From the NCBI RefSeq assembly GCF_023634865.1, contig NZ_JAMLJN010000002.1:186001-250000 (forward strand): a DNA stretch of 64,000 nucleotides. The letters are read 5' to 3'. Below are positions 1 through 64,000 of the stretch, piece by piece. Below the pieces are notes generated by a model that was not told the origin of the DNA, did no database searches, and saw nothing but the letters and a program-made list of their open reading frames with translations. Position 1 is the stretch's first letter. Each line of letters starts with the position of its first letter. Made by a program: the position numbers and the translations under genes. The DNA is from Flavobacterium fragile (GTDB lineage Bacteria > Bacteroidota > Bacteroidia > Flavobacteriales > Flavobacteriaceae).

Positions 1-2
1 CT

Positions 3-1400
3 TTAAACTCAGCGGATAATGTTCAAATTAAGCAGTTTTTAGAATGGCACAAACAAATAAATTTAAAACATACAACAACTTTAGTAATTAACCAAAGTTA
101 CGATAATCAAAAACCCATCAATACTTGGTTAACCGATACCGAATTCTTAACTGGATTAATTCCGTTAGAAAATGATTCGTTTTACAACATTCAACAAGTA
201 AAAAAAGTAAAAAATAGCAGTGTTGATGCGTTGTTTAAACATTATTGGATTATTAATAACTACAATCATTTATACACCAATGTTGGAAATAATTTAGGAA
301 CTACCCAACTGCAAATCACCGAAAAACAATACCTTACCGATGGCACTAACAATGATTTTGCGAACGATGGTTTTGGGAACGACATGAATTATTTACTAAA
401 CGATTTATACATAGGTCTCGAATATAAGTTTAAAATTGGAAAATGGATAAATAAACCTGCCATTTATGCGCATTATTTTCATTTGAAAACCCAACAAATT
501 ACAGCTGATTACACGTTAAACAATACATTTTTACAACCTAGTTGGTTAAGCGAATATGAATTCAATCAATCGGAAAACTTGAAATTCAATTATCGTTTGG
601 TAAATGAATTTCCCGAAGCCAATCGTTTATTAGAACGCTATACCTTACAAAGTTATAATTCGGTTTTTAAAGGAAATGCACTATTGCGAAACGAACGGTT
701 TCACAACGCAACCTTAAATTACACAAAAACCAGTATGTATCGTGGTTTAATGTTGTTTGCTAATGCTAGTTTTACGAAAAAAGTAAGAACCATTCGTAAT
801 GAAATTGGTTTAGAGGGTATTAATCAATTTACAACGCCAACCATTACCGATAATCCAGAAACAACTTATCGTATTAATGGTAATATAGATAAAAAAATAT
901 ACAAATTTAGATTGGGCTTAAATGCCAATTTGTCTTGGTTCAATTATGTTCAAACGGTAAATAATCAAACGATAACCAACGACAGAAACAATCAAAGTGT
1001 TGGAATTCTGCTGCGAACTGCCAACAAAAAATGGCCAAGTGTAAGTGTGAGTTACAACAAAATGTTTAGCCAATTTTCGGGATTAACGAATTCGAAATTA
1101 ACTTCTGATCGATTGGGTTTTAATTTTGATATCGATTTTTGGAAACATTTTAATTTTAAAACCGATTACGAAGTAACCTTCAACGAAAACAGTAATAACA
1201 TCAACACCGATTTTAGAATTGCCAATGCATATTTAAGTTATCAAAAGAAAAACAATCCATTCCGTTTTGAACTTTCGGCGCAGAATTACTTGAATAACGG
1301 AACTAAAATAAACAACTCATTTTCAGATTTTATGATTTCGAGTTCCACTACTTACACATTGCCAAGAATTGTAATGTTGACCATTAGTTATAAGCTGTAG
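3..1400 (+). CDS. Outer-membrane beta-barrel protein, C-terminal part (5' end cut by window edge)
   Basis: The reading frame is open from the left edge, so the gene is partial and the first ATG/TTG codons inside it are not starts. The roughly 465 residues seen are rich in alternating aromatic/polar strands, Asn and Thr. They end in a strand closing with TISYKL, which resembles the final beta strand of TonB-dependent-receptor-like or OMP_b-brl_3 barrels in Bacteroidota. The likely location is the outer membrane. The plug and the carboxypeptidase-like N-terminus would lie outside the window, so a TonB-dependent transport role cannot be confirmed. The terminal residue is Leu, not the usual Phe. 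Confidence 0.7.
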   Translation, partial: LNSADNVQIKQFLEWHKQINLKHTTTLVINQSYDNQKPINTWLTDTEFLTGLIPLENDSFYNIQQVKKVKNSSVDALFKHYWIINNYNHLYTNVGNNLGTTQLQITEKQYLTDGTNNDFANDGFGNDMNYLLNDLYIGLEYKFKIGKWINKPAIYAHYFHLKTQQITADYTLNNTFLQPSWLSEYEFNQSENLKFNYRLVNEFPEANRLLERYTLQSYNSVFKGNALLRNERFHNATLNYTKTSMYRGLMLFANASFTKKVRTIRNEIGLEGINQFTTPTITDNPETTYRINGNIDKKIYKFRLGLNANLSWFNYVQTVNNQTITNDRNNQSVGILLRTANKKWPSVSVSYNKMFSQFSGLTNSKLTSDRLGFNFDIDFWKHFNFKTDYEVTFNENSNNINTDFRIANAYLSYQKKNNPFRFELSAQNYLNNGTKINNSFSDFMISSSTTYTLPRIVMLTISYKL

Positions 1401-1511
1401 CAAGAGCAAAAATCAAATTCAAAAATCAAGGGCAAGTTCAAACAAAATTTCAAAACTTGAAACAAAATCTTAGTGAACTGTGTGCCTTCATTGTGTTCCT
1501 TTTGTTTAAAA

Positions 1512-1536
1512 GAGACGCTTAACAGCGTGACAAACT
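1512..1536 (+). repeat. Dispersed hairpin element, copy 1
   Basis: ACGCT-TAAC-AGCGT forms a 5-bp stem followed at once by GACAAAC. It is the same unit as the copy at 8037 with one loop change. It lies in the gap between the barrel gene and the GNAT gene, where no promoter is evident. Confidence 0.6.
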
Positions 1537-1562
1537 TAACGTAAAAAAGAATTTCAACACTC

Positions 1563-2009
1563 CTAACTCCTCTTCATCTGAATATGCGGAATATCATCTT
1601 CTAAATACATTTCACTGGTTTGGATGAATCCGTGCGATTCGTAGAATTTTTTTAAATATTGTTGTGCCGAAATAGTAATAGCAGTTACTTTGAAACAATC
1701 TTTTATTGCTTTTATTGAAACCTGAATTAAATCATGACCAAATTTCTTATTTCGATATTTTGGGCTTACAATTACACGTCCAATTGAGGCTTCATCAAAA
1801 TAATATCCTTTATCAAACAAGCGTGAATAGGCAGCTAAATCCCCATTGCAATAACCTAAAACGTGAAGTGCTTTCTTGTCTTTGCCATCAATGTCTTGAT
1901 AGACGCAATTTTGCTCCACCACAAACACTTCTGAGCGAAGTTGCAATAAGGAGTAAAGTTCGGTTGTAGAAAGTTCGTTAAATCGCTTTATTTTGAATTT
2001 TATTTCCAT
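1563..2009 (-). CDS. GNAT family N-acetyltransferase, ElaA-like
   Basis: A 148-residue single-domain acetyltransferase. The N-terminal segment LRSEVFVVEQNCVYQDID is typical of ElaA-type GNATs. The acetyl-CoA-binding region follows at about residues 75-95 (IGRVIVSPKYRNKKFGHDL, a variant of the R/Q-x-x-G-x-G/A loop with K-F-G). The C-terminal YLKKFYESHGF is the usual GNAT motif B region. The acceptor substrate is unknown for most ElaA relatives. It is followed by a lipoprotein gene transcribed in the same direction, with 30 bases between them. Confidence 0.85.
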   Translation of the reverse strand: MEIKFKIKRFNELSTTELYSLLQLRSEVFVVEQNCVYQDIDGKDKKALHVLGYCNGDLAAYSRLFDKGYYFDEASIGRVIVSPKYRNKKFGHDLIQVSIKAIKDCFKVTAITISAQQYLKKFYESHGFIQTSEMYLEDDIPHIQMKRS

Positions 2010-2039
2010 GATAGAAAAGAATTCCCGCTGAAGGATATG

Positions 2040-3017
2040 TTATTTTAAAAATGTTACTGACTGTATAATAGCTTCTAATTCGAAAACTAAATCACGATTA
2101 GATTTTGAAGGGTTATAAGTAAATCCTTCTAAAATCAAATAACGCTTATTTTTAGTATCTTTAATAGCATAATTTACAAACGGACCGGCCATAAAATCGT
2201 TTTTTAATTCCCAAGTTCCTTTTGTTAAATATGTTTTTTTATTGGCTACTTTTATTTCAAAAAAATAAGGTGCATAAGCTGATTCCGTAACCATCCAAGT
2301 ATTAGCTAAAGTACCATGAATATTTTCTTTACCAATTTCATCACGCAAAGCAATAATGTTTGCAATTATATCCCCGTCTTTTTCAACAATTTCTATGGGA
2401 ACTTGATATATTAATATACTATTATAACCTGAAGCAAACTCTTTTCGTAACCATACAAAATTGTCTTTCACCATATCATATTTGTAACCAGAACCTATTT
2501 GAAGGTTTATTCCAAACATTTTTTGCAAGGGTGTATCAGAAGCTAATGCTTTTTTTATTCGATTCTGATTTTCAACGATTTCAGTTGATTTTATTGTCTT
2601 GATAATATCCCCAGATTGTTCTTCTAAAATGGTTAGGATATCATCTGTATCTTTTCCAGAAATGAAAAATACATTTTGTGGTTTTGCATAACGATTTGGA
2701 GTTGAAACAAACTCTATGTTATCCGATTTTTTTACCAAAATAATATTTCGACTTTTGCGTACAAAGCCTTCAAATACTTTTGTTGGGTATTGATTCAATG
2801 TGAATAATGGTTCTTCATGTGTCAAACCATCTACAGGAGCAGCAAACTTTTTTCGAATACTATCTCCTATTTCACCATTCCAAAGATTATCATCAATAAT
2901 TATCGAAACACTATTGATTAATCCTTTTGATTCTGATAGATTTGATTGGTCTTCATCAAGATTTTTACAATTCCAAAAGGATAGGGATAAGGCAATTAGT
3001 ATGGTAATTCTTTTCAT
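2040..3017 (-). CDS. DUF4837 family lipoprotein
   Basis: A 325-residue protein with a short signal peptide ending in a lipobox-like LSFWNC, so Cys17 is the probable lipidated residue, giving membrane anchoring on the periplasmic side. The rest matches my memory of DUF4837, a Bacteroidota family with no assigned function (DDNLWNGEIGDSIRKKFAAP near residue 43 and a C-terminal GPFVNYAI...GFTYNPSK region). It sits 14 bases downstream of the lytic transglycosylase gene on the same strand, so the two are probably cotranscribed and both act in the envelope. Confidence 0.8.
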   Translation of the reverse strand: MKRITILIALSLSFWNCKNLDEDQSNLSESKGLINSVSIIIDDNLWNGEIGDSIRKKFAAPVDGLTHEEPLFTLNQYPTKVFEGFVRKSRNIILVKKSDNIEFVSTPNRYAKPQNVFFISGKDTDDILTILEEQSGDIIKTIKSTEIVENQNRIKKALASDTPLQKMFGINLQIGSGYKYDMVKDNFVWLRKEFASGYNSILIYQVPIEIVEKDGDIIANIIALRDEIGKENIHGTLANTWMVTESAYAPYFFEIKVANKKTYLTKGTWELKNDFMAGPFVNYAIKDTKNKRYLILEGFTYNPSKSNRDLVFELEAIIQSVTFLK

Positions 3018-3031
3018 TAGTGAAAAATTAA

Positions 3032-4570
3032 TTACCCGTTAATTTTTAATATCATTCCGGGTTGTATACTATCTCCGCTAATATCGTTCCATTTCTTTAT
3101 ATCTTCAACCGTAACCCCAGGAAATTGTTTAGAAATCGAAAAAAGAGAATCTCCAGTTTTAACAGTATAAGTTGCCTCATTCTTTGATTTGTGCTCTGTT
3201 TTTACAGCAACTTTTTGATCCGAATAAATCTTTATCCTATCTCCAGCATGAATCGTGTTTCCATCAATGTTGTTCCATTTTTTTAGTTCTGAAATGGAAA
3301 CATTATACTTATCTGCTATTTTACCTAAGCTTTCTCCTTTTTTTATTGTGTGAAATTGGGTTTTACGTTCGAATTTAGGTTTACTTACAAAGGAAGAATC
3401 AGTTCTTGAATTCAGAGAATCTTTTGATACTGAGGCAATAAATTCTGTTTTGGTTTTTTCTTTGTAGGTTTCTAAATACGTTAAATAAGCGTAAATTTTT
3501 TCTTCATTTGAAACAAATAATCCCATTTTATTCTTTGGTAAACGCAAAAAATGAGGTTTATCGGCTTCAAAAGGAATCACTTTTAATTTATAGATCGGAT
3601 TTAGAAATTCTAATTGCTCTTCTGAAATATCTAATAAATCTGAAATGTGCTTGAATGACATTTCTCTCTTAACCATAATAGTATCCGTTTCAAAATAGGT
3701 TAGTGGTGCCTTTTTAGGCTGAATACCATGCTCTTTCTTGTACTCATAAATGTAATACGTAGCTAAAAAAGCAGGAACATAGTTAGCTGTTTCTTGAGGT
3801 AAATTTTTACGAATATTCCAATAATTTTGGCTGCCTCCCGAACGGCGAATTGCTTTTGAAACGTTACCCGGTCCACAATTATAAGCCGCTAAAACCATAC
3901 TCCAATCACCAAAAATTCCATACAAACTTGATAAATATTGGCAAGCCGCTTCTGTTGCTTTTAGAGGGTCATATCTTTCATCTACGTAAGAAGTTACTTC
4001 TAGATTGTATTGTTTACCTGTTGGATACATAAATTGCCACAAGCCAGAAGCGCCCACACGAGATTTCGCTCTTGGATTTAAAGCTGATTCTACAATTGCT
4101 AAATACTTTAATTCTAATGGAATATTATATTTCGCTAAATGCTCTTCAAACATTGGAAAATAATATTCTGAAATCGCCATTAAACGTTCGAAAGCTTTTG
4201 GACGATTTTTTAAAAATGCTTTTATCGTATTTTCTAGTGCTGGGTGATATTCAATATTAAAAGGAGATTTAGCATCCAATTTTGCTAAACGTTTCTTTAA
4301 CAAATCGGTTGAAAGATTGTAACTAACTTCTGTATCAATATTGAATGTTGTGATATCGTTGTACATATCATTAGATAATTCAAAATTAGCTAATTCCGAC
4401 AACCAACGTTCATCGATACAATTACTGGTACTATGATTAACAAACGTTGTTTTCAATGAATCTAAATAGGACATTTTAGGCAACGAAAGAAAACTTTCTT
4501 TTTCAACAGATTCCTGCGCAAAACCAAGATGCGACAAGAAAAGCGATGTTATAATTAGAATTTTTTTCAT
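3032..4570 (-). CDS. Membrane-bound lytic murein transglycosylase, MltD-like, with two LysM domains
   Basis: A 512-residue secreted protein that should cleave the MurNAc-GlcNAc bond of peptidoglycan. Signal peptide at residues 1-18. The SLT domain spans about 145-265, with catalytic Glu161 in IVESALNP and the conserved GASGLWQFM and AAYNCGPGNV motifs. Two LysM peptidoglycan-binding repeats follow at about 406-449 and 467-511. This is the MltD order. There is no lipobox Cys at the signal peptide end (GFAQES), so it is probably a soluble periplasmic form, unlike E. coli MltD. It precedes the DUF4837 lipoprotein in an apparent two-gene operon. Confidence 0.92.
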   Translation of the reverse strand: MKKILIITSLFLSHLGFAQESVEKESFLSLPKMSYLDSLKTTFVNHSTSNCIDERWLSELANFELSNDMYNDITTFNIDTEVSYNLSTDLLKKRLAKLDAKSPFNIEYHPALENTIKAFLKNRPKAFERLMAISEYYFPMFEEHLAKYNIPLELKYLAIVESALNPRAKSRVGASGLWQFMYPTGKQYNLEVTSYVDERYDPLKATEAACQYLSSLYGIFGDWSMVLAAYNCGPGNVSKAIRRSGGSQNYWNIRKNLPQETANYVPAFLATYYIYEYKKEHGIQPKKAPLTYFETDTIMVKREMSFKHISDLLDISEEQLEFLNPIYKLKVIPFEADKPHFLRLPKNKMGLFVSNEEKIYAYLTYLETYKEKTKTEFIASVSKDSLNSRTDSSFVSKPKFERKTQFHTIKKGESLGKIADKYNVSISELKKWNNIDGNTIHAGDRIKIYSDQKVAVKTEHKSKNEATYTVKTGDSLFSISKQFPGVTVEDIKKWNDISGDSIQPGMILKING

Positions 4571-4634
4571 TCTATTTTTTATTTTTGAGAAGTTTAATTA
4601 GTAATAACTTAATAATCAAACATTTATTGTATTC

Positions 4635-5822
4635 TTATTCTAATATTGCTGCTATTCCAGGTAAGGTTCTGCCTTCCAGCATTTCTAACATCGCTCCACC
4701 ACCGGTAGAAACGTAACTCATCTTTGGCTCTAATCCGAATTGTTTTACAGCTGCAACACTATCGCCACCACCTACAAGTGAAAAAGCACCATTTGCAGTT
4801 GATTCTGCAATATATTCTCCTAACGAAATCGTTCCTTTTGCAAAACTTTCCATTTCAAAAACACCTAATGGACCATTCCAAAGAATTGTTTTTGAGTCTA
4901 ATATAATTCGTTTGATAATTTCTAATGATTTTGGTCCAGCGTCCAATCCTTGCCAACCGTCTGAAATGTTTTTCACATCTACTACTTGCGTATTGGCATC
5001 GTTTGAAAAAGCATCAGCAGCCACAACATCCACAGGTAAGTGAATTTGAACGCCTTTTTCTTTAGCTTGTTTTAAAATTTCAATAGCTAATTCTAATTTG
5101 TCGTCTTCACAAATTGAATTTCCGATTTTTCCGCCCAAAGCTTTGATGAACGTAAACGTCATTCCACCACCAATAATCATGTGGTTTACTTTGTCTAAAA
5201 TATTTTCAATCACCGTAATTTTTGAAGAAACTTTACTTCCTCCCAAAATCGCTACTACAGGTTTTTCAGAATTTTTCAATACTTTTTCGATACTTTCAAT
5301 TTCTTTAGCTAACAAATAACCAAAGCATTTCGCATCTTGGAAAAATTGTGCAATAATCGTAGTTGAAGCGTGAGCTCTGTGCGCCGTTCCAAAAGCATCA
5401 TTTACATAAATATCACCTAACGAAGCTAATTTTCTAGAAAATTCTACATCTCCTTTTTCTTCTTCGGCGTAAAAACGTAAGTTTTCTAATAATAAAATTT
5501 CGCCTGGTTGTAGATTTTTTGCTGCATTTTCAGCAATTTCTCCAATACAATCCGATGCAAAATGCACTTTTTGACCCAAAATTTCTTCCGTTTTTGAAAC
5601 GATGTGTTGCAACGAATATTTTGCTTCAACTCCTTTTGGTCTTCCTAAGTGACTCATTAAAATTACACTTCCGCCATCTTTCAATATTTTGTCAATTGTT
5701 GGCTTTGCTGCCTCGATTCTTGTAGCATCAGTTACTTTGAAATTTTCATCTAAAGGCACATTAAAATCTACTCGAATAATTGCTTTTTTGTTATTGAAAT
5801 TGAAGTCGTTAAGTGTTTTCAT
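4635..5822 (-). CDS. pgk: Phosphoglycerate kinase
   Basis: A 395-residue full-length enzyme that transfers phosphate between 1,3-bisphosphoglycerate and ADP in cytoplasmic glycolysis/gluconeogenesis. Visible signatures are [10 protein letters not shown] at about residues 17-26, SHLGRPKG near 58-65, the nucleotide-domain [12 protein letters not shown], the hinge WNGPLGVFE, and the terminal GGGDSVAAV loop. Length matches the bacterial family. A TATATTTG -7 box lies about 30 bases upstream on the minus strand. It is divergent from holB, with a 157-base shared upstream region. Confidence 0.98.
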
Positions 5823-5850
5823 TTGTATCGAATTTTAATTTGAGCGAATG

Positions 5851-5858
5851 CAAATATA
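5851..5858 (-). promoter_or_regulatory. Putative -7 promoter box of pgk
   Basis: On the minus strand this reads TATATTTG, matching the Bacteroidota primary sigma -7 consensus TAnnTTTG, 28 bases before the pgk ATG. I saw no clear -33 TTG at the ideal distance. Confidence 0.55.
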
Positions 5859-5979
5859 AATTATTGTATTTTAAATCTTTATAACAAATATCATATTTTG
5901 CATTTTTTTAAATTCTTCTAAAACCAACTTTTTGATTTCTTTTCTACCAATTTTGGTAATTTTTGATTAGGTTTGTTCC

Positions 5980-7131
5980 ATGCTTTTCAAAGATATTTTA
6001 GGACAGGAACATATTAAAAATCACTTAACTAAGAGTGCCGAAGCCGGAAGAATTCCGCACGCTCAGTTGTTTGTAGGGCCTGAAGGTTGTGGAACACTTC
6101 CGATGGCGATTGCGTATGCACAATACATTTTGTGTGGCAATGTTGGCGGAGAAAATGTAGGTGAAAACTCGGCTTGTAACCTAAAATTTGAACATTTTTC
6201 ACATCCCGATTTGCATTTTGTTTTTCCGGTGGCTACAACCGATAGCGTTAAAAGTCATGCGGTTAGTGATAATTTTATGGTCGAATGGCGTCAATTTTTA
6301 ACTGAAAATCCATACGGTAGTTTATTTGATTGGTTGAAAAACCTTGGAATTCAGAATAAACAAGGTTTAATTGGAGTAGATGAAGCAACTGAAATCAACA
6401 AAAAATTAGCGTTAAAAGCTTACGAAGGCGGTTACAAAATCATGATCATTTGGATGGCAGATAAAATGAATGGTTCGGCTGCCAATAAATTATTGAAATT
6501 ATTAGAAGAACCGCCAGCTAAAACCGTTTTCATTTTAATTACCGAAAGCACTAGCGATATGTTGCAAACTATTCTTTCGCGTTGTCAAGTGATTGATTTC
6601 ATTGGTTTAAGCGAAAATGTGATTGCGAAAGCTTTGGTTTCACGTGAAAATTGTGAACCAACAGTTGCTAAAAAAATCGCACATCAAAGTGAAGGAAATT
6701 ATAACAAAGCGTTGCATATTTTACGAAAAGAAGATGATGAATTTCCGTTTGACGAATGGTTTATAGAATGGGTGAGAAGTGCGTTTCGTGCCAAAGGAAA
6801 TGCAGCCGCCATTAACGATTTAATTGCTTGGAGTGAAAACATTGCTTCTACTGGAAGAGAAACGCAAAAACAATTTTTACACTATTGCATTCACTTTTTC
6901 AGACAAGCGTTATTGCTCAATTATAAAGCGAATGACTTGGTTTTCTTAGAAACAAAAGTGCCGAAATTTGAATTGGAGAAATTTGCTCCGTTTGTAAATG
7001 GTGCTAATATTTCAGATATTTACAAAGAATTAGAAGATGCTATTTACCACATTGAAAGAAACGGAAATAGCAAAATCATCTTAACCGATTTATCTATTAA
7101 ACTAACACGATTAATCCATAAAAACGCATAA
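5980..7131 (+). CDS. holB: DNA polymerase III subunit delta'
   Basis: A 383-residue clamp-loader subunit. The N-terminal AAA+ module begins LFKDILGQEHIKNHL. The P-loop is degenerate, GPEGCGTLP at about residues 33-41, lacking the Lys of Walker A, as expected for a delta' that does not hydrolyse ATP. The LLKLLEEPPAKTVFILIT segment and the sensor ILSRCQ (SRC motif) are present. Unlike E. coli delta', no zinc-binding Cys cluster is obvious. It is followed 3 bases later by a DoxX gene, probably by cotranscription rather than shared function. Confidence 0.93.
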   Translation: MLFKDILGQEHIKNHLTKSAEAGRIPHAQLFVGPEGCGTLPMAIAYAQYILCGNVGGENVGENSACNLKFEHFSHPDLHFVFPVATTDSVKSHAVSDNFMVEWRQFLTENPYGSLFDWLKNLGIQNKQGLIGVDEATEINKKLALKAYEGGYKIMIIWMADKMNGSAANKLLKLLEEPPAKTVFILITESTSDMLQTILSRCQVIDFIGLSENVIAKALVSRENCEPTVAKKIAHQSEGNYNKALHILRKEDDEFPFDEWFIEWVRSAFRAKGNAAAINDLIAWSENIASTGRETQKQFLHYCIHFFRQALLLNYKANDLVFLETKVPKFELEKFAPFVNGANISDIYKELEDAIYHIERNGNSKIILTDLSIKLTRLIHKNA

Positions 7132-7133
7132 TT

Positions 7134-7523
7134 ATGATACAAGTTGCTCCACTTTTAGTCTTAGCTTTTTTAGCCATCACTTTTTTACAATCTGGATATG
7201 ATAAAATTAAAGATTGGAAAGGCAATGTTGAATGGTTAACAGGTCATTTTGCCAATACGATTTTAGCCAAACAAGTTCCATTTGCTTTAGGAATTGTTCT
7301 TGTTTTAGAAGTAGTTTCGGGAATTTTATGTGTTTCTGGAATTATCCAACACTTGGTGCAAGATGTGGTGATTAGAGGTTTAGGATTTTATGGTGCCATT
7401 TTATCTTGTATTACGTTACTTTTCCTTTTATTCGGACAACGTTTAGCGAAAGATTACGATGGCGCTAGAACGATTGTAATTTACTTTATTCCAGCAGTTT
7501 TAGTGGTTTTTTGGTTGAATTAG
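7134..7523 (+). CDS. DoxX family membrane protein
   Basis: A 129-residue protein with four predicted transmembrane helices: about 4-20, 47-68, 78-103 and 108-128. The N-terminal layout LAITFLQSGYDKIKDW is the DoxX-type first helix and loop, and PFALGIVLVLEVVSGILC is helix two. The function of this subfamily is unknown. It starts 3 bases after holB, so it is likely read from the same transcript. Confidence 0.8.
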   Translation: MIQVAPLLVLAFLAITFLQSGYDKIKDWKGNVEWLTGHFANTILAKQVPFALGIVLVLEVVSGILCVSGIIQHLVQDVVIRGLGFYGAILSCITLLFLLFGQRLAKDYDGARTIVIYFIPAVLVVFWLN

Positions 7524-7536
7524 TTTTAGCTTTTAA

Positions 7537-8001
7537 TTGCAACTATATTTGAGCGAATTGAGCGCACTAAAGAACACAAAAAAATATTTCATTTTGGTAA
7601 TTCTATTATCATTAGCAATTGGTTTTTACTTTTATACAAAACCAAATGTAAAAATAATTACTGCTGAAAATAATGAAATGTACAAAAAAATGTATCCAAA
7701 AAGCTGTTTCCTAAAGTTTGAAAATACGGAATACTTAATTCAAAACATTTATAAATATAAAAACGGAATTCTTGATGAACGTTGTTTTCTTGGTAGTGAA
7801 GGATTTGCAGTCGAAAAATTAGGTTTTTGGGATATCAAATATAGCAATGGACAAAAACCTTCTAAATTCCTAAATCTAAACATAGATAATGAATTTTTGG
7901 AATTTGATAATCAAAATTATAAAATTGATAAAATTCTAGGCGATACACTCATATCAAAAATTGATGCAAATAAAATAATCATGTTTATCAAAGAAAAATG
8001 A
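7537..8001 (+). CDS. Hypothetical protein with one N-terminal membrane helix; start uncertain
   Basis: I do not recognise this protein. There is one hydrophobic helix near the N-terminus (YFILVILLSLAIGFYFY), then about 120 polar residues, which suggests a membrane-anchored periplasmic domain. No ATG occurs in frame before the helix. Possible starts are TTG at 7537, 7549 or 7558. The sequence just before the helix reads CTA-AAG-AAC-ACA-AAA, where related proteins would normally have ATG-AAA-AAC-ACA. Either a non-ATG start is used or the start codon has mutated. It lies 13 bases after the DoxX gene. Confidence 0.5.
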   Translation: MQLYLSELSALKNTKKYFILVILLSLAIGFYFYTKPNVKIITAENNEMYKKMYPKSCFLKFENTEYLIQNIYKYKNGILDERCFLGSEGFAVEKLGFWDIKYSNGQKPSKFLNLNIDNEFLEFDNQNYKIDKILGDTLISKIDANKIIMFIKEK

Positions 8002-8036
8002 TAAAATTGCAGATGTTAGATGTTTCACTTGTTCAA

Positions 8037-8119
8037 GAGACGCTTTACAGCGTGACAAACTGGTCGTGAAATAATTGGGTTTAAACTTTATGTTGGATGC
8101 TTAGCAGCATGACAACTTT
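8037..8119 (+). repeat. Compound dispersed element, left copy flanking the GIY-YIG gene (hairpins 2 and 3)
   Basis: Two hairpin units in direct orientation: ACGCT-TTAC-AGCGT-GACAAAC at 8038-8058 and ATGCT-TAGC-AGCAT-GACAACT at 8097-8117, joined by a spacer containing ATTGGGTTTAAACTTT. The whole arrangement recurs at 8524-8604 with a 3-base gap and scattered substitutions. The two copies bracket the GIY-YIG gene as direct repeats. Confidence 0.7.
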
Positions 8120-8152
8120 GAGGGTAAACTAAACGGAAAATATTCACACAAC

Positions 8153-8179
8153 GTTTGTCATGCTGTCAAGCATCTCTTT
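8153..8179 (-). repeat. Dispersed hairpin element, inverted copy 4
   Basis: On the minus strand this reads GATGCT-TGAC-AGCATGACAAAC, a 5-bp stem plus GACAAAC. It faces copy 3 (8096-8119) in inverted orientation about 35 bases away, so copies 3 and 4 form a REPIN-like inverted pair. It ends 8 bases from the stop codon of the GIY-YIG gene. Confidence 0.65.
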
Positions 8180-8186
8180 GTGGTTC

Positions 8187-8498
8187 TTATGAAAAATGAT
8201 TATTCAAGAATTTCATGTTGGGGTTGAATTCTTTTATCAATTCCAATTTCAAATCTCTTCTTAAAAGTTTAATTTCTTTTTCTCTTGCAATTGCTTGTTG
8301 AATCCAACCGAATTTTTCGTAATAAATCAAATAATTAAGGTTGTATTTTGCTGTAAAACTGTTTGTATTTAGTTTTTCGTTGTGCTCTTGTAATCTTCTT
8401 TTTAGATTATTTGTGACACCGGTGTAAAGAACGGTTTTGGCTTTGTTTGTTAGAATGTAAACGTAAAAAGTGTAGATTCCTTCTGAAAATTCGATCAT
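8187..8498 (-). CDS. Small GIY-YIG nuclease-domain protein
   Basis: A 103-residue single-domain protein of the UPF0213/YhbQ-like GIY-YIG type. The core motifs are YVY (12-14) for GIY and YTG (25-27) for YIG. They are followed by TNNLKRRLQEH, which supplies the conserved Arg and His, and by AREKEIK (71-77), which supplies the metal-binding Glu. All catalytic positions look intact. There is no separate DNA-binding domain. Direct copies of a compound palindromic element flank it at 8037-8119 and 8524-8604. A link between nuclease and repeats is inference. It is not in an operon with its neighbours. Confidence 0.9.
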   Translation of the reverse strand: MIEFSEGIYTFYVYILTNKAKTVLYTGVTNNLKRRLQEHNEKLNTNSFTAKYNLNYLIYYEKFGWIQQAIAREKEIKLLRRDLKLELIKEFNPNMKFLNNHFS

Positions 8499-8523
8499 GA
8501 TTTTGGCTTTTAAAGTGTTATCT

Positions 8524-8604
8524 GTGATATGCTTAACAGCATGACAAACTGAACAAATGATTGGGTTTAAACTTTGTGTGGGATGCTTTACAGTAGGACA
8601 ACTT
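8524..8604 (+). repeat. Compound dispersed element, right copy flanking the GIY-YIG gene (hairpins 5 and 6)
   Basis: Unit 5 is ATGCT-TAAC-AGCAT-GACAAAC at about 8528-8548. Unit 6 is ATGCT-TTAC-AGTAG-GACAACT at about 8582-8602, with the second arm decayed. The spacer ATTGGGTTTAAACTTT is identical to that in the left copy. It lies between the start of the GIY-YIG gene and the end of the helicase gene. Confidence 0.7.
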
Positions 8605-8628
8605 TGTGTATAAAACTTGTGCTAAAAA

Positions 8629-10902
8629 CTAACCCAAACTCGCTTTAAACAATTTCAACTCGTCCCAAGTGAATGTATCGCCGTGGATTTCTTTTAATTC
8701 GCCTAAACTTTCACCTTTAAAATCTTTGAAAGCAGCTCTTAAATCGGATATTTTATCTTCTGATAAAATGTCGGAAAGTTGCACGATTTCCATTTGGATT
8801 AACTTAGCAAAATGGTTGTAAATCGTTTGTGGTGTTAGCTTTCGATGTTTTGCAATTTCGTATATCGATAAGTTTTGTTTCCACAATTCTAAGGTATCTT
8901 CGTAAGTAGATTTCTTTGGTTCTTTTGTTTTTTTCTTTTTGGAATCGGTGTAATACGAAACCTCTTCGTCATCTTCCACTAAAGCAGCGTGAGAAGTTCT
9001 AAATCGTTCAGCAACAATGACTAACTTATTGATTTTGTAAGTACTCATGTCTTCCGAAATTAAATTTTTCTTTGAAATTTCTTTTCCTTCGACAATGATA
9101 TTGGTTAATAATTTAGCCTTTTTAAGTTGTAAAATCGCTTTGATTTGAAGTTCTTCTAAAACCAATAATTCATCATAAAACGCTTTTACTTTTTTGATGC
9201 GTTTGACTTCTTCGATTTTCAATAACAATTCTTCTACAACAGCATCTAACGTTTTAAAAAAGTACTGATAAGCCGCATCACAACGTTCTTTTACGAAATT
9301 CACATCCAAATTTTCATCGGAAAAAATTTTATGCAATTGCGACATAAATTTCCCTGATGGTTCGAGAATTTCAGCGATTTTATCGTGTTGGTTTTTTGCC
9401 CAGTCGTTATGCTTTGTTTTTGGTGATTTCGGTGCTTCGGAATTATAACTGAATAAATGATTGCGCCATTCTTGTCCTAATTCTTTGAAATCAAATGAAT
9501 TAAGCAAAGTATTCAACCAAAAAAACAAGGTCTCTTTAGCCAACGAGTGTTGCAAAATTTCTTCAGAAGCTTTGTTTTCAGCATAATTAAGTACTTGTTC
9601 ATCGCTCGAAATGCCATTCATTCTCAACGGAGAAAGCAAAATAAGTCCTTTTAACGAACGCAAACGCGATAAAGCCACATATGCTTGTCCGGGCGCAAAA
9701 ACTTGCGATACATCGAGCGCTGCTTTGTCAAAAGTTAAACCTTGACTTTTATGCACCGTAATTGCCCAAGCCAATTTGATAGGGTAGTGGACAAAAGTTC
9801 CGATTACTTCCTCTTCTATTTCTTTGGTGTTTTCGTTGACTTTATAGCGAATATTTTGCCATTCGTAGCGTTCTACTTCAATGGTTTTGTTTTCTTCGGG
9901 AAAATGAACAAAAATTTCCTTTTCGGTTAAAGAACTGATAACGCCCATTTTTCCGTTGAAGAATTGCTTCTCTATATTCAAATCGTTTTTAATAAACATG
10001 ACTTGCGCTCCGACTTTTAGCTGCAATTGTTCTTCTATCGGATAAATTTTTTCAGGAAAATCTCCCGTAATTTCGGGTAAATATGTGAATTGTTTTCCTT
10101 CTAAATCTTTTAAAGATTGTGCGTTTATGGTATCTGCTTTGAAATTATGTGTGGTTAAAATAATGAAACCTTTGTTTTTCTTCAGATCAAAATCAGGATG
10201 CACAAATTGATTTAGCAATTGCACATCTTCCGAAGTGATTTTATTATGACGTAAATGGTTCAAAACATCAATAAATTCGGCATCCGTTTGACGGAAAATT
10301 TTATCTAATTCAATGTATAAAGGTGGAAATTGCTGAATCACATGCGAATGAAAAAAGAACATACCTCGATAGTAATTCTTGAGCATTTCCCATTCTTCAT
10401 TTTTCACTACTGGTGGTAATTGTAATAAATCTCCTATAAATAAAACTTGTACTCCACCGAAAGGTCTTTCATTTCTTCTCACTTTTCGCATCATAAAATC
10501 CATGGCATCCAGTACATCGGCACGCAACATAGATACTTCATCAATAACCAACAATTCCATATTTCTAATAACAGAACGTTTCACGTTATTCATTTTGAAA
10601 TGGCGTCCTAACGAATCGCGATTTTCGAATTTTACAGTGTCGGAAAAATGTGGAAGTTGCTTATTATCAGGAATAAAAGCCGCAAAAGGCAATTGAAACA
10701 TGGAATGAATAGTTACTCCATTCGCGTTTAAAGCGGCAATTCCTGTAGGAGCTACAACGACAGTGTTTTTATGTGTTGTGGCAATAATTTCTTTTAAAAG
10801 TGTAGTTTTTCCGGTTCCTGCTTTTCCGGTAAGGAAGATGGATTTATTCGTTTGATTAATAAATCGAAGGGTGTAAGTGGCTGCGGCTGATACTTGTTCC
10901 AT
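8629..10902 (-). CDS. Pif1/RecD-like AAA ATPase helicase with C-terminal helix-turn-helix
   Basis: A 757-residue protein when begun at the ATG at 10902. The helicase core starts with Walker A GKAGTGKTT (26-34) followed by Walker B LLVIDEVSML near 115. Further on are the FIGDLLQLPPV motif, typical of Pif1, and the C-terminal superfamily-1 motif WAITVHKSQGLTFD. The last roughly 90 residues are a winged or simple helix-turn-helix (LSIYEIAKHRKLTPQTIYNH), as in HTH_40-tailed Pif1 relatives of Bacteroidota. The expected role is 5'-3' DNA unwinding in genome maintenance. The TTG 24 bases further upstream falls inside the -7 box and was rejected as the start. Confidence 0.88.
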   Translation of the reverse strand: MEQVSAAATYTLRFINQTNKSIFLTGKAGTGKTTLLKEIIATTHKNTVVVAPTGIAALNANGVTIHSMFQLPFAAFIPDNKQLPHFSDTVKFENRDSLGRHFKMNNVKRSVIRNMELLVIDEVSMLRADVLDAMDFMMRKVRRNERPFGGVQVLFIGDLLQLPPVVKNEEWEMLKNYYRGMFFFHSHVIQQFPPLYIELDKIFRQTDAEFIDVLNHLRHNKITSEDVQLLNQFVHPDFDLKKNKGFIILTTHNFKADTINAQSLKDLEGKQFTYLPEITGDFPEKIYPIEEQLQLKVGAQVMFIKNDLNIEKQFFNGKMGVISSLTEKEIFVHFPEENKTIEVERYEWQNIRYKVNENTKEIEEEVIGTFVHYPIKLAWAITVHKSQGLTFDKAALDVSQVFAPGQAYVALSRLRSLKGLILLSPLRMNGISSDEQVLNYAENKASEEILQHSLAKETLFFWLNTLLNSFDFKELGQEWRNHLFSYNSEAPKSPKTKHNDWAKNQHDKIAEILEPSGKFMSQLHKIFSDENLDVNFVKERCDAAYQYFFKTLDAVVEELLLKIEEVKRIKKVKAFYDELLVLEELQIKAILQLKKAKLLTNIIVEGKEISKKNLISEDMSTYKINKLVIVAERFRTSHAALVEDDEEVSYYTDSKKKKTKEPKKSTYEDTLELWKQNLSIYEIAKHRKLTPQTIYNHFAKLIQMEIVQLSDILSEDKISDLRAAFKDFKGESLGELKEIHGDTFTWDELKLFKASLG

Positions 10903-10923
10903 TTGGCGTAAAAAATTAAAAAA

Positions 10924-10931
10924 CAAATATA
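10924..10931 (-). promoter_or_regulatory. Putative -7 promoter box of the helicase gene
   Basis: The minus strand reads TATATTTG (TAnnTTTG), 21 bases before the ATG at 10902. It overlaps the alternative upstream TTG, which argues for the shorter protein. Confidence 0.55.
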
Positions 10932-10943
10932 TAGAAACAATTA

Positions 10944-10976
10944 TAAATAAAAAAGTCCTGATTTCTCAGGACTTTC
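10944..10976 (-). terminator. Intrinsic terminator of the OmpH-like gene
   Basis: The hairpin AAAGTCCTGA / TCAGGACTTT is followed on the minus strand by a T-rich run. It begins 3 bases after the stop codon of the OmpH/Skp-like gene. Confidence 0.75.
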
Positions 10977-10978
10977 AA

Positions 10979-11554
10979 TTATTTTTTTGCTTCTTCTTTG
11001 GTAGCAGCTTTTTCGTCGCCTTTTGAAGCATTATATTTGTCGTTAAGTTCTTTTAGAACGTCTTTTGTGATGTCATAACCATCTTTAGCGTACAAGATTG
11101 TTGCAGCATCACCAGTTCCGTAGATATAATCATACCCTTTTTTCTTACCGTAATCTTTAATAAATTTTTTCACTTCACTAATTAAAGAATCTTTCAACAC
11201 AGCTCCTTCTTGTTGCAATTGTTGGATTAAAGCATTTTGCTCAATTCCTAATTGTTGCTCTCTTTGTTGCAATTCAGCCCCTTTTTGCTGTGCCCACTGT
11301 GGCCCTTTAGCTTGTGCATTTTGACGGAAACTTTGCGCTTCAGCTTGGAAAGCACGAACTTTAGCTTCTAATGGACGACCTAATTCTTCTGATTTAACGT
11401 TGAATTTTGCATCTTCATCTTTGAATTTTTCATATTTTTCAATAATCTCTGCTGTGTCGATATATGCGGTTTTGAATTCTTTTGAATTTGTTTCTGTTTT
11501 GTTACATGCTAAAACGCCTAATGCAACTCCTAAAATCAATACTATTTTTTTCAT
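10979..11554 (-). CDS. OmpH/Skp-family periplasmic chaperone-like lipoprotein
   Basis: A 191-residue protein with signal peptide and lipobox GVLACN, so Cys17 is the probable lipid-modified residue. Residues from about 28 (KTAYIDTAEIIEKYEKF) match the start of the OmpH/Skp fold. A long Gln/Glu/Ala-rich coiled coil at about 60-125 forms the expected tentacle helices, and GYDYIYGTGDAATILYA is the C-terminal strand segment. By family it may hold unfolded outer-membrane proteins in the periplasm. Most Skp proteins are not lipidated, so anchoring is the unusual point. It is monocistronic, with its own terminator. Confidence 0.85.
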   Translation of the reverse strand: MKKIVLILGVALGVLACNKTETNSKEFKTAYIDTAEIIEKYEKFKDEDAKFNVKSEELGRPLEAKVRAFQAEAQSFRQNAQAKGPQWAQQKGAELQQREQQLGIEQNALIQQLQQEGAVLKDSLISEVKKFIKDYGKKKGYDYIYGTGDAATILYAKDGYDITKDVLKELNDKYNASKGDEKAATKEEAKK

Positions 11555-11795
11555 TGTTCAATATTGGTAATTAATAATTTTTGGTAAAAGTAATAATTAG
11601 TTGGTAAGTAGCAAACTTGTTACTTTTTTATTTATTTTTTTGTTATAAGAATTTCTTATTTATATTATATAATTTGATAGATTCAAGCTATTAAAAACGG
11701 CTTTTATAATTTAAATGAGATAAATCATTTAAAAAAAGACAATAAATTATATCAAATCGAATAAAAAAGTGTCTAAAATCGCTTTAAAATGATTT

Positions 11796-12644
11796 TTACT
11801 TGTTTTTTAGCACGTAAATGTGCGATGAAAACTCGTTTTTAAAGAATCCTGATACATTTGAAATCAAACCGATAAAAAAACCAGAAATGAAATTCATTTT
11901 TCCTGATTTATATTTTTCAGATAAAAGTGATACATAAAAACTATCAAACCACATGGGTTTAATATCTTCCAAATTCATATTTTGTTTATCGAATAATTTT
12001 TCAATTGCTGTTTTTGAAAAATGCCACAAATGTCTCGGCACATCATAAGCGGCCCAAAATTCTTTGTAATATTTCGCATCATACGATTTGAAATTTGGAA
12101 CTGCGATAATAATTGTTCCTGAAGGTTTCAATAAACGCTTCAATTCGGCAACTTGATGTTCGACATCTGGAACGTGTTCTAAAACATGCCACATGGTAAT
12201 CACATCAAAAGAATTACTTTCTAACTTTTCAATCGTATCCCCAAATTTTACTCCTTTACCTAAAGCGATTCCTTTAGCTTTATCGTTTGGCTCAATTCCA
12301 AGTATGTCCCAATTCTGATTTTTACATTCCAAAAGAAAATCTCCTGTTCCAGCTCCGATGTCTAAAATTTTACCTTTTAGTGGTTGGTACGAATTAATTA
12401 ATTTCACTTTATCACGAATTGCTTTTCTTTTGATGAAATGATACATTTTTTCAAACAAGGTACGTTTTCCATCGGTGTGGGAAATGTAATCTTCGAATTC
12501 GTAATATGAACCTAATTTATCTAACGTAGGTTGGGGATGTGTTTTTAAAATTTGATATTCCTCATTTAACAACAAGGAAAAAGATTCTCCAGAAACTGAA
12601 AAATCTTTAACGGTAATAAAACTTTTATCTTTTAAAAAATTCAT
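11796..12644 (-). CDS. Class I SAM-dependent methyltransferase
   Basis: A 282-residue protein with a Methyltransf_23-type core. The SAM-binding motif I is KILDIGAGTGDFL at about residues 92-104, the acidic end of strand 2 is LGIEPN, motif IV is MWHVLEHVPD, and ELKRLLKPSGTIIIAVPN follows as the post-motif region. The first 60 residues carry an extension without Cys-rich features. The substrate cannot be told from sequence. It lies downstream of mnmG on the same strand, separated by a parS site, so cotranscription with mnmG is possible. Confidence 0.85.
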   Translation of the reverse strand: MNFLKDKSFITVKDFSVSGESFSLLLNEEYQILKTHPQPTLDKLGSYYEFEDYISHTDGKRTLFEKMYHFIKRKAIRDKVKLINSYQPLKGKILDIGAGTGDFLLECKNQNWDILGIEPNDKAKGIALGKGVKFGDTIEKLESNSFDVITMWHVLEHVPDVEHQVAELKRLLKPSGTIIIAVPNFKSYDAKYYKEFWAAYDVPRHLWHFSKTAIEKLFDKQNMNLEDIKPMWFDSFYVSLLSEKYKSGKMNFISGFFIGLISNVSGFFKNEFSSHIYVLKNK

Positions 12645-12692
12645 TTATTTAATTTTTATGCGAAAGGCTTATTTTAATGGGGTTTACAAGGT

Positions 12693-12708
12693 TGTTTCAC
12701 GTGAAACA
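12693..12708. promoter_or_regulatory. parS site, exact consensus
   Basis: The 16-mer TGTTTCACGTGAAACA is a perfect palindrome and equals the well-known bacterial ParB-binding consensus TGTTNCACGTGAAACA. It lies between the methyltransferase gene and mnmG. No parA or parB gene is in the window. Confidence 0.9.
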
Positions 12709-12748
12709 TTTTTTACTGAATACTAAAAACTGAACACTGAACACTTTT

Positions 12749-14620
12749 TTATCTTCCCATATATATCAACAACACCGAAATATCACTTGGCGAAACTCCA
12801 CTAATACGAGAAGCTTGTGCGATAGTTCTTGGTCGAATTTTATTTAATTTTTGTTTAGCCTCAATTGAAATGGATTGGATTTTATCGAAATTGAAATTAT
12901 CCGGAATAATCATGTCTTCTAAACGAGTCAATTTATCCGCGTTGTTTTTTTCCTTTTCGATATAACCAGAATATTTCACTTGAATTTCGGCTTGCTCGAC
13001 AACTTCTTGATCTAAATTGTGTTCTTCAATATAAGCCGCAACTTTTTTAAATTTTCTAAAATCTTCCAAATCCAATTGCGGACGAGAGAACACTTTAAAC
13101 ATTTTATCAGGCTGACTCATCGGAGCCGAACCTTTAGCTTCTAAGATTGGATTTGCTTCCTCAGGTTTTAAACTTGTTTCTCTGAAGAAATTTACCATCG
13201 CTTCAGATTGAGAGAATTTTTGCTCCATACGAATCAAACGCTCTTCTTTAGCTAAACCAATTTCAAATGCTTTTGGTGTTAATCTAAAATCCGCATTATC
13301 TTGACGCAATAAAGTTCTGTACTCAGCACGAGAAGTAAACATACGATATGGTTCCTCAGTTCCTTTTGTAATTAAGTCGTCAATTAAAACTCCAATATAC
13401 GCTTCGTCTCTTTTTAAGATGAATGGTTCTCTATTCTGTACTTTTAATGCTGCATTTATTCCAGCCATCAAACCTTGAGAAGCCGCTTCTTCGTAACCTG
13501 TTGTTCCGTTAATTTGTCCAGCGAAATACAAACCTTCTACTAATTTAGTTTCTAAAGTGTGTTGTAATTGCGTAGGAGGGAAGTAATCATATTCGATAGC
13601 ATAACCAGGACGGAAAAATTTCACGTTTTCAAATCCGGCAACAGAACGCAATGCTTTGAATTGAATATCTTCTGGTAACGAAGTTGAAAATCCGTTGATG
13701 TAATATTCACAAGTTGTCCAACCTTCAGGCTCAACAAATAATTGATGTCTCTCTTTATCTGCAAAACGATTAATCTTATCTTCGATAGAAGGGCAATATC
13801 TCGGACCTAAACTTTTGATTCTTCCGTTGAACATTGGACTTCTATCAAAACCTTCACGTAAAATATCGTGCACTTCTAATGAAGTATATGACATCCAACA
13901 AGAACGTTGTGTTTTTAATGGAGCCGTTAAATTAGAATATGAAAACTTTTCTGGGTGCTCGTCACCAGGTTGTTCTACCATTTTAGAAAAATCTAAAGAA
14001 CGACCATCCACACGTGGAGGCGTTCCGGTTTTCATTCTTCCTGATTCAAAACCTAATTTCACTAAATCTTCGGTGATTCCAAAAGAAGCACTTTCTCCTG
14101 CACGACCACCACCAAATTGTTTGTCACCGATATGAATCAAACCGTTCAAAAAGGTTCCGTTTGTCAAAACAACTGACTTAGCTTTAATTTCCACTCCAAG
14201 CGAAGTTTTCACTCCAACAATCTTTCCATTCTCTGATAAAATTCCAGCCACCATTTCTTGGTAGAAATCCAAGTTCGGAGTATTCTCCAACATCGATCTC
14301 CACTCATCCGAAAAACGCATTCTGTCCGATTGCACTCTTGGCGACCACATAGCAGGCCCTTTTGATTTATTCAACATCTTGAATTGGATTGCGGTCTTGT
14401 CTGAAACAATTCCAGAGTATCCACCCAAGGCATCAATCTCACGCACAATTTGTCCTTTTGCAATTCCTCCCATAGCAGGATTACATGACATCTGTGCAAT
14501 GTTTTGAAGATTCATTGTCACCAAAAGAGTAGAACACCCCATGTTGGCAGCAGCAGCAGCAGCTTCACAACCGGCGTGACCAGCACCAACAACAATTACA
14601 TCATATTGATTTAAAAACAT
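12749..14620 (-). CDS. mnmG: tRNA uridine-5-carboxymethylaminomethyl(34) synthesis enzyme MnmG
   Basis: A 623-residue full-length GidA/MnmG. With MnmE it installs cmnm5 at the wobble uridine of certain tRNAs, using FAD, NADH and a folate. The FAD-binding motif VVGAGHAGCEAA is at residues 10-21. NPAMGGIAKGQIVREIDALGG follows as the MnmG signature, the conserved KTGTPPR and Cys-containing catalytic segments are near 200-280, and the terminal helical domain ends ARISGVSPSDISVLLIYM. parS sites flank it on both sides. Confidence 0.97.
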   Translation of the reverse strand: MFLNQYDVIVVGAGHAGCEAAAAAANMGCSTLLVTMNLQNIAQMSCNPAMGGIAKGQIVREIDALGGYSGIVSDKTAIQFKMLNKSKGPAMWSPRVQSDRMRFSDEWRSMLENTPNLDFYQEMVAGILSENGKIVGVKTSLGVEIKAKSVVLTNGTFLNGLIHIGDKQFGGGRAGESASFGITEDLVKLGFESGRMKTGTPPRVDGRSLDFSKMVEQPGDEHPEKFSYSNLTAPLKTQRSCWMSYTSLEVHDILREGFDRSPMFNGRIKSLGPRYCPSIEDKINRFADKERHQLFVEPEGWTTCEYYINGFSTSLPEDIQFKALRSVAGFENVKFFRPGYAIEYDYFPPTQLQHTLETKLVEGLYFAGQINGTTGYEEAASQGLMAGINAALKVQNREPFILKRDEAYIGVLIDDLITKGTEEPYRMFTSRAEYRTLLRQDNADFRLTPKAFEIGLAKEERLIRMEQKFSQSEAMVNFFRETSLKPEEANPILEAKGSAPMSQPDKMFKVFSRPQLDLEDFRKFKKVAAYIEEHNLDQEVVEQAEIQVKYSGYIEKEKNNADKLTRLEDMIIPDNFNFDKIQSISIEAKQKLNKIRPRTIAQASRISGVSPSDISVLLIYMGR

Positions 14621-14635
14621 CTTCTATAAATATTA

Positions 14636-14651
14636 TGTTCCACGTGAAACA
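14636..14651. promoter_or_regulatory. parS site between mnmG and ybeY
   Basis: TGTTCCACGTGAAACA matches TGTTNCACGTGAAACA at every specified position. Its centre is 45 bases from that of the next site at 14681. Confidence 0.9.
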
Positions 14652-14676
14652 TTTAAAAAAATTCTAGTTTATAAGC

Positions 14677-15096
14677 TTAATGTTCCACGTGAAACATTTG
14701 CATTTTTTCTTCTTCTTTAGAGCGCATCAAGGCTTCATCTTCTGGAGATTTATCTTTGTAACCACAATAGTGCAAAACTCCATGTGATAGAACACGTTTT
14801 AATTCTTCCTCAAAAGAAACATTAAAATCATTCGCATTATCTAGAACGCGTTCTACAGAAACGAAAATATCGCCCTGTAATACATTTCCTACTGTGTAAT
14901 CAAAGCTAATAATGTCAGTTAAAGTGTCATGATCTAAGTATTCTACATTGATTTTATGCAGATATTCGTCATCACAAAAGATATAATTGATTTCGCCTTC
15001 ATCAAATCCTTCTGATTCAATGATCCGAGAAATCCAGTCTTCATATTGTGCTTCGTTTTCTAGTTCGAAATCTGTTTCGTAATTAAAACTAATCAT
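14677..15096 (-). CDS. ybeY: Endoribonuclease YbeY (rRNA maturation)
   Basis: A 139-residue UPF0054 metalloenzyme involved in 16S rRNA 3' processing and ribosome quality control. The zinc motif reads H105-x3-H109-x5-D115 (HGVLHYCGYKD). The third ligand is Asp where the classical motif has His, a variant I recall from other Bacteroidota. The last codons (MFHVEH, then stop) are encoded by a parS site, so coding and ParB binding overlap. Its first 8 bases overlap the end of the DUF4175 gene, indicating translational coupling. Confidence 0.94.
   Translation of the reverse strand: MISFNYETDFELENEAQYEDWISRIIESEGFDEGEINYIFCDDEYLHKINVEYLDHDTLTDIISFDYTVGNVLQGDIFVSVERVLDNANDFNVSFEEELKRVLSHGVLHYCGYKDKSPEDEALMRSKEEEKMQMFHVEH
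14681..14696. promoter_or_regulatory. parS site inside the 3' end of ybeY
   Basis: TGTTCCACGTGAAACA matches the consensus fully. On the minus strand it is read in frame as the last codons of YbeY, F-H-V-E-H, just before TAA. Confidence 0.9.
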
Positions 15097-18000
15097 TGTC
15101 TTTAAAATAGTTTTGAACCTTCTGGTTAAAATTGGGTTGCAAAGGTAAGCTTTGTCTGTTTAATATTTCAACACTATTCAGATAATCTTTTAATTCCTTA
15201 GAAAGTGGAGTAGTGGTGCCATTAAAGTTTTTATCATTCGATTTAGACTGGCGTTTGGTATCTTCTCCTTGTTGCTGAATTGCTTTTTCTAACTTTAGAA
15301 GTTCGTGTTTTAGATTCAACATCTTTTGCAACGTTTCATTTTTAAAACCTTTATTGATCAATAGCTTTTCTATTTCTTTCATTTGATTCAAAGCGCTCTG
15401 ACCTTGACCCGTCATTCCTTCTTTTTCTAATGCTTTTTGAAGTGCATCACGAAGTTGTTGTTGTTCTTTTAGAATTTCCAAAACTTTACCAGCATTACCT
15501 TCAGAACCATTCTCACCATCTTCACCATTCTCGCCTGATTGTGCTTTTTGTTTTCCTTGCCCAGATTTTTCACCCGGTTTATCTCCAGGTTTCTCACCCG
15601 GTTTCATTCCTTCTTTCATTTTTTCACCTAAACCATCTTGTTGCTTGATTATATCAGGTAACTGCATTCCTTTACCGCCGCCAGGTTTTGGTTTACCTTT
15701 TCCAGAACCTTGACCTTGCATTTCCATATTCATTTCGCTTTGAACATTGCTAAGATAATCAGCCAAACGGTTAGCCGAAGTTAGAACATATTGTTGATGT
15801 GAAGCTCCTTTTTGAATGTTGTTATCCGCTAAAGTTTCTAAAGTCTTGTCCAAATTATAATGGATTTCTCCGACTTCATTCAGAATGGTTTCAGTAATTT
15901 TTGGATTACGTAAGGCTACAGCAAACAAACTATCATCCACATGTTTAAATTGTAATTTTAAATCTTGTTGTTTTTTTAATACTTTATTCAATTGCAATGA
16001 ACGAGTTTGAGTTGCATTAGTAGTCTTAATCAAACCTTCTTCGTCAAAAGAAAATGCTAATAAATTATCTAGAATTTGTCGTAACAATTTAGCATCTTCT
16101 TGCATTTGCTCCATGTTACCTGATTGCATAGATTGAGACATTTTTTGACTCATCAGTTTCATTTTAGCGGCTGCTGATTTTTGCTTTGGTTTTGCTTTCT
16201 GTTGATTTTGTTTTTGCAATTCTTCAGAAGCTTTCTCCATGTCTTTCTTCACATCTTCTTGTTCATTCTTATCGTTGGGAATGTCCATTGGAGCTTTTAA
16301 TTCTTTGTTTTCTTTGTCTAAATCTTGAAGTTCTTTTTGAATATCTTCGAACTCTTTATTGATAGCATCTTGATTTTCCTTAGAATTTTCTTTAGCATCA
16401 TCCGCTAATTTATCTTCCTTCTCTGCTAACTTGTCTAATTTATCTGCGATTTGTTCCGCTTTCTTTTCAACGTAAAAACGTTTGGTCAACTCGACTAACT
16501 GTTCAAGATTCTGTTGTTGATTTTTGGCATTCTGTTTTAACTTATCGGCTTTATCGAATAATCTATCGTTTTCTAATTTCTTAGAAAGTTCTTCTAGTTC
16601 TTTTAGTAACTTCTCATTTTTCTCTGCTTGCTTTTCAGCTTCTTCTAAACGACGTAATAATTCTTCTTTGTCCTTATCTTGTGATTTTGGATTAAATTCT
16701 TCTAAATTCTCGGTTAACTTTTTAGTGAATTCATTCATCATTTCGTCTTGTTGTTTTTGACGATTGATAAAGTCTTCCACTTTCTTTTGATCTTTAAAAT
16801 CTAAAGTAGATTTCTCTTTATTCATCTTTTGCAGTTTGTCCAATTCAGAAAGTTGCTTCTCTTGACTTTGAAGCGATTTTTCTAAACTATTGATGTTTTC
16901 ATTCTGCTCTTGCAACTGTTTGTCTTCTTTTTGCTCTTCAGTCAATTCATAATGAAGAAAAACAGACGATTTTGTGCTTTTGTAGTTGTTAACTACATCA
17001 TTATCAAATACTTCAAAGTAATATTCGTAATTTACACCTTGCTCAATTGATAAACCATTAGGAAATGAATAAATAAATTGGTCAACGGCTTGTTTATTGA
17101 TAGCTAAATTCGCTTTTCGAACAGCGTTTGGGTTTCCTTTCGGATAAAAAACAACTTGTAACTTCGATAAACCATGATCATCGGCAACTTGCCCAATCAT
17201 CATTTTGGATTTTAACTTTAATGAATCAGGCGCAATTTGAACTGAAATTGTTGGATATTGATCTTTAATCGTTGCGATTTGATACGACAATTTTTCGAAC
17301 TCATTGATGTTTTTGTTCGATGTAATTACTTCGTAACTCAAATTATCCGATATTCTTCTTGAAAGCGAAAAGTTGTTTTCTTTATTAGCGAAAACACTCA
17401 CTTGATTATTCGATTTGAAACTAACTTTATCAGTCGCTAACGCATTAATTCTCCAATTCACAACCGTTCCTTCAGGAACCACAGCGTTTCCAGTTCCTTG
17501 AATGATTTCCGATTTCTTACCTAAATAAGAAGGATATTGCAACACCATTTCAAAGTTGGCAATCGTGGGAACATCCACCACATTAATTTGATACTCTTTC
17601 GAATTTAATCCATTCGCTAAAAGCGAAAAAGTAACATCTTTAGATAATTTTGAAAATGTATATTCGAAAACTCCTGGTTTTGTGCTTTGTAAAAAATATT
17701 CTTCATCACCGATTTGAATGGAGATATTTTCAGGCATTACTTTTCCTTGCGTTTTCACTTGAAGTACAAAATCGGAATTCTGTTGTGCGGTTAATGATTT
17801 ATTCAACACCACAAATTCAAACGGAGCTGGTGGAGCGAATTTCGTTTCATAATTTAACACACGAGTAAAACTTTTCGATATGATTTCAGAATTTCCGGTA
17901 ACGAAAAACAAGATCAATAATAGAATTGGAATAATCGCATAAGGTAAAAACTTCTTGTTCTTAGCAAAATTAACCGCATTTGAAAACGGAATCGGTTGTA

Positions 18001-18403
18001 ACGAAGCTGCTTTTTGTTCGATAGAAGCCGCTAATAATTCCGAAGTTTGACTTTGATTGGCCAATTGTAAAAAGTTCAACAACTTGTCTTGCACTTCCGA
18101 AAAATGATTTCCTATGATTTCTGATGCTTGTTCGTAATTGATTCCTTGTTGTAATTTGAATAATTTAAACAGTGGAAAAGCGATGAATCGAATCAATAAA
18201 AACGATTCTACACCTACGAACAACCAGAACAAAATGGTTCTTCCTGAAGTGGATAACCATAAAAAGTATTCAATCAATAAGGTAAAAATGAAATACAACA
18301 AGCCCAACCCGATGAAAAGAATGACTCCTTTTATCAGTTCGTTGGTGTAAAATTTTTTGATAAACACTTCGAGCTTATCGAAAATAATGCTTTTTGCTTC
18401 CAA
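15089..18403 (-). CDS. DUF4175 family large membrane coiled-coil protein
   Basis: A 1104-residue protein. Two N-terminal transmembrane helices lie at about 20-48 and 55-78, with a third at about 153-170. A beta-rich periplasmic-looking region spans roughly 190-480. A very long Lys/Glu/Gln coiled coil covers about 485-760. A low-complexity Gly/Lys/Pro segment near 900-960 carries repeated PGEKPGDKPGEKSG. The layout fits DUF4175, a Bacteroidota family of unknown role. It is the first gene of a block with ybeY and mnmG. No enzymatic motif is seen. Confidence 0.8.
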   Translation of the reverse strand: MEAKSIIFDKLEVFIKKFYTNELIKGVILFIGLGLLYFIFTLLIEYFLWLSTSGRTILFWLFVGVESFLLIRFIAFPLFKLFKLQQGINYEQASEIIGNHFSEVQDKLLNFLQLANQSQTSELLAASIEQKAASLQPIPFSNAVNFAKNKKFLPYAIIPILLLILFFVTGNSEIISKSFTRVLNYETKFAPPAPFEFVVLNKSLTAQQNSDFVLQVKTQGKVMPENISIQIGDEEYFLQSTKPGVFEYTFSKLSKDVTFSLLANGLNSKEYQINVVDVPTIANFEMVLQYPSYLGKKSEIIQGTGNAVVPEGTVVNWRINALATDKVSFKSNNQVSVFANKENNFSLSRRISDNLSYEVITSNKNINEFEKLSYQIATIKDQYPTISVQIAPDSLKLKSKMMIGQVADDHGLSKLQVVFYPKGNPNAVRKANLAINKQAVDQFIYSFPNGLSIEQGVNYEYYFEVFDNDVVNNYKSTKSSVFLHYELTEEQKEDKQLQEQNENINSLEKSLQSQEKQLSELDKLQKMNKEKSTLDFKDQKKVEDFINRQKQQDEMMNEFTKKLTENLEEFNPKSQDKDKEELLRRLEEAEKQAEKNEKLLKELEELSKKLENDRLFDKADKLKQNAKNQQQNLEQLVELTKRFYVEKKAEQIADKLDKLAEKEDKLADDAKENSKENQDAINKEFEDIQKELQDLDKENKELKAPMDIPNDKNEQEDVKKDMEKASEELQKQNQQKAKPKQKSAAAKMKLMSQKMSQSMQSGNMEQMQEDAKLLRQILDNLLAFSFDEEGLIKTTNATQTRSLQLNKVLKKQQDLKLQFKHVDDSLFAVALRNPKITETILNEVGEIHYNLDKTLETLADNNIQKGASHQQYVLTSANRLADYLSNVQSEMNMEMQGQGSGKGKPKPGGGKGMQLPDIIKQQDGLGEKMKEGMKPGEKPGDKPGEKSGQGKQKAQSGENGEDGENGSEGNAGKVLEILKEQQQLRDALQKALEKEGMTGQGQSALNQMKEIEKLLINKGFKNETLQKMLNLKHELLKLEKAIQQQGEDTKRQSKSNDKNFNGTTTPLSKELKDYLNSVEILNRQSLPLQPNFNQKVQNYFKDND

Positions 18404-18555
18404 AATTGTTGATATACTGTTTATAACCGATAAAAATACAACATGTTTCTAGATTTGTCAATAGGTTTTTAGTGAAACTTAACATTTGTAGCTTTGGATT
18501 GTTAATAACCTAATTATTTTCTAAAATCTAAATTCTAACTTCTAAATTGGAATCG

Positions 18556-18563
18556 TATCTTTG
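18556..18563 (+). promoter_or_regulatory. Putative -7 promoter box of gltX
   Basis: TATCTTTG matches TAnnTTTG and lies 50 bases before the gltX ATG. The deduced leader contains dispersed hairpin copy 7. Confidence 0.5.
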
Positions 18564-18567
18564 CACA

Positions 18568-18594
18568 ACACTTCGACAAGCTCAGTGTGACAAT
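18568..18594 (+). repeat. Dispersed hairpin element, copy 7, in the gltX leader
   Basis: ACACT-N11-AGTGT-GACAA: a 5-bp stem with loop TCGACAAGCTC, then GACAA. It has the same architecture as the other copies but a different stem sequence, so the pairing is kept while the bases differ. Confidence 0.55.
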
Positions 18595-18613
18595 AAAGAA
18601 AAATAAAAATAAA

Positions 18614-20116
18614 ATGTCAAAACAAGTTAGAGTAAGATTTGCACCAAGTCCGACTGGACCCTTGCATATTGGTGGTGTTCGTACCGCTTTATTCAATTAT
18701 TTATTTGCCAAAAAACATGGTGGTACTTTCTATTTACGAATTGAAGATACCGATCAAACGCGTTTTGTACCAGGAGCAGAAGCTTATATTTTTGAAGCTT
18801 TAGAATGGTTAGGAATTGCGCCAGATGAAACTGTAGGAAAGAATGAAAAATTTGGACCTTATCGTCAAAGTGAACGTAAAGCAATGTACCAACAATATGC
18901 GGACCAATTAATTAATTCGGGTTGGGCATATTATGCTTTTGATACGGCTGAAAGTTTAGATGCGATGCGAAAAGAAGCTGAAGCCAATGGAAAAACGTTT
19001 ATTTATAATCATTCGGTAAGAGAGCAATTGGATAACTCGTTGACTGTTTCACGTGAAAAAGTGGAAGAAAGAATTGCAAATGGTGAGCATTATGTTATCC
19101 GTTTTAAAACACCTGTGAATGAAATTTTAGAATTAAAAGACATCATTCGTGGCGATATTAAATTTGATACGAATTTATTAGATGATAAAGTTTTATTCAA
19201 ATCGGATGGAATGCCAACCTATCACTTAGCGAATATTGTAGATGACCATTTGATGGAAACTTCACATGTAATTCGTGGTGAAGAATGGTTACCAAGTTTG
19301 CCTTTACATCATTTATTATATAAAGCTTTTGGTTGGAATGCACCTGAATTTGCGCATTTACCATTGATTTTAAAACCAATTGGAAACGGAAAATTATCAA
19401 AACGTGATGGTGATAAAATGGGATTCCCAGTATTTCCATTAGAGTGGAAAACAGAAGAAGGAATTTCATCTGGTTACAGAGAAAACGGATTTTTCCCAGA
19501 AGCGGTAATCAACTTTTTAGCCTTATTAGGTTGGAATGACGGAACCGAACAAGAGATTTTCTCATTGGAAGAATTAATAGAAAAATTTGACTTAAACCGC
19601 ATTCACAAAGCAGGAGCGAAGTTTGACCCTGAGAAAAACAAATGGTTCAATCATCAGTATTTACAAAAGCAAAGTGATGCAAGTTTAGCGGAAAGCTTTA
19701 AATCAATTTTAGATAAAAAAGGAATCTCTACAACGCTCGATTTGACAAAGATTGTAGGAATGATTAAAGAAAGAGCTAATTTCGTAACCGAATTTTGGGA
19801 TTTAGCCGATTATTTCTTTGAAGCACCAACAACTTACGACGAAAAAGCGGTTAAAAACTGGAAAGAAGAAACACCAGGTTTAATGCAACAAGTGATTTCT
19901 GAATTAAATAAAATAGAAGATTTTACTTCTGCTAACATCGAAACCTTATTAAAAGAGTGGATGACAGCCAACGAAATTGGAATGGGAAAAGTAATGCAAC
20001 CGCTTCGATTGAGTTTAGTAGGAGCTTTAAAAGGGCCTCATTTATTTGACATCATCGAAATGATAGGAAAAGCCGAAACGGTAAAAAGAATTGAAAAAGC
20101 GATTGCTAGTTTATAA
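18614..20116 (+). CDS. gltX: Glutamate--tRNA ligase
   Basis: A 500-residue class I synthetase charging tRNA-Glu. The ATP-binding HIGH variant is PLHIGGVRTAL (HIGG at 18-21), and the KMSKS-loop equivalent is KLSKRDGDKMGF near residue 260. The anticodon-binding C-terminal half is complete. I start it at ATG 18614 (MSKQVRVRFAPSPTGP). Extending upstream would include the dispersed hairpin element. It carries an internal near-parS sequence at 19045-19060 and ends before a strong terminator. Confidence 0.97.
   Translation: MSKQVRVRFAPSPTGPLHIGGVRTALFNYLFAKKHGGTFYLRIEDTDQTRFVPGAEAYIFEALEWLGIAPDETVGKNEKFGPYRQSERKAMYQQYADQLINSGWAYYAFDTAESLDAMRKEAEANGKTFIYNHSVREQLDNSLTVSREKVEERIANGEHYVIRFKTPVNEILELKDIIRGDIKFDTNLLDDKVLFKSDGMPTYHLANIVDDHLMETSHVIRGEEWLPSLPLHHLLYKAFGWNAPEFAHLPLILKPIGNGKLSKRDGDKMGFPVFPLEWKTEEGISSGYRENGFFPEAVINFLALLGWNDGTEQEIFSLEELIEKFDLNRIHKAGAKFDPEKNKWFNHQYLQKQSDASLAESFKSILDKKGISTTLDLTKIVGMIKERANFVTEFWDLADYFFEAPTTYDEKAVKNWKEETPGLMQQVISELNKIEDFTSANIETLLKEWMTANEIGMGKVMQPLRLSLVGALKGPHLFDIIEMIGKAETVKRIEKAIASL
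19045..19060. promoter_or_regulatory. parS-like sequence inside gltX (15 of 16)
   Basis: TGTTTCACGTGAAAAA differs from the consensus only at position 15 (A for C). It encodes part of TVSREKV in GltX. It may be a weak ParB site or chance. Confidence 0.4.
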
Positions 20117-20120
20117 AAGA

Positions 20121-20147
20121 AAAGCCCTGAAAATTCAGGGTTTTTTT
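20121..20147 (+). terminator. Intrinsic terminator of gltX
   Basis: The hairpin CCCTGA-AAAT-TCAGGG is followed by seven T residues and begins about 8 bases after the gltX stop codon. Confidence 0.85.
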
Positions 20148-20202
20148 GTAACTTTTCGAAATAAATAGCGTATAACTAATAATTTAACTTAAACTATAAA
20201 TT

Positions 20203-21180
20203 ATGGATTTTATTACATTTCCTTTTCTATTCATTGGACTAGTTGTCCTTTTTTCGTCATTCTTTACCGTAAAACAGCAAACTGTAGTAGTTGTAGAACG
20301 ATTTGGAAAATTTCAAAGCCTTAGAAATTCAGGTTTACAAATTAAAATTCCTGTGGTTGATAGAATTGCAGGTCGCGTTAATTTAAGAATTCAACAATTA
20401 GATGTTATCATCGAAACTAAAACGAAAGATAACGTATTCGTTAAAATGAAAGTTTCGGTACAGTTTAAAGTATTACAAGAAAAAGCATACGAAGCGTTTT
20501 ATAAATTAGAATATCCTCATGACCAAATTACATCGTATGTATTTGACGTAGTGCGTGCCGAAGTTCCAAAATTAAAATTAGATGATGTTTTCGAAAGAAA
20601 AGATGACATTGCAATTGCAGTAAAACGTGAGTTAAACGAAGCGATGACAACTTATGGTTATGACATCATCAACACGTTAATTACTGATATTGATCCAGAT
20701 ATTCAAGTTAAAAATGCTATGAACCGTATTAACGCGGCGGATCGTGAAAAAACAGCTGCAGAGTATGAAGCAGAAGCTGGAAGAATCAGAATTGTAGCAA
20801 AAGCTAAAGCTGAAGCAGAAAGTAAAAGACTTCAAGGTCAAGGTATTGCTGACCAAAGAAGAGAAATTGCTCGTGGTTTAGTGGAATCAGTTGATGTATT
20901 AAACAAAGTGGGAATTAATTCGCAAGAAGCTTCGGCTTTAATCGTAGTAACGCAACATTATGATACATTACAAGCAATTGGTGCTGATGCAAATAGTAAT
21001 TTAATTTTATTACCAAATTCACCTCAAGCGGGAAGTGATATGTTGAACAACATGGTAGCAAGTTTTACAGCAAGTAACCAAGTAGGGGAAGCTATGAAAA
21101 ATGCACACAAAACTAAAAAAGTAAATAAGAAAGATACTTCTGATGAAAATTTTGGAACTGAAAATTCAGAAGAGGCATAA
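20203..21180 (+). CDS. SPFH/band-7 domain protein (stomatin/QmcA-like)
   Basis: A 325-residue protein with one N-terminal membrane helix (about 3-22), then an SPFH domain from about 25 to 190 (VVVERFGKFQSLRNSGLQIKIP, then VFVKMKVSVQFKVL). An Ala/Glu/Lys helical region (about 180-230) with EAEAGRIRIVAKAKAEAE mediates oligomerisation in relatives. The C-terminus is polar and acidic. Relatives form large membrane-associated rings or microdomains and often partner an NfeD protein, but none is adjacent. Its own terminator follows. Confidence 0.9.
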   Translation: MDFITFPFLFIGLVVLFSSFFTVKQQTVVVVERFGKFQSLRNSGLQIKIPVVDRIAGRVNLRIQQLDVIIETKTKDNVFVKMKVSVQFKVLQEKAYEAFYKLEYPHDQITSYVFDVVRAEVPKLKLDDVFERKDDIAIAVKRELNEAMTTYGYDIINTLITDIDPDIQVKNAMNRINAADREKTAAEYEAEAGRIRIVAKAKAEAESKRLQGQGIADQRREIARGLVESVDVLNKVGINSQEASALIVVTQHYDTLQAIGADANSNLILLPNSPQAGSDMLNNMVASFTASNQVGEAMKNAHKTKKVNKKDTSDENFGTENSEEA

Positions 21181-21212
21181 TTTCGAAACCTAAATTTTTT
21201 AGCATAGAAAAC

Positions 21213-21245
21213 AAAAACCATCAATTTTTAATTGGTGGTTTTTTT
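21213..21245 (+). terminator. Intrinsic terminator of the SPFH gene
   Basis: An 11-bp hairpin AAACCATCAAT / ATTGGTGGTTT (one G-T pair) with a short T-rich loop, followed by a T run. Confidence 0.8.
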
Positions 21246-21544
21246 ATAACCAAATGTTAGTAATTTATAATTTTAGTGATATTTTTTGAAGTACTTATCC
21301 AAAAAAAGAAAAATCGAGAACTTTTTAGATCAAAAATTAAAATAAAGCGATTTCTGATACTTTTAACACTAAAGATGTAAAAACACTTTAGCTAAAAAAG
21401 TTTTTTTCTTAAAATTAATTTATGAAAGTCACTTTTTTAAGTTTTTAGTTATTAAATATTTTGTTTTAATAGTTTTTAATAATAATAGTAAATATAGATT
21501 GAAAAATAAAAAATCATCATAAAAAATAATTTTTTAATAATTAA

Positions 21545-21580
21545 GCATAAAAAAACCTGCAATGAAAATTTTGCAGGTTT
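21545..21580 (-). terminator. Intrinsic terminator of glnS
   Basis: The hairpin AAACCTGCAA / TTGCAGGTTT is followed on the minus strand by a T run. It lies about 54 bases past the glnS stop, beyond dispersed hairpin copy 8. Confidence 0.75.
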
Positions 21581-21594
21581 ACCTTATTTAAAAA

Positions 21595-21618
21595 ATCTCG
21601 ACTTCGCTCGATTTGACA
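21595..21618 (+). repeat. Dispersed hairpin element, copy 8 (divergent)
   Basis: TCGA-CTTCGC-TCGA lies in the sequence ATCTCGACTTCGCTCGAT and is followed by TTGACAAA. The short stem and GACAAA tail match the family layout, but the stem sequence is unrelated to copies 1-6. Confidence 0.45.
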
Positions 21619-21633
21619 AAAATCGAGAAATTT

Positions 21634-23316
21634 TTATTGTTCTGAAATTTTTGCCCAAGTATCTCTCAAACCAACTGTTTTGTTGAAAACTAATTTTTCA
21701 GCATTTGAATCTCTATCCACACAGAAATATCCTAAACGTTGAAATTGAAAATGATCTAATTCTTTTGAGGTAACTAAACTTGGTTCCACATAACCTGTAA
21801 TTACTTTTAATGAATTTGGATTGATATATTCTTTAAAATTAACTTCTTTATCTTTATCTGGACTTTCGTTTGTGAATAATCTGTCATAAATTCGAACTTC
21901 CGCTTCTTTTGCATGAGGAATTGAAACCCAATGAATCGTTCCTTTTACTTTTCTTTGACTCGCTTCTGTTCCACTTCCTGATTTAGAATCTACGTCGTAA
22001 GTAGCGTGAATTTCGGTAATATTTCCGTTTTCGTCTTTTATAACTGATTCTCCTTTAATAATATACGCGTTTTTCAAACGAACTTCTGTTCCTAAAGTCA
22101 AACGGAAAAATTTCTTGTGTGCTTCTTCTTGAAAATCTTCTCTTTCGATATATAATTCTTTAGAAAACGGAACTTTTCTGTAAGTCATTACTTCTTCTTC
22201 TGGATTATTTTCAGCGTCTAACCATTCTTCTTGTCCTTCTGGATAATTCGTAATTACTAATTTCACAGGATCTAAAACCGCCATTACACGAGGTGCAATT
22301 TTGTTCAAATCTTCACGAACACAAAATTCTAAAAGTGAAACATCAATCAAATTATCACGTTTTGCAATTCCAATAGTTTTAGCAAAATTACGGATAGAAG
22401 CAGGTGTGTAACCGCGTCTTCTCATACCCGAAATAGTTGACATCCTTGGGTCATCCCAACCTGTAACATGCTTTTCTTCAACTAATTGTAATAATTTACG
22501 TTTTGAAACTACGGTATGCGATAAATTTCTGCGCGCAAATTCTCTTTGCTTTGGACGTACTTTTGAATTGTCGTAAATATTATCTAAAAACCAATCATAC
22601 AGTTCACGATGGGGCAAGAATTCTAACGTACACAACGAATGAGAAATTTGCTCTAAATAATCACTTTCGCCATGTGCCCAATCGTACATTGGATAAATAC
22701 ACCAATCATTTCCAGTTCTGTGGTGATGCGCATGCATAATACGGTACATGATTGGATCACGCATTAACATATTAGGAGACGCCATATCGATTTTAGCACG
22801 TAAAACATAACTTCCATTTGGAAATTCTCCATTTTTCATTCTTTCGAATAAATCTAGATTTTCGTCGACAGAACGATCTCTATTAGGACTATTTGTGCCA
22901 GGTTGAGTTGGAGTTCCCTTTTGTTTTGCCATCTCTTCCGATGACTGATTATCCACATAAGCTTTTCCTTTTTGGATTAAAACTACTGCCCAATCATACA
23001 ATTGTTGGAAATAATCAGAAGCATAACATTCTTTATCCCATTTAAATCCTAACCATTCCACATCGCGCTTGATAGCATCAACATATTCCTGCTCTTCTTT
23101 AGATGGGTTGGTATCGTCAAAACGAAGGTTAACTGGAGCATTATAATCAATTCCTAAACCAAAATTTAAACATATAGCACTTGCGTGACCTACATGCAAA
23201 TATCCATTTGGTTCTGGTGGAAAACGAAAACGTAATTTATCTGCTGACAAACCATTTTTTAAATCTTCTTCAATGATTTGTTCTATAAAATTCAATGATT
23301 TTTCTTCTGTTGACAT
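21634..23316 (-). CDS. glnS: Glutamine--tRNA ligase
   Basis: A 560-residue class I synthetase charging tRNA-Gln directly. HVGH is at residues 41-44 ([15 protein letters not shown]), the KMSKS equivalent is VVSKRKL at 269-275, and a C-terminal anticodon-binding beta-barrel follows. Length equals E. coli GlnRS, without a YqeY extension. Having both GltX and GlnRS implies direct glutaminylation. The promoter box TATCTTTG lies 18 bases upstream. Confidence 0.97.
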
Positions 23317-23333
23317 AGTATCAAAAATTTATG

Positions 23334-23341
23334 CAAAGATA
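23334..23341 (-). promoter_or_regulatory. Putative -7 promoter box of glnS
   Basis: The minus strand reads TATCTTTG, 18 bases before the glnS ATG. Confidence 0.55.
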
Positions 23342-23384
23342 GAAAATGTTTCAGGTTTCAAGTTTAAAAGTTTCAAGTTTTATG

Positions 23385-23392
23385 TAACTTTG
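23385..23392 (+). promoter_or_regulatory. Putative -7 promoter box of folB
   Basis: TAACTTTG matches TAnnTTTG, 55 bases before the folB ATG. It sits among repeated TTTCAAGTTT / AAACTTGAAA-type sequences. Confidence 0.4.
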
Positions 23393-23447
23393 AAGAAAGA
23401 AAAACAACTTGAAACCTAAAAAACTTCAAACTAGAAATTAAAATGAT

Positions 23448-23807
23448 ATGGGAACTATAAAATTAAATAATATAAGAACTTTTTCTTACCACGGATGCTT
23501 AATAGAAGAAGCTAAAATTGGTTCAGATTACCGAGTAGATTTAGAGATTAAAACCGATTTACGCAAATCAGCTCAAACAGATGAATTAGCAGATACTGTT
23601 GATTATGTACATTTAAACAAAATTGTGGTGGAAGAAATGGCTATTCGTTCAAAATTATTAGAACATGTAGCCCAACGCATTATCGTACGCATCTTTACTG
23701 AAATTCCGTCAATTTCTCGAATAAAATTAGCTGTTTCTAAATTAAATCCGCCTATTGGTGGTGATGTAGAAGCAGTTACAATTGAAATGGAAGAGTTTAG
23801 AAATTAA
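23448..23807 (+). CDS. folB: Dihydroneopterin aldolase
   Basis: A 119-residue enzyme of tetrahydrofolate biosynthesis that cleaves 7,8-dihydroneopterin to 6-hydroxymethyl-dihydropterin and glycolaldehyde. The catalytic-region motif is FSYHGCLIEEAKIGSDY, the substrate-binding Glu is in LLEHVAQRI, and KLNPPIGG is the conserved end motif with catalytic Lys. Length is standard. Its last codons form one arm of the transcription terminator. It is convergent with the sulfatase gene 13 bases downstream. Confidence 0.95.
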   Translation: MGTIKLNNIRTFSYHGCLIEEAKIGSDYRVDLEIKTDLRKSAQTDELADTVDYVHLNKIVVEEMAIRSKLLEHVAQRIIVRIFTEIPSISRIKLAVSKLNPPIGGDVEAVTIEMEEFRN

Positions 23808-23822
23808 CTCTTCCATTTTTTT
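23789..23822 (+). terminator. Terminator overlapping the end of folB
   Basis: A perfect 9-bp stem GGAAGAGTT / AACTCTTCC is followed by a T run. The 5' arm and loop are the last folB codons, and the stop codon lies at the loop/3'-arm junction. Confidence 0.75.
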
Positions 23823-25740
23823 AATCTATTTTATACACTCTTTTTTTGTATAAATTACTCGATGCCACAATATGAGCAAGAGCGTCTTTAGCTAATTCTT
23901 CATTCAAAGCAACTGGAACTAATTCAGTGTCACTTTTTACTTTAAACTGCAATGGTTTTGCGTTTGGATTTAAGATAACAATATCATCTTCCACTCTAAA
24001 AGCATAGGTTTCATGGAATAACATAATGGTTCTTCCTTTAGTTTCTTTTGGTAGTTTTAATAAGTTTCTTCCTGGCATTGGCGTTTTAGTGGTGATACCT
24101 GATAAAGCTAAAACGGTTGATGGAATATCCATTTGACTTGCTAAATTATCGTAAGTAATTCCTTTCTCCACATTTGGTGCAATGATTAAAGCTGGAATGT
24201 GAAATTTATTTACCGGAACTAAATTTTTACCATACGTTCTAGTATTATGATCGGCAATGACAACAAAAATAGTGTTCTTATAATATGCTTCTTTTTTAGC
24301 CAATTCGAAAAATTTTCCAATTGAAAAATCGGCATATTTCATCGCATTATGAACAGTATTTTTAGGTTGTTCGTAAAGTTGAATTCTACCATCAGGAAAT
24401 TCAAATGGCTCGTGATTTGAAGTAGAAAACATCAACGAAAAAAACGGTTTATTTCCAAGATTTTTATAGTATTCATTGGCTTTTACGGCTAAATCTTCAT
24501 CTGAGTAACCCCAAGTTCCTTTCATGGCATATTTTTTTCCATCACTATCAAAATCGGTTTCATCGATGATATTTTTGAAACCATTTCCATTGAAAAAAGA
24601 AGCCATATTATCAAAATTTGCCATTCCGCCATAAATGAAACTCGTATCGTAATTTTGACGACCAAAAGCATCTGCTAGCGTAAAAAATCCTTGTTGTGAA
24701 CCGCCTAATTTTACAATACTTTCTGATGGATTAGGTAAAAATCCAGCCGTAACTTGCTCAATTCCTCTTACACTTCGAGTTCCAGTACAATATAAATTGG
24801 TAAATAATAACCCTTCTTTTGATAATTTATCTAATTCAGGTGTTAAGGGTAAACCGTTTAAACATCCAACATATTCGGCTCCTAAACTTTCTTGTAAAAA
24901 GATGACCACGTTATATTTTGGTTGTGGAGCATGCGGTTTTTGAAGATGTAAAAAAGGAACTTCACCTGGAACAAATTCGGTAACATCCATGTATTTTTTT
25001 ACGCGAGTGTAGGCTTCTAATTCATCCATTTTACCGTATTTCTTAACATCACCTTCATTCTTCATCGAATAAGCTGCAAATGCAACCGTGTAAAGCGAAT
25101 TTAATCCTAATGAGTTTGTCATTTGATCGGAACAAAAAATGGCATTACTAGCATTTATAGGACGTTTTGAAGTTAAACTTCCACGAGCACCCCAAAACAA
25201 GAAAAAAACAACAACTAAAAACAAAGGTAATTTAGTTTTATAGTTACTTTCTTGAGGATAAAATATTTTTTTACCATGTTTAAAAGCAAAAAACAAGGCA
25301 ATTCCAAGTAAAATAATGGTGATGATTAAAGAAGGTAAATAACTTTTTAAAAGCGTTCCTACTACTTCTTTAGGATAAATTAAATAATCTAAAAATAAGC
25401 GATTTGGACGTGTATCGTATTGATTGATAAAATCTAATGTTGATAATTCCATTAACAGAAACAAAAACAAGAAGAAGATAAAGTAAAAGTTGAAGAACTT
25501 TTTAAATAATTTTAAAACCGAATCGGGAAGTAATGAAATTAAAACAGTAGGTAAAAATGCGATGTAACTCATTAAAATTAAATCGAAACGAAGACCAATT
25601 AAAAACAATTGTCCGTAGTTTGGATTCTCCACAACGCGATCTTTAAACACAAAAAATAAAAGAATTCTACTAATAGTGGTTATACACAAACCAATTAAAA
25701 AAAAACTAAATATAGGTTTTAAGTAACGTAAATTCTTCAT
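23821..25740 (-). CDS. LTA synthase family sulfatase-fold membrane protein
   Basis: A 639-residue inner-membrane protein. Five hydrophobic helices lie in residues 1-190 (about 8-31, 45-70, 83-101, 134-152 and 171-185). An extracytoplasmic sulfatase/phosphatase domain follows: Glu284 in VVIFLQESLG, the Thr nucleophile in CTGTRSVRGIE (319 or 321), IVVIADHNTR with metal-binding Asp-His, and HIPALIIAP. Gram-negative relatives are probably phosphoglycerol- or phosphoethanolamine-type transferases acting on envelope glycans or lipids, not true teichoic acid synthases. The substrate is unknown. Confidence 0.87.
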   Translation of the reverse strand: MKNLRYLKPIFSFFLIGLCITTISRILLFFVFKDRVVENPNYGQLFLIGLRFDLILMSYIAFLPTVLISLLPDSVLKLFKKFFNFYFIFFLFLFLLMELSTLDFINQYDTRPNRLFLDYLIYPKEVVGTLLKSYLPSLIITIILLGIALFFAFKHGKKIFYPQESNYKTKLPLFLVVVFFLFWGARGSLTSKRPINASNAIFCSDQMTNSLGLNSLYTVAFAAYSMKNEGDVKKYGKMDELEAYTRVKKYMDVTEFVPGEVPFLHLQKPHAPQPKYNVVIFLQESLGAEYVGCLNGLPLTPELDKLSKEGLLFTNLYCTGTRSVRGIEQVTAGFLPNPSESIVKLGGSQQGFFTLADAFGRQNYDTSFIYGGMANFDNMASFFNGNGFKNIIDETDFDSDGKKYAMKGTWGYSDEDLAVKANEYYKNLGNKPFFSLMFSTSNHEPFEFPDGRIQLYEQPKNTVHNAMKYADFSIGKFFELAKKEAYYKNTIFVVIADHNTRTYGKNLVPVNKFHIPALIIAPNVEKGITYDNLASQMDIPSTVLALSGITTKTPMPGRNLLKLPKETKGRTIMLFHETYAFRVEDDIVILNPNAKPLQFKVKSDTELVPVALNEELAKDALAHIVASSNLYKKRVYKID

Positions 25741-25764
25741 AATTAATCAACTATTTGTTTTGAA

Positions 25765-25772
25765 CAAAATTA
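25765..25772 (-). promoter_or_regulatory. Putative -7 promoter box of the LTA-synthase-like gene
   Basis: The minus strand reads TAATTTTG, 25 bases before the ATG. Confidence 0.45.
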
Positions 25773-25816
25773 AACTTTAAAACTAAATATTTGTACTTAA
25801 TAAATGCTTAATATTT

Positions 25817-25846
25817 TTGGAAAAGAAGAAATAAAATGTAAATTTG
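25817..25846 (+). promoter_or_regulatory. Promoter of tRNA-Cys (-33 and -7 elements)
   Basis: TTG at 25817-25819, 19 bases, then TAAATTTG at 25839-25846. This is the best match to the Bacteroidota consensus TTG-N17-23-TAnnTTTG in the window. The tRNA starts 17 bases downstream. Confidence 0.7.
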
Positions 25847-25862
25847 CAGTCCGTTCAACAAT

Positions 25863-25933
25863 GGCGTCGTGGCCGAGCGGCTAGGCAGCGGTCTGCAAAA
25901 CCGTCTACCCCGGTTCGAATCCGGGCGATGCCT
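25863..25933 (+). tRNA. tRNA-Cys (anticodon GCA)
   Basis: A 71-base cloverleaf. The acceptor arms GGCGTCG and CGATGCC pair with one G-U. The anticodon loop CTGCAAA gives GCA for cysteine. The T arm CCCCGG-TTCGAAT-CCGGG is present, and the discriminator base is T, as usual for tRNA-Cys. CCA is not encoded. It stands alone, with its own promoter, and is followed by three tandem terminator-like repeats. Confidence 0.96.
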
Positions 25934-25936
25934 CTA

Positions 25937-25967
25937 AAACCTTCTAAGAAATTAGGAGGTTTTTTTA
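25937..25967 (+). terminator. tRNA-Cys terminator, first copy
   Basis: AACCTTCTAA-GAAA-TTAGGAGGTT followed by T7. Confidence 0.85.
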
Positions 25968-26025
25968 TGGGATAATTTTTAGAAAAAATTAATTAAAAGA
26001 TATATTGAATCTGGGTGATGCCTCT

Positions 26026-26058
26026 AAAGAGTTACTAGAAATAATAGCTCTTTTTTTA
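26026..26058 (+). terminator. tRNA-Cys terminator, second copy
   Basis: The arms AAAGAGTTACTA and TAATAGCTCTTT enclose a GAAA loop (one C-A mismatch, one G-T pair), followed by a T run. The arm sequence differs from copy 1, but the hairpin is kept. Confidence 0.75.
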
Positions 26059-26110
26059 TGTAATAATTTTTAGGAAAAATTAATTAAAGATATTTCGGGC
26101 GATGCCTCAA

Positions 26111-26142
26111 AAACCTTTAAGGAAACTTGGAGGTTTTTTTTT
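26111..26142 (+). terminator. tRNA-Cys terminator, third copy
   Basis: AAACCTTTAAG and CTTGGAGGTTT enclose a GAAA loop with two G-T pairs, followed by a T run. Confidence 0.75.
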
Positions 26143-26165
26143 GGGAGAATTTTAAGAGTTAATTA

Positions 26166-26194
26166 GATCCTGAAACGAGTTCAGGATGACAAAC
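26166..26194 (+). repeat. Dispersed hairpin element, copy 9
   Basis: ATCCTGAA-ACGAG-TTCAGGAT (8-bp perfect stem) is followed directly by GACAAAC. This is the longest stem of the family in the window. It lies just past the end of the LysE-family gene. Confidence 0.6.
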
Positions 26195-26205
26195 AATGGA
26201 ATATA

Positions 26206-26901
26206 TTATTCAGTAACGGTAGTATCAGGTAATAACTTATTCGTTATCATTTCTTTTTCTTTTGGAAAGAAACCTTGTAGAATAAAAAACAATCCAAAAA
26301 TAGAGATAACTAAACTGATTACTCGTTTAATTTTATAGATGTTTGCTGGAATTAATTTGTGTTTTAACTGTTTTGCTAATAGAATTTTAGCGACATCAAA
26401 AGCTAAGTAAAAAGCTAAAATTGCAGCAAAAAAGATCGAAATACGTTGGGTATTCATTTCCATTTGTGGTCCGTAGGTAATGATAATCATCATCCAAAAA
26501 CCTAGTACTCCAATGTTAATGAAATTCAATAAAAAACCTTTAAAAAACAAGGCAAAATAATTCTTTTTTGGAATGTTATCATAGTCTTGTTCTTCATCTT
26601 GCTGTTTTTTAAAATTACGTTTTAGCATGATAAAAGAAACTAAACCGTAAACCAACATGATAATTCCACCAATAATAAACAAAGTTGGATTATCTTTTAA
26701 TTGTTCTAGTAGTTGATTGGTACTTAAATAAGCTATTAAAATAAAGATAATATCACCAAAAACAATTCCTAAGTCAAAAACAAAAGCAGCTCTAAACCCT
26801 TTAGTAATACTAGTTTCAAGTAATACAAAAAAACCAGGACCAATTGAAAAAGCTAACAAAAGTCCCCAAGGAATTGCGGTAAGTATATCTTGTAAGTACA
26901 A
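26206..26901 (-). CDS. LysE family transporter
   Basis: A 231-residue membrane protein with six hydrophobic helices. The N-terminal AIPWGLLLAFSIGPGFFVLLETSITKG is the LysE/RhtB signature with the conserved Gly-Pro. A charged loop (about 78-95) follows the third helix. By family it exports amino acids or related small molecules from the cytoplasm, but the substrate is unknown. An in-frame stop 10 bases upstream forces a TTG start at 26901 or an internal start. The upstream DNA has a short direct repeat GTACGAAGTTAA. Confidence 0.85.
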   Translation of the reverse strand: MYLQDILTAIPWGLLLAFSIGPGFFVLLETSITKGFRAAFVFDLGIVFGDIIFILIAYLSTNQLLEQLKDNPTLFIIGGIIMLVYGLVSFIMLKRNFKKQQDEEQDYDNIPKKNYFALFFKGFLLNFINIGVLGFWMMIIITYGPQMEMNTQRISIFFAAILAFYLAFDVAKILLAKQLKHKLIPANIYKIKRVISLVISIFGLFFILQGFFPKEKEMITNKLLPDTTVTE

Positions 26902-26950
26902 AGTACGAAGTTAAATGTTGGAAGTACGAAGTTAAGAAATTATTATCAAA

Positions 26951-27625
26951 TTACTTTGCTTGTTCAATTGTTCCTCCAGCGATTTTCTTTTCGTTGATTT
27001 GTTTTGGTTTACCGTAAATCTTGATTTCACCGCCAGCTCTTGTTTTCGCATCTACTAAATCTGTTACATATACTTGAGCTATTCCACCGGCATTTACAGT
27101 TACTACAGTTTGTTGTGTTTTACAATCTTGACCATCGTATTTTCCACCTGAATTCGATACAATATCTTGGTTTTTTACTACTCCTTTTGTAGTTACAATA
27201 CTTCCTTGCGAAACTCGAACTTGTAATCTATCGGCTTGTAAATTAGTTAATTTAATTTCAGAACCTTCTTTACAAATTATATTAAAATTAATAGCTGAGA
27301 TTTCATCTTTAGACGAAACTCTACTTCCTTCATTGGCTTCTAAAGCATCTATTTTTTTGAAGTAAACCGTAGCAGAAACATCGTCACCACTTAACATTTT
27401 AGTTAAAGGCATTCTGATTTTTAATTCGCCATTTTTATTTACTAATTCTACTTCTTGTGAATTTGCTCCAGTTAAAACTATTTTGTTTTCAGATGAAGCT
27501 ACTAAGTTGACATCAATTTTATCAAAAGCGGTTACTTTGGTAAAATCACCAACATTTTTTTCGGTTTGTGCTATTCCAAATGAAAAAATGGAACAAGTTA
27601 TAAAGGTTAAAAATGAGTTTTTCAT
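26951..27625 (-). CDS. GIN-domain (DUF2807) secreted protein
   Basis: A 224-residue protein with signal peptide (cleavage near FGIAQ, residue 20) followed by the head GIN domain, also called putative auto-transporter adhesin head or DUF2807. It is a right-handed beta-helix-like run of short strands (FTKVTAFDKIDVNLVASSEN, then the Gly/Ser/Asn-rich repeats to the C-terminus). The probable location is periplasm or cell surface. Its function is unknown. A second GIN protein is encoded at 46657-47430. Confidence 0.85.
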   Translation of the reverse strand: MKNSFLTFITCSIFSFGIAQTEKNVGDFTKVTAFDKIDVNLVASSENKIVLTGANSQEVELVNKNGELKIRMPLTKMLSGDDVSATVYFKKIDALEANEGSRVSSKDEISAINFNIICKEGSEIKLTNLQADRLQVRVSQGSIVTTKGVVKNQDIVSNSGGKYDGQDCKTQQTVVTVNAGGIAQVYVTDLVDAKTRAGGEIKIYGKPKQINEKKIAGGTIEQAK

Positions 27626-27636
27626 ATGTTTTTAAT

Positions 27637-27915
27637 TTATTTAAAGTAATAAAAAATATATACTGATGCTATAATTATTGATTCTAAAAGGTTTAAAATC
27701 AATCTATTTTTGATTAAAATTTTAAAAAAATAATCAAGGAAAAGTAAAATAACTATAACAATTAAAAATTGGAGTTTTAATTTAAAAACTTCATAAAAAG
27801 AAATTGTATTAAAATTAAACTCTTGCCAAATTAAATGTATCGTGATTACAAAAAGTAAGAAAGAAATAACACTAAAAACTGAAATATTTCTTTTTATAAA
27901 TTCAACTAACTTCAT
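27637..27915 (-). CDS. Small hypothetical membrane protein
   Basis: A 92-residue protein with three predicted helices: about 13-32, 44-62 and 72-90. I do not recognise a family. I start it at ATG 27915 (MKLVEFIKRN). The longer TTG-initiated frame would translate dispersed hairpin copy 10. It sits 11 bases upstream of the GIN gene on the same strand, so the two are probably cotranscribed. Confidence 0.5.
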   Translation of the reverse strand: MKLVEFIKRNISVFSVISFLLFVITIHLIWQEFNFNTISFYEVFKLKLQFLIVIVILLFLDYFFKILIKNRLILNLLESIIIASVYIFYYFK

Positions 27916-27925
27916 CTTATGATAA

Positions 27926-27950
27926 GATTTCTCCTCACGTCGAAATAACA
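27926..27950 (+). repeat. Dispersed hairpin-like element, copy 10 (divergent type)
   Basis: ATTTC-TCCTCACGTC-GAAAT followed by AACA. It has a 5-bp stem and resembles the other copies in layout, but the tail is AACA rather than GACA. It lies in the leader of the small membrane protein gene. Confidence 0.4.
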
Positions 27951-27999
27951 ACTTTAAGTTTAACTATTCACTAATTACTATTCACTAATCACTTAATTA

Positions 28000-30174
28000 C
28001 TATCTCTTTCTCAAATAATGAAAATCCAATTGTTTTTTCACTAAATCGGCATTTTTTACTTTAACGTAAACTTCATCGCCTAATTGTATAATGTTTTTAG
28101 AAACTTCACCAACTAAAGCATATTGTTTGTCATCAAAGGTGTAATAATCGTCTTTTATTTCACGAATTCTTACCATTCCTTCGCATTTGTTTTCGATGAT
28201 TTCTACATAAATTCCCCATTCCGTAACACCAGAAACTACACCTAAAAACTCTTGATCTTTATGATCTTGCATGTATTTTACTTGCATGTATTTCACAGAA
28301 TCGCGTTCGGCTTGAGCGGCTAAAGCTTCCATTTGTGAAGAATGTTGACATTTTTCTTCATATTCTTCTTCGCTTACACTTTTTCCACCATCTAAATAAT
28401 GTTGCAACAAACGGTGTGCCATAACATCTGGATAACGACGGATGGGTGAAGTAAAATGACTGTAATAATCAAAAGCTAATCCGTAGTGACCAATATTTTC
28501 TGTGGAATACGCCGCTTTACTCATACTTCGAATGGCTAACGTATCTACTAAATTTTGTTCTTTTTTACCAACAACTTCTGAAAGTAAATTATTCAACGAA
28601 TTCGAAATATCTTTTTTAGATTTGAAATTAATCGAATAACCAAACTTAGCAATCACAGTTTGAAGATTGATTAATTTATCTTCATTTGGTTCATCGTGAA
28701 TTCTGTAAATGAAAGTTTTCTTTTGTTTTCCAATGAATTCCGCTACTTTTCTATTCGCTAATAACATGAATTCTTCAATCAAATGATTCGCATCTTTACT
28801 TTGTTTAAAGTAAACTCCAATTGGTTCTGCTGCTTCATTTAAATTGAATTTTACTTCTACTTTATCAAACGAAATTGCTCCAGCTGCCATTCTTTTTCTA
28901 CGAAGAATTTTAGCTAATTCATCCATTTTAAGTGTAGCATCAACAATTGGTTTTGGAACGATATATTCGCTTCCAGTTAATGAAATTTCGGCTGGAATTA
29001 CGTCTGATTTTGTTTCGATGATACTTTGTGCTTCTTCATACGCAAAACGTTGATCAGAATACGTTACCGTTCTTCCAAACCATGCATCTAAAACTTCTGC
29101 TTTATTGTTTAATTGAAAAACAGCTGAAAATGTATATTTTTCTTCATGAGGACGAAGTGAACAAGCAAAGTTAGATAACACTTCTGGTAACATTGGAACT
29201 ACTCTATCAACTAAATAAACCGAAGTTGCTCTTTTATAAGCTTCATCATCTAAAATGGTTCCTTCTTGTAAATAATGCGAAACATCGGCAATATGAACTC
29301 CAATTTCGTAATTTCCATTTTCTAAGACTTGAAACGATAACGCATCATCAAAATCTTTAGCATCTTTTGGATCAATCGTAAAGGTTAAAACATCACGCAT
29401 ATCGCGACGTTTTTTTATTTCTTCTTCTGTGATTGAAGTATCAATTTTATTTGCATACGCTTCTACTTCAATTGGAAAATCATATGGTAAACCATATTCA
29501 GCTAAAATGGCGTGAATTTCTGTATTGTGTTCTCCTGGCTTTCCTAACACTTTAATGACGGAACCAAAAGGAGAATCGGCTTTTTTAGGCCAATCTTCTA
29601 AAGTTACTAAAACAACATCACCATGTTCAGCATCACCAATTTTATTTTTTGGAATGAAAATATCAGTATACATTTTAGCATTAGCAGTCGTTACAAAAGC
29701 AAAGTTTTTTTGAATATCAATAACGCCAACAAACTCTGTTTTTTTACGTTCTAAAATTTCTAAAACTTCAGCTTCTGGTTTACGGGAACTTCTTCTGTTG
29801 TAGATATACGCTTTTACTTTATCACCATCTAAAGCATGATTTAAATTAATAAACGGAATAAAAACGTCGTCTTCTAATTCGTCACAAACAAAGTAACCTG
29901 TTTTACGAGAAGTCATATCAACAATTCCTTCGTAATATTCGGATTTAGAAATAATTTGATATTTTCCAATTTCCGTTTCGTGAATTTTATCTTGTGCTTT
30001 AAGTATTTTTAAATCTCTAATTATTTCGTTTCGGCTTTTGGTATCGCTTAACTCTAAAACAGCAGCTATTTGCTTGTAATTAAAAGATTTAGAAGGTTCT
30101 CTTGAAAGTATTTTAAATATTTGTGCAGTAAAATCTTTTGGTTTCTTTCCTAATTTTTTTGGTTTCTTACTCAT
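28000..30174 (-). CDS. rnr: Ribonuclease R
   Basis: A 724-residue 3'-5' exoribonuclease that degrades structured RNA in the cytoplasm. The order is an N-terminal helix-turn-helix-like region (about 15-80), cold-shock domains (about 80-215), the RNB catalytic domain with TIDPKDAKDFDDALS at 266-280 carrying the metal-binding Asp residues, and a C-terminal S1 domain (about 640-724, EFLGVVSGVTEWGIYVEI). It is complete. It is the last leftward gene before the candidate origin region; the DUF2007 gene diverges from it. Confidence 0.96.
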   Translation of the reverse strand: MSKKPKKLGKKPKDFTAQIFKILSREPSKSFNYKQIAAVLELSDTKSRNEIIRDLKILKAQDKIHETEIGKYQIISKSEYYEGIVDMTSRKTGYFVCDELEDDVFIPFINLNHALDGDKVKAYIYNRRSSRKPEAEVLEILERKKTEFVGVIDIQKNFAFVTTANAKMYTDIFIPKNKIGDAEHGDVVLVTLEDWPKKADSPFGSVIKVLGKPGEHNTEIHAILAEYGLPYDFPIEVEAYANKIDTSITEEEIKKRRDMRDVLTFTIDPKDAKDFDDALSFQVLENGNYEIGVHIADVSHYLQEGTILDDEAYKRATSVYLVDRVVPMLPEVLSNFACSLRPHEEKYTFSAVFQLNNKAEVLDAWFGRTVTYSDQRFAYEEAQSIIETKSDVIPAEISLTGSEYIVPKPIVDATLKMDELAKILRRKRMAAGAISFDKVEVKFNLNEAAEPIGVYFKQSKDANHLIEEFMLLANRKVAEFIGKQKKTFIYRIHDEPNEDKLINLQTVIAKFGYSINFKSKKDISNSLNNLLSEVVGKKEQNLVDTLAIRSMSKAAYSTENIGHYGLAFDYYSHFTSPIRRYPDVMAHRLLQHYLDGGKSVSEEEYEEKCQHSSQMEALAAQAERDSVKYMQVKYMQDHKDQEFLGVVSGVTEWGIYVEIIENKCEGMVRIREIKDDYYTFDDKQYALVGEVSKNIIQLGDEVYVKVKNADLVKKQLDFHYLRKR

Positions 30175-30290
30175 TGTATCATTTTCAATTATTTGTTAAA
30201 GTTACAAAATACAACAATGTAAAACGAAAATGTATTTCAGTTTTAATATAAAAATAACTTATCGTAACTTTATAGAGTAAATTAATTTAA

Positions 30291-30530
30291 ATGGAAAATT
30301 TTGTAACCGTTGCTGTTTTTAACTACCAACACGAAACTTTAATTATTAAAAATTTATTAGAACAAGAAGGTATTGCTTACTTTTTTGAAAACGAAACTAT
30401 CGTTGGAATTGATCCCTTTGCAACCATAGCTTACGGTGGTATTAAATTGAAGGTACATCAAAATGATGAAGAAGCCGTAAAAGAAATTCTAAAAAAACTA
30501 AACGAAGACGATCATTTAAAAATTGTTTAA
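30291..30530 (+). CDS. DUF2007 domain protein (putative signal-transducing protein)
   Basis: A 79-residue protein: FVTVAVFNYQHETLIIKNLLEQEGIAYFFENE, then a VGIDP...GGIKLKV strand pair and a C-terminal helix. This is the small DUF2007 fold, related to PII-like ferredoxin folds, often fused to or near membrane proteins. No function is established. It is read towards the 600-base gap, which starts right after its stop. Confidence 0.8.
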   Translation: MENFVTVAVFNYQHETLIIKNLLEQEGIAYFFENETIVGIDPFATIAYGGIKLKVHQNDEEAVKEILKKLNEDDHLKIV

Positions 30531-31153
30531 TTTTTTAAAAGCTGAAAGTTTTCAACATATATTAAAAACAACAAAAAATATTTTTAATTAAATTTAAATT
30601 TATGATGGTTATTATAGCGTGTTAATATGTGGAATAAGTTTTTTTACAGAAGTCGTTTTTAAAAGTTATCGCTACTTATACAACGTAATTAACAATTTAA
30701 AAAATTAGTAAAGAACTGAAAATAAGACTTTCTAAATTGTTTAATTTATAGTTATTAACAGTTGTTAAAATTTGATTTTATATTTGTTTTGTAAATAACT
30801 TCAATTGTTGATTTCTGTTGAAAACTCATTTTTTTCTATTGATAACTTTTCTAAAAATTCATAAAACTAAATTAGGATTTTTAATTCCGGTTTTGGATTA
30901 CAATTTTTTAATTAACAACCAAAAAAAACTTCTTATTTTCTATTCAAAGTTGTTAACAATTAGTGTTAAATTAAGGTTAATTGATTATCAGTGATTTACG
31001 TAAAGAAATTAACAATGTGTAATTTTTAGTTCACTTTATTACATAATTCATTGGTTTTAAATGATTTGGTTAAAAAAATATCAAAATCCGAATCATATTA
31101 TTAATACTCCTTAATCTTTAGTATTTTTGCATATACAAAACACACAACAACTT
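30531..31153. other. Long AT-rich non-coding region; candidate replication origin
   Basis: About 620 bases without an ORF. DnaA-box-like 9-mers (relaxed TTATNNACA/TTTTCAACA type) occur at 30549 (TTTTCAACA), 30752 (TTATTAACA), 30816 (TGTTGAAAA, reverse) and 30950 (palindrome TTGTTAACAA). At 30629 TGTGGAATAA resembles a reversed TTATCCACA with one extra base. The dominant gene strand switches here from minus (left) to plus (right). No canonical TTATCCACA is present, so the call is an inference. Confidence 0.4.
31122..31129 (+). promoter_or_regulatory. Putative -7 promoter box of rpiB
   Basis: TATTTTTG, 24 bases before ATG 31154. It overlaps an upstream in-frame TTG, which argues against the longer protein. 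Confidence 0.55.
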
Positions 31154-31585
31154 ATGAAAATTTCAATTGGAAACGACCACGCTGGTCCAGATTATAAAAA
31201 AGCTATTGTTGAATTCTTAGAAGAAAAAGGATATACGGTTTATAACCATGGAACTGATACTTTTGATAGTGTTGATTATCCTGATTTTGGTCACCCAGTA
31301 GCCTACGATGTAGAAAGTAAAAAAGCTGATTTAGGAATCGTAATTTGCGGTTCAGGAAACGGAATTGCTATGACTGCTAACAAACATCAAGATATTCGTG
31401 CTGCTTTATGTTGGACAAAAGAAATCGCTGCTTTAGCACGTCAACATAATGATGCTAATATTATTAGTATTCCAGCGCGTTATACTTCTATTCAGCAAGC
31501 TATAGAAATGGTAGATACGTTTTTAAATACACCATTTGAAGGCGGAAGACATGCAAATCGCGTGAAAAAAATCGCTTGTAAATAA
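31154..31585 (+). CDS. rpiB: Ribose-5-phosphate isomerase B
   Basis: A 143-residue enzyme interconverting ribose 5-phosphate and ribulose 5-phosphate in the pentose phosphate pathway. MKISIGNDHAG holds Asp8/His9, the catalytic Cys65 is in GIVICGSGNGIAMTANK, and His98 in RQHNDANI binds phosphate. Length is typical of RpiB/LacAB. I chose ATG 31154 because the longer frame begins inside the promoter box. nnrD follows after 23 bases, probably cotranscribed. Confidence 0.96.
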   Translation: MKISIGNDHAGPDYKKAIVEFLEEKGYTVYNHGTDTFDSVDYPDFGHPVAYDVESKKADLGIVICGSGNGIAMTANKHQDIRAALCWTKEIAALARQHNDANIISIPARYTSIQQAIEMVDTFLNTPFEGGRHANRVKKIACK

Positions 31586-31608
31586 TCCAAAACTTAAAAT
31601 CAATTCAA

Positions 31609-32442
31609 ATGGAAGTCATAAAATTAGATTTGAATTGCATAAAAAACACTTATAAAAAACGTCCATGTGATTCTCATAAAGGAACACATGGTCATGCTTT
31701 GTTAATTGCAGGAAGTTCAGATAAAATGGGTGCTGCTATAATAGCCGCTAAAGCTTGTTTACGTTCTGGTGTTGGGTTATTAACAGTAGCTTTTTCTCCT
31801 GAAAATAAAAGTGTACTTTTCCATTCGATTCCTGAAGCGATGTATGCCAATTCTTGTGTGATGAACGATTTATCATCTTTTAATGCTATTGGAATTGGTC
31901 CCGGAATTGGAGTAGATGAAATCAGCCTTCAATATATTTACGAATTATACGAAAACAAACTTCCTGTTATTTTTGATGCCGATGCTTTGAATTTAATTGC
32001 GAAATATAAAGTCGATTGGAAAAACTTTAATTTTCCATTTGTTTTAACACCACATCCAAAAGAGTTTGACCGTTTATTTGGCGAACATGATTCAGAATCA
32101 GATAGAAGAATTACAGCAATTCAAAAATCCAAGGAATTAAATTGTGTTATTGTTTTAAAAGGACATAAAACTTTTATAACTAATGGAATTCAGAATTTTG
32201 AAAACACTACTGGAAATTCAGGTTTAGCAAAAGGCGGTTCTGGTGATGCGTTAACCGGAATGATTACTTCTTTTTTAGCCCAAGGTTATACAACATTAGA
32301 AGCTGCCAAATTAGGCGTTTATCTTCACGGATTGGCGGCTGATATTACACTTCAAAGACAAAGCGAAGAGAGCATGTTAATAACCGATGTTATTGAGAAT
32401 ATTGGTTTAGCTTTTAAACATTTGCATTCCGAAATACAATAG
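31609..32442 (+). CDS. nnrD: ADP-dependent NAD(P)H-hydrate dehydratase
   Basis: A 277-residue ribokinase-like metabolite-repair enzyme that removes water from damaged NADHX/NADPHX using ADP. Visible motifs are THGHALLIAGSSDKMGAA at the N-terminus, GIGPGIG, the phosphate-binding TPHPKEFDRL, and the catalytic anion hole NSGLAKGGSGDALTGMI near residue 205. In many bacteria this domain is fused to the NnrE epimerase. Here it stands alone, and no NnrE domain is in the window. Its last 36 bases overlap the convergent DUF1294 gene. Confidence 0.93.
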   Translation: MEVIKLDLNCIKNTYKKRPCDSHKGTHGHALLIAGSSDKMGAAIIAAKACLRSGVGLLTVAFSPENKSVLFHSIPEAMYANSCVMNDLSSFNAIGIGPGIGVDEISLQYIYELYENKLPVIFDADALNLIAKYKVDWKNFNFPFVLTPHPKEFDRLFGEHDSESDRRITAIQKSKELNCVIVLKGHKTFITNGIQNFENTTGNSGLAKGGSGDALTGMITSFLAQGYTTLEAAKLGVYLHGLAADITLQRQSEESMLITDVIENIGLAFKHLHSEIQ

Positions 32443-32679
32443 AACAACCTGAAGTATCGCAATCGCATTAAAAGCTAATTTAAAAGAAAACTTATTGGTT
32501 TTGTGTTTGAAAAATTTCATTCCTATTAATCCTCCAATAGTTCCACCAACACCTGCAAATAAAAGCAAATTGAATTCCGAAATGCGTCTTTTATTGTTTT
32601 TAGCTTGCCATTTATCGTAGCCAAAAGTTAAAAAACTAAGGCTGTTAATCACAATCAAATAAATTAATATTACTTCCAA
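32407..32679 (-). CDS. DUF1294 small membrane protein
   Basis: A 90-residue protein with about two to three membrane helices. The pattern NSLSFLTFGYDKWQAKNNKRRISEFNLLLFAGVGGTIGGLIGMKFFKHKTNKFSF is the DUF1294 core (YDK, R-I-x-E, G-G-x-G, H-K-x-x-K). In other bacteria this domain is often fused to a cold-shock domain; here it is alone. Function unknown. Its 3' end overlaps nnrD on the other strand. Confidence 0.88.
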   Translation of the reverse strand: MEVILIYLIVINSLSFLTFGYDKWQAKNNKRRISEFNLLLFAGVGGTIGGLIGMKFFKHKTNKFSFKLAFNAIAILQVVLLYFGMQMFKS

Positions 32680-32732
32680 AAGCTAAGAATTTTGTCTAAA
32701 GATAGTATTTTAGCAGTTCAATTTTATTCACA

Positions 32733-34859
32733 ATGACCAATATCCAATTCATTCAAAACCAAACCAACATTGCTCCGAAAAGCATTGAAGCTACTATAAA
32801 ATTACTTTCTGAAGATTGTACGATTCCGTTTATTTCGCGTTATCGAAAAGATCAAACGGGAAATTTAGATGAAGTACAAATCGAAGCCATTTCGAAATTA
32901 AACAAGCAATTTGACGAAATCATCAAGCGAAAAGAAAGCATTTTAAAATCGATTGAAGAGCAAAATGCACTTTCACCAGAATTGAAATCTAAAATTGAAA
33001 ACAGTTTCGATTTACAAGAATTGGAAGATTTTTATTTGCCTTACAAAAAGAAGAAAAAAACCAAAGCCGATGTCGCTCGTGAAAACGGATTAGAGCCTTT
33101 GGCAAAAATCATTATGAGTCAAAAAAATGAGGATATTGAGTTTTTAGCTTCCAAATATTTGAATGCAAACGTTAAAAACGAAGACGAAGCTTTACAAGGC
33201 GCTCGTGATATTATTGCAGAATGGATTAACGAAAATATCTTTATTCGTAAAAATCTTCGTAGAATGTTCCAACGAAAAGCTGAAATCACAACTAAAGTCG
33301 TTAAAACCAAAAAAGACGACGAAGCAGCTCAAAAATTCTCCCAATATTTTGATTGGGCAGAACCGATTTCCAAAGCGCCATCGCATCGTTTGTTAGCCAT
33401 GTTGCGTGCTGAAGCGGAAGGTTTTGTAAAACTAAATGTTGCCATCGAAAAAGAAGAAGCTTTAGATTTTATTGAAGAAAATATTATCAAAAATAAAAAT
33501 TCGGATGCTACCGAACATTTGGAATTAGCTATTAAAGATAGCTACAAACGCTTGTTAGAACCTGCTATTTCAAACGAAACCTTGCAAGAAGCCAAAGCCA
33601 AAGCCGATATCAAAGCCATCGATGTGTTTTCCGAAAATTTACGTCAGTTGTTGTTAGCGCCACCATTAGGTGAAAAACGAATTTTAGCCATCGACCCAGG
33701 TTACAGAACCGGTTGTAAAGTTGTGTGTTTGGATGAAAAAGGTGATTTATTAAATAACGAAACCATTTATCCACATGCGCCACAAAACGACACGGCCATG
33801 GCGATGAAAAAAATCCGTTCGATGGTGAATGCGTATAATATTGAAGCCATTTCTATTGGAAACGGAACAGCATCTCGTGAAACGGAATTTTTTATTAAAA
33901 AAATCGCTTTTGACAAACCCGTTCAAGTTTTTGTAGTATCGGAAGCTGGAGCATCAGTGTATTCTGCGAGTAAAATTGCGAGAGAAGAATTTCCAAATTA
34001 CGATGTAACCGTTCGTGGTTCGGTTTCTATTGGAAGACGACTTTCGGATCCTTTGGCAGAATTGGTAAAAATCGATCCAAAATCCATTGGTGTTGGACAA
34101 TATCAACACGATGTGGACCAAACCAAATTACAATCGGCTTTAGATAGCACCGTGATGAGTTGCGTGAATTCTGTTGGAATTAACATCAATACAGCAAGTA
34201 AATCGTTGTTGAGTTATGTATCAGGTATTGGTGAAAAAATGGCGGAAAATATCGTGGCTTATCGTTCGGAAAACGGACCTTTTGAAGACAGAAAGCAATT
34301 GAAAAAAGTACCGCGTTTAGGCGAAAAAGCCTACCAACAAGCCGCAGCTTTTATTAGAATTCGCGATGGTAAAAATCCGTTGGACAACTCCGCTGTTCAC
34401 CCAGAAGCATATCCTATTGTGGAAAAAATGGCTAAAGATTTAGGAATCAAAACCAATGAATTAATCGCCAACAAAGAAAAAATCGCTCAAATAAAACCTG
34501 AGAATTACATTACAGCTGAAATCGGAATTTTAACTTTAAAAGACATTTTAAAAGAGCTCGAAAAACCAGGTTTAGACCCAAGAAAAGCTGCTAAAATTTT
34601 CGAATTTGATCCTAATGTTCGTTCGATTTCTGATTTAAAAAACGATATGATTTTACCTGGAATCGTAAATAATATTACCGCTTTTGGATGTTTTGTAGAT
34701 TTAGGAATCAAAGAAAGTGGTTTGGTACATATTTCCCAACTAAAAGAAGGCTATGTTTCGGATGTAAACGAAGTGGTAAAAATGCACCAACATGTGCAAG
34801 TAAAAGTCGTTGAGGTGGATGAAGCTAGAAAGAGAATTCAGTTAACAATGATTTTATAA
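32733..34859 (+). CDS. tex: Tex family RNA-binding transcriptional accessory protein
   Basis: A 708-residue multi-domain nucleic-acid-binding protein. The order is N-terminal Tex helical domain (1-200), YqgF/RuvC-like domain from about 320 (RILAIDPGYRTGCKVVCLD), helix-hairpin-helix repeats near 485-550 (NINTASKSLLSYVSGIG), and a C-terminal S1 domain (about 635-708, ILPGIVNNITAFGCFVDLG). Relatives associate with transcription and translation machinery and affect gene expression broadly. Length is slightly below the E. coli form. It is monocistronic, ending at a large hairpin. Confidence 0.95.
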   Translation: MTNIQFIQNQTNIAPKSIEATIKLLSEDCTIPFISRYRKDQTGNLDEVQIEAISKLNKQFDEIIKRKESILKSIEEQNALSPELKSKIENSFDLQELEDFYLPYKKKKKTKADVARENGLEPLAKIIMSQKNEDIEFLASKYLNANVKNEDEALQGARDIIAEWINENIFIRKNLRRMFQRKAEITTKVVKTKKDDEAAQKFSQYFDWAEPISKAPSHRLLAMLRAEAEGFVKLNVAIEKEEALDFIEENIIKNKNSDATEHLELAIKDSYKRLLEPAISNETLQEAKAKADIKAIDVFSENLRQLLLAPPLGEKRILAIDPGYRTGCKVVCLDEKGDLLNNETIYPHAPQNDTAMAMKKIRSMVNAYNIEAISIGNGTASRETEFFIKKIAFDKPVQVFVVSEAGASVYSASKIAREEFPNYDVTVRGSVSIGRRLSDPLAELVKIDPKSIGVGQYQHDVDQTKLQSALDSTVMSCVNSVGININTASKSLLSYVSGIGEKMAENIVAYRSENGPFEDRKQLKKVPRLGEKAYQQAAAFIRIRDGKNPLDNSAVHPEAYPIVEKMAKDLGIKTNELIANKEKIAQIKPENYITAEIGILTLKDILKELEKPGLDPRKAAKIFEFDPNVRSISDLKNDMILPGIVNNITAFGCFVDLGIKESGLVHISQLKEGYVSDVNEVVKMHQHVQVKVVEVDEARKRIQLTMIL

Positions 34860-34873
34860 TGGTCTAAAAAGAT

Positions 34874-34926
34874 AAAATCCCAAATACCAACTATACTAGA
34901 AGGAATTTGGGATTTTAAATATTGTA
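34874..34926. terminator. Bidirectional hairpin between tex and tatA
   Basis: Perfect 12-bp arms AAAATCCCAAAT and ATTTGGGATTTT with a 29-base loop lie between the convergent tex and tatA. Each strand has a T-rich 3' arm. It is probably a terminator for both, although the loop is long. Confidence 0.6.
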
Positions 34927-34933
34927 AAGAAAA

Positions 34934-35125
34934 CTATTCTTTTTCTTTAGTTTCTAACTCTTTTTTAGAATTTGTATTTGCAGTTTGGTCATCTTTAGCT
35001 GCATTTTTAAATTCTTTAATTCCCGATCCTAAACCTTTCATTAGTTCTGGAATTTTTTTACCACCAAACAACAGTAAAACTATTGCTAAAATGACTAATA
35101 TTTCTGTTAAACCTAATTTTCCCAT
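34934..35125 (-). CDS. tatA: Twin-arginine translocase subunit TatA/TatE
   Basis: A 63-residue protein with a short N-terminal membrane helix ([22 protein letters not shown]), the FGxKKxPEL hinge, an amphipathic helix ([12 protein letters not shown]) and a charged tail. It oligomerises to form the Tat pathway pore for folded proteins at the inner membrane. tatC is not in the window, which is common in this group. The promoter box TATCTTTG lies about 44 bases upstream. Confidence 0.95.
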
Positions 35126-35168
35126 GATATCTGTGATTTTATAACTTTTGTTCTATTCTAGTACACCG

Positions 35169-35176
35169 CAAAGATA
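35169..35176 (-). promoter_or_regulatory. Putative -7 promoter box of tatA
   Basis: The minus strand reads TATCTTTG, 44 bases before the tatA ATG. Confidence 0.5.
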
Positions 35177-35249
35177 TAAAGAAAATGATAAATGATTATT
35201 TTTTAACGATTAATTATGCAAATCGAAATAAGAAACCCGTTGTATTTAG

Positions 35250-35257
35250 TATATTTG
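35250..35257 (+). promoter_or_regulatory. Putative -7 promoter box of the M23-like gene
   Basis: TATATTTG, 21 bases before the start codon; probably drives the block 35279-39336. Confidence 0.55.
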
Positions 35258-35278
35258 TGTAATTAATATGTTTAGAAA

Positions 35279-36151
35279 ATGGCTAATAAAAGGCTAAAAA
35301 GACAACTTTTATTAAGAAAATTATTCAATAAGAGACGTTTAGTTATTCTAAATGAAGATACATTTGAAGAAACTTTTTCATTAAAATTAAATTTGATGAA
35401 TGTCTTTGTTGTAGCAAGTGTAGGTGCCATTTTAATTATTTTTGTTACTACTTATATCATTGCATTTACTCCTTTACGCGAATATATTCCGGGTTACGCT
35501 TCTTCAAAATTGAAGCAAGAAGCCTTGGAAATGGCAATAAAATCTGACTCTTTGGAAAAATCAGTGAAGATTAATAATGCCTATATTGCTTCCATAAAAA
35601 AAGTACTTACTGGCGATTTAGAATATGCTAAGTTGAATAAAGATTCAATAAAAGCTTTAGATGCTGCTGAATTGGATTTATCAGAACTAGCTCCAACTGA
35701 AAAGGAGAAAGAACTTCGCGATCAAGTTATAAAAGAAGATAAATACAACGTGTTTGAATCTTCAAAACCTAAAGTAAGTTTTGTCTTGTTTCCTCCAGCA
35801 CAAGGAAGTATGTTACAAAAATATAATGCTGGAAATAAACATTTGGCCGTTACCATTGCACTTACGAATAACACACCGATAAAAGCCGTAGCAGCTGGAA
35901 CCATTATTTTTTCAGATTGGACACCAAGTTCAGGATATGTGGTGATTGTACGTCATAAAGACGACATTTTATCGGTTTATAAAAATGCGGCTTCGGTAAC
36001 TAAAAGACAAGGAAATACAGTGAAATCAGGTGAAGTTATTGCCCTCGCTGGAAATGCAAATACGATTCAAAATTCGGGTGCGACACTACATTTCGAATTA
36101 TGGAAAGACGGATTCCCAATTGATCCAACTCAATTTATCAATTTCAATTAA
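35279..36151 (+). CDS. M23/LytM-domain protein, probably catalytically inactive
   Basis: A 290-residue protein with a basic N-terminus, one membrane helix (about 42-62), a helical linker and a C-terminal LytM fold (about 175-288). The zinc and catalytic positions are largely lost. H188 is present, but the partner Asp of HxxxD is Thr192. The HxH motif reads T269-L-H271. The usual Y-x-H is Y234-K-N236. It may be a non-enzymatic regulator of amidases, as degenerate LytM proteins such as EnvC are, but that is inference. The GH3-family gene starts 1 base after its stop. Confidence 0.85.
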   Translation: MANKRLKRQLLLRKLFNKRRLVILNEDTFEETFSLKLNLMNVFVVASVGAILIIFVTTYIIAFTPLREYIPGYASSKLKQEALEMAIKSDSLEKSVKINNAYIASIKKVLTGDLEYAKLNKDSIKALDAAELDLSELAPTEKEKELRDQVIKEDKYNVFESSKPKVSFVLFPPAQGSMLQKYNAGNKHLAVTIALTNNTPIKAVAAGTIIFSDWTPSSGYVVIVRHKDDILSVYKNAASVTKRQGNTVKSGEVIALAGNANTIQNSGATLHFELWKDGFPIDPTQFINFN

Positions 36152-36152
36152 C

Positions 36153-37643
36153 ATGTCACTAAAAGCTTTTGCAGCCCAATTATTTGCTAAAAGAATTCAT
36201 ACCAAAACTCAAAAATGGGCCAGTAATCCTATTGAAACCCAACAAAAAGTGTTTCAAGAATTAATCAAAGAAGCAACTCAGACGCAATTTGGAAAAGACC
36301 ACGATTTTGGTTCGATAAAGAGCCATTCCGATTTTGTTCAAAAAGTACCCGTTCGCGATTACGAAGCTTTGAAGCAGTATGTTGATAAAGTCGTAAAAGG
36401 CGAAGAAAATGTGCTTTGGAAAGGAAAACCGCTTTATTTCGCTAAAACTTCAGGAACTACTTCGGGTGCCAAATATATTCCACTCACTAAAGAATCAATG
36501 CCGTTTCATATTCAAGCTGCTCGAAATGCGATTTTGAGTTATATTCATGAAACTGGAAAAGCCGATTTTGTATCCGGAAAAATGATTTTCTTGCAAGGAA
36601 GTCCTATTTTAGAAGAGAAAAACGGAATCAAACTCGGAAGATTATCTGGAATTGTAGCGCATTTTGTTCCGAAATATTTACAAAAAAACCGCATGCCAAG
36701 TTGGGAAACCAATTGTATTGAAGATTGGGAAACCAAAGTCAATGCCATAGTAGATGAAACTTTCAAGGAAAATATGACGGTGATTTCTGGAATTCCGTCT
36801 TGGGTGCAAATGTATTTTGAAAAGTTGAAGGAAAAAGCAAATAAACCTGTGGGCGAAATCTTTAAAAACTTCAATTTGTTTATTTACGGAGGAGTAAATT
36901 ACGAACCTTATAGAGCGAAATTCGAAAATTTAATTGGAAGAAAAGTTGATTCGATAGAATTGTTTCCAGCTTCTGAAGGTTTTTTTGCTTATCAAGATTC
37001 GCAGAAGGAAAAAGGCATGTTACTACTATTGAATTCCGGAATTTTCTACGAATTCATTAAAGCCGATGAATTTTTCACCGAGAACCCAAAGCGTTATACA
37101 ATAGGTGAAGTGGAATTAGGTGTCAATTACGTTTTAATCATTTCCACTAATGCCGGACTTTGGGCTTATAATATTGGCGATACGATTCAGTTTACGAGTT
37201 TAAAACCGTATCGAGTTATCGTTTCAGGAAGAATCAAGCATTATATCTCTGCTTTTGGGGAACACGTTATCGGAAAAGAAGTGGAATCTGCACTAAAAGA
37301 GGCGATGGAAGGTACAGATATTTGTGTAAACGAATTCACAGTTGCGCCACAAATTACACCAACCGAAGGTTTACCGTATCATGAATGGTTTATCGAATTT
37401 GAAAATGAACCAACCAATTTAGAAGATTTTGCTTTAAAAATAGACGCTGCTATGCGCAAACAAAACGTATATTATGACGATTTGATTGTTGGGAATGTGT
37501 TGCGAACATTAGTTATCACAAAAGTTCCAAAAAACGGTTTCCAAGAGTATATGAAATCGATAGGCAAATTAGGAGGACAAAATAAATTACCAAGATTAAG
37601 TAACGATAGAAAGATTGCTCAGTTTTTTGAGACAAAAGAATAA
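36153..37643 (+). CDS. GH3 family acyl-adenylating protein
   Basis: A 496-residue member of the GH3 auxin-responsive family, ANL-like enzymes that form acyl-adenylates and conjugate them to amines. Motifs: FAKTSGTTSGAKYIPLT as the ATP-phosphate loop (about 94-110), YGGVNYEPYRAK, ELFPASEGFFAYQ, and the hinge YRVIVSGRIKHYISAFGEHVIGKEVESAL. The substrate in bacteria is unknown. I start it at ATG 36153 (MSLKAFAAQLFAK), immediately after the M23-like stop, because the longer frame would overlap that gene by 122 bases. Confidence 0.9.
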   Translation: MSLKAFAAQLFAKRIHTKTQKWASNPIETQQKVFQELIKEATQTQFGKDHDFGSIKSHSDFVQKVPVRDYEALKQYVDKVVKGEENVLWKGKPLYFAKTSGTTSGAKYIPLTKESMPFHIQAARNAILSYIHETGKADFVSGKMIFLQGSPILEEKNGIKLGRLSGIVAHFVPKYLQKNRMPSWETNCIEDWETKVNAIVDETFKENMTVISGIPSWVQMYFEKLKEKANKPVGEIFKNFNLFIYGGVNYEPYRAKFENLIGRKVDSIELFPASEGFFAYQDSQKEKGMLLLLNSGIFYEFIKADEFFTENPKRYTIGEVELGVNYVLIISTNAGLWAYNIGDTIQFTSLKPYRVIVSGRIKHYISAFGEHVIGKEVESALKEAMEGTDICVNEFTVAPQITPTEGLPYHEWFIEFENEPTNLEDFALKIDAAMRKQNVYYDDLIVGNVLRTLVITKVPKNGFQEYMKSIGKLGGQNKLPRLSNDRKIAQFFETKE

Positions 37644-37645
37644 AG

Positions 37646-38524
37646 ATGAAAGATAAAAGACTGATTTGGTTTTTTCTTATCGTTTCCCAATTTGTGTTTT
37701 CACAAATCCGTGGCGTGGTCAAAGACAGTATTTCTGGCGAACCGATTCCGTATGTAAATATTTGGGTAGAGAATGAAACTGTTGGAACTACTTCGGAAAC
37801 AAACGGCAGTTTTTCATTGGATATAAAAGACGAAAAGTTGTTAGTTTTTTCGGCATTGGGTTATGAAACAAAAAAAATATCATCAAAAAGCGAGATCATT
37901 TTATTAAAACCAAAAGTTTTTGAGTTGAAAGAAGTGATGGTTTTAAATCAAAAAAAAACTAAAGAATTAGAAATTGGTGATGCTGATAAAGTTCATATAA
38001 GTCAATTATCGGGAAATAAACCATGGATTTATGCTAAGTTATTCAATTATGACGATAAGTATAAGGAAACTCCATTTGTTAAGAAAATTGTTTTTTACTC
38101 AAATAGCGATATTAAAGGCGCAAAGATTAAAATAAGAATTTTTGGTTTTAATGATTCAATTCCATCCGAAGATTTAATAAATGAAGACATAATTGTTACG
38201 GTAAAAGGAGGAATGAAAAAAAACACCATAGATGTTTCTCACTATAACATTGAATTTCCAAAAAGTGGCTTGGTAATTGGCTTGGAATGGTTAATTATTG
38301 AAGAGAATAAATATTTCTTTACTTATAAAGACACAAAAACAAAACAAAAAGTAAGTTTAGAAAACTACGCACCATCATTAGTAATCAATCATTCACCTGA
38401 TGAAATTTCATTTACTTATTCAAAAGGGAAATGGTATAAGCATAAAAGACATTCTTCTAATTTCAAAAAAGAATGGAATAATAAAGTTAACACACCTGCA
38501 ATAAACCTTATACTAACAAATTAA
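37646..38524 (+). CDS. Carboxypeptidase-like regulatory domain protein, copy A
   Basis: A 292-residue secreted protein. Signal peptide to about residue 19 (VSQFVFSQ), then a CarboxypepD_reg-like beta-sandwich at about 20-90 (IRGVVKDSISGEPIPYVNIW, TVGTTSETNGSFSL). A roughly 200-residue C-terminal region of unknown type follows. It has no TonB plug or barrel, so it is not a SusC-like receptor. It starts 2 bases after the GH3-family stop. Its stop overlaps the start of its paralogue by one base, so the two are cotranslated. Confidence 0.85.
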   Translation: MKDKRLIWFFLIVSQFVFSQIRGVVKDSISGEPIPYVNIWVENETVGTTSETNGSFSLDIKDEKLLVFSALGYETKKISSKSEIILLKPKVFELKEVMVLNQKKTKELEIGDADKVHISQLSGNKPWIYAKLFNYDDKYKETPFVKKIVFYSNSDIKGAKIKIRIFGFNDSIPSEDLINEDIIVTVKGGMKKNTIDVSHYNIEFPKSGLVIGLEWLIIEENKYFFTYKDTKTKQKVSLENYAPSLVINHSPDEISFTYSKGKWYKHKRHSSNFKKEWNNKVNTPAINLILTN

Positions 38525-39336
38525 TGAAAACCTTATTTTTCTTTTTTATCTCATTTTCCCTTTCCGCACAAATCCGTGGCGTCGTCAAAGACAGTATTTC
38601 AGGCGAACCGATTCCTTTTGTGAATATTTGGGTGGAGAATGAAACTGTTGGAACTACTTCGGAAGCGGATGGCACGTTTTTTTTAGAAGCTTCAAAACAA
38701 AAAAGCATTGTGATTTCGGTTTTAGGGTACGAAAGAAAAACCTTGAAAGGAAGTGAAATTTCGGAAGTGTTTTTAAAACCTACCACTTACAATTTAAGAG
38801 AAGTGGTGATTTTAAATAAAAAGCAATCCAAGCAAATTGAAATTGGCGACATCAAGAACGCTATTTTTCAATCGTTTGATAACGGACCAAAAATCGAAGC
38901 GAAGTTTTTTCCTTATCAAGCTTCGTACAGTAAAACAAAGTTTATAAAAGAAGTTACTATTTTTACTGATAGTCGAATAGATGATGCGACAATAAAACTT
39001 CACTTTTATAGTGTAGATGAAAACGGATTTCCGGGCGAAGAATTGTTAACTAAAGATTACATTGTTACCTTGAAAAAAGGGGTTATCAAACATCGTTTTA
39101 ATATTTCGCAATTTGATTTGGTTTTCCCAGAAAAAGGAATGTTTGTGGCGTATGAAAAGCTGTTAATTGAAAGTAATAAAACCGGTACCAAATACCAACC
39201 TTATGTATTGTATAATTATGTAGATAGAGACTTTTTTTACACGTATGCGTATGGAAAATGGAGTAAGCAAGCAGGAAATAATTCAGAGAAAATAAGTGTA
39301 AATGAGCCTTCAATAAACCTGATTTTATCGAACTAA
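38524..39336 (+). CDS. Carboxypeptidase-like regulatory domain protein, copy B
   Basis: A 270-residue paralogue of the preceding gene with the same layout: signal peptide to about residue 16 (SLSAQ), regulatory beta-sandwich at about 17-85, C-terminal domain ending NEPSINLILSN (copy A ends NTPAINLILTN). DNA of the first about 98 bases after the signal peptide differs from copy A at only about six positions, but the C-terminal halves are clearly diverged. The likely site is periplasm or outer surface, with function unknown. Confidence 0.85.
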   Translation: MKTLFFFFISFSLSAQIRGVVKDSISGEPIPFVNIWVENETVGTTSEADGTFFLEASKQKSIVISVLGYERKTLKGSEISEVFLKPTTYNLREVVILNKKQSKQIEIGDIKNAIFQSFDNGPKIEAKFFPYQASYSKTKFIKEVTIFTDSRIDDATIKLHFYSVDENGFPGEELLTKDYIVTLKKGVIKHRFNISQFDLVFPEKGMFVAYEKLLIESNKTGTKYQPYVLYNYVDRDFFYTYAYGKWSKQAGNNSEKISVNEPSINLILSN

Positions 39337-39348
39337 AATAAAAAACAC

Positions 39349-39356
39349 TACATTTG
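39349..39356 (+). promoter_or_regulatory. Putative -7 promoter box of the DUF6909 gene
   Basis: TACATTTG, 23 bases before ATG 39380. Confidence 0.5.
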
Positions 39357-39379
39357 TAGGTTAGAAAATATAAAAATTA

Positions 39380-41071
39380 ATGAAAGACATTAAAAACATT
39401 TCGCGCTCAAGAGCGCAAGAGTCGTCAGCAGCTATTGAACGACTGTACATTACCATGAGACATTTATTTAACAGAGGTTTTTATAAGCCAATGGGTGTTT
39501 CAGGAGAAACATTGAGAGAAGCTTTATTATCGCTTCGACCAGAAATTTACGGTTCTATTGCCGAAGAAAAAGTAGAATTAAACGGACTTTTATACGTAAT
39601 TGAACGTTTACCTATTGGAATCGAAGAATGCCGTTACATCAATTTAACTTCAGATGAAGGCTATTCGAATTCGCATTTTAAAGCGATTGTACCACCAAAA
39701 AGAAGAAGAAACTGTTACCGTATCGACGACGAACAAATGAATGTGGAAATCACACGTGGACGTTCCGATATTTATGATATTTTGACGCATTTAACGTTTA
39801 TCTTTATCGAATCGCATAAGATTAAAGACAGAGTTTTAATTGATGATGAAGGTGCAGTTTCTCGCGATTGGCAAAAATTAGAATTAGCTGTAAAACAAAC
39901 TAAAAAGTTGAGTTTAATTGATCGCGAAAAAGCAATTTCTCATGCAGCTAATGTTTTAGGAAGAACTTTTGCGGAAGTTCAAGATATTTATGATGACTTC
40001 GCTACAGCTGATGCCCCAGATCGTTTCTTACATGTGATTTATTGGTTAGGAAAATTAGCCATAGAAGAAGTGGTGGACAATAATAAGAGAACGATTACAT
40101 TCAGTCCAATTTTGAGAGAACGACTTGGACACCATATTTATGGCGATATTTGGGCTACAACTATTAAAGAAGTTTTACTAGAAAACGATTTAATTGAAAG
40201 ACCAATTCACATTATTAGTGCGAATATGCACAGTGTGATGAATTCACTTTTTGCAGAACCTGTATTGGGAAAAAAATACAAAAACACACCTGAATTTCAA
40301 ATATTTGAGGATTTAAGTAGTTCGGCAAACAAAGAGTTACGCAAGAAAGTAGAAGAATTTGCGTTAACTCAAGGAATGATTTCATTACCCGATACATCAG
40401 GAACGAATATCGACGTTCAAATTTTTGATACCGCTAAAATTGATTTCAAGAAAACCATTTTTGCTGATGCTAAATTAGCTAAGGAAAAACCGGTTATTAT
40501 TGTGATGGATTATGCTTTTGGTGAGCAAGCTTTTGAAACGATTGATGAGCTATTGAAGCCTTACAAAGTTGAAAAGAAAAACAAGATTTTCTTGAATGTA
40601 GAATCGGTTTCAATTATGGGTAAAGCGGGTATTTTAGAAGGAGGAAAAGGCGATATTATGATTCCGTGCGCTCACGTAAATGAAGGTACCGCTGATAATT
40701 ATCCATTTGAAAACGAGTTAACTAAGGAAATGTTTGAAGGAAATGGAATTCCGGTTTTTGCTGGGCCAATGATTACGGTCTTAGGGACATCGTTACAAAA
40801 CAGAGATTTATTGAAGTTTTTCCATGAGTCCACTTGGCAAGCAATTGGTTTAGAAATGGAAGGTGCTTACTATCAAAAAGCAATTCAATCGGCTTCTAAG
40901 ATTAGAAAAAGTATTAATCCTAATGTAAAAGTTAGATATGCCTATTATGCTTCTGATAACCCTTTAGAAACAGGAAGCACATTAGCATCAGGAGGTTTAG
41001 GAACCACTGGAGTAAAACCAACGTATTTAATTACAATTAAAATATTAGAACAAATCTTTAACGTAAAATAA
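39380..41071 (+). CDS. DUF6909 family protein with nucleoside-phosphorylase-like C-terminal half
   Basis: A 563-residue protein conserved in Bacteroidota. I recall it as DUF6909, and older annotations sometimes call it AMP nucleosidase. The N-terminal half is helical (SRAQESSAAIERLYITMRHLFNRGFYKPMG) with a basic patch PPKRRRNCYR. From about residue 375 it has alternating strands and helices with GPMITVLGTS and GLEMEGAYY, like the substrate-binding MEGA motif of purine nucleoside phosphorylase/nucleosidase enzymes. This suggests a nucleotide-cleaving role, unproven. The Wzz-like gene follows 6 bases later. Confidence 0.7.
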   Translation: MKDIKNISRSRAQESSAAIERLYITMRHLFNRGFYKPMGVSGETLREALLSLRPEIYGSIAEEKVELNGLLYVIERLPIGIEECRYINLTSDEGYSNSHFKAIVPPKRRRNCYRIDDEQMNVEITRGRSDIYDILTHLTFIFIESHKIKDRVLIDDEGAVSRDWQKLELAVKQTKKLSLIDREKAISHAANVLGRTFAEVQDIYDDFATADAPDRFLHVIYWLGKLAIEEVVDNNKRTITFSPILRERLGHHIYGDIWATTIKEVLLENDLIERPIHIISANMHSVMNSLFAEPVLGKKYKNTPEFQIFEDLSSSANKELRKKVEEFALTQGMISLPDTSGTNIDVQIFDTAKIDFKKTIFADAKLAKEKPVIIVMDYAFGEQAFETIDELLKPYKVEKKNKIFLNVESVSIMGKAGILEGGKGDIMIPCAHVNEGTADNYPFENELTKEMFEGNGIPVFAGPMITVLGTSLQNRDLLKFFHESTWQAIGLEMEGAYYQKAIQSASKIRKSINPNVKVRYAYYASDNPLETGSTLASGGLGTTGVKPTYLITIKILEQIFNVK

Positions 41072-41077
41072 GTTTAA

Positions 41078-42076
41078 ATGAGTACAAATTCTCAAGATCA
41101 AGAGATTGATTTAGGTCAGGTTTTTTCAAAAATTGGAGGTTTTTTTTCAACAATATTTGATACTTTTTTTGATTTCATTTTCTTCCTAAAAAAGAAGAGT
41201 TTGTTTATTGGAATTTTATTAATTTTTGGTTTTATATTCGGTTATTATCTAGATAAAAAATCTAAAACATATAATCACGAAATTATTGTGTCTCCTAATT
41301 TTGGAAGTGTAGATTATTTGTATTCAAAAATTGAATTAATAAAATCCAAAATAAAAGAAGACGATAAAAAATTTATCAAAACAATTGGAATTAATAATTC
41401 AAACAAAATTATCAACATAGAAGTTGAGCCCATTATCGATATTTATACATTGGTAAATTCTAATACGATAATTGATGGAAGTACAAAAAACTCTCAGAAT
41501 TTTGAATTAATTAAATTAATGTCTGAAAATGAAGATATTAATAAAATTATTAAAGACGAAAAAACAAGTAAGAATTATCCACATCATAAAATATTAATTA
41601 CAACTAATAATAAAATAGAAAATGATGAGGTGGTCAAGCAAATTTTAAAATATTTAAATACAGATGAATACTTAAACAAGTTATTGACTATTACTAAAGA
41701 AAATACTCTTATTAAAATTAAGAAAAATGAAGAACAAATTTTCCAGATAGATAAATTGATAAATCAAATATCTGTTAATCTTTCAAAAGAAAAAAACACT
41801 TCAAATTTGGTTTATAATAATGAAAATAGCGAAATTAATGACTTGTTTTCTTTGAAAAATTCATTGATAAATGAAATTGCGGCACAAAAAATAAATTTAG
41901 AAAATATTAAATTTTGTATAAAGGATATAAGCATAATTACTAATTTAATTAAATCTGAAGGCTTAAATAATAAAATGAAATTTGTTCTTCCTCTTTTTTT
42001 AATTTTTGTTTATTTATTATTTTTCGGATTTATATCACTTTATAAAAAACAATTACTTAAAAGAGAACAACAATAA
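41078..42076 (+). CDS. Wzz-like polysaccharide chain-length regulator
   Basis: A 332-residue inner-membrane protein with a helix at about 41-58, a mostly helical Lys/Asn/Glu-rich periplasmic domain (about 60-300) and a second helix at about 302-322. Two terminal helices enclosing a helical domain define polysaccharide co-polymerases of the Wzz type. There is no cytoplasmic BY-kinase domain, so it is PCP1-like. It sets modal O-antigen length by family analogy. Its stop codon overlaps the rfbB start (TAATGA), placing it first in the polysaccharide operon. The sequence is markedly AT-rich. Confidence 0.75.
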   Translation: MSTNSQDQEIDLGQVFSKIGGFFSTIFDTFFDFIFFLKKKSLFIGILLIFGFIFGYYLDKKSKTYNHEIIVSPNFGSVDYLYSKIELIKSKIKEDDKKFIKTIGINNSNKIINIEVEPIIDIYTLVNSNTIIDGSTKNSQNFELIKLMSENEDINKIIKDEKTSKNYPHHKILITTNNKIENDEVVKQILKYLNTDEYLNKLLTITKENTLIKIKKNEEQIFQIDKLINQISVNLSKEKNTSNLVYNNENSEINDLFSLKNSLINEIAAQKINLENIKFCIKDISIITNLIKSEGLNNKMKFVLPLFLIFVYLLFFGFISLYKKQLLKREQQ

Positions 42077-43092
42077 TGAAACATATTTTAGTAACAGGCG
42101 GTGCTGGTTTTATAGGCGCTAATTTTGTTCCTTATTTTTTAGAAAATAATTCTGATTATCATCTGGTAAATTTAGATTTACTTACTTATGCGGGAAATCT
42201 GGATAATGTTAAAGAAGTAGCTAATCATTCGAGATATACATTTGTTCAAGGCGATATTTGCGATAGAAATTTTGTTGAGGAATTGTTCCAAAAATATCAA
42301 TTTCACGATGTCATTCACTTTGCTGCAGAAAGTCATGTAGATAACTCAATTTCGGGTCCGGAAGCATTTATTAAAACTAATGTTTTAGGAACGTTTAATC
42401 TTTTAGACACTGCACGAAAACTTTGGATGTCGGCACCAAATCAATATAATGTAGCATTTGAAAATTCTCGTTTTCATCATGTTTCTACCGATGAGGTTTA
42501 TGGAACTTTAGGAGAAACGGGATTATTTGAAGAAACGACTCCGTATGCTCCAAATAGTCCTTATTCTGCCTCAAAAGCAGGTTCTGATATGATTGTAAGA
42601 AGTTATTTTCATACGTACGGAATGAATGTGGTGACTACCAACTGTTCAAATAACTACGGACCAAAACAACATGACGAAAAACTAATTCCAACCATCATAC
42701 GTAAAGCCATCTCAGGAGAGAATATTCCGATTTATGGTGATGGAAAAAACGTTCGTGATTGGTTGTATGTGTTAGACCACTGTAAAGGAATTGAATTGGC
42801 TTTCAAAAAAGGAAAACCCGGAGAAACCTATAATATTGGAGGTAGAAACGAACGCAATAATTTATACATTGTAGATAAAGTTTGTGCTATTTTAGACGAA
42901 ATGCAACCAAAAGCATCCGGAAGTTATAAAGAACAAATTACTTTCGTAAAAGACAGACCAGGACACGATTTACGATATGCCATCGATGCAACAAAAATCG
43001 AAACTGAATTAGGTTGGAAAGCAGACGAAAACTTTGAATCTGGAATTGTAAAAACGGTTGGCTGGTATTTAGAGAAGTATCAAAATCAATAA
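42076..43092 (+). CDS. rfbB: dTDP-glucose 4,6-dehydratase
   Basis: A 338-residue extended SDR enzyme that converts dTDP-glucose to dTDP-4-keto-6-deoxyglucose, the second step of dTDP-L-rhamnose synthesis. The NAD-binding ILVTGGAGFIGANFV is at the N-terminus, HFAAESHVDNSI is the RfbB signature, HHVSTDEVYG carries the catalytic Thr-Asp-Glu, and SPYSASKAGSD holds Tyr-x3-Lys. It is part of the rfbB-A-C-D set. Confidence 0.97.
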   Translation: MKHILVTGGAGFIGANFVPYFLENNSDYHLVNLDLLTYAGNLDNVKEVANHSRYTFVQGDICDRNFVEELFQKYQFHDVIHFAAESHVDNSISGPEAFIKTNVLGTFNLLDTARKLWMSAPNQYNVAFENSRFHHVSTDEVYGTLGETGLFEETTPYAPNSPYSASKAGSDMIVRSYFHTYGMNVVTTNCSNNYGPKQHDEKLIPTIIRKAISGENIPIYGDGKNVRDWLYVLDHCKGIELAFKKGKPGETYNIGGRNERNNLYIVDKVCAILDEMQPKASGSYKEQITFVKDRPGHDLRYAIDATKIETELGWKADENFESGIVKTVGWYLEKYQNQ

Positions 43093-43164
43093 ACAAAACA
43101 TTGGGTTTATATGAGATATGTACGGGATATCTATTAAGTATTTACCTATAAATTTGGAATCGAA

Positions 43165-44022
43165 ATGAAAGGAATTATATTAGCAGGAGGTTCAGGTACG
43201 CGTTTACACCCCTTAACATTGGCGGTGAGTAAGCAATTGATGCCTATTTATGATAAACCTATGATTTACTATCCGTTGTCAACTTTGATGTGGGCTGGAA
43301 TTCGTGAGATTTTAATCATTTCAACACCACATGATTTACCTTTATTTCGTCAATTATTAGGCGATGGAAGTAAATTAGGTTGTCGATTTGAGTACGCAGT
43401 TCAAGAACATCCAAACGGATTAGCTGAAGCATTTATTATAGGCAAAGAATTTGTTGGAAAAAATAAAGTAGCCCTAATTTTAGGTGATAATATCTTTTAC
43501 GGAACTGGTTTAGCGGAATTACTTCAAGCTAATAATAATCCAGACGGCGGTATTATTTATGCGTATCATGTGCATGATCCTGAACGTTATGGCGTGGTGG
43601 ATTTTGATAAAGATGGTAAAGTGCTGTCAATTGAAGAAAAACCAGCTCAACCCAAATCTAACTATGCCGTTCCGGGTATTTATTTTTATGATAACGATGT
43701 TTTAGATATTGCAGCTAATATTAAACCAAGTCACCGAGGCGAATTAGAAATCACGGATGTTAATAAAGAATATTTGAATCGCGGTAAGTTACAAGTTAGT
43801 ATTTTAGATAGAGGAACCGCTTGGTTAGATACCGGAACTTTTCAATCTTTAATGCAAGCAGGACAATTTGTTGAAGTTATTGAAGAACGTCAAGGATTGA
43901 AAATTGGCGCCATTGAAGAAGCAGCATACAAAATGGGCTTTATCGACGCGAATCAGTTAAGAGCATTAGCCGAACCTTTGTTAAAAAGTGGATACGGAAA
44001 ACACTTAATCAGCCTAATTTAA
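43165..44022 (+). CDS. rfbA: Glucose-1-phosphate thymidylyltransferase
   Basis: A 285-residue nucleotidyltransferase that makes dTDP-glucose from dTTP and glucose 1-phosphate, the first step to dTDP-L-rhamnose. The [13 protein letters not shown] nucleotide loop is at residues 6-18, [13 protein letters not shown] follows, LGDNIFYG carries the metal-binding Asp, and [15 protein letters not shown] and AWLDTGT are family motifs. Length is standard for RmlA. It is separated from rfbB by 72 bases with no obvious feature. Confidence 0.97.
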
Positions 44023-44102
44023 TTAGCCAATATACCAATATTCAATAAGCTGATGATGGTAATTGGCTCATTGATATATCGTCTCATTGACACATTATTT
44101 TT

Positions 44103-44654
44103 ATGACATTTACAGAAACTAAACTAAAAGGATGTTTCATCCTGGAACCTAAAATAATCAAAGACGAACGTGGTTACTTCATGGAGGGTTTTAATGAAAA
44201 GACTTTTCAGAAAGGCATAGGGCAAAAAATAACCTTCGTTCAAGATAACCAATCGTTTTCTACAAAAGGTGTTTTGAGAGGTTTGCACTATCAATGTGGC
44301 GAACATGCGCAAGCTAAGTTAGTTCGTGTATTACAAGGTGAAGTTTTAGATGTTGCGGTAGATTTACGTCCAAATTCGGAAACATATGGTCAATATGAAG
44401 CTGTATTACTTTCGTCAGAAAATCAGAAACAATTTTTTATTCCAAGAGGTTTTGCTCATGGATTTTTAGTGTTATCGGAAACAGCAACTTTCTTTTATAA
44501 ATGCGATAATTTCTATAATAAAGAAAGTGAAGGTGGATTAATCTATAACGATGAAACTGTTAATATTACTTGGAATTTTCCTTTACAAGATTTGATAATT
44601 TCTGAAAAAGACCAAGTTTTACCTAATCTTGAAAATGCTAAAAAAGTATGGTAG
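44103..44654 (+). CDS. rfbC: dTDP-4-dehydrorhamnose 3,5-epimerase
   Basis: A 183-residue cupin-fold epimerase, the third dTDP-L-rhamnose enzyme. Motifs: DERGYFME, FVQDNQSFSTKGVLRGLHYQ with the catalytic His, VDLRPNSETYGQYEAV, FIPRGFAHGFLVLSE, and FFYKCDNFYNKESE. Length is typical. The last 7 bases overlap rfbD. Confidence 0.96.
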   Translation: MTFTETKLKGCFILEPKIIKDERGYFMEGFNEKTFQKGIGQKITFVQDNQSFSTKGVLRGLHYQCGEHAQAKLVRVLQGEVLDVAVDLRPNSETYGQYEAVLLSSENQKQFFIPRGFAHGFLVLSETATFFYKCDNFYNKESEGGLIYNDETVNITWNFPLQDLIISEKDQVLPNLENAKKVW

Positions 44655-45553
44655 TTTTAGTCACAGGAGCTAATGGTCAGTTAGGGCAAGCCATTCAATC
44701 TATTTCTGGAAATTATCCTGAAATAGATTTTGTGTTTTGTTCTTCTTCTGAATTAGATATTACAAATTTTGAAAATTGTCAAGCAGTTTTTTCAACCTAT
44801 AAACCTCATTTTTGTATCAATACAGCCGCATACACAGCTGTTGATAAAGCCGAAAGTGAACCATCTAAAGCTTTTGATATCAATGCAAACGGACCAGAAA
44901 ACTTAGCCATTATTTGCCAAAAGTATGATACCATTCTAATTCATATTTCGACTGATTTTGTTTTTGATGCCTATTTTTCAGAAGGAATCGCCTATTATGA
45001 TAGAGAACTGAGATTGCCTTTAAAAAATAATTTGGGACTTACAGAAACCGATGTGCCTTTTCCAAGTGGTGTTTATGGTTTAACAAAATTACAAGGAGAA
45101 CAAGCGGTTGAAGCCAATTGGGAAAAACATTTTATTATCAGAACTTCTTGGGTATATTCACAATTTGGAACTAATTTCATGAAAACCATGTTGCGGTTAG
45201 CTTCGGAACGAGATAGTTTGTCTGTTGTAAATGATCAAATAGGAACTCCAACCTATGCTGTTGACTTAGCAGCAGTTTTAATAAAAATTATCCAATTTCC
45301 AAAACATTCTTCAACTTTTGGAATTTACAATTTCTCAAATGAAGGGCAATGTTCATGGTATGATTTTGCGGCTGAAATATTTCATCAAAAAGGAATCTCA
45401 ATTGATTTAAAACCGATTCCAACTTCAGCCTATCCCACTCCTGCAAAACGCCCTTTTTACAGTGTTTTAGATAAAACAAAAATTAAAAACACTTTCAATC
45501 TAACTATAAACGATTGGAAAACAAGTTTAAAATCCTGTTTAAACCAATTGTAA
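44648..45553 (+). CDS. rfbD: dTDP-4-dehydrorhamnose reductase
   Basis: A 301-residue SDR enzyme that reduces the 4-keto group to give dTDP-L-rhamnose. VLVTGANGQLGQAI is the cofactor loop, INTAAYTAVDKAE and HISTDFVFD are family motifs, YGLTKLQGE carries the catalytic Tyr-x3-Lys, and IIRTSWVYSQFG follows. An insertion of about 15 residues after VFDAYFSEGIAYYDREL is seen near residue 115. It completes the rhamnose set. Confidence 0.96.
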   Translation: MVVLVTGANGQLGQAIQSISGNYPEIDFVFCSSSELDITNFENCQAVFSTYKPHFCINTAAYTAVDKAESEPSKAFDINANGPENLAIICQKYDTILIHISTDFVFDAYFSEGIAYYDRELRLPLKNNLGLTETDVPFPSGVYGLTKLQGEQAVEANWEKHFIIRTSWVYSQFGTNFMKTMLRLASERDSLSVVNDQIGTPTYAVDLAAVLIKIIQFPKHSSTFGIYNFSNEGQCSWYDFAAEIFHQKGISIDLKPIPTSAYPTPAKRPFYSVLDKTKIKNTFNLTINDWKTSLKSCLNQL

Positions 45554-45557
45554 AAGC

Positions 45558-46655
45558 ATGAATAAATTCCCAATACTTTTTTTCTTTTCTTTTTTATACA
45601 CTTTTTCACAAGAATCTTCTCCGGGATATTTTGATGCGCAACTTTTTAGAGGAAATATTGTAAAACATACAGAAGATGTAAGTCATTTAATTTCTGGTCA
45701 TCCTGATGGATTTCTGTTAAGTTACAATTGGAAAACCTTTGGAAAAAAAGAATGGCAACAGGTGTATAATTATCCAGATTATGGGATTTCCTATCATTAT
45801 TTAGATTTCAAAAACCAGTATTTAGGAGTCAATCATGCCATTGGAGTACATTATAATTTCTATTTTTTTAAGCGTGAATTGATGTTCCGAATTTCGCAAG
45901 GTATTGGAATGACTTCAAATCCGTACGATAAAGAAACCAACAATAAAAACAATGCTTTTGGAACTAAAATAATGGACAATACCTATTTTTTATTGCAATA
46001 TAAAAAAGAGAATATCATAGATAAAATTGGTTTACAGGCAGGTTTTATGTTAACCCATTTTTCTAACGGAAGATTTAAAGCACCAAACAGTGGAATTAAT
46101 ACGATAGCTTTTAACGTAGGATTGAATTATAATTTCAATGACAAACAAGAGTTTATGGTTGATTCATTGCCTTCAAAAGAGTTTTATAAAGAGCGAATAA
46201 AATACAACATTGCTTTTAGAACGGGCATTTCAGAAGGACCGGTTCCCCAACTAGGACAGCGTCAATTTTATCACTTTGGATTGTATGCCGACAAAAGAGT
46301 GGGAAGAAAAAGTGCTTTACAAATTGGAACCGATGTTTTCTTATCTCGATATTTACAAGATTATATTAAGTTTGTTTCTGTAGCATTTCCACAAGGTCAT
46401 AAATCTTACACTGATCCTGAAACCGATTATAAAAGGATTGGGTTATTTGTGGGTCACGAATTATTTATAAATAAATTATCAATTGAAACCCAGTTAGGAT
46501 ATTACGTATACAAACCATTTGATTATGAGATTGATATTTATCAAAGAATAGGAGCAAAATATTATCTTTACAAAAACTTCTTTGCAGGAGTTGGATTAAA
46601 AACGCATGGCGGAAGAGCAGAAGCTATTGAAGCTACATTAGGAGTGCGATTATAA
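45558..46655 (+). CDS. Acyloxyacyl hydrolase, PagL-like lipid A 3-O-deacylase
   Basis: A 365-residue secreted protein with signal peptide to about residue 18 and a beta-rich body fitting an outer-membrane barrel. The PagL active-site region appears as LTHFSNGRFKAPNSGIN, with H167 and S169 and the following Asn170. By family it removes the 3-O-linked acyl chain from lipid A at the outer membrane. It is larger than Pseudomonas PagL (about 150-170 residues), as in other Bacteroidota. Placed 4 bases after rfbD, it probably shares the operon. Confidence 0.85.
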   Translation: MNKFPILFFFSFLYTFSQESSPGYFDAQLFRGNIVKHTEDVSHLISGHPDGFLLSYNWKTFGKKEWQQVYNYPDYGISYHYLDFKNQYLGVNHAIGVHYNFYFFKRELMFRISQGIGMTSNPYDKETNNKNNAFGTKIMDNTYFLLQYKKENIIDKIGLQAGFMLTHFSNGRFKAPNSGINTIAFNVGLNYNFNDKQEFMVDSLPSKEFYKERIKYNIAFRTGISEGPVPQLGQRQFYHFGLYADKRVGRKSALQIGTDVFLSRYLQDYIKFVSVAFPQGHKSYTDPETDYKRIGLFVGHELFINKLSIETQLGYYVYKPFDYEIDIYQRIGAKYYLYKNFFAGVGLKTHGGRAEAIEATLGVRL

Positions 46656-46656
46656 G

Positions 46657-47430
46657 ATGAGAAAAATTACTTTACATATAGTTACTTTGTGTTTGTTAAT
46701 AATGGTAACAGGCTGTGGTATTTCAGAAGATTGTTTTAAAGGAAATGGCAATCAAATTACGCAAATGTTTCCACTAGAAAACTTTACAAAAATAAAAGTT
46801 TACGAAGGCGTGGGTTTGGTGATTAAAGAGGGACCAAATTACGATGTAAAAATAGTAACATCGGAAAACATTATCGATGATTTAGAAGTTAGTTTAAGTG
46901 GTGATATGCTTGTTGTTAAAGACAATTCGACTTGTAATATTGCAAGAGATTATGGGCCAACAAAGGTTTATGTGACAGTTCCTGATGGAACTATTTTGCC
47001 TTTGATACAAGAATTAGAATTGCATTGTAAAACCGAACAAAAGATAGAAACAGAAGGGGTATTACACTCACCAATTATTCGCTTATTTTCTATTGGAGAT
47101 GATGGAGATGGTGCTGGGACCGGTGATTTTTATATACAAGTTATTAATGATCAATTGGTTATTGAAAGTAATGGCGTTTCCAATTTTTATGTAACTGGAC
47201 AATGTGAAGAAATGCTTTTGAATTTTTATTTTGGTAACGGAAGATTTTATGGGGAAAATCTGATCGGACAAAATATAAAGGTATTTCATAGAGGTTCTAA
47301 TGATATGTTTGTATATCCAATTCAAAAAATAGAAGGGAAAATCTGTGCAACAGGAAATGTTGTTTTAGAAAATATACCTACAATAATATCTGTAGCAGAA
47401 CTATTTAGAGGTAGAATCATAATTTATTAA
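46657..47430 (+). CDS. GIN-domain (DUF2807) lipoprotein
   Basis: A 257-residue protein with signal peptide and lipobox VTGCG, so Cys20 is the probable lipidated residue. A head GIN beta-helix domain follows (FTKIKVYEGVGLVIKEGPNYDVKI near the start; repeated short strands such as LVIESNGVSNFYVTG). Same family as the protein at 26951-27625. It begins 1 base after the PagL-like stop and is read with it. The role is unknown; surface display is plausible. Confidence 0.83.
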   Translation: MRKITLHIVTLCLLIMVTGCGISEDCFKGNGNQITQMFPLENFTKIKVYEGVGLVIKEGPNYDVKIVTSENIIDDLEVSLSGDMLVVKDNSTCNIARDYGPTKVYVTVPDGTILPLIQELELHCKTEQKIETEGVLHSPIIRLFSIGDDGDGAGTGDFYIQVINDQLVIESNGVSNFYVTGQCEEMLLNFYFGNGRFYGENLIGQNIKVFHRGSNDMFVYPIQKIEGKICATGNVVLENIPTIISVAELFRGRIIIY

Positions 47431-47531
47431 TGATTAGTTATTCATTTTTAAAGGTTTTTTTATTGTTAAAATTCATGAAATAAAGAGGATAAATTTTTTT
47501 AAAAAAATAATGAAAATTAACTTAAATGAAA

Positions 47532-47539
47532 TACATTTG
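47532..47539 (+). promoter_or_regulatory. Putative -7 promoter box of the lipoprotein gene at 47559
   Basis: TACATTTG, 19 bases before ATG 47559. It overlaps an upstream in-frame ATG (47526), so the downstream ATG is preferred. Confidence 0.5.
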
Positions 47540-47558
47540 CCAAAAAAATAGATTATTT

Positions 47559-48092
47559 ATGAAATTAAAATTCTTATCTGTATTGTTCTTATTGTCAATA
47601 ATGTCTTGTAAAGATAAAGTTGACAATCCAGAAGTTTTAACCGATCAAGAGGTTAAATCAAATCATCTAAGTATAGCACTTGATTTGTTAATAAAAGAAG
47701 ATGATAGTTTACAAATATTTTATTCAGAAGATTTAACTCCTAACTATAATGATTTACAATCGGTTTGGTCTGTAGTAAAAGGGAGTGATGTAAATCAAAC
47801 AGTAAGTTTTGATTTACCAAGTGATGTTTATCCAACACATTTAAGATTGGATTTTGGAGTTAATAAAAACCAAAAAGAAATTAAGGTAAACGCTTTCAAA
47901 ATGACATACGGAGATAAGTCTTTTGAGACTAAGGATACTTTATTTTTCCAATTTTTCGAGCCTGTTAATCAAATTGATTGGGATAGAAAAAATGCTGTTG
48001 CAAAAATTGTTACTCCAGCTGGAGAAAAACATGATCCGAGCTTCTATCCAAGAGATACTTTCAAAGAAGAACTTAAAAAACTTTTAAAATAG
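47559..48092 (+). CDS. Hypothetical lipoprotein
   Basis: A 177-residue protein beginning MKLKFLSVLFLLSIMSC, a clean lipoprotein signal with Cys17. The mature part is acidic and polar, with predicted beta strands (LDLLIKEDDSLQIFY, HLRLDFGVNKNQKEIKVNAFKM). I do not recognise a named family. Similar stand-alone lipoproteins occur beside capsule genes of Flavobacteriaceae, but that is a weak recollection. It ends before a strong bidirectional terminator. Confidence 0.6.
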   Translation: MKLKFLSVLFLLSIMSCKDKVDNPEVLTDQEVKSNHLSIALDLLIKEDDSLQIFYSEDLTPNYNDLQSVWSVVKGSDVNQTVSFDLPSDVYPTHLRLDFGVNKNQKEIKVNAFKMTYGDKSFETKDTLFFQFFEPVNQIDWDRKNAVAKIVTPAGEKHDPSFYPRDTFKEELKKLLK

Positions 48093-48121
48093 TTCAAGTA
48101 CTAAATAAAAATTTTTCAATC

Positions 48122-48166
48122 AAAAATAAAACACCCCAAAATTATCTTTTGGGGTGTTTTATTATT
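48122..48166. terminator. Bidirectional intrinsic terminator
   Basis: Perfect 14-bp stem AAAACACCCCAAAA / TTTTGGGGTGTTTT with loop TTATC and T-rich tails on both strands, between convergent genes. The 3' end overlaps the stop of the glycosyltransferase gene. Confidence 0.9.
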
Positions 48167-49136
48167 CCCTCCATTCAAAAGTTTTGTTTTTATCAATACT
48201 ATGAGGTTTATCTTTGTTAAGAGTTTCACCTTTTAATACTTTTTCATAAAGTTTTAAATATTCTAGAGTCATTTTTTTAGAATTAAAAAACTCAACAACA
48301 TATTCGTTACATCTTTTTTTATTGTAGGATTCACTGTTTAAGATAGCATCTTTGAGTTCATATAATGAATTACTTGTATATCCCACCTCTTCATTGATTA
48401 ACTCTTTTAAAGATCCATAAGTAGTTCCAAAAACGGGACAACCAAAAAACATACTTTCTGTAATTGCTAATCCAAAAGGCTCGTCCCATAATACAGGAAA
48501 CAATAACCCTTTCGATTTATTCATTAATTTACTTTTCTCAAAATCATTTACCATTCCCTCAAATTTGATTCTGGCACTTAAAGTAAAAGTATTAGGGTGA
48601 AATCGATGACCCCCTAATATTCTAAGTTTTTCATTATCGGTAGCCAAAATAACATTAATAGCACCCTTAACATTTTTTACATTCCAAGCTGCTTTACCTA
48701 AAAAGTGAAAATAACTTCTTTTTGAATTAAAATCAGGTTTTTCGTAAGCATCCCAATTTAAACCATTATATACAAAACTTGAAGAGTTATATCTAGAAGC
48801 ATGATTTTTTGAAACAAAAACGGAATTGATATTTAAAATATCAATAAGAAATGGGTTTCCTTCAATTGTTACAATATGGGGTTTTTCTATTTCTTCGGTT
48901 AAGTTATCATCAAAAAAATGAACTAAATCAATATAAGGAGGAATTTGAGAATTAATTGGTAAATTAGGATTGTAAGTAATTATATCAGCAAAATCACAAT
49001 TTGATCCCAAAGGTGCTAAAAAAGTTATTTTATGACCTAACTTGTTAAGTTCTTGTCCTAAATACCATACGACTCTTTCAGTTCCACCATATAAGAGAGA
49101 TGGTATTTTATTTTGGACAGTAATTAAAATATTCAT
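48162..49136 (-). CDS. Glycosyltransferase family 4 (GT-B fold)
   Basis: A 324-residue retaining glycosyltransferase. The N-terminal domain opens MNILITVQNKIPSLLYGGTERVVWYLGQEL, with the acceptor-side Gly-Gly-Thr-Glu loop. The C-terminal donor domain has EPFGLAITESMFFGCPVFGT, the E-x7-E motif of GT4. Donor and acceptor sugars are unknown. It is the only glycosyltransferase of the locus on the minus strand, and its upstream region diverges from the gene at 49231. Confidence 0.85.
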   Translation of the reverse strand: MNILITVQNKIPSLLYGGTERVVWYLGQELNKLGHKITFLAPLGSNCDFADIITYNPNLPINSQIPPYIDLVHFFDDNLTEEIEKPHIVTIEGNPFLIDILNINSVFVSKNHASRYNSSSFVYNGLNWDAYEKPDFNSKRSYFHFLGKAAWNVKNVKGAINVILATDNEKLRILGGHRFHPNTFTLSARIKFEGMVNDFEKSKLMNKSKGLLFPVLWDEPFGLAITESMFFGCPVFGTTYGSLKELINEEVGYTSNSLYELKDAILNSESYNKKRCNEYVVEFFNSKKMTLEYLKLYEKVLKGETLNKDKPHSIDKNKTFEWRE

Positions 49137-49210
49137 TTAAATAGGGCGTTTATTTCTACCGTAAACATAAAGATAAAGAATAAAAAAAACTAATTTCCGA
49201 TTAAAATAAT

Positions 49211-49218
49211 TACATTTG
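49211..49218 (+). promoter_or_regulatory. Putative -7 promoter box for the 49231-54477 block
   Basis: TACATTTG, 12 bases before ATG 49231. An in-frame TTG at 49216 lies inside it and is unlikely to be the start. Confidence 0.5.
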
Positions 49219-49230
49219 TTTTTTACTATT

Positions 49231-50046
49231 ATGGAAACAAAAATAAATATAATTTTTAGAAGTTGTGATGTGGTTAATGCGGTGCATAATGCTCCTAGAC
49301 CATTTGATTTAGACAAAAAAACTTTAATAAAAATTTGTTTCAAAAGCCTACATAATGCAATTAAAAATTATAATTATTCCATAACGATTTTAGGCGACAA
49401 TTTATCTGAAGAAATGAAATCTTTCTTTAAAGAGTTTGATGTAAACCTAATCGAAGGGATTTTTGGAAATGATGAATCAATACGCCAAACAATAAAAATA
49501 GCTGAACAGTTTAATGACGAAGAATGGGTTTATTTTTGTGAGGATGATTACTTACATAGACCAGAAACGTTTCAGTATATTATAGATTTAATAGAGAATC
49601 GAGATTCTGTTTTCCCTGCAAGCATTAAAATAAAAAAACTTCTTAGAAAAAGAGAAATAACTCTTTTATCTTTAAAACGATTCTTTAAAAAACCAGCTAT
49701 TGTAATTCATCCATGCGATTATCCAGACAGGTATAAGTTTCAATACTTAACGAAGAATTTTATCTTTTTATCTAGATTTTGTCATTGGCGTCAAGTTTCA
49801 GACACTACATTTACTTTTTTAATGCAGGTTAAAGATGTCAAAAGAAAGAAAAATATATTATTGAAATCTTCAAATAGTGCTAATGATCGTTATCTTAGTA
49901 AAAACTTGTACGGAACCACTTTCTTTTTTAAAAAATTATTATGTGTTTCTCCAATTCCAAGTTTATCTACACATATGCATATTGAAACGATGTCTCCATT
50001 GTTTGATTGGGAGAAGTTAAAAGATAAGTTGTTAAAAGAAATATAA
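49231..50046 (+). CDS. Probable glycosyltransferase (GT-A type)
   Basis: A 271-residue protein starting METKINIIFRSCDVVNAVHN. An early strand-helix pattern and WVYFCEDDYLHRPETFQYII (about residues 104-123), whose acidic Glu-Asp-Asp resembles a DxD nucleotide-sugar/metal motif, suggest a GT-A fold. There is no membrane helix. I do not recognise a defined family, so the call rests on the motif and on its place before the flippase in the polysaccharide block. Specificity is unknown. Confidence 0.6.
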   Translation: METKINIIFRSCDVVNAVHNAPRPFDLDKKTLIKICFKSLHNAIKNYNYSITILGDNLSEEMKSFFKEFDVNLIEGIFGNDESIRQTIKIAEQFNDEEWVYFCEDDYLHRPETFQYIIDLIENRDSVFPASIKIKKLLRKREITLLSLKRFFKKPAIVIHPCDYPDRYKFQYLTKNFIFLSRFCHWRQVSDTTFTFLMQVKDVKRKKNILLKSSNSANDRYLSKNLYGTTFFFKKLLCVSPIPSLSTHMHIETMSPLFDWEKLKDKLLKEI

Positions 50047-50048
50047 TC

Positions 50049-51329
50049 ATGCTCAATAAAATAAAAGATTTAAATTTATTATCATCAATAATCAAGAAAG
50101 GTGGTATAGTTTTTCTTTTAAAGTTACTAGCAATGCCTATAACTTTTTTTGCTTATTGGTTTATTCCAAATAAGTTTGGAGAAGCGGATTTAGGGTATTT
50201 TACTTTGGCATTAACTATTTTACAAATCTTTTATTTAATTTTTGCATTAGGATTACCACATTCATTTTTGGTTTTTACAAGCGGGTTTGATAATGATTAT
50301 TTGAAGAAAGGATTGCTATTGAAGTCCTCTATAATTGCTTTTTCAGCGTCTTTATTTCCGTTTTGTATTTTATTTTTTGGTGCGGATTTTATTTCATCTT
50401 ATATTTTTCAAAAGGAAGGATTTAGTATTTTTTTAATAATTACAGCGATCAGTATTCCCTTTATGATACTTCATGAAATCTTGTGTTATTTTTTTATTTC
50501 AATAGGTAAACATTTAATTTATAGTTTATTAATTTTTATAATCCCTAATGTATTATTTACTCTCTTTTTAATTATTTCTAACGAATTTGATTTACCTAAT
50601 TACAGTGTTTTTATAAGTTATGTTTTAGGTTTTTTTATAACGGTTATTATAGGATATTTATTAGCATTTTCTAAAGAATTGAAATTTGTTATTCCAAAAG
50701 TTTCAACTCGTGACATATTAAAAAAATCATTACCCATGATGATTGGTTCAATTTTTCTTCTTTTATTAAATTGGACAGATGTTTTGATGCTAGGAAGATT
50801 AGAGACTGAGGAAAATATTGGAATATATAATATTGCCTTTAAACTTGGTTATTTAACATTGTTTTTCGTTACAGCAATGGGTTCTGTAATAATTGGAGAT
50901 GTTTCAGAAAAGTATAACAAGAAAGATTTTTCAGGTTTAAAAAAAACCATCAATAGAGCAACACAACTAACAATAATATTAACGTTACCTGTTGCATTAT
51001 TATTAATTTTTGGCAGCTCGTTTTTTTTAGGATTTTTTGGTGAGGAATTTAAAGAAGGTAGATTGGCATTGATTTTTATTACACTTGGTGCTTTCTTGAA
51101 TGCTATTACAGGAAATGTAGACCAAATTTTAAACATGACCGGTAATGAAAAATTAGTTAGAAACGTTATGTTTATAGGCTTTGTAATAAATGTGGTATTG
51201 AATCTATTATTAATACCATCTTTTGGATATTTGGGTGCGGCCTTTTCTAGTTTACTAGTAAATGTGATAGTAAACACTATATTTGTTTTCGTTATTAAAA
51301 AGAAACTAGGTTTTTACACGTTTATGTAG
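50049..51329 (+). CDS. Wzx-like polysaccharide flippase
   Basis: A 426-residue membrane protein with about 12 hydrophobic helices spread over its length. It is of the MOP/PST superfamily: N-terminal KGGIVFLLKLLAMPITFFAYWFIPNKFGEADLGYF and the mid-region MLGRLETEENIGIYNIAFKLGYL are typical of Wzx/RfbX. It should move lipid-linked oligosaccharide units across the inner membrane. It starts 2 bases after the preceding gene, in the same operon. Confidence 0.9.
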   Translation: MLNKIKDLNLLSSIIKKGGIVFLLKLLAMPITFFAYWFIPNKFGEADLGYFTLALTILQIFYLIFALGLPHSFLVFTSGFDNDYLKKGLLLKSSIIAFSASLFPFCILFFGADFISSYIFQKEGFSIFLIITAISIPFMILHEILCYFFISIGKHLIYSLLIFIIPNVLFTLFLIISNEFDLPNYSVFISYVLGFFITVIIGYLLAFSKELKFVIPKVSTRDILKKSLPMMIGSIFLLLLNWTDVLMLGRLETEENIGIYNIAFKLGYLTLFFVTAMGSVIIGDVSEKYNKKDFSGLKKTINRATQLTIILTLPVALLLIFGSSFFLGFFGEEFKEGRLALIFITLGAFLNAITGNVDQILNMTGNEKLVRNVMFIGFVINVVLNLLLIPSFGYLGAAFSSLLVNVIVNTIFVFVIKKKLGFYTFM

Positions 51330-51333
51330 TGAT

Positions 51334-52137
51334 ATGGAGTTAGAATTGTCTATTATATTAGTTAATTACAACGGAAAGCACTATTTAGATAGTTGTTTAA
51401 AAAGTATAGAAAAAAATGTTGATGGCATCGATTGTGAAGTTATTTTAATTGATAATAACTCATCTGATGATAGTTGTACATTTTTAAAAAATAATTATCC
51501 CAATGTAAATCTAATAGAGTCAAAACTAAATAATGGATTTGGGAAGGGAAATAATTTAGCTGTAGCCCAAGCAAAAGGTAAATATCTTCTACTTTTAAAT
51601 TTAGATACCGTTTTATTAGACAACATTAAAGAAGCTTTAGATTGCCTTAAAAACGACCTAAATATTGGAGCTTTAGGAATAAACATGCTTAATCAAGAAA
51701 AGCAATATTTGCACGCAGCAGGAAGTTTTCCAAAAATTTCAAATCTTTTCTGGATGAAAAAAAGTTTTGAATTTAATAAGGACTTTGTATTGGGGACATT
51801 TTCAAAAAAACTATATGAAGTGGATTGGATTACAGGTTCTTTTATTTTAATGCCGAAGTCTGTTTTCAATCAAATTAGAGGATTTGATGAAGATTACTTT
51901 TTATACGTAGAAGATGTTGATTTCTGTAAAAGAATAGTAAATTTAGGTTATAAAATAGTTTTTTTTCCAGGCTTACAATACATTCATTATGTTGGATTTA
52001 ACAAGAAGAAAAATCCAATGTTAATAAAAGGATATAGACTATATATTAATAAACACTTTAAAGGATTTTATAAATATCTTTGTTTGATAGCTTTAAAAGT
52101 AAATGAATCAGTAAAAAAAATAAAGGAATTATTTTGA
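51334..52137 (+). CDS. Glycosyltransferase family 2, rhamnosyltransferase-like
   Basis: A 267-residue inverting GT-A enzyme. SIILVNYNGKHYLDSCLKSI is the GT2 start, VILIDNNSSDDS the nucleotide-binding Asp, LLLLNLDTVLLD the DxD-like motif, and GFDEDYFLYVEDVDFCKRI the acceptor/catalytic region. This NYN...NNSSDDS subgroup often transfers rhamnose, and dTDP-rhamnose is made by the genes at 42-45.5 kb. Specificity is inferred only. Confidence 0.88.
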   Translation: MELELSIILVNYNGKHYLDSCLKSIEKNVDGIDCEVILIDNNSSDDSCTFLKNNYPNVNLIESKLNNGFGKGNNLAVAQAKGKYLLLLNLDTVLLDNIKEALDCLKNDLNIGALGINMLNQEKQYLHAAGSFPKISNLFWMKKSFEFNKDFVLGTFSKKLYEVDWITGSFILMPKSVFNQIRGFDEDYFLYVEDVDFCKRIVNLGYKIVFFPGLQYIHYVGFNKKKNPMLIKGYRLYINKHFKGFYKYLCLIALKVNESVKKIKELF

Positions 52138-53378
52138 CAAAGATTAAAATTACAGTTATACACTCGGTGCTATTTTCTATTCTTTTATTAGCACAGTTGT
52201 ATGTTCCTTCATTTAGAGTGAACATACTACTTCAATTATTTGCTTTAGGATTTATATTCTATTCAAATCACGCTAAAATATCTGTAAAATTCTTAAATAC
52301 AATTGCACCTTTATGTTTTCTTTTTGTTCTTCCATTGGTAGTTGGTTTATTCTATTTTAATAACTTGGAGAATTACATAAAAGATGTCTTTTATTTTTTA
52401 AAGCCAGTAATAGGAGTCTCTTTAGGATATTTATTTTTTAAGAAAATCAACAATTTAGAGTCTTTTCTTAAAGTTATTATTTTTACCGGCTTTATATCTA
52501 CATTAATACATTTTATCGTTTTGTTATTTTTTACAAATTTTTTGTCTGGAAATGTTGCTCAAATCAGAGAATATGGTAAAGATAATTTTTTAGAGCTTTT
52601 TGCTTTGTTTCTTTTTGTTTACAGAAATAGATTTGTTGAAAAAGAAATATTTTCCAAAAAACATCAAAAGCTAATTTTCTTTTTTCTTTTAGTTTCATGT
52701 ATTATGTACCTATCAAGAACAATGTTAATTGTTGCGTTTATAATGTATGCTACAATGGCAGGATATACTAAAATTACAAAAAAAACAATTTCTGTATTGG
52801 GTATTTTTGCAATAACAATACTCCTTTTTTATACTTATTTGTATTCCACTAATATTAAAAGAGGTGCTGATGGTATAGAAGGGTTTCTTTATAAACTTAA
52901 GATTGCACCTGCAGAATTGTTTAAAACAAAAGTTGACCGAAACGACCATAGTAAATTATGGGATTATTGGAGAGCTTATGAAGCATTAAGAGCTATTGAT
53001 TTAATGAATGAAACACCAACAAGTTATATTCATGGAACAGGTTTTGGCTCATTAGTGAATTTAAAATTTAATGCACCATTAGTTGATTCAGCTAAAGGAA
53101 TAAGATTTATTTCAGAAACACATAATGGTTATGTTTTTGCTATTTACAAATCGGGAATAATAGGACTATTTCTAATGATGTTCTTCTTATTTAGCTTGTA
53201 TAGATTGATTTATTTAGATAAAAATACGTTGAACATATTTATTTCTGGAATTGCATTAACCTTTATCTTTACCACGTTAACCATTACAGGCATCTTTAAT
53301 AAAAGAGATATTATTATTTTTATATTGGGCGGTTTAATTTATTTTCAACAAAGGAGAGTGATTAGTAATGAACGATAA
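52134..53378 (+). CDS. Wzy-like O-antigen polymerase/ligase membrane protein
   Basis: A 414-residue integral membrane protein with about ten helices and one larger periplasmic loop (about residues 240-325) carrying HGTGFGSLVNLKFN and ETHNGYVFAIYKSGIIG. These resemble the loop motifs of the Wzy/WaaL superfamily. The start is TTG at 52134, overlapping the previous stop codon (TTGA), with AAAGGA 8 bases upstream. It probably polymerises repeat units. A second member of this superfamily is encoded at 56434. Confidence 0.78.
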   Translation: MTKIKITVIHSVLFSILLLAQLYVPSFRVNILLQLFALGFIFYSNHAKISVKFLNTIAPLCFLFVLPLVVGLFYFNNLENYIKDVFYFLKPVIGVSLGYLFFKKINNLESFLKVIIFTGFISTLIHFIVLLFFTNFLSGNVAQIREYGKDNFLELFALFLFVYRNRFVEKEIFSKKHQKLIFFFLLVSCIMYLSRTMLIVAFIMYATMAGYTKITKKTISVLGIFAITILLFYTYLYSTNIKRGADGIEGFLYKLKIAPAELFKTKVDRNDHSKLWDYWRAYEALRAIDLMNETPTSYIHGTGFGSLVNLKFNAPLVDSAKGIRFISETHNGYVFAIYKSGIIGLFLMMFFLFSLYRLIYLDKNTLNIFISGIALTFIFTTLTITGIFNKRDIIIFILGGLIYFQQRRVISNER

Positions 53379-54477
53379 AATTAAAATTTTTGTTGATTGT
53401 CATGTATTTGACCATGGTTATCAAGGAACACGAACGTACATCGAAGGTTTATACAGAGAGATGATTAAATTAAATCCGAATATGGAGTTTTATTTTGCAG
53501 CCTGTGATGTTAAAAATTTAAAACAGTGTTTTGGTACACCAGAAAATGTAGTTTATTTAAAATATAGAACGAAAAGTAAATTTCTTAGACTGCTATTTGA
53601 TGCCCCTAGATTAATTTCCCAATCAAAAATTGATTATGCTCATTTCCAATATATAGTCCCTCCATTTAAAAGGTGTAAATATATAGTTACAATTCACGAT
53701 GTCCTTTTTATAGATTTTAAAGAATATTTCAGCTTTAAAAACAGACTTATTAATACAATTTTATATTATATCAGTAGTAAAGTTTCAGATATAGTCTTAA
53801 CGGTTTCAAATTATTCCAAAGAGAGAATACAGACTCATTTTAATATACATAAAATAGCTGTTACCCCAAATGCGGTTTCAGAAGAGTTTTTTTTAGATCT
53901 CGATAAAGAAGAAATCAAAAAAGAATTATTAAAAAAATATAAGCTAGATAAGTACATAATTTATGTGAGTAGATGGGAACTTAGAAAAAATCAAGAATTA
54001 TTATTAAATTCATTCATACATTTAAAATTATATCAAGATTATAAATTAGTTTTCATAGGAGATGTTTCAACCAGAAATGAGAATTTTGATACAATTTATA
54101 ACAAACTACCTAATCAAATTAAAGAGAAAATATGTTTTCTTAAGAAAACAAGTCATAGTGATTTAGTTAAACTTGTACAAGGAGCTAAAGTTTCAGTATA
54201 TCCTTCTAAAGCCGAAGGATTTGGAATACCAGTACTAGAATCAGTTGCCGCTAAAGTTCCTACCTTGATATCCAACAAAACTGCAATGTCTGATTTTGAT
54301 TTTTTATCGGAATATAGTTTTGATCCATATAATCAAAAAGAATTTGATGAATTGCTTATCAAAACTATAAATTCTTATGAAAAAATTGATTTAACTGCAT
54401 TAATGGAAACTTGTAGAAAAAGATATTCCTGGAAATTTGCTGCAAAAATTTTATCAAATAAGATTACTGATTTTTAG
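53368..54477 (+). CDS. Glycosyltransferase family 4 (group 1)
   Basis: A 369-residue GT-B enzyme. The N-terminal domain has GYQGTRTYIEGLYREM and YIVTIHDVLFIDF. The donor domain has YIIYVSRWELRKNQELLLNSF, then VYPSKAEGFGIPVLESVAAKVP with the E-x7-E motif. It resembles mannosyl/rhamnosyl transferases of O-antigen loci, with specificity unknown. It overlaps the preceding polymerase gene by 11 bases and the convergent oxygenase gene by 14. Confidence 0.9.
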   Translation: MNDKIKIFVDCHVFDHGYQGTRTYIEGLYREMIKLNPNMEFYFAACDVKNLKQCFGTPENVVYLKYRTKSKFLRLLFDAPRLISQSKIDYAHFQYIVPPFKRCKYIVTIHDVLFIDFKEYFSFKNRLINTILYYISSKVSDIVLTVSNYSKERIQTHFNIHKIAVTPNAVSEEFFLDLDKEEIKKELLKKYKLDKYIIYVSRWELRKNQELLLNSFIHLKLYQDYKLVFIGDVSTRNENFDTIYNKLPNQIKEKICFLKKTSHSDLVKLVQGAKVSVYPSKAEGFGIPVLESVAAKVPTLISNKTAMSDFDFLSEYSFDPYNQKEFDELLIKTINSYEKIDLTALMETCRKRYSWKFAAKILSNKITDF

Positions 54478-55240
54478 CCGTTCCGCTACCAAACAATTTG
54501 TTTTTAGTTTGAACCAAGAAATTATAATTTTTAGCCAATTGTTTTTTAAAGAATGAAGCATCCTCTTTTGGAAACCAATCGGTAGTTCTAGGCGTCTCTA
54601 AATGTCTATTATGAATTTGATAAGCATAAGTAGCAATAGATGTTCTGTATTTGCCTTCAGGGAAATTAGTCATATCATATCCATGAAGTGTGTATGGTGC
54701 ACATTGTTGGATAATCAATCGGTTAAATGGAACTTCAATTTCTGCTTCTTCATCTGTTCTCAAATCTCTGATTTTAAGTCCCCCTTTATATTCAGGTTTC
54801 CAATCTTTATTTAGATAAAGCAATAAATTTAATTCTCGATACCAATTTTTATTAATAGGATGGTAATTAAAATCAAGATGCATGTCTAAAAAACTATTCT
54901 TTTTACCTTGATGTAGACCTCCGCCATGATTTTTTGGATCAACAAATACTTTCTTTGCTGTTATAAAGGATAAAATTGAATTAAATCTTTCAGAAGATAA
55001 ATCATTGTAAAGTTCTTTTAATTCTGAAGAAAGAACTTTATAATTTGATTTTTCGAATTTATTATTGGCAAAAGCATAATCTCTACTTTTATTTTCCAAT
55101 TCTGGAATAGAATCATAAGCTTTGATTAATTTTTCCTCATCACAAAAATTATCAATTATAAGATAAGGGAAAGGTTGAGCTGTTAAATATTGTATCCTAA
55201 GCGATTCCTTGTTATTTTCTAAGAATTCGAAATTTATCAT
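54464..55240 (-). CDS. 2-oxoglutarate/Fe(II)-dependent oxygenase
   Basis: A 258-residue protein with the double-stranded beta-helix facial triad: H121-x-D123 in DMHLDFNYHP and H186 in YTLHGYDM. R199 in KYRTSIATY is the probable 2-oxoglutarate carboxylate ligand. It is related to prolyl-hydroxylase-like 2OG-Fe(II) enzymes found in capsule/LPS loci. It may hydroxylate a sugar or protein, and the substrate is unknown. It lies against the direction of the surrounding polysaccharide genes, with its own promoter box. Confidence 0.87.
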   Translation of the reverse strand: MINFEFLENNKESLRIQYLTAQPFPYLIIDNFCDEEKLIKAYDSIPELENKSRDYAFANNKFEKSNYKVLSSELKELYNDLSSERFNSILSFITAKKVFVDPKNHGGGLHQGKKNSFLDMHLDFNYHPINKNWYRELNLLLYLNKDWKPEYKGGLKIRDLRTDEEAEIEVPFNRLIIQQCAPYTLHGYDMTNFPEGKYRTSIATYAYQIHNRHLETPRTTDWFPKEDASFFKKQLAKNYNFLVQTKNKLFGSGTAKNQ

Positions 55241-55262
55241 AGTTGACCATCTTCTATTTTAG

Positions 55263-55270
55263 CAAAAATA
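55263..55270 (-). promoter_or_regulatory. Putative -7 promoter box of the 2OG oxygenase gene
   Basis: The minus strand reads TATTTTTG, 23 bases before the ATG at 55240. Confidence 0.55.
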
Positions 55271-55356
55271 GAAAATTAATCTGTACTTAAGGAATGACTT
55301 TTATCATAAATCTTAAAAATTTGGTTTAAAAACGATGTTAAACAAAACAGAACCCT

Positions 55357-55364
55357 TATTTTTG
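55357..55364 (+). promoter_or_regulatory. Putative -7 promoter box of the DUF1972 glycosyltransferase gene
   Basis: TATTTTTG, 22 bases before ATG 55386. It lies inside the longer upstream frame and supports the shorter start. Confidence 0.5.
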
Positions 55365-55385
55365 TTTTTTTTATATAGAATTTTA

Positions 55386-56492
55386 ATGAAAATAGGAATT
55401 TTAGGAACGCGTGGTATACCTAACCATTATGGAGGTTTTGAACAGTTTGCGGAGTTTTTCGCAGTTTATGCAGCCACTCAAGGACACGAAGTTTTTGTTT
55501 ATAATTCCCGTAGTCATCCTTATAAAGAAAAGGAATTCAGAGGTGTACATATTGTGCATTGCTATGATCCTGAAAATAAAATAGGAACTGTTGGTCAGTT
55601 TATTTATGACTTAAATTGCATTAGAGACGCCAGAAAAAGAGATTTTGATATTATTCTTCAATTGGGTTATACCAGTAGCTCTGTTTGGTTTTCTTTACAT
55701 CCCAAAAACGCCATTGTGATTACCAATATGGATGGCTTAGAATGGAAACGCACTAAATATTCAAAAAAAGTACAAAAAGCACTTCAAATAGCAGAACGTT
55801 TAGCGGTAAAAAAGAGCGATTATTTAATTGCAGACTCTATTGGAATACAAAAATATATAAAGGAAAAGTATCAAAAAGAAAGCACTTACATAGCTTATGG
55901 TGCTTATAATTTTGATAATCCTAATCCAGAAATTTTAAAAGAATATCAAGTTGAAAAAGAAAATTTCAATATGATTATGGCTCGTTTTGAGCCTGAAAAT
56001 AATTTGGATATGGTGCTTGAAGGAGTTGCTATGGCGGAAGATAAAACACCAATTTTAGTAATTGGAAACCACAATACCAAATATGGATCTTATTTAAAAA
56101 ATAAATTCGAAGCCTTTTCTCATATTCGATTTTTAGGAGCGGTTTATAATTTAGATCATTTAAATAATTTACGATATTACTCCAATCTTTACTTTCATGG
56201 GCACACCGTTGGAGGAACCAATCCTTCTTTGTTAGAAGCCATGGCATCAAAGGCTTTAATTGCCGCTCACAATAACGATTTCAACAAAGGCGTATTAAAA
56301 GAAAATGCCTTTTATTTTACATCTGCCGAAGAGGTTAAAAAAATCTTAAATGCAATCAAAAAAAGTGATAACTTGCAATTCGTAGAAAAAAACTATGATG
56401 CTATAGCTTCAGCTTTTAATTGGGAGAAAATAAATGAACAATATTTACAGCTTTTTAAGCAATGTTTGGAAGGAACTTTTAGAAGAAAATAA
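55386..56492 (+). CDS. DUF1972-type glycosyltransferase (rhamnosyltransferase-like)
   Basis: A 368-residue GT-B enzyme. The N-terminal MKIGILGTRGIPNHYGGFEQFAE is the DUF1972 signature. The donor domain has ARFEPENNLDMVLEG and HGHTVGGTNPSLLEAMASKAL. Family members often transfer rhamnose or related sugars, which fits the dTDP-rhamnose genes, but specificity is inferred. ATG 55386 is preferred over the frame start 51 bases earlier, which would include the promoter box. It overlaps the next gene by 59 bases. Confidence 0.88.
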   Translation: MKIGILGTRGIPNHYGGFEQFAEFFAVYAATQGHEVFVYNSRSHPYKEKEFRGVHIVHCYDPENKIGTVGQFIYDLNCIRDARKRDFDIILQLGYTSSSVWFSLHPKNAIVITNMDGLEWKRTKYSKKVQKALQIAERLAVKKSDYLIADSIGIQKYIKEKYQKESTYIAYGAYNFDNPNPEILKEYQVEKENFNMIMARFEPENNLDMVLEGVAMAEDKTPILVIGNHNTKYGSYLKNKFEAFSHIRFLGAVYNLDHLNNLRYYSNLYFHGHTVGGTNPSLLEAMASKALIAAHNNDFNKGVLKENAFYFTSAEEVKKILNAIKKSDNLQFVEKNYDAIASAFNWEKINEQYLQLFKQCLEGTFRRK

Positions 56493-57768
56493 ACAAAACA
56501 AAGCGTTTATTCCTTTTTTATTATTGTTAATTACTCTGCCAATTTCAATGGCAGTTAATAATATTTTATTAGGGGTCTTTTTTTTATCGTCGCTTCTATA
56601 CATAAGAAAAAATAAGTTCGTTTTTTCGGTTACTTTTTTGATTCCAATTCTCTTGTTTGTTTGGATGTGTGTTTCCTATTTTTGGTCTATCGATCTAAAA
56701 CGTACTCTTAGTGCAATACCAAAAGAAATTGCTTTATTATTACTTCCTATTGCCTTTATGTTAATTCCTACTTTTACTAAAGAGCAAAAAGATAAGATTT
56801 TAAAATATTATAGTTACGCAATGTTGGTTTACGTTGTGTTTTTTTTAGTTCGAGCGTTTATTAGGTTTTTAATAACTAGGGATACGAGCGTTTTCTTTTA
56901 TCACGGACCAGATAATGATACTGATACGGGATTGGTTCCAAGATTATTAAATGCTATTCATGTTTCTGTTTATGTTGCAATGGCATTTTTTTATTTTTTC
57001 ATTAAAGAGATAAAATCAAAAATTGATTATTTAGCTAGTTTGTTATTGTTCATATTTGTAATACTATTGTCTTCAAAAAACATCATCATTGTCTTTGTAT
57101 TATTAATTTTGATACAGGTTTTTTTCTATTCTAAGATAGCTAATCGTTTACGATTAAGAAATTTAACGATTCTCTTATTACTATTAGGTTTTGTAATATC
57201 ATTTAGTAAAATAAAAGAACGGTTTTTGATAGAATTTACAAGTAATTCTACTAAAAGTATTTCTCACAATGTAAAAGCTGATGGTCAGAATGGAGTAAAT
57301 AACATCAGTATTTATGAAGCTTGGACTCAAGACCAATTTTCTCATAACGATTTTTTTCCAGGAACATCATTTCGTGTTTATCAATTTAGAATGTTTTTAG
57401 AGTTTTTAAAAGAAGAACCTATCTTTTGGAAAGGATTTGGTCTCAATGCTTCTTTAAATAAACTTTTAGAAAAGGAAAAACAATATAATTTGTATCCAGG
57501 TTACGGGACTTTTAATTTTCACAATCAATACGTACAAAATTTTGCTGAACTAGGAGTAGTTGGATTCTTACTATTATTGATTATTTTGTATATAAATACA
57601 AAAAAAGCCTTTAGTACTAAAGATTTTATACATATTGCTTTTGCAGTTTTAATGATAAGCTTATTTTTGACAGAATCTTTCTTATGGAGACAAAGAGGAG
57701 TTTTGTTTTTTATGCTTTTTTATTGTCTCTTTAATGTAAAAATGGATTCTCGATTAGAAAAAATGTAA
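56434..57768 (+). CDS. O-antigen ligase/polymerase family membrane protein
   Basis: A 444-residue protein with about ten helices. The large periplasmic loop (about 260-365) ends [19 protein letters not shown] and [19 protein letters not shown], close to the Wzy_C/WaaL pattern with conserved His. It may be the ligase that attaches the polymer to lipid A core, or a second polymerase. With the protein at 52134 the locus has both roles available. The start overlaps the previous gene by 59 bases, which is unusual; a later in-frame ATG exists but would remove the first helix. Confidence 0.82.
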
Positions 57769-57770
57769 AA

Positions 57771-58754
57771 ATGAAAAGAATATTAATTACAGGCGCGGCA
57801 GGTTTTCTTGGATCTCATCTTTGTGATCGATTTATTAAAGAAGGTTATTTTGTAATTGGAATGGATAACTTGATTACTGGAGATTTAAAAAATATCGAAC
57901 ATCTTTTTAAAGAAAAGAATTTTGAGTTTTATCACCACGATATAACAAAATTTGTCCATGTTCCAGGGAAATTAGATTATATTTTGCATTTTGCTTCGCC
58001 AGCAAGTCCAATAGATTATTTGAAAATTCCGATTCAAACCTTGAAAGTTGGATCGTTAGGTACTCATAATTTATTAGGTTTGGCTAGAGTTAAAAAAGCA
58101 AGAATTCTTATCGCATCAACTTCTGAAGTTTACGGTGATCCATTGGTTCATCCACAAACAGAAGAATACTACGGCAATGTAAATACCATAGGTCCTAGAG
58201 GGGTTTATGATGAAGCCAAACGCTTTCAGGAATCTATTACTATGGCATATCATACTTTTCATGGTGTAGAAACTAGAATCGTGCGTATTTTTAATACGTA
58301 TGGACCAAGAATGCGATTAAACGATGGACGTGTAATTCCAGCATTTATCGGACAAGCATTGCGCGGTGAAGATTTAACTATTTTTGGCGACGGAAGTCAA
58401 ACGCGTTCGTTTTGTTATGTGGATGACCAAGTAGAAGGTATTTTTAGATTGTTGCATTCTGATTATCATTTGCCAGTAAATATTGGTAATCCTGATGAAA
58501 TTACAATCAGAGATTTTGCAGAAGAAATCATCAAGTTAACAGGCACTGATCAGAAAGTGGTATATCATCCGCTTCCAATTAACGACCCTATGCAACGTCA
58601 GCCCGATATTACAAAAGCAAGAGAAATTTTAGGTTGGGAAGCAAAAGTATCAAGAGCAGAAGGAATGAAATTAACGTATGAATATTTTAAATCGCTATCT
58701 CCAGAAGAACTAGCAAAAGAAGAACACAAAGATTTTACAAAATATATACACTAA
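57771..58754 (+). CDS. UDP-glucuronate decarboxylase (UDP-xylose synthase family)
   Basis: A 327-residue extended SDR enzyme that should convert UDP-glucuronate to UDP-xylose. The NAD loop is [29 protein letters not shown] is the hallmark of [12 protein letters not shown] carries the catalytic Thr/Ser-Glu, and [12 protein letters not shown] carries Tyr-x3-Lys. [18 protein letters not shown] is also UXS-specific. This implies a pentose or related UDP-sugar in the polymer. No UDP-glucose dehydrogenase is in the window, so UDP-glucuronate must come from elsewhere. The next gene starts right at its stop. Confidence 0.92.
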
Positions 58755-60107
58755 TTGAAAGGTAAAACAGGAAGATATTCAGTTTATATTAGGCCCATAC
58801 AAACTATTCTAGATTTATTAATAATAAATTTATTAGTAATAGTTTGTATGCGACCTGCTATGAGTAATTTCGGATATCATATTATTGTTTCTGTTTTTTG
58901 GTTGGTAATTTCTTATTATTCTGGTTTTTATGAGGTTTATCGATATAGTAAAGGGATTGAAATAATAGGTAAACTTCTCAAACAATTCTTTTTTATAAGT
59001 TTAATAACTTTCGCTTATGTAGGTTATAAGTATAAATATGTAACTACTGATGAGGTAGGTTTCTATATCTTGTCTTCGTTCCTTTTGGTAGGCTTTTTAA
59101 AGCTCTTTATTTTTGTTTTTTTAAGGAAGTATAGATTACTTTATGGAGGGAATTTTAGAAATGTTATTATTTTAGGAAATGGGAAAAGTGTTGATGAATT
59201 GGTTGATTTTTTTACTCAAAACCCTGATTACGGTTACAATTTAAATAGCATTTTTGATTTAAAAACCAACAAAAGAACCGAATTAGCAAATTGTAAAGAA
59301 TATGTAAACGATAACAAAATAGACGAAATATATGCTTCTATAAACTCTTTAACAAGTAATGAAATAGATAACTTAATTCAATTTGCAGATAATAATTTAA
59401 AAACAATAAAATTTTTACCCGACAGTAAAAATACTTTTTTTAGAAATTTAGCTGTTGAATATTATGATTATATTCCGATAATTTCTCTTAGAACAATACC
59501 ACTAGATAAAGAGGTAAATAAAAGATTAAAGAGAGTTTTTGATGTAGTTTTTTCTTTGACTATTATACTTTTTATTTTATCATGGTTAACCCCTATTTTG
59601 GCTTTAATTATTCGTTTAGAATCCAAAGGGCCAACCTTTTTTAAACAAAAGAGAAATGGATTAAATTATGAGGAATTCTATTGTTATAAATTTCGCTCTA
59701 TGCATTTAAATCCAATAGCTGATTTAGAACAAGTTCAAAAAAATGACCCAAGAATTACTAGAGTAGGAAAATTTATTCGAAAAACAAGCATTGATGAATT
59801 GCCGCAGTTTTTTAATGTTCTCTTGGGGGATATGTCAGTTGTTGGTCCTAGGCCACACATGGTTAGTCATACGGAGATGTATGCTAAAAGTGTTGACAAG
59901 TTTATGGTGCGACATTTTATTAAACCTGGGATTACTGGATTGGCTCAAACCAATGGATTTAGAGGCGAGGTTGAAAATGAAAAAGACATTATCAATAGAG
60001 TTAAATACGATATATTTTATCTAGAAAACTGGACGCTATTATTGGATATAAAAATTATTTTAACAACAGTTTTTAATGCTTTAAAAGGAGAAGAAAAAGC
60101 TTACTAA
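58755..60107 (+). CDS. Polyprenyl glycosylphosphotransferase (initiating sugar-1-phosphate transferase)
   Basis: A 450-residue membrane enzyme that starts repeat-unit synthesis by moving a sugar 1-phosphate onto undecaprenyl phosphate. About four N-terminal helices lie in residues 10-125, then a Rossmann-like CoA_binding_3 region. After another helix (about 265-288) comes the bacterial sugar transferase domain: KFRSMH, TSIDELPQFFNVLLGDMSVVGPRPH and HFIKPGITGLAQTNGFRG. It resembles WbaP/WcaJ in order. The TTG start at 58755 directly abuts the previous TAA. Confidence 0.92.
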   Translation: MKGKTGRYSVYIRPIQTILDLLIINLLVIVCMRPAMSNFGYHIIVSVFWLVISYYSGFYEVYRYSKGIEIIGKLLKQFFFISLITFAYVGYKYKYVTTDEVGFYILSSFLLVGFLKLFIFVFLRKYRLLYGGNFRNVIILGNGKSVDELVDFFTQNPDYGYNLNSIFDLKTNKRTELANCKEYVNDNKIDEIYASINSLTSNEIDNLIQFADNNLKTIKFLPDSKNTFFRNLAVEYYDYIPIISLRTIPLDKEVNKRLKRVFDVVFSLTIILFILSWLTPILALIIRLESKGPTFFKQKRNGLNYEEFYCYKFRSMHLNPIADLEQVQKNDPRITRVGKFIRKTSIDELPQFFNVLLGDMSVVGPRPHMVSHTEMYAKSVDKFMVRHFIKPGITGLAQTNGFRGEVENEKDIINRVKYDIFYLENWTLLLDIKIILTTVFNALKGEEKAY

Positions 60108-60859
60108 TGAATCCTTTAGTTTCCATTATTACCCCATCTTATAATTCTGCAAAATTTATTGCTGAAACGATACAATCGGTACAAAATCAAACCTTTTCAA
60201 ATTGGGAAATGATTATTGTTGATGATGGTTCTTCTGATGAAACGGAAAGTGTAGTTTTATCGATACTTCAAAACGACAATCGCATCCAATTTCATAAATT
60301 AAGTCAAAATTCAGGTCCAGCTGTAGCTCGAAATATTGGAATTGAGAAAGCATCGGGAGATTATATGACGTTTATTGATGCCGATGATATTTGGTTTCCA
60401 ACCTTCATCGAAAACAATATCAAAACTATTCAAGAAACCGAAATTCCGTTTGTGTTTTCGTCTTATAAAAGAGCTAATGAACAATTAGAATTTGTCTATT
60501 CTGATTTTATTGTGCCACACAAAGTTACTTATACCGATATTTTAAAATCCAATTCTATAAGTTGTTTGACAGCTTTTTTGAATATTAAAAAATTAGGAAA
60601 AAAGTACATGCCATTAATCCGAAAACGCCAAGACATGGGGTTGTGGTTGAATTATTTAAAAGTAATTCCATTTGCACATGGAATCCAAGAAACCCAGGCG
60701 ATTTACAGAATCAGAGAAAATTCACTTTCCAGAAAAAAATCGGATTTAATTCAATACCAATGGCAATTTTATAGAGAAGTTGAAAAGCTCAATGTTTTCC
60801 AATCAGCTTATTACATGTTGCACTGGATGTATCGCGGTTTTATGAAGTACAGAAATTAG
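60107..60859 (+). CDS. Glycosyltransferase family 2
   Basis: A 250-residue GT-A enzyme: SIITPSYNSAKFIAETIQSVQNQTFSNWEM, IIVDDGSSDET, NSGPAVARNIGIEKASGDYMTFIDADD with the DxD motif. It is close to the WcaA/WfgS-type O-antigen glycosyltransferases. Its start overlaps the stop of the glycosylphosphotransferase (TAATG), suggesting that it adds the second sugar after the initiating transferase. It is the last plus-strand gene of the locus. Confidence 0.9.
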   Translation: MNPLVSIITPSYNSAKFIAETIQSVQNQTFSNWEMIIVDDGSSDETESVVLSILQNDNRIQFHKLSQNSGPAVARNIGIEKASGDYMTFIDADDIWFPTFIENNIKTIQETEIPFVFSSYKRANEQLEFVYSDFIVPHKVTYTDILKSNSISCLTAFLNIKKLGKKYMPLIRKRQDMGLWLNYLKVIPFAHGIQETQAIYRIRENSLSRKKSDLIQYQWQFYREVEKLNVFQSAYYMLHWMYRGFMKYRN

Positions 60860-60991
60860 GTTTTAACGCAAAGTTTTCAAGTTTTTCGCAAAGTTTGCTA
60901 AATTTAGTGTAGATAATATAAGAAGCTTCGCTTTGAAAGGGTTTAACGTTACGAGTAATTTGTGCTAATTCGTGAAATTCGTGTTTAAAAA
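60860..60991. other. Short intergenic with repeat-like sequence
   Basis: It contains ACGCAAAG...TTTTTCGCAAAG and TGCTAATTCGTGAAATTCGTG, phrases that I recall as scattered non-coding repeats in Flavobacterium genomes. A weaker relative (GTGTGCCTTCATTGTGTTCC) is near 1478. There is no gene or clear terminator. Confidence 0.35.
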
Positions 60992-62302
60992 TTATATCAT
61001 CGACTGAAATTGCTTCAATTTTCCTCTTTTTGTGCGTTCCAAAACTTCTTTGCGATTATAAGTAAAATGTAATCCTGGCTCTAAATATTTAGAAATCGCT
61101 TTTTCAATTTCCTGAATTTGTTCCGAAGTCAATTCTGCTGAACTCACATAATCAATCTCAAAACTATCCAATTTTGTTTGGCGTACGATAAATTCTTTTA
61201 CATTTCCGTCGTCTTCAATAATGCTTTTGGTTACGTAGTAAAATGTTAATCCTGGTGATTTTTTCCCACTGGGTAAATGTGCTATATCGCTGGTTCTTCC
61301 AATTAATTTTTTTAGAATGGGTTTTTTTAACGTGCTTTTTTCATCTAAAATTCCCACATCGCCAATTTCATAACGAATAAATGGATGTGCTTTGTTGTAT
61401 AACGAAGTAATGACTACTTTTCCTTCTGTTCCATACGGAACAGGTTGGTTGTTTTCATCTAAAATTTCCACGAATAAAGTTTCCGAATTTACTTGCCATT
61501 CGTCTTTTGGATTTTGAAAAGCAATCAAGTCTAATTCCGAAGCGCCATATTCATTCACAACTGGAATTCCTAAATGTTTTTCAAGCAAGATTTTATCTTC
61601 TTCAAACAACATTTCCGATGTCACCATGCAAACTTTCAATGTTGGACAAACATCGGTTAAAATGATATTTCGTGCTTGTAAATATTTTCCAAAAAGCACA
61701 ATCGAACTCGTATAACCATTGATATAATCAAACTTTTTGGTTTTAAAATGTTCGAAAACACCATCTAAAACTTTGTCAGATAAATCAAAAATTGGGAAAC
61801 GGTATCTTTTGCTCAAAAAGTCTTTCAAACGTTCCTTTCTGTACCCAATAAAATCCAATGGAATTCCATAAAAACGCGCTTGATACGACGAATTAAAATC
61901 AACACCATACCTACCAAAACGATAAATAATCGAAGCCCATGTAATCGCATGTGCTTCTTTATCTTTAGCAAAAACAAAAGGATCGCCACTCGAACCCGAA
62001 GTTTTATTTACAAAAACAGTTTTTTCTGAATATCCTTTGGAGAGTCGGTCTTTTAAAGGTTTTTGTAAATCTTTTTTAGTTAAAACAGGTAATTCGTTCC
62101 AATTTTCAAAAGTGTCTTTCCCAACTAAATTCTGATAAAAAGTATTGTTTTTCAAATGAAATTCTATAATTTCTCGCTTTTTAGTTTCGAGATAATCGGG
62201 ATAATCTGTTTCCGAAATTTGTAGAATTTTCTCAAAATCAGACTGAGCTTTCGCAATGGGAAAACCGCTTAATTTTAAAGAAAGAAGAAACAAGTTGAAC
62301 AT
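60992..62302 (-). CDS. CapK-like phenylacetate--CoA ligase family adenylating enzyme
   Basis: A 436-residue ANL-superfamily protein. VNKTSGSSGDPFVFAKDKEA is the ATP phosphate loop, VVNEYGASELDLIAFQ the A5-type motif and IRYEIGDVGILDE the hinge region. Relatives named CapK or WsaC-like occur in capsule loci, where some form amide or ester decorations on sugars; the substrate here is unknown. I start it at ATG 62302 because the upstream TTG falls in the -7 box. It is convergent with the end of the polysaccharide operon and divergent from purD. Confidence 0.85.
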   Translation of the reverse strand: MFNLFLLSLKLSGFPIAKAQSDFEKILQISETDYPDYLETKKREIIEFHLKNNTFYQNLVGKDTFENWNELPVLTKKDLQKPLKDRLSKGYSEKTVFVNKTSGSSGDPFVFAKDKEAHAITWASIIYRFGRYGVDFNSSYQARFYGIPLDFIGYRKERLKDFLSKRYRFPIFDLSDKVLDGVFEHFKTKKFDYINGYTSSIVLFGKYLQARNIILTDVCPTLKVCMVTSEMLFEEDKILLEKHLGIPVVNEYGASELDLIAFQNPKDEWQVNSETLFVEILDENNQPVPYGTEGKVVITSLYNKAHPFIRYEIGDVGILDEKSTLKKPILKKLIGRTSDIAHLPSGKKSPGLTFYYVTKSIIEDDGNVKEFIVRQTKLDSFEIDYVSSAELTSEQIQEIEKAISKYLEPGLHFTYNRKEVLERTKRGKLKQFQSMI

Positions 62303-62317
62303 TCGTTGGAATTTATC

Positions 62318-62325
62318 CAAAAGTA
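62318..62325 (-). promoter_or_regulatory. Putative -7 promoter box of the CapK-like gene
   Basis: The minus strand reads TACTTTTG, 15 bases before ATG 62302, implying a very short leader. Confidence 0.5.
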
Positions 62326-62382
62326 CTAAATCTGAAAATAATCTTTCTTCTTTTTTCTTTTTTCTTTCTTCTTAAGAAATAG

Positions 62383-62390
62383 TACTTTTG
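62383..62390 (+). promoter_or_regulatory. Putative -7 promoter box of purD
   Basis: TACTTTTG, 24 bases before ATG 62415. An in-frame TTG at 62388 lies inside it. The CapK-like and purD promoters stand back to back. Confidence 0.55.
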
Positions 62391-62414
62391 TCCAACAACA
62401 TAACAACACACAAA

Positions 62415-63686
62415 ATGACTATTTTACTACTTGGTTCTGGCGGTCGCGAACACGCACTAGCTTGGAAAATGCTTCAATCTTCAAAATGTACTTCTCTTTT
62501 TGTTGCTCCTGGAAATGCAGGAACAGCATCCATCGCAAAAAATGTAGCTTTAAATCCGAATGATTTTGAAGCGGTGAAAACATTTGTTCTTCAAGAAAAA
62601 GTGGAAATGGTAGTGGTTGGACCTGAAGATCCATTGGTTTTAGGAATTTATGATTTCTTTAAAAATGATGTAGAAATCAATCACATTCCAGTAATCGGAC
62701 CATCAAAAGTGGGAGCACAATTAGAAGGAAGTAAAGAATTTGCAAAAGAATTTTTAGTAAAACATAATATTCCAACAGCACGTTACGAAAGTTTCACCAA
62801 AGAAACTGTTGAAAAAGGTTGCCAATTTTTAGCAACTTTGCAAGCACCTTACGTTTTAAAAGCCGACGGATTAGCTGCAGGAAAAGGGGTTTTAATTTTA
62901 TCGGATTTAAATGAAGCGAAAACCGAATTACGAAATATGTTGGTGGGAGCTAAATTTGGGCAAGCCAGTTCAAAAGTAGTCATCGAAGAATTTTTAGATG
63001 GAATCGAATTAAGTTGTTTCGTTCTGACTGACGGAAAATCCTATAAAATATTGCCAACAGCAAAAGATTACAAAAGAATCGGAGAAGGCGATACAGGATT
63101 AAATACAGGCGGAATGGGAGCGGTATCTCCAGTTCCATTTGCAGATGCGGTTTTATTAGAAAAAATTGAAACCCGAATTGTAAAACCAACCATCGCGGGT
63201 TTACAAAAAGACGGAATCGAATATAAAGGATTTGTTTTCATCGGATTAATCAACGTGAAAGGCGAACCAATGGTAATTGAATATAACGTTCGTATGGGTG
63301 ACCCCGAAACAGAAGTGGTAATGCCAAGATTAAAAAGTGATTTAGTTGAAATTTTTGAAGCGATTGGAAATCAAGAATTAGAGAACATTACATTAGAAAT
63401 CGATGAAAGAGCCGCTACAACTATTATGGTAGTATCAGGAGGTTATCCTGAAGATTATGAAAAAGGAAAAGAGATTTTTGGATTGGAAAATATCACCGAA
63501 TCTATTCCATTTCATGCCGGAACAAAATTAGAAAACGGAAAAGTAGTGACTAATGGAGGTCGTGTAATTGCGGTAACTTCCTATGGAAATGACTTTCAAG
63601 AAGCCATAAAAAAATCTTATCAAAGTATAGCAAAACTACAATTTGATAAGATGTATTTTAGAAGAGATATTGGTAAGGATTTATAA
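62415..63686 (+). CDS. purD: Phosphoribosylamine--glycine ligase
   Basis: A 423-residue ATP-grasp enzyme, the second step of de novo purine synthesis. [19 protein letters not shown] is the N-terminal start, [15 protein letters not shown] and [17 protein letters not shown] follow, [14 protein letters not shown] is the ATP-grasp loop, and [12 protein letters not shown] and [18 protein letters not shown] are PurD signatures. It is full length. It stands alone, not in a pur operon. Confidence 0.97.
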
Positions 63687-63706
63687 TCCTTGCTAATATC
63701 TTTTAA

Positions 63707-63937
63707 TTATTTTAAAAACGAATGTGCAGTTGTATCTTGCTCATCTTCATTATTGGAATTGAAGATGTTCAATTGCTTGATCCAATATACCATAGCACCA
63801 CAACAAATTAAAATAAAAATCCAATTTAAGATATTTGCAGTCCACCAATTAGTTAATTCTAGTTCTCTTAACCAATCCATTGGTAATAATAAAAAATCTA
63901 CAAAAAGTGATTGTATTCCTTCAAAAAATGATTTCAT
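63707..63937 (-). CDS. DUF6341 family small membrane protein
   Basis: A 76-residue protein with one clear membrane helix (about 35-53, ANILNWIFILICCGAMVYWI) and a polar C-terminus with NNEDEQDTTAHSF. I recall this as DUF6341, a short Flavobacteriia protein often found beside purD. Function unknown. It is convergent with purD (20 bases apart) and has its own promoter box. Confidence 0.7.
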   Translation of the reverse strand: MKSFFEGIQSLFVDFLLLPMDWLRELELTNWWTANILNWIFILICCGAMVYWIKQLNIFNSNNEDEQDTTAHSFLK

Positions 63938-63963
63938 TTTGATAAAGTATTATATTTACACCA

Positions 63964-63971
63964 CAAAAATA
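63964..63971 (-). promoter_or_regulatory. Putative -7 promoter box of the DUF6341 gene
   Basis: The minus strand reads TATTTTTG, 27 bases before the ATG at 63937. Confidence 0.5.
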
Positions 63972-64000
63972 TAATAATATTCTAATGTTAGCAAGCATTT

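Follow-up and report, generated by a model that had tools for sequence, protein, structure and literature searches.

A small GIY-YIG nuclease gene lies between copies of a palindromic repeat in the window (the whole 64,000-nucleotide stretch of Flavobacterium fragile DNA analysed here), raising the question of whether enzyme and repeats belong together as a mobile unit. A first-pass annotation had proposed that the nuclease plays a role similar to that of RAYT transposases or that gene and repeats form a mobile cassette. The features of the locus are listed in Table 1.

Table 1. Features of the nuclease locus and its surroundings (positions within the window)
Feature	Position	Strand	Basis
GIY-YIG nuclease gene, 103 aa, intact	8187–8498	−	ORF and PF01541; conserved residues; structure model
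Tagged hairpin 5′ of the gene; relative to the gene, its TGTC tag faces outward	8526–8549	−	Repeat and hairpin search
Degenerate hairpin, unit 2 of the upstream compound repeat	8580–8601	−	Repeat search, folding energy
Inverted tagged hairpin at the 3′ side of the gene, tag outward	8153–8176	+	
Tagged hairpin, unit 2 of the downstream compound repeat	8094–8115	−	
Tagged hairpin, unit 1 of the downstream compound repeat	8037–8058	−	
Direct compound repeat, downstream copy	8069–8128		
Direct compound repeat, upstream copy	8555–8614		
Sole further window copy of the gene's hairpin	~1512–1533	−	
Neighbour, DoxX-like gene	7134–7523	+	
Neighbour, PIF1-like helicase gene	8629–10926	−	

The layout described by the first-pass annotation was recovered. 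The intact 103-residue ORF matched PF01541 at 59 bits (cut-off 22.6) and sits between direct two-hairpin copies with 83% identity over 60 nt; both copies contain the spacer ATTGGGTTTAAACTTT (8074–8089 and 8560–8575), and the inverted single unit reported at the 3′ side of the gene was also found. In the window units, a TGTC tag is followed by an ATGCT or ACGCT arm, which pairs with its complement across a 4-nt loop; the tail is mostly CTC or CCA. The hairpin at 8580 was predicted at −0.4 kcal/mol and the other units at the gene at −4.7 to −6.1 kcal/mol (RNA parameters). Bounded by the two hairpins with outward tags, the REP-gene-REP unit of the window spans 8153–8549 (397 bp). The annotation had also described the hairpin family as scattered through the window, and this was not borne out: the window holds one further copy, and 5 of the 9 sites found genome-wide at ≤ 2 mismatches (2.69 Mb, 27 contigs) lie within ~150 bp of the gene. 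The copies cluster at the gene and are not spread over the window. Elsewhere in the window, a canonical tagged hairpin with an 8-bp stem and 5-nt loop (26167–26190, −; TGTC tag, CCTGAA stem) differs from the stem type of the gene.

The window protein was matched in 79 of 120 genomes of its family, with up to eight matches per genome, some carrying stop codons. Among the 90 matches with E ≤ 5e-17, 71 were analysed; 17 were not fetched, and two (L024 and L031) were dropped as their loci were clipped by contig ends and their flank hits were artefacts. An earlier detector (6-bp stem, no tail letter) found hairpins on any side of 39/71 genes and on both sides of 15/71, at densities of 1.57/kb near genes, 0.24/kb further off and 0.13/kb in random stretches; it was replaced because it missed 5-bp stems. 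The strict detector, tuned on the same 71 genes, demanded GTC, a perfect 5-bp stem opened by AT and then C. It identified 135 hairpins within 300 bp of the 71 genes (3.17/kb). The density fell to 0.22/kb beyond that distance in these loci and was 0.025/kb in a random background of 20 stretches of 20 kb from eight of the genomes. Hairpins were present on any side of 48/71 genes and on both sides of 27/71, the window gene being positive on one side only; random positions gave 1.45% and 0/10,000, respectively. Chance hairpins were ruled out by five permuted tags, which gave any-side hits at 0–2 of the 71 genes and none on both sides.

The pattern extended well beyond the family. Among 80 loci from the best matches listed for named species genomes, which are not a random sample, strict hairpins occurred on any side of 58 and on both sides of 40, and permuted tags returned 1–4/80 and 0/80. 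Judged by record titles, some of them those of metagenome bins, the taxa with hairpins in this set include Alpha-, Beta- and Gammaproteobacteria, Deltaproteobacteria, Nitrospirae, Ignavibacteriales, Armatimonadetes, Patescibacteria and Bacteroidota. Control intervals had tagged hairpins on both sides in 0 of 6143 cases.

The comparison with chance suggested by the first-pass annotation was also run without any motif, by searching the 300 bp upstream and the 300 bp downstream for a common repeat (blastn, E ≤ 1e-3), and flanking by repeats proved far above background. In the window's family, a repeat common to both flanks was found at 55/71 genes and was absent from the 300-bp flanks of the other 16 by blastn; controls were positive for 6 of 130 other intervals of these loci and for 25 of 1000 random ones. 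The closest named loci gave 72/79 versus 7/144 intervals elsewhere in the loci, and gammaproteobacterial loci 19/19; one of the 80 named loci and one of 20 gammaproteobacterial loci had a contig end too near to be tested. Among the closest named loci without a strict hairpin, 21/22 shared a flank repeat, and many of these repeats were visible variants of the same hairpin. The motif-free test and the later-fetched sets are independent of the detector tuning.

Bracketing was confined to one group of small GIY-YIG genes. A profile search of 185 genomes from the class of Rhodanobacter separated a strong group (best E 1e-44 to 1.1e-28, 39 genomes) from a weak group, whose genes we take to be UPF0213-type small GIY-YIG genes. 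Twenty loci of each were hand-picked, not drawn at random, from the matches listed. Strong-group genes had hairpins on any side in 16/20 loci and on both sides in 14/20, and all 19 testable loci had a repeat shared between the flanks; permuted tags gave none on both sides and almost nothing overall. The weak group had a hairpin on any side in 1/20 loci and a flank-shared repeat in 0/20.

Enzyme and repeat were also matched to each other. The tree covered 76 nuclease copies of the window's family and genus; a further 26, out of 102, had no strict hairpin and were left off it. Stem type, defined as the three nucleotides after GTCAT, changed 23 times along this tree, compared with a shuffled mean of 46.4; none of 200 shuffles was as low. 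Species phylogeny as the source of this match was ruled out by shuffling the labels within single genomes (eight multi-copy genomes), which gave a mean of 30.9 and a minimum of 24, with ≤ 23 in 0/1000. The nearest upstream and downstream stem types agreed at 34/45 loci (shuffled mean 9.3, maximum 20 in 10,000 shuffles). TCT, a common stem type, did not cluster when taken alone (113/500 shuffles as low). With few columns and many open forks, the tree shows clustering and not a resolved history.

The genome of the window itself holds a second such pair. Its other small GIY-YIG gene (L001, contig 21) likewise lies, as seen by eye, between direct copies of a compound repeat that again has a TGTC tag but a different stem, TCGAGC. 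This family has 43 genomic matches at ≤ 3 mismatches (reversed-pattern control, 0), with five within ~150 bp of the gene and 12/43 inside a 2-kb stretch around it. The two nuclease genes of this genome thus each have their own repeat family. Two copies of the TCGAGC type also occur in the window, at 21596–21618 (−, one mismatch) and 19725–19747 (−, three mismatches).

Sites lacking the unit, which the first-pass annotation had proposed to look for in close strains, were found in Azospirillum, in Sphingobium and, as a less clear case, in the window's genus. In Azospirillum lipoferum, sufB and sufC border the unit, which all three aligned relatives (A. ramasamyi, A. oryzae and B510) lack; these have no REP at that site either. 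At a site between fnrL and a regulator gene in Sphingobium, three aligned strains carry REP-gene-REP, two carry a solo palindrome and two carry neither; the solo palindrome reads as the left REP's outer arm joined to that of the right REP. Inspection by eye of the Azospirillum and Sphingobium sites, whose borders have diverged, revealed no recognisable target-site duplication. In the window's genus, 30 helicase loci were fetched from the 61 genomes searched. The DoxX-like and helicase genes are 6–53 bp apart with neither nuclease nor hairpin in five of these loci, and 22 loci were not syntenic. The window and two close species have a gap of 1.1–1.25 kb holding the nuclease and REPs, with a second, broken copy in one of them. 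The difference is not a clean single insertion because the window's gap also holds another ORF. A further candidate empty site (G142, helicase 97% identical) was ruled out by its rearranged neighbourhood.

Several loci bear on how such units may change. In Sphingomonas sp. IC081, nuclease coding sequence is present within two REP pairs, and five shorter pairs have the same inner ends, the pattern expected of internal deletions; because the outer flanks are common to them as well, what was amplified there is a larger repeat. Opposed REP pairs without a gene occur in genomes G183 and G185 and are candidate units of the REPIN kind. Separately, in G150, a REP pair without a gene (two opposed tagged hairpins, L282) lies just past the orthologous helicase gene, at a place where no nuclease was matched, and contig 9 of G151 carries broken and intact nuclease copies in tandem with REPs between them (L205/L256).

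Repeat number followed the gene in part, as the first-pass annotation had asked. Across the 185 genomes, at least three copies of one REP pattern were counted in 17 of the 39 genomes that have a strong-group gene and in 18 of the 146 that lack one (Fisher p 4e-5; Mann–Whitney p 7e-7), a count that covers one pattern only and comes without figures for genome completeness. The repeats were thus rarer without the gene but not absent, and some genomes free of the strong group hold 24–49 copies; the 18 gene-less genomes count against strict dependence. In one genome (G257), the sole two genomic copies of one REP pattern sit on either side of the gene. In another genome of the class (G374), 21 GIY-YIG matches, a good number of which are short fragments, accompany 104 copies of one REP pattern in 2.0 Mb, an apparent burst.

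Cargo carried by phages or plasmids was also considered as an origin. The protein matched 12 of 50,697 phage records, in each over less than 80% of its length, and 32 of 72,556 plasmid records, several of them chromosome-sized; this origin was rejected. Among 16 of the 32 plasmid-collection loci that were fetched, 12 had strict hairpins, including those of Spirosoma, Planktothrix, Azospirillum, Sinorhizobium meliloti, Aeromonas and Neisseria gonorrhoeae. Three more had variant-tag repeats common to both flanks, and one, from Rhizobium tumorigenes, had no hairpin or shared repeat. The N. gonorrhoeae locus has 11 strict hairpins, and the neisserial repeats at the nuclease gene are CGTC-1-like. 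On plasmid p1 of Planktothrix agardhii, the nuclease-REP unit (L109) has an MmeI-type restriction gene on one side and the DISARM gene drmA on the other.

The anatomy of the repeats places them near a known superfamily. Among 105 canonical variants beside genes, which had been selected for full pairing, stem and loop measured 8/4 (52 variants), 8/5 (38) or 9/5 (15), with a tag that is mostly C/TGTC and a tail that is mostly CCA or CTC, in agreement with the published descriptions of CGTC-1 to CGTC-4. Pairs 6–8, which the detector did not demand, were formed in 74, 77 and 96% of 94 distinct cores. The nearest two hairpins had their tags outward at 29/40 of the closest named loci and 9/14 strong-group loci; at two-sided loci of the window's family, tags were outward in 24/46 and inward in 13/46. 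Outward pairs spanned medians of 379, 407 and 443 bp. According to the 2013 survey that defined them, CGTC REPs, which include neisserial dRS3 (= CGTC-1) and rickettsial RPE-4 and RPE-6, apparently lack a dedicated transposase (association "−" in its Table 1), and their movement by RAYTs or by other enzymes is treated there as an open question (PMC3733652). The repeats described here share with this superfamily the unpaired C/TGTC end tag and the CCA-like tail; the AT-opened 8–9-bp stem with a 4–5-nt loop is seen in the canonical copies at genes, selected as these were for full pairing. GTC-tagged hairpins are enriched at the genes, the tag in the window is TGTC, and copies are dispersed: nine for the window hairpin (mostly at the gene), 43 for the second family and up to 153 in a relative's class. 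The differences are a GIY-YIG neighbour here where the survey lists no transposase, and window copies with 5-bp stems instead of 8–9 bp, two of them opened by AC, and CTC or CCA tails. The repeats probably belong to the CGTC/TGTC-tagged REP superfamily or are close variants of its members.

The protein has the features of a GIY-YIG domain. In 46 sequences including that of the window, Y14, Y25, G27, H39, E73 and N92 are invariant and R35 is conserved in at least 90%; these are presumably the catalytic residues. The domain and its predicted active-site residues place the protein in the GIY-YIG superfamily. The structure model of the window protein reached a pLDDT of 91.2 and a pTM of 0.83. The closest solved sequences are two UPF0213 proteins (1zg2 and 1ywl); a fold search returned 1zg2 first (E 6e-4) and Slx1 chains weakly after it (E ≥ 0.01). 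Slx1–Slx4 is described in a passage on that nuclease as working on branched DNA (PMC8287910), and the modelled likeness may fit an action of the enzyme on extruded hairpins.

We consider it probable, at roughly 0.6, that gene and repeats constitute a minimal selfish element, REP-GIY-YIG-REP, analogous to RAYT and REP but with an unrelated enzyme; such an element would typically measure 350–450 bp, with GTC tags most often outward and nuclease clades that go with their own stem types. The computations establish the bracketing, its limitation to one GIY-YIG group and the matching of enzyme and repeat, and the evidence also includes presence or absence at given sites and the conserved predicted active site. 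Mechanistically, we infer that the enzyme would recognise its own REP by tag and stem, possibly in the form of an extruded or single-stranded hairpin, and nick or cut at that point. Host repair or template switching might then copy the REP, the REP pair or the whole unit elsewhere, or delete it, in whichever direction copying proceeds; solo REPs and gene-less REP pairs would be leftover non-autonomous derivatives. The RAYT-like role or mobile cassette proposed by the first-pass annotation gains support: orthologous genes mostly do have repeats beside them, repeats are rarer where the gene is missing, and empty sites exist, with the action of the enzyme on the repeats remaining putative. Several observations count against a selfish element: REPs in 18/146 gene-less genomes, 16/71 and 1/16 loci without a shared repeat, the 5-bp stems in the window, the failure to recognise a target-site duplication, the larger repeat in IC081 and the inward tags at 13/46 loci of the window's family.

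A possible, if somewhat doubtful, account is that the REP is a pre-existing target cut by the nuclease, so that a REP-armed gene is copied in by break repair while the REPs themselves are spread by another agent. Homing nucleases are known among GIY-YIG enzymes, some genomes have REPs that outlast the gene, and the Sphingobium solo palindrome reads as the two outer arms where other strains hold REP-gene-REP. A deletion might account for that solo REP just as well, however, and no REP is present at the Azospirillum site in three relatives or at the five adjacent doxX–helicase sites; clade-specific stem types would also go unexplained unless enzyme and REP co-evolve. REPs might instead draw insertions or recombination, making the nuclease one passenger among many, in line with another ORF having been gained at the window's site and with the passages of PMC10745880 that describe dRS3 repeats as insertion sites of filamentous phages in Neisseria. 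This is quite unlikely given that the other small GIY-YIG group scored 0/20 and same-loci intervals 7/144 and 6/130, and that the match of clade and stem persists inside genomes. It is also highly improbable that the hairpins serve as RNA terminators, attenuators or stabilisers of the nuclease transcript, with distant copies as by-products. They do lie close to the match ends (medians of 28 and 22 nt at outward-tag loci among the closest named), and the 2013 survey proposes RNA roles for REPs (PMC3733652); yet both orientations and distant copies occur, the GTC tag before the stem belongs to the signal, as permuted tags yield almost nothing, and the presence or absence of whole units is left unexplained.

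If the selfish-element reading is correct, a second, unrelated enzyme type joins the REP/REPIN world, and the repeats described as phage insertion sites in Neisseria (PMC10745880) gain an origin. A broader proposal, which we offer tentatively and at a little short of even odds, is that these units form a phylum-spanning class of tiny autonomous elements (~350–450 bp), a lone GIY-YIG nuclease between two tagged hairpins, and that they are the missing agent that made and spread CGTC-tagged REPs, including dRS3 and the rickettsial and Wolbachia families, by non-HUH chemistry. A concrete candidate partner for CGTC REPs is named here, and the matched pairs of enzyme and repeat, drawn from several phyla, bring the question within reach of a binding and cleavage experiment.

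By term search, the TnpA-REP paper, which deals with GTAG repeats, contains neither CGTC nor GIY (PMC8266576), and a GIY-YIG survey does not contain "palindrom" (PMC1564403). No paper linking GIY-YIG genes with CGTC/TGTC REPs was found among the titles listed from the open-licence literature (preprints excluded), and the link may be new. Compared with known systems, UPF0213 proteins supply the nearest solved sequences (1zg2 and 1ywl) and the best fold match (1zg2), whereas the weak-group genes that we take to be of this kind share no flank repeat (0/20). GIY-YIG homing endonucleases have the catalytic domain in common with the window type, and possibly break-driven copying; the window type differs in being ~100 aa long without a second domain, bracketed by repeats and, as far as seen, not located in an intron. 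The RAYT of a REPtron is an HUH tyrosine nuclease associated with a GTAG tag, in contrast to the GIY-YIG enzyme and CGTC/TGTC tag described here: PF01541 was the only Pfam match of the window protein and its fold neighbours were GIY-YIG proteins, and the window hairpins carry TGTC, not GTAG. RAYT/TnpA-REP systems and REPINs nevertheless share with these units the flanking tagged palindromes, the enzyme-specific repeats, the paired inverted repeats and the dispersed gene-less copies.
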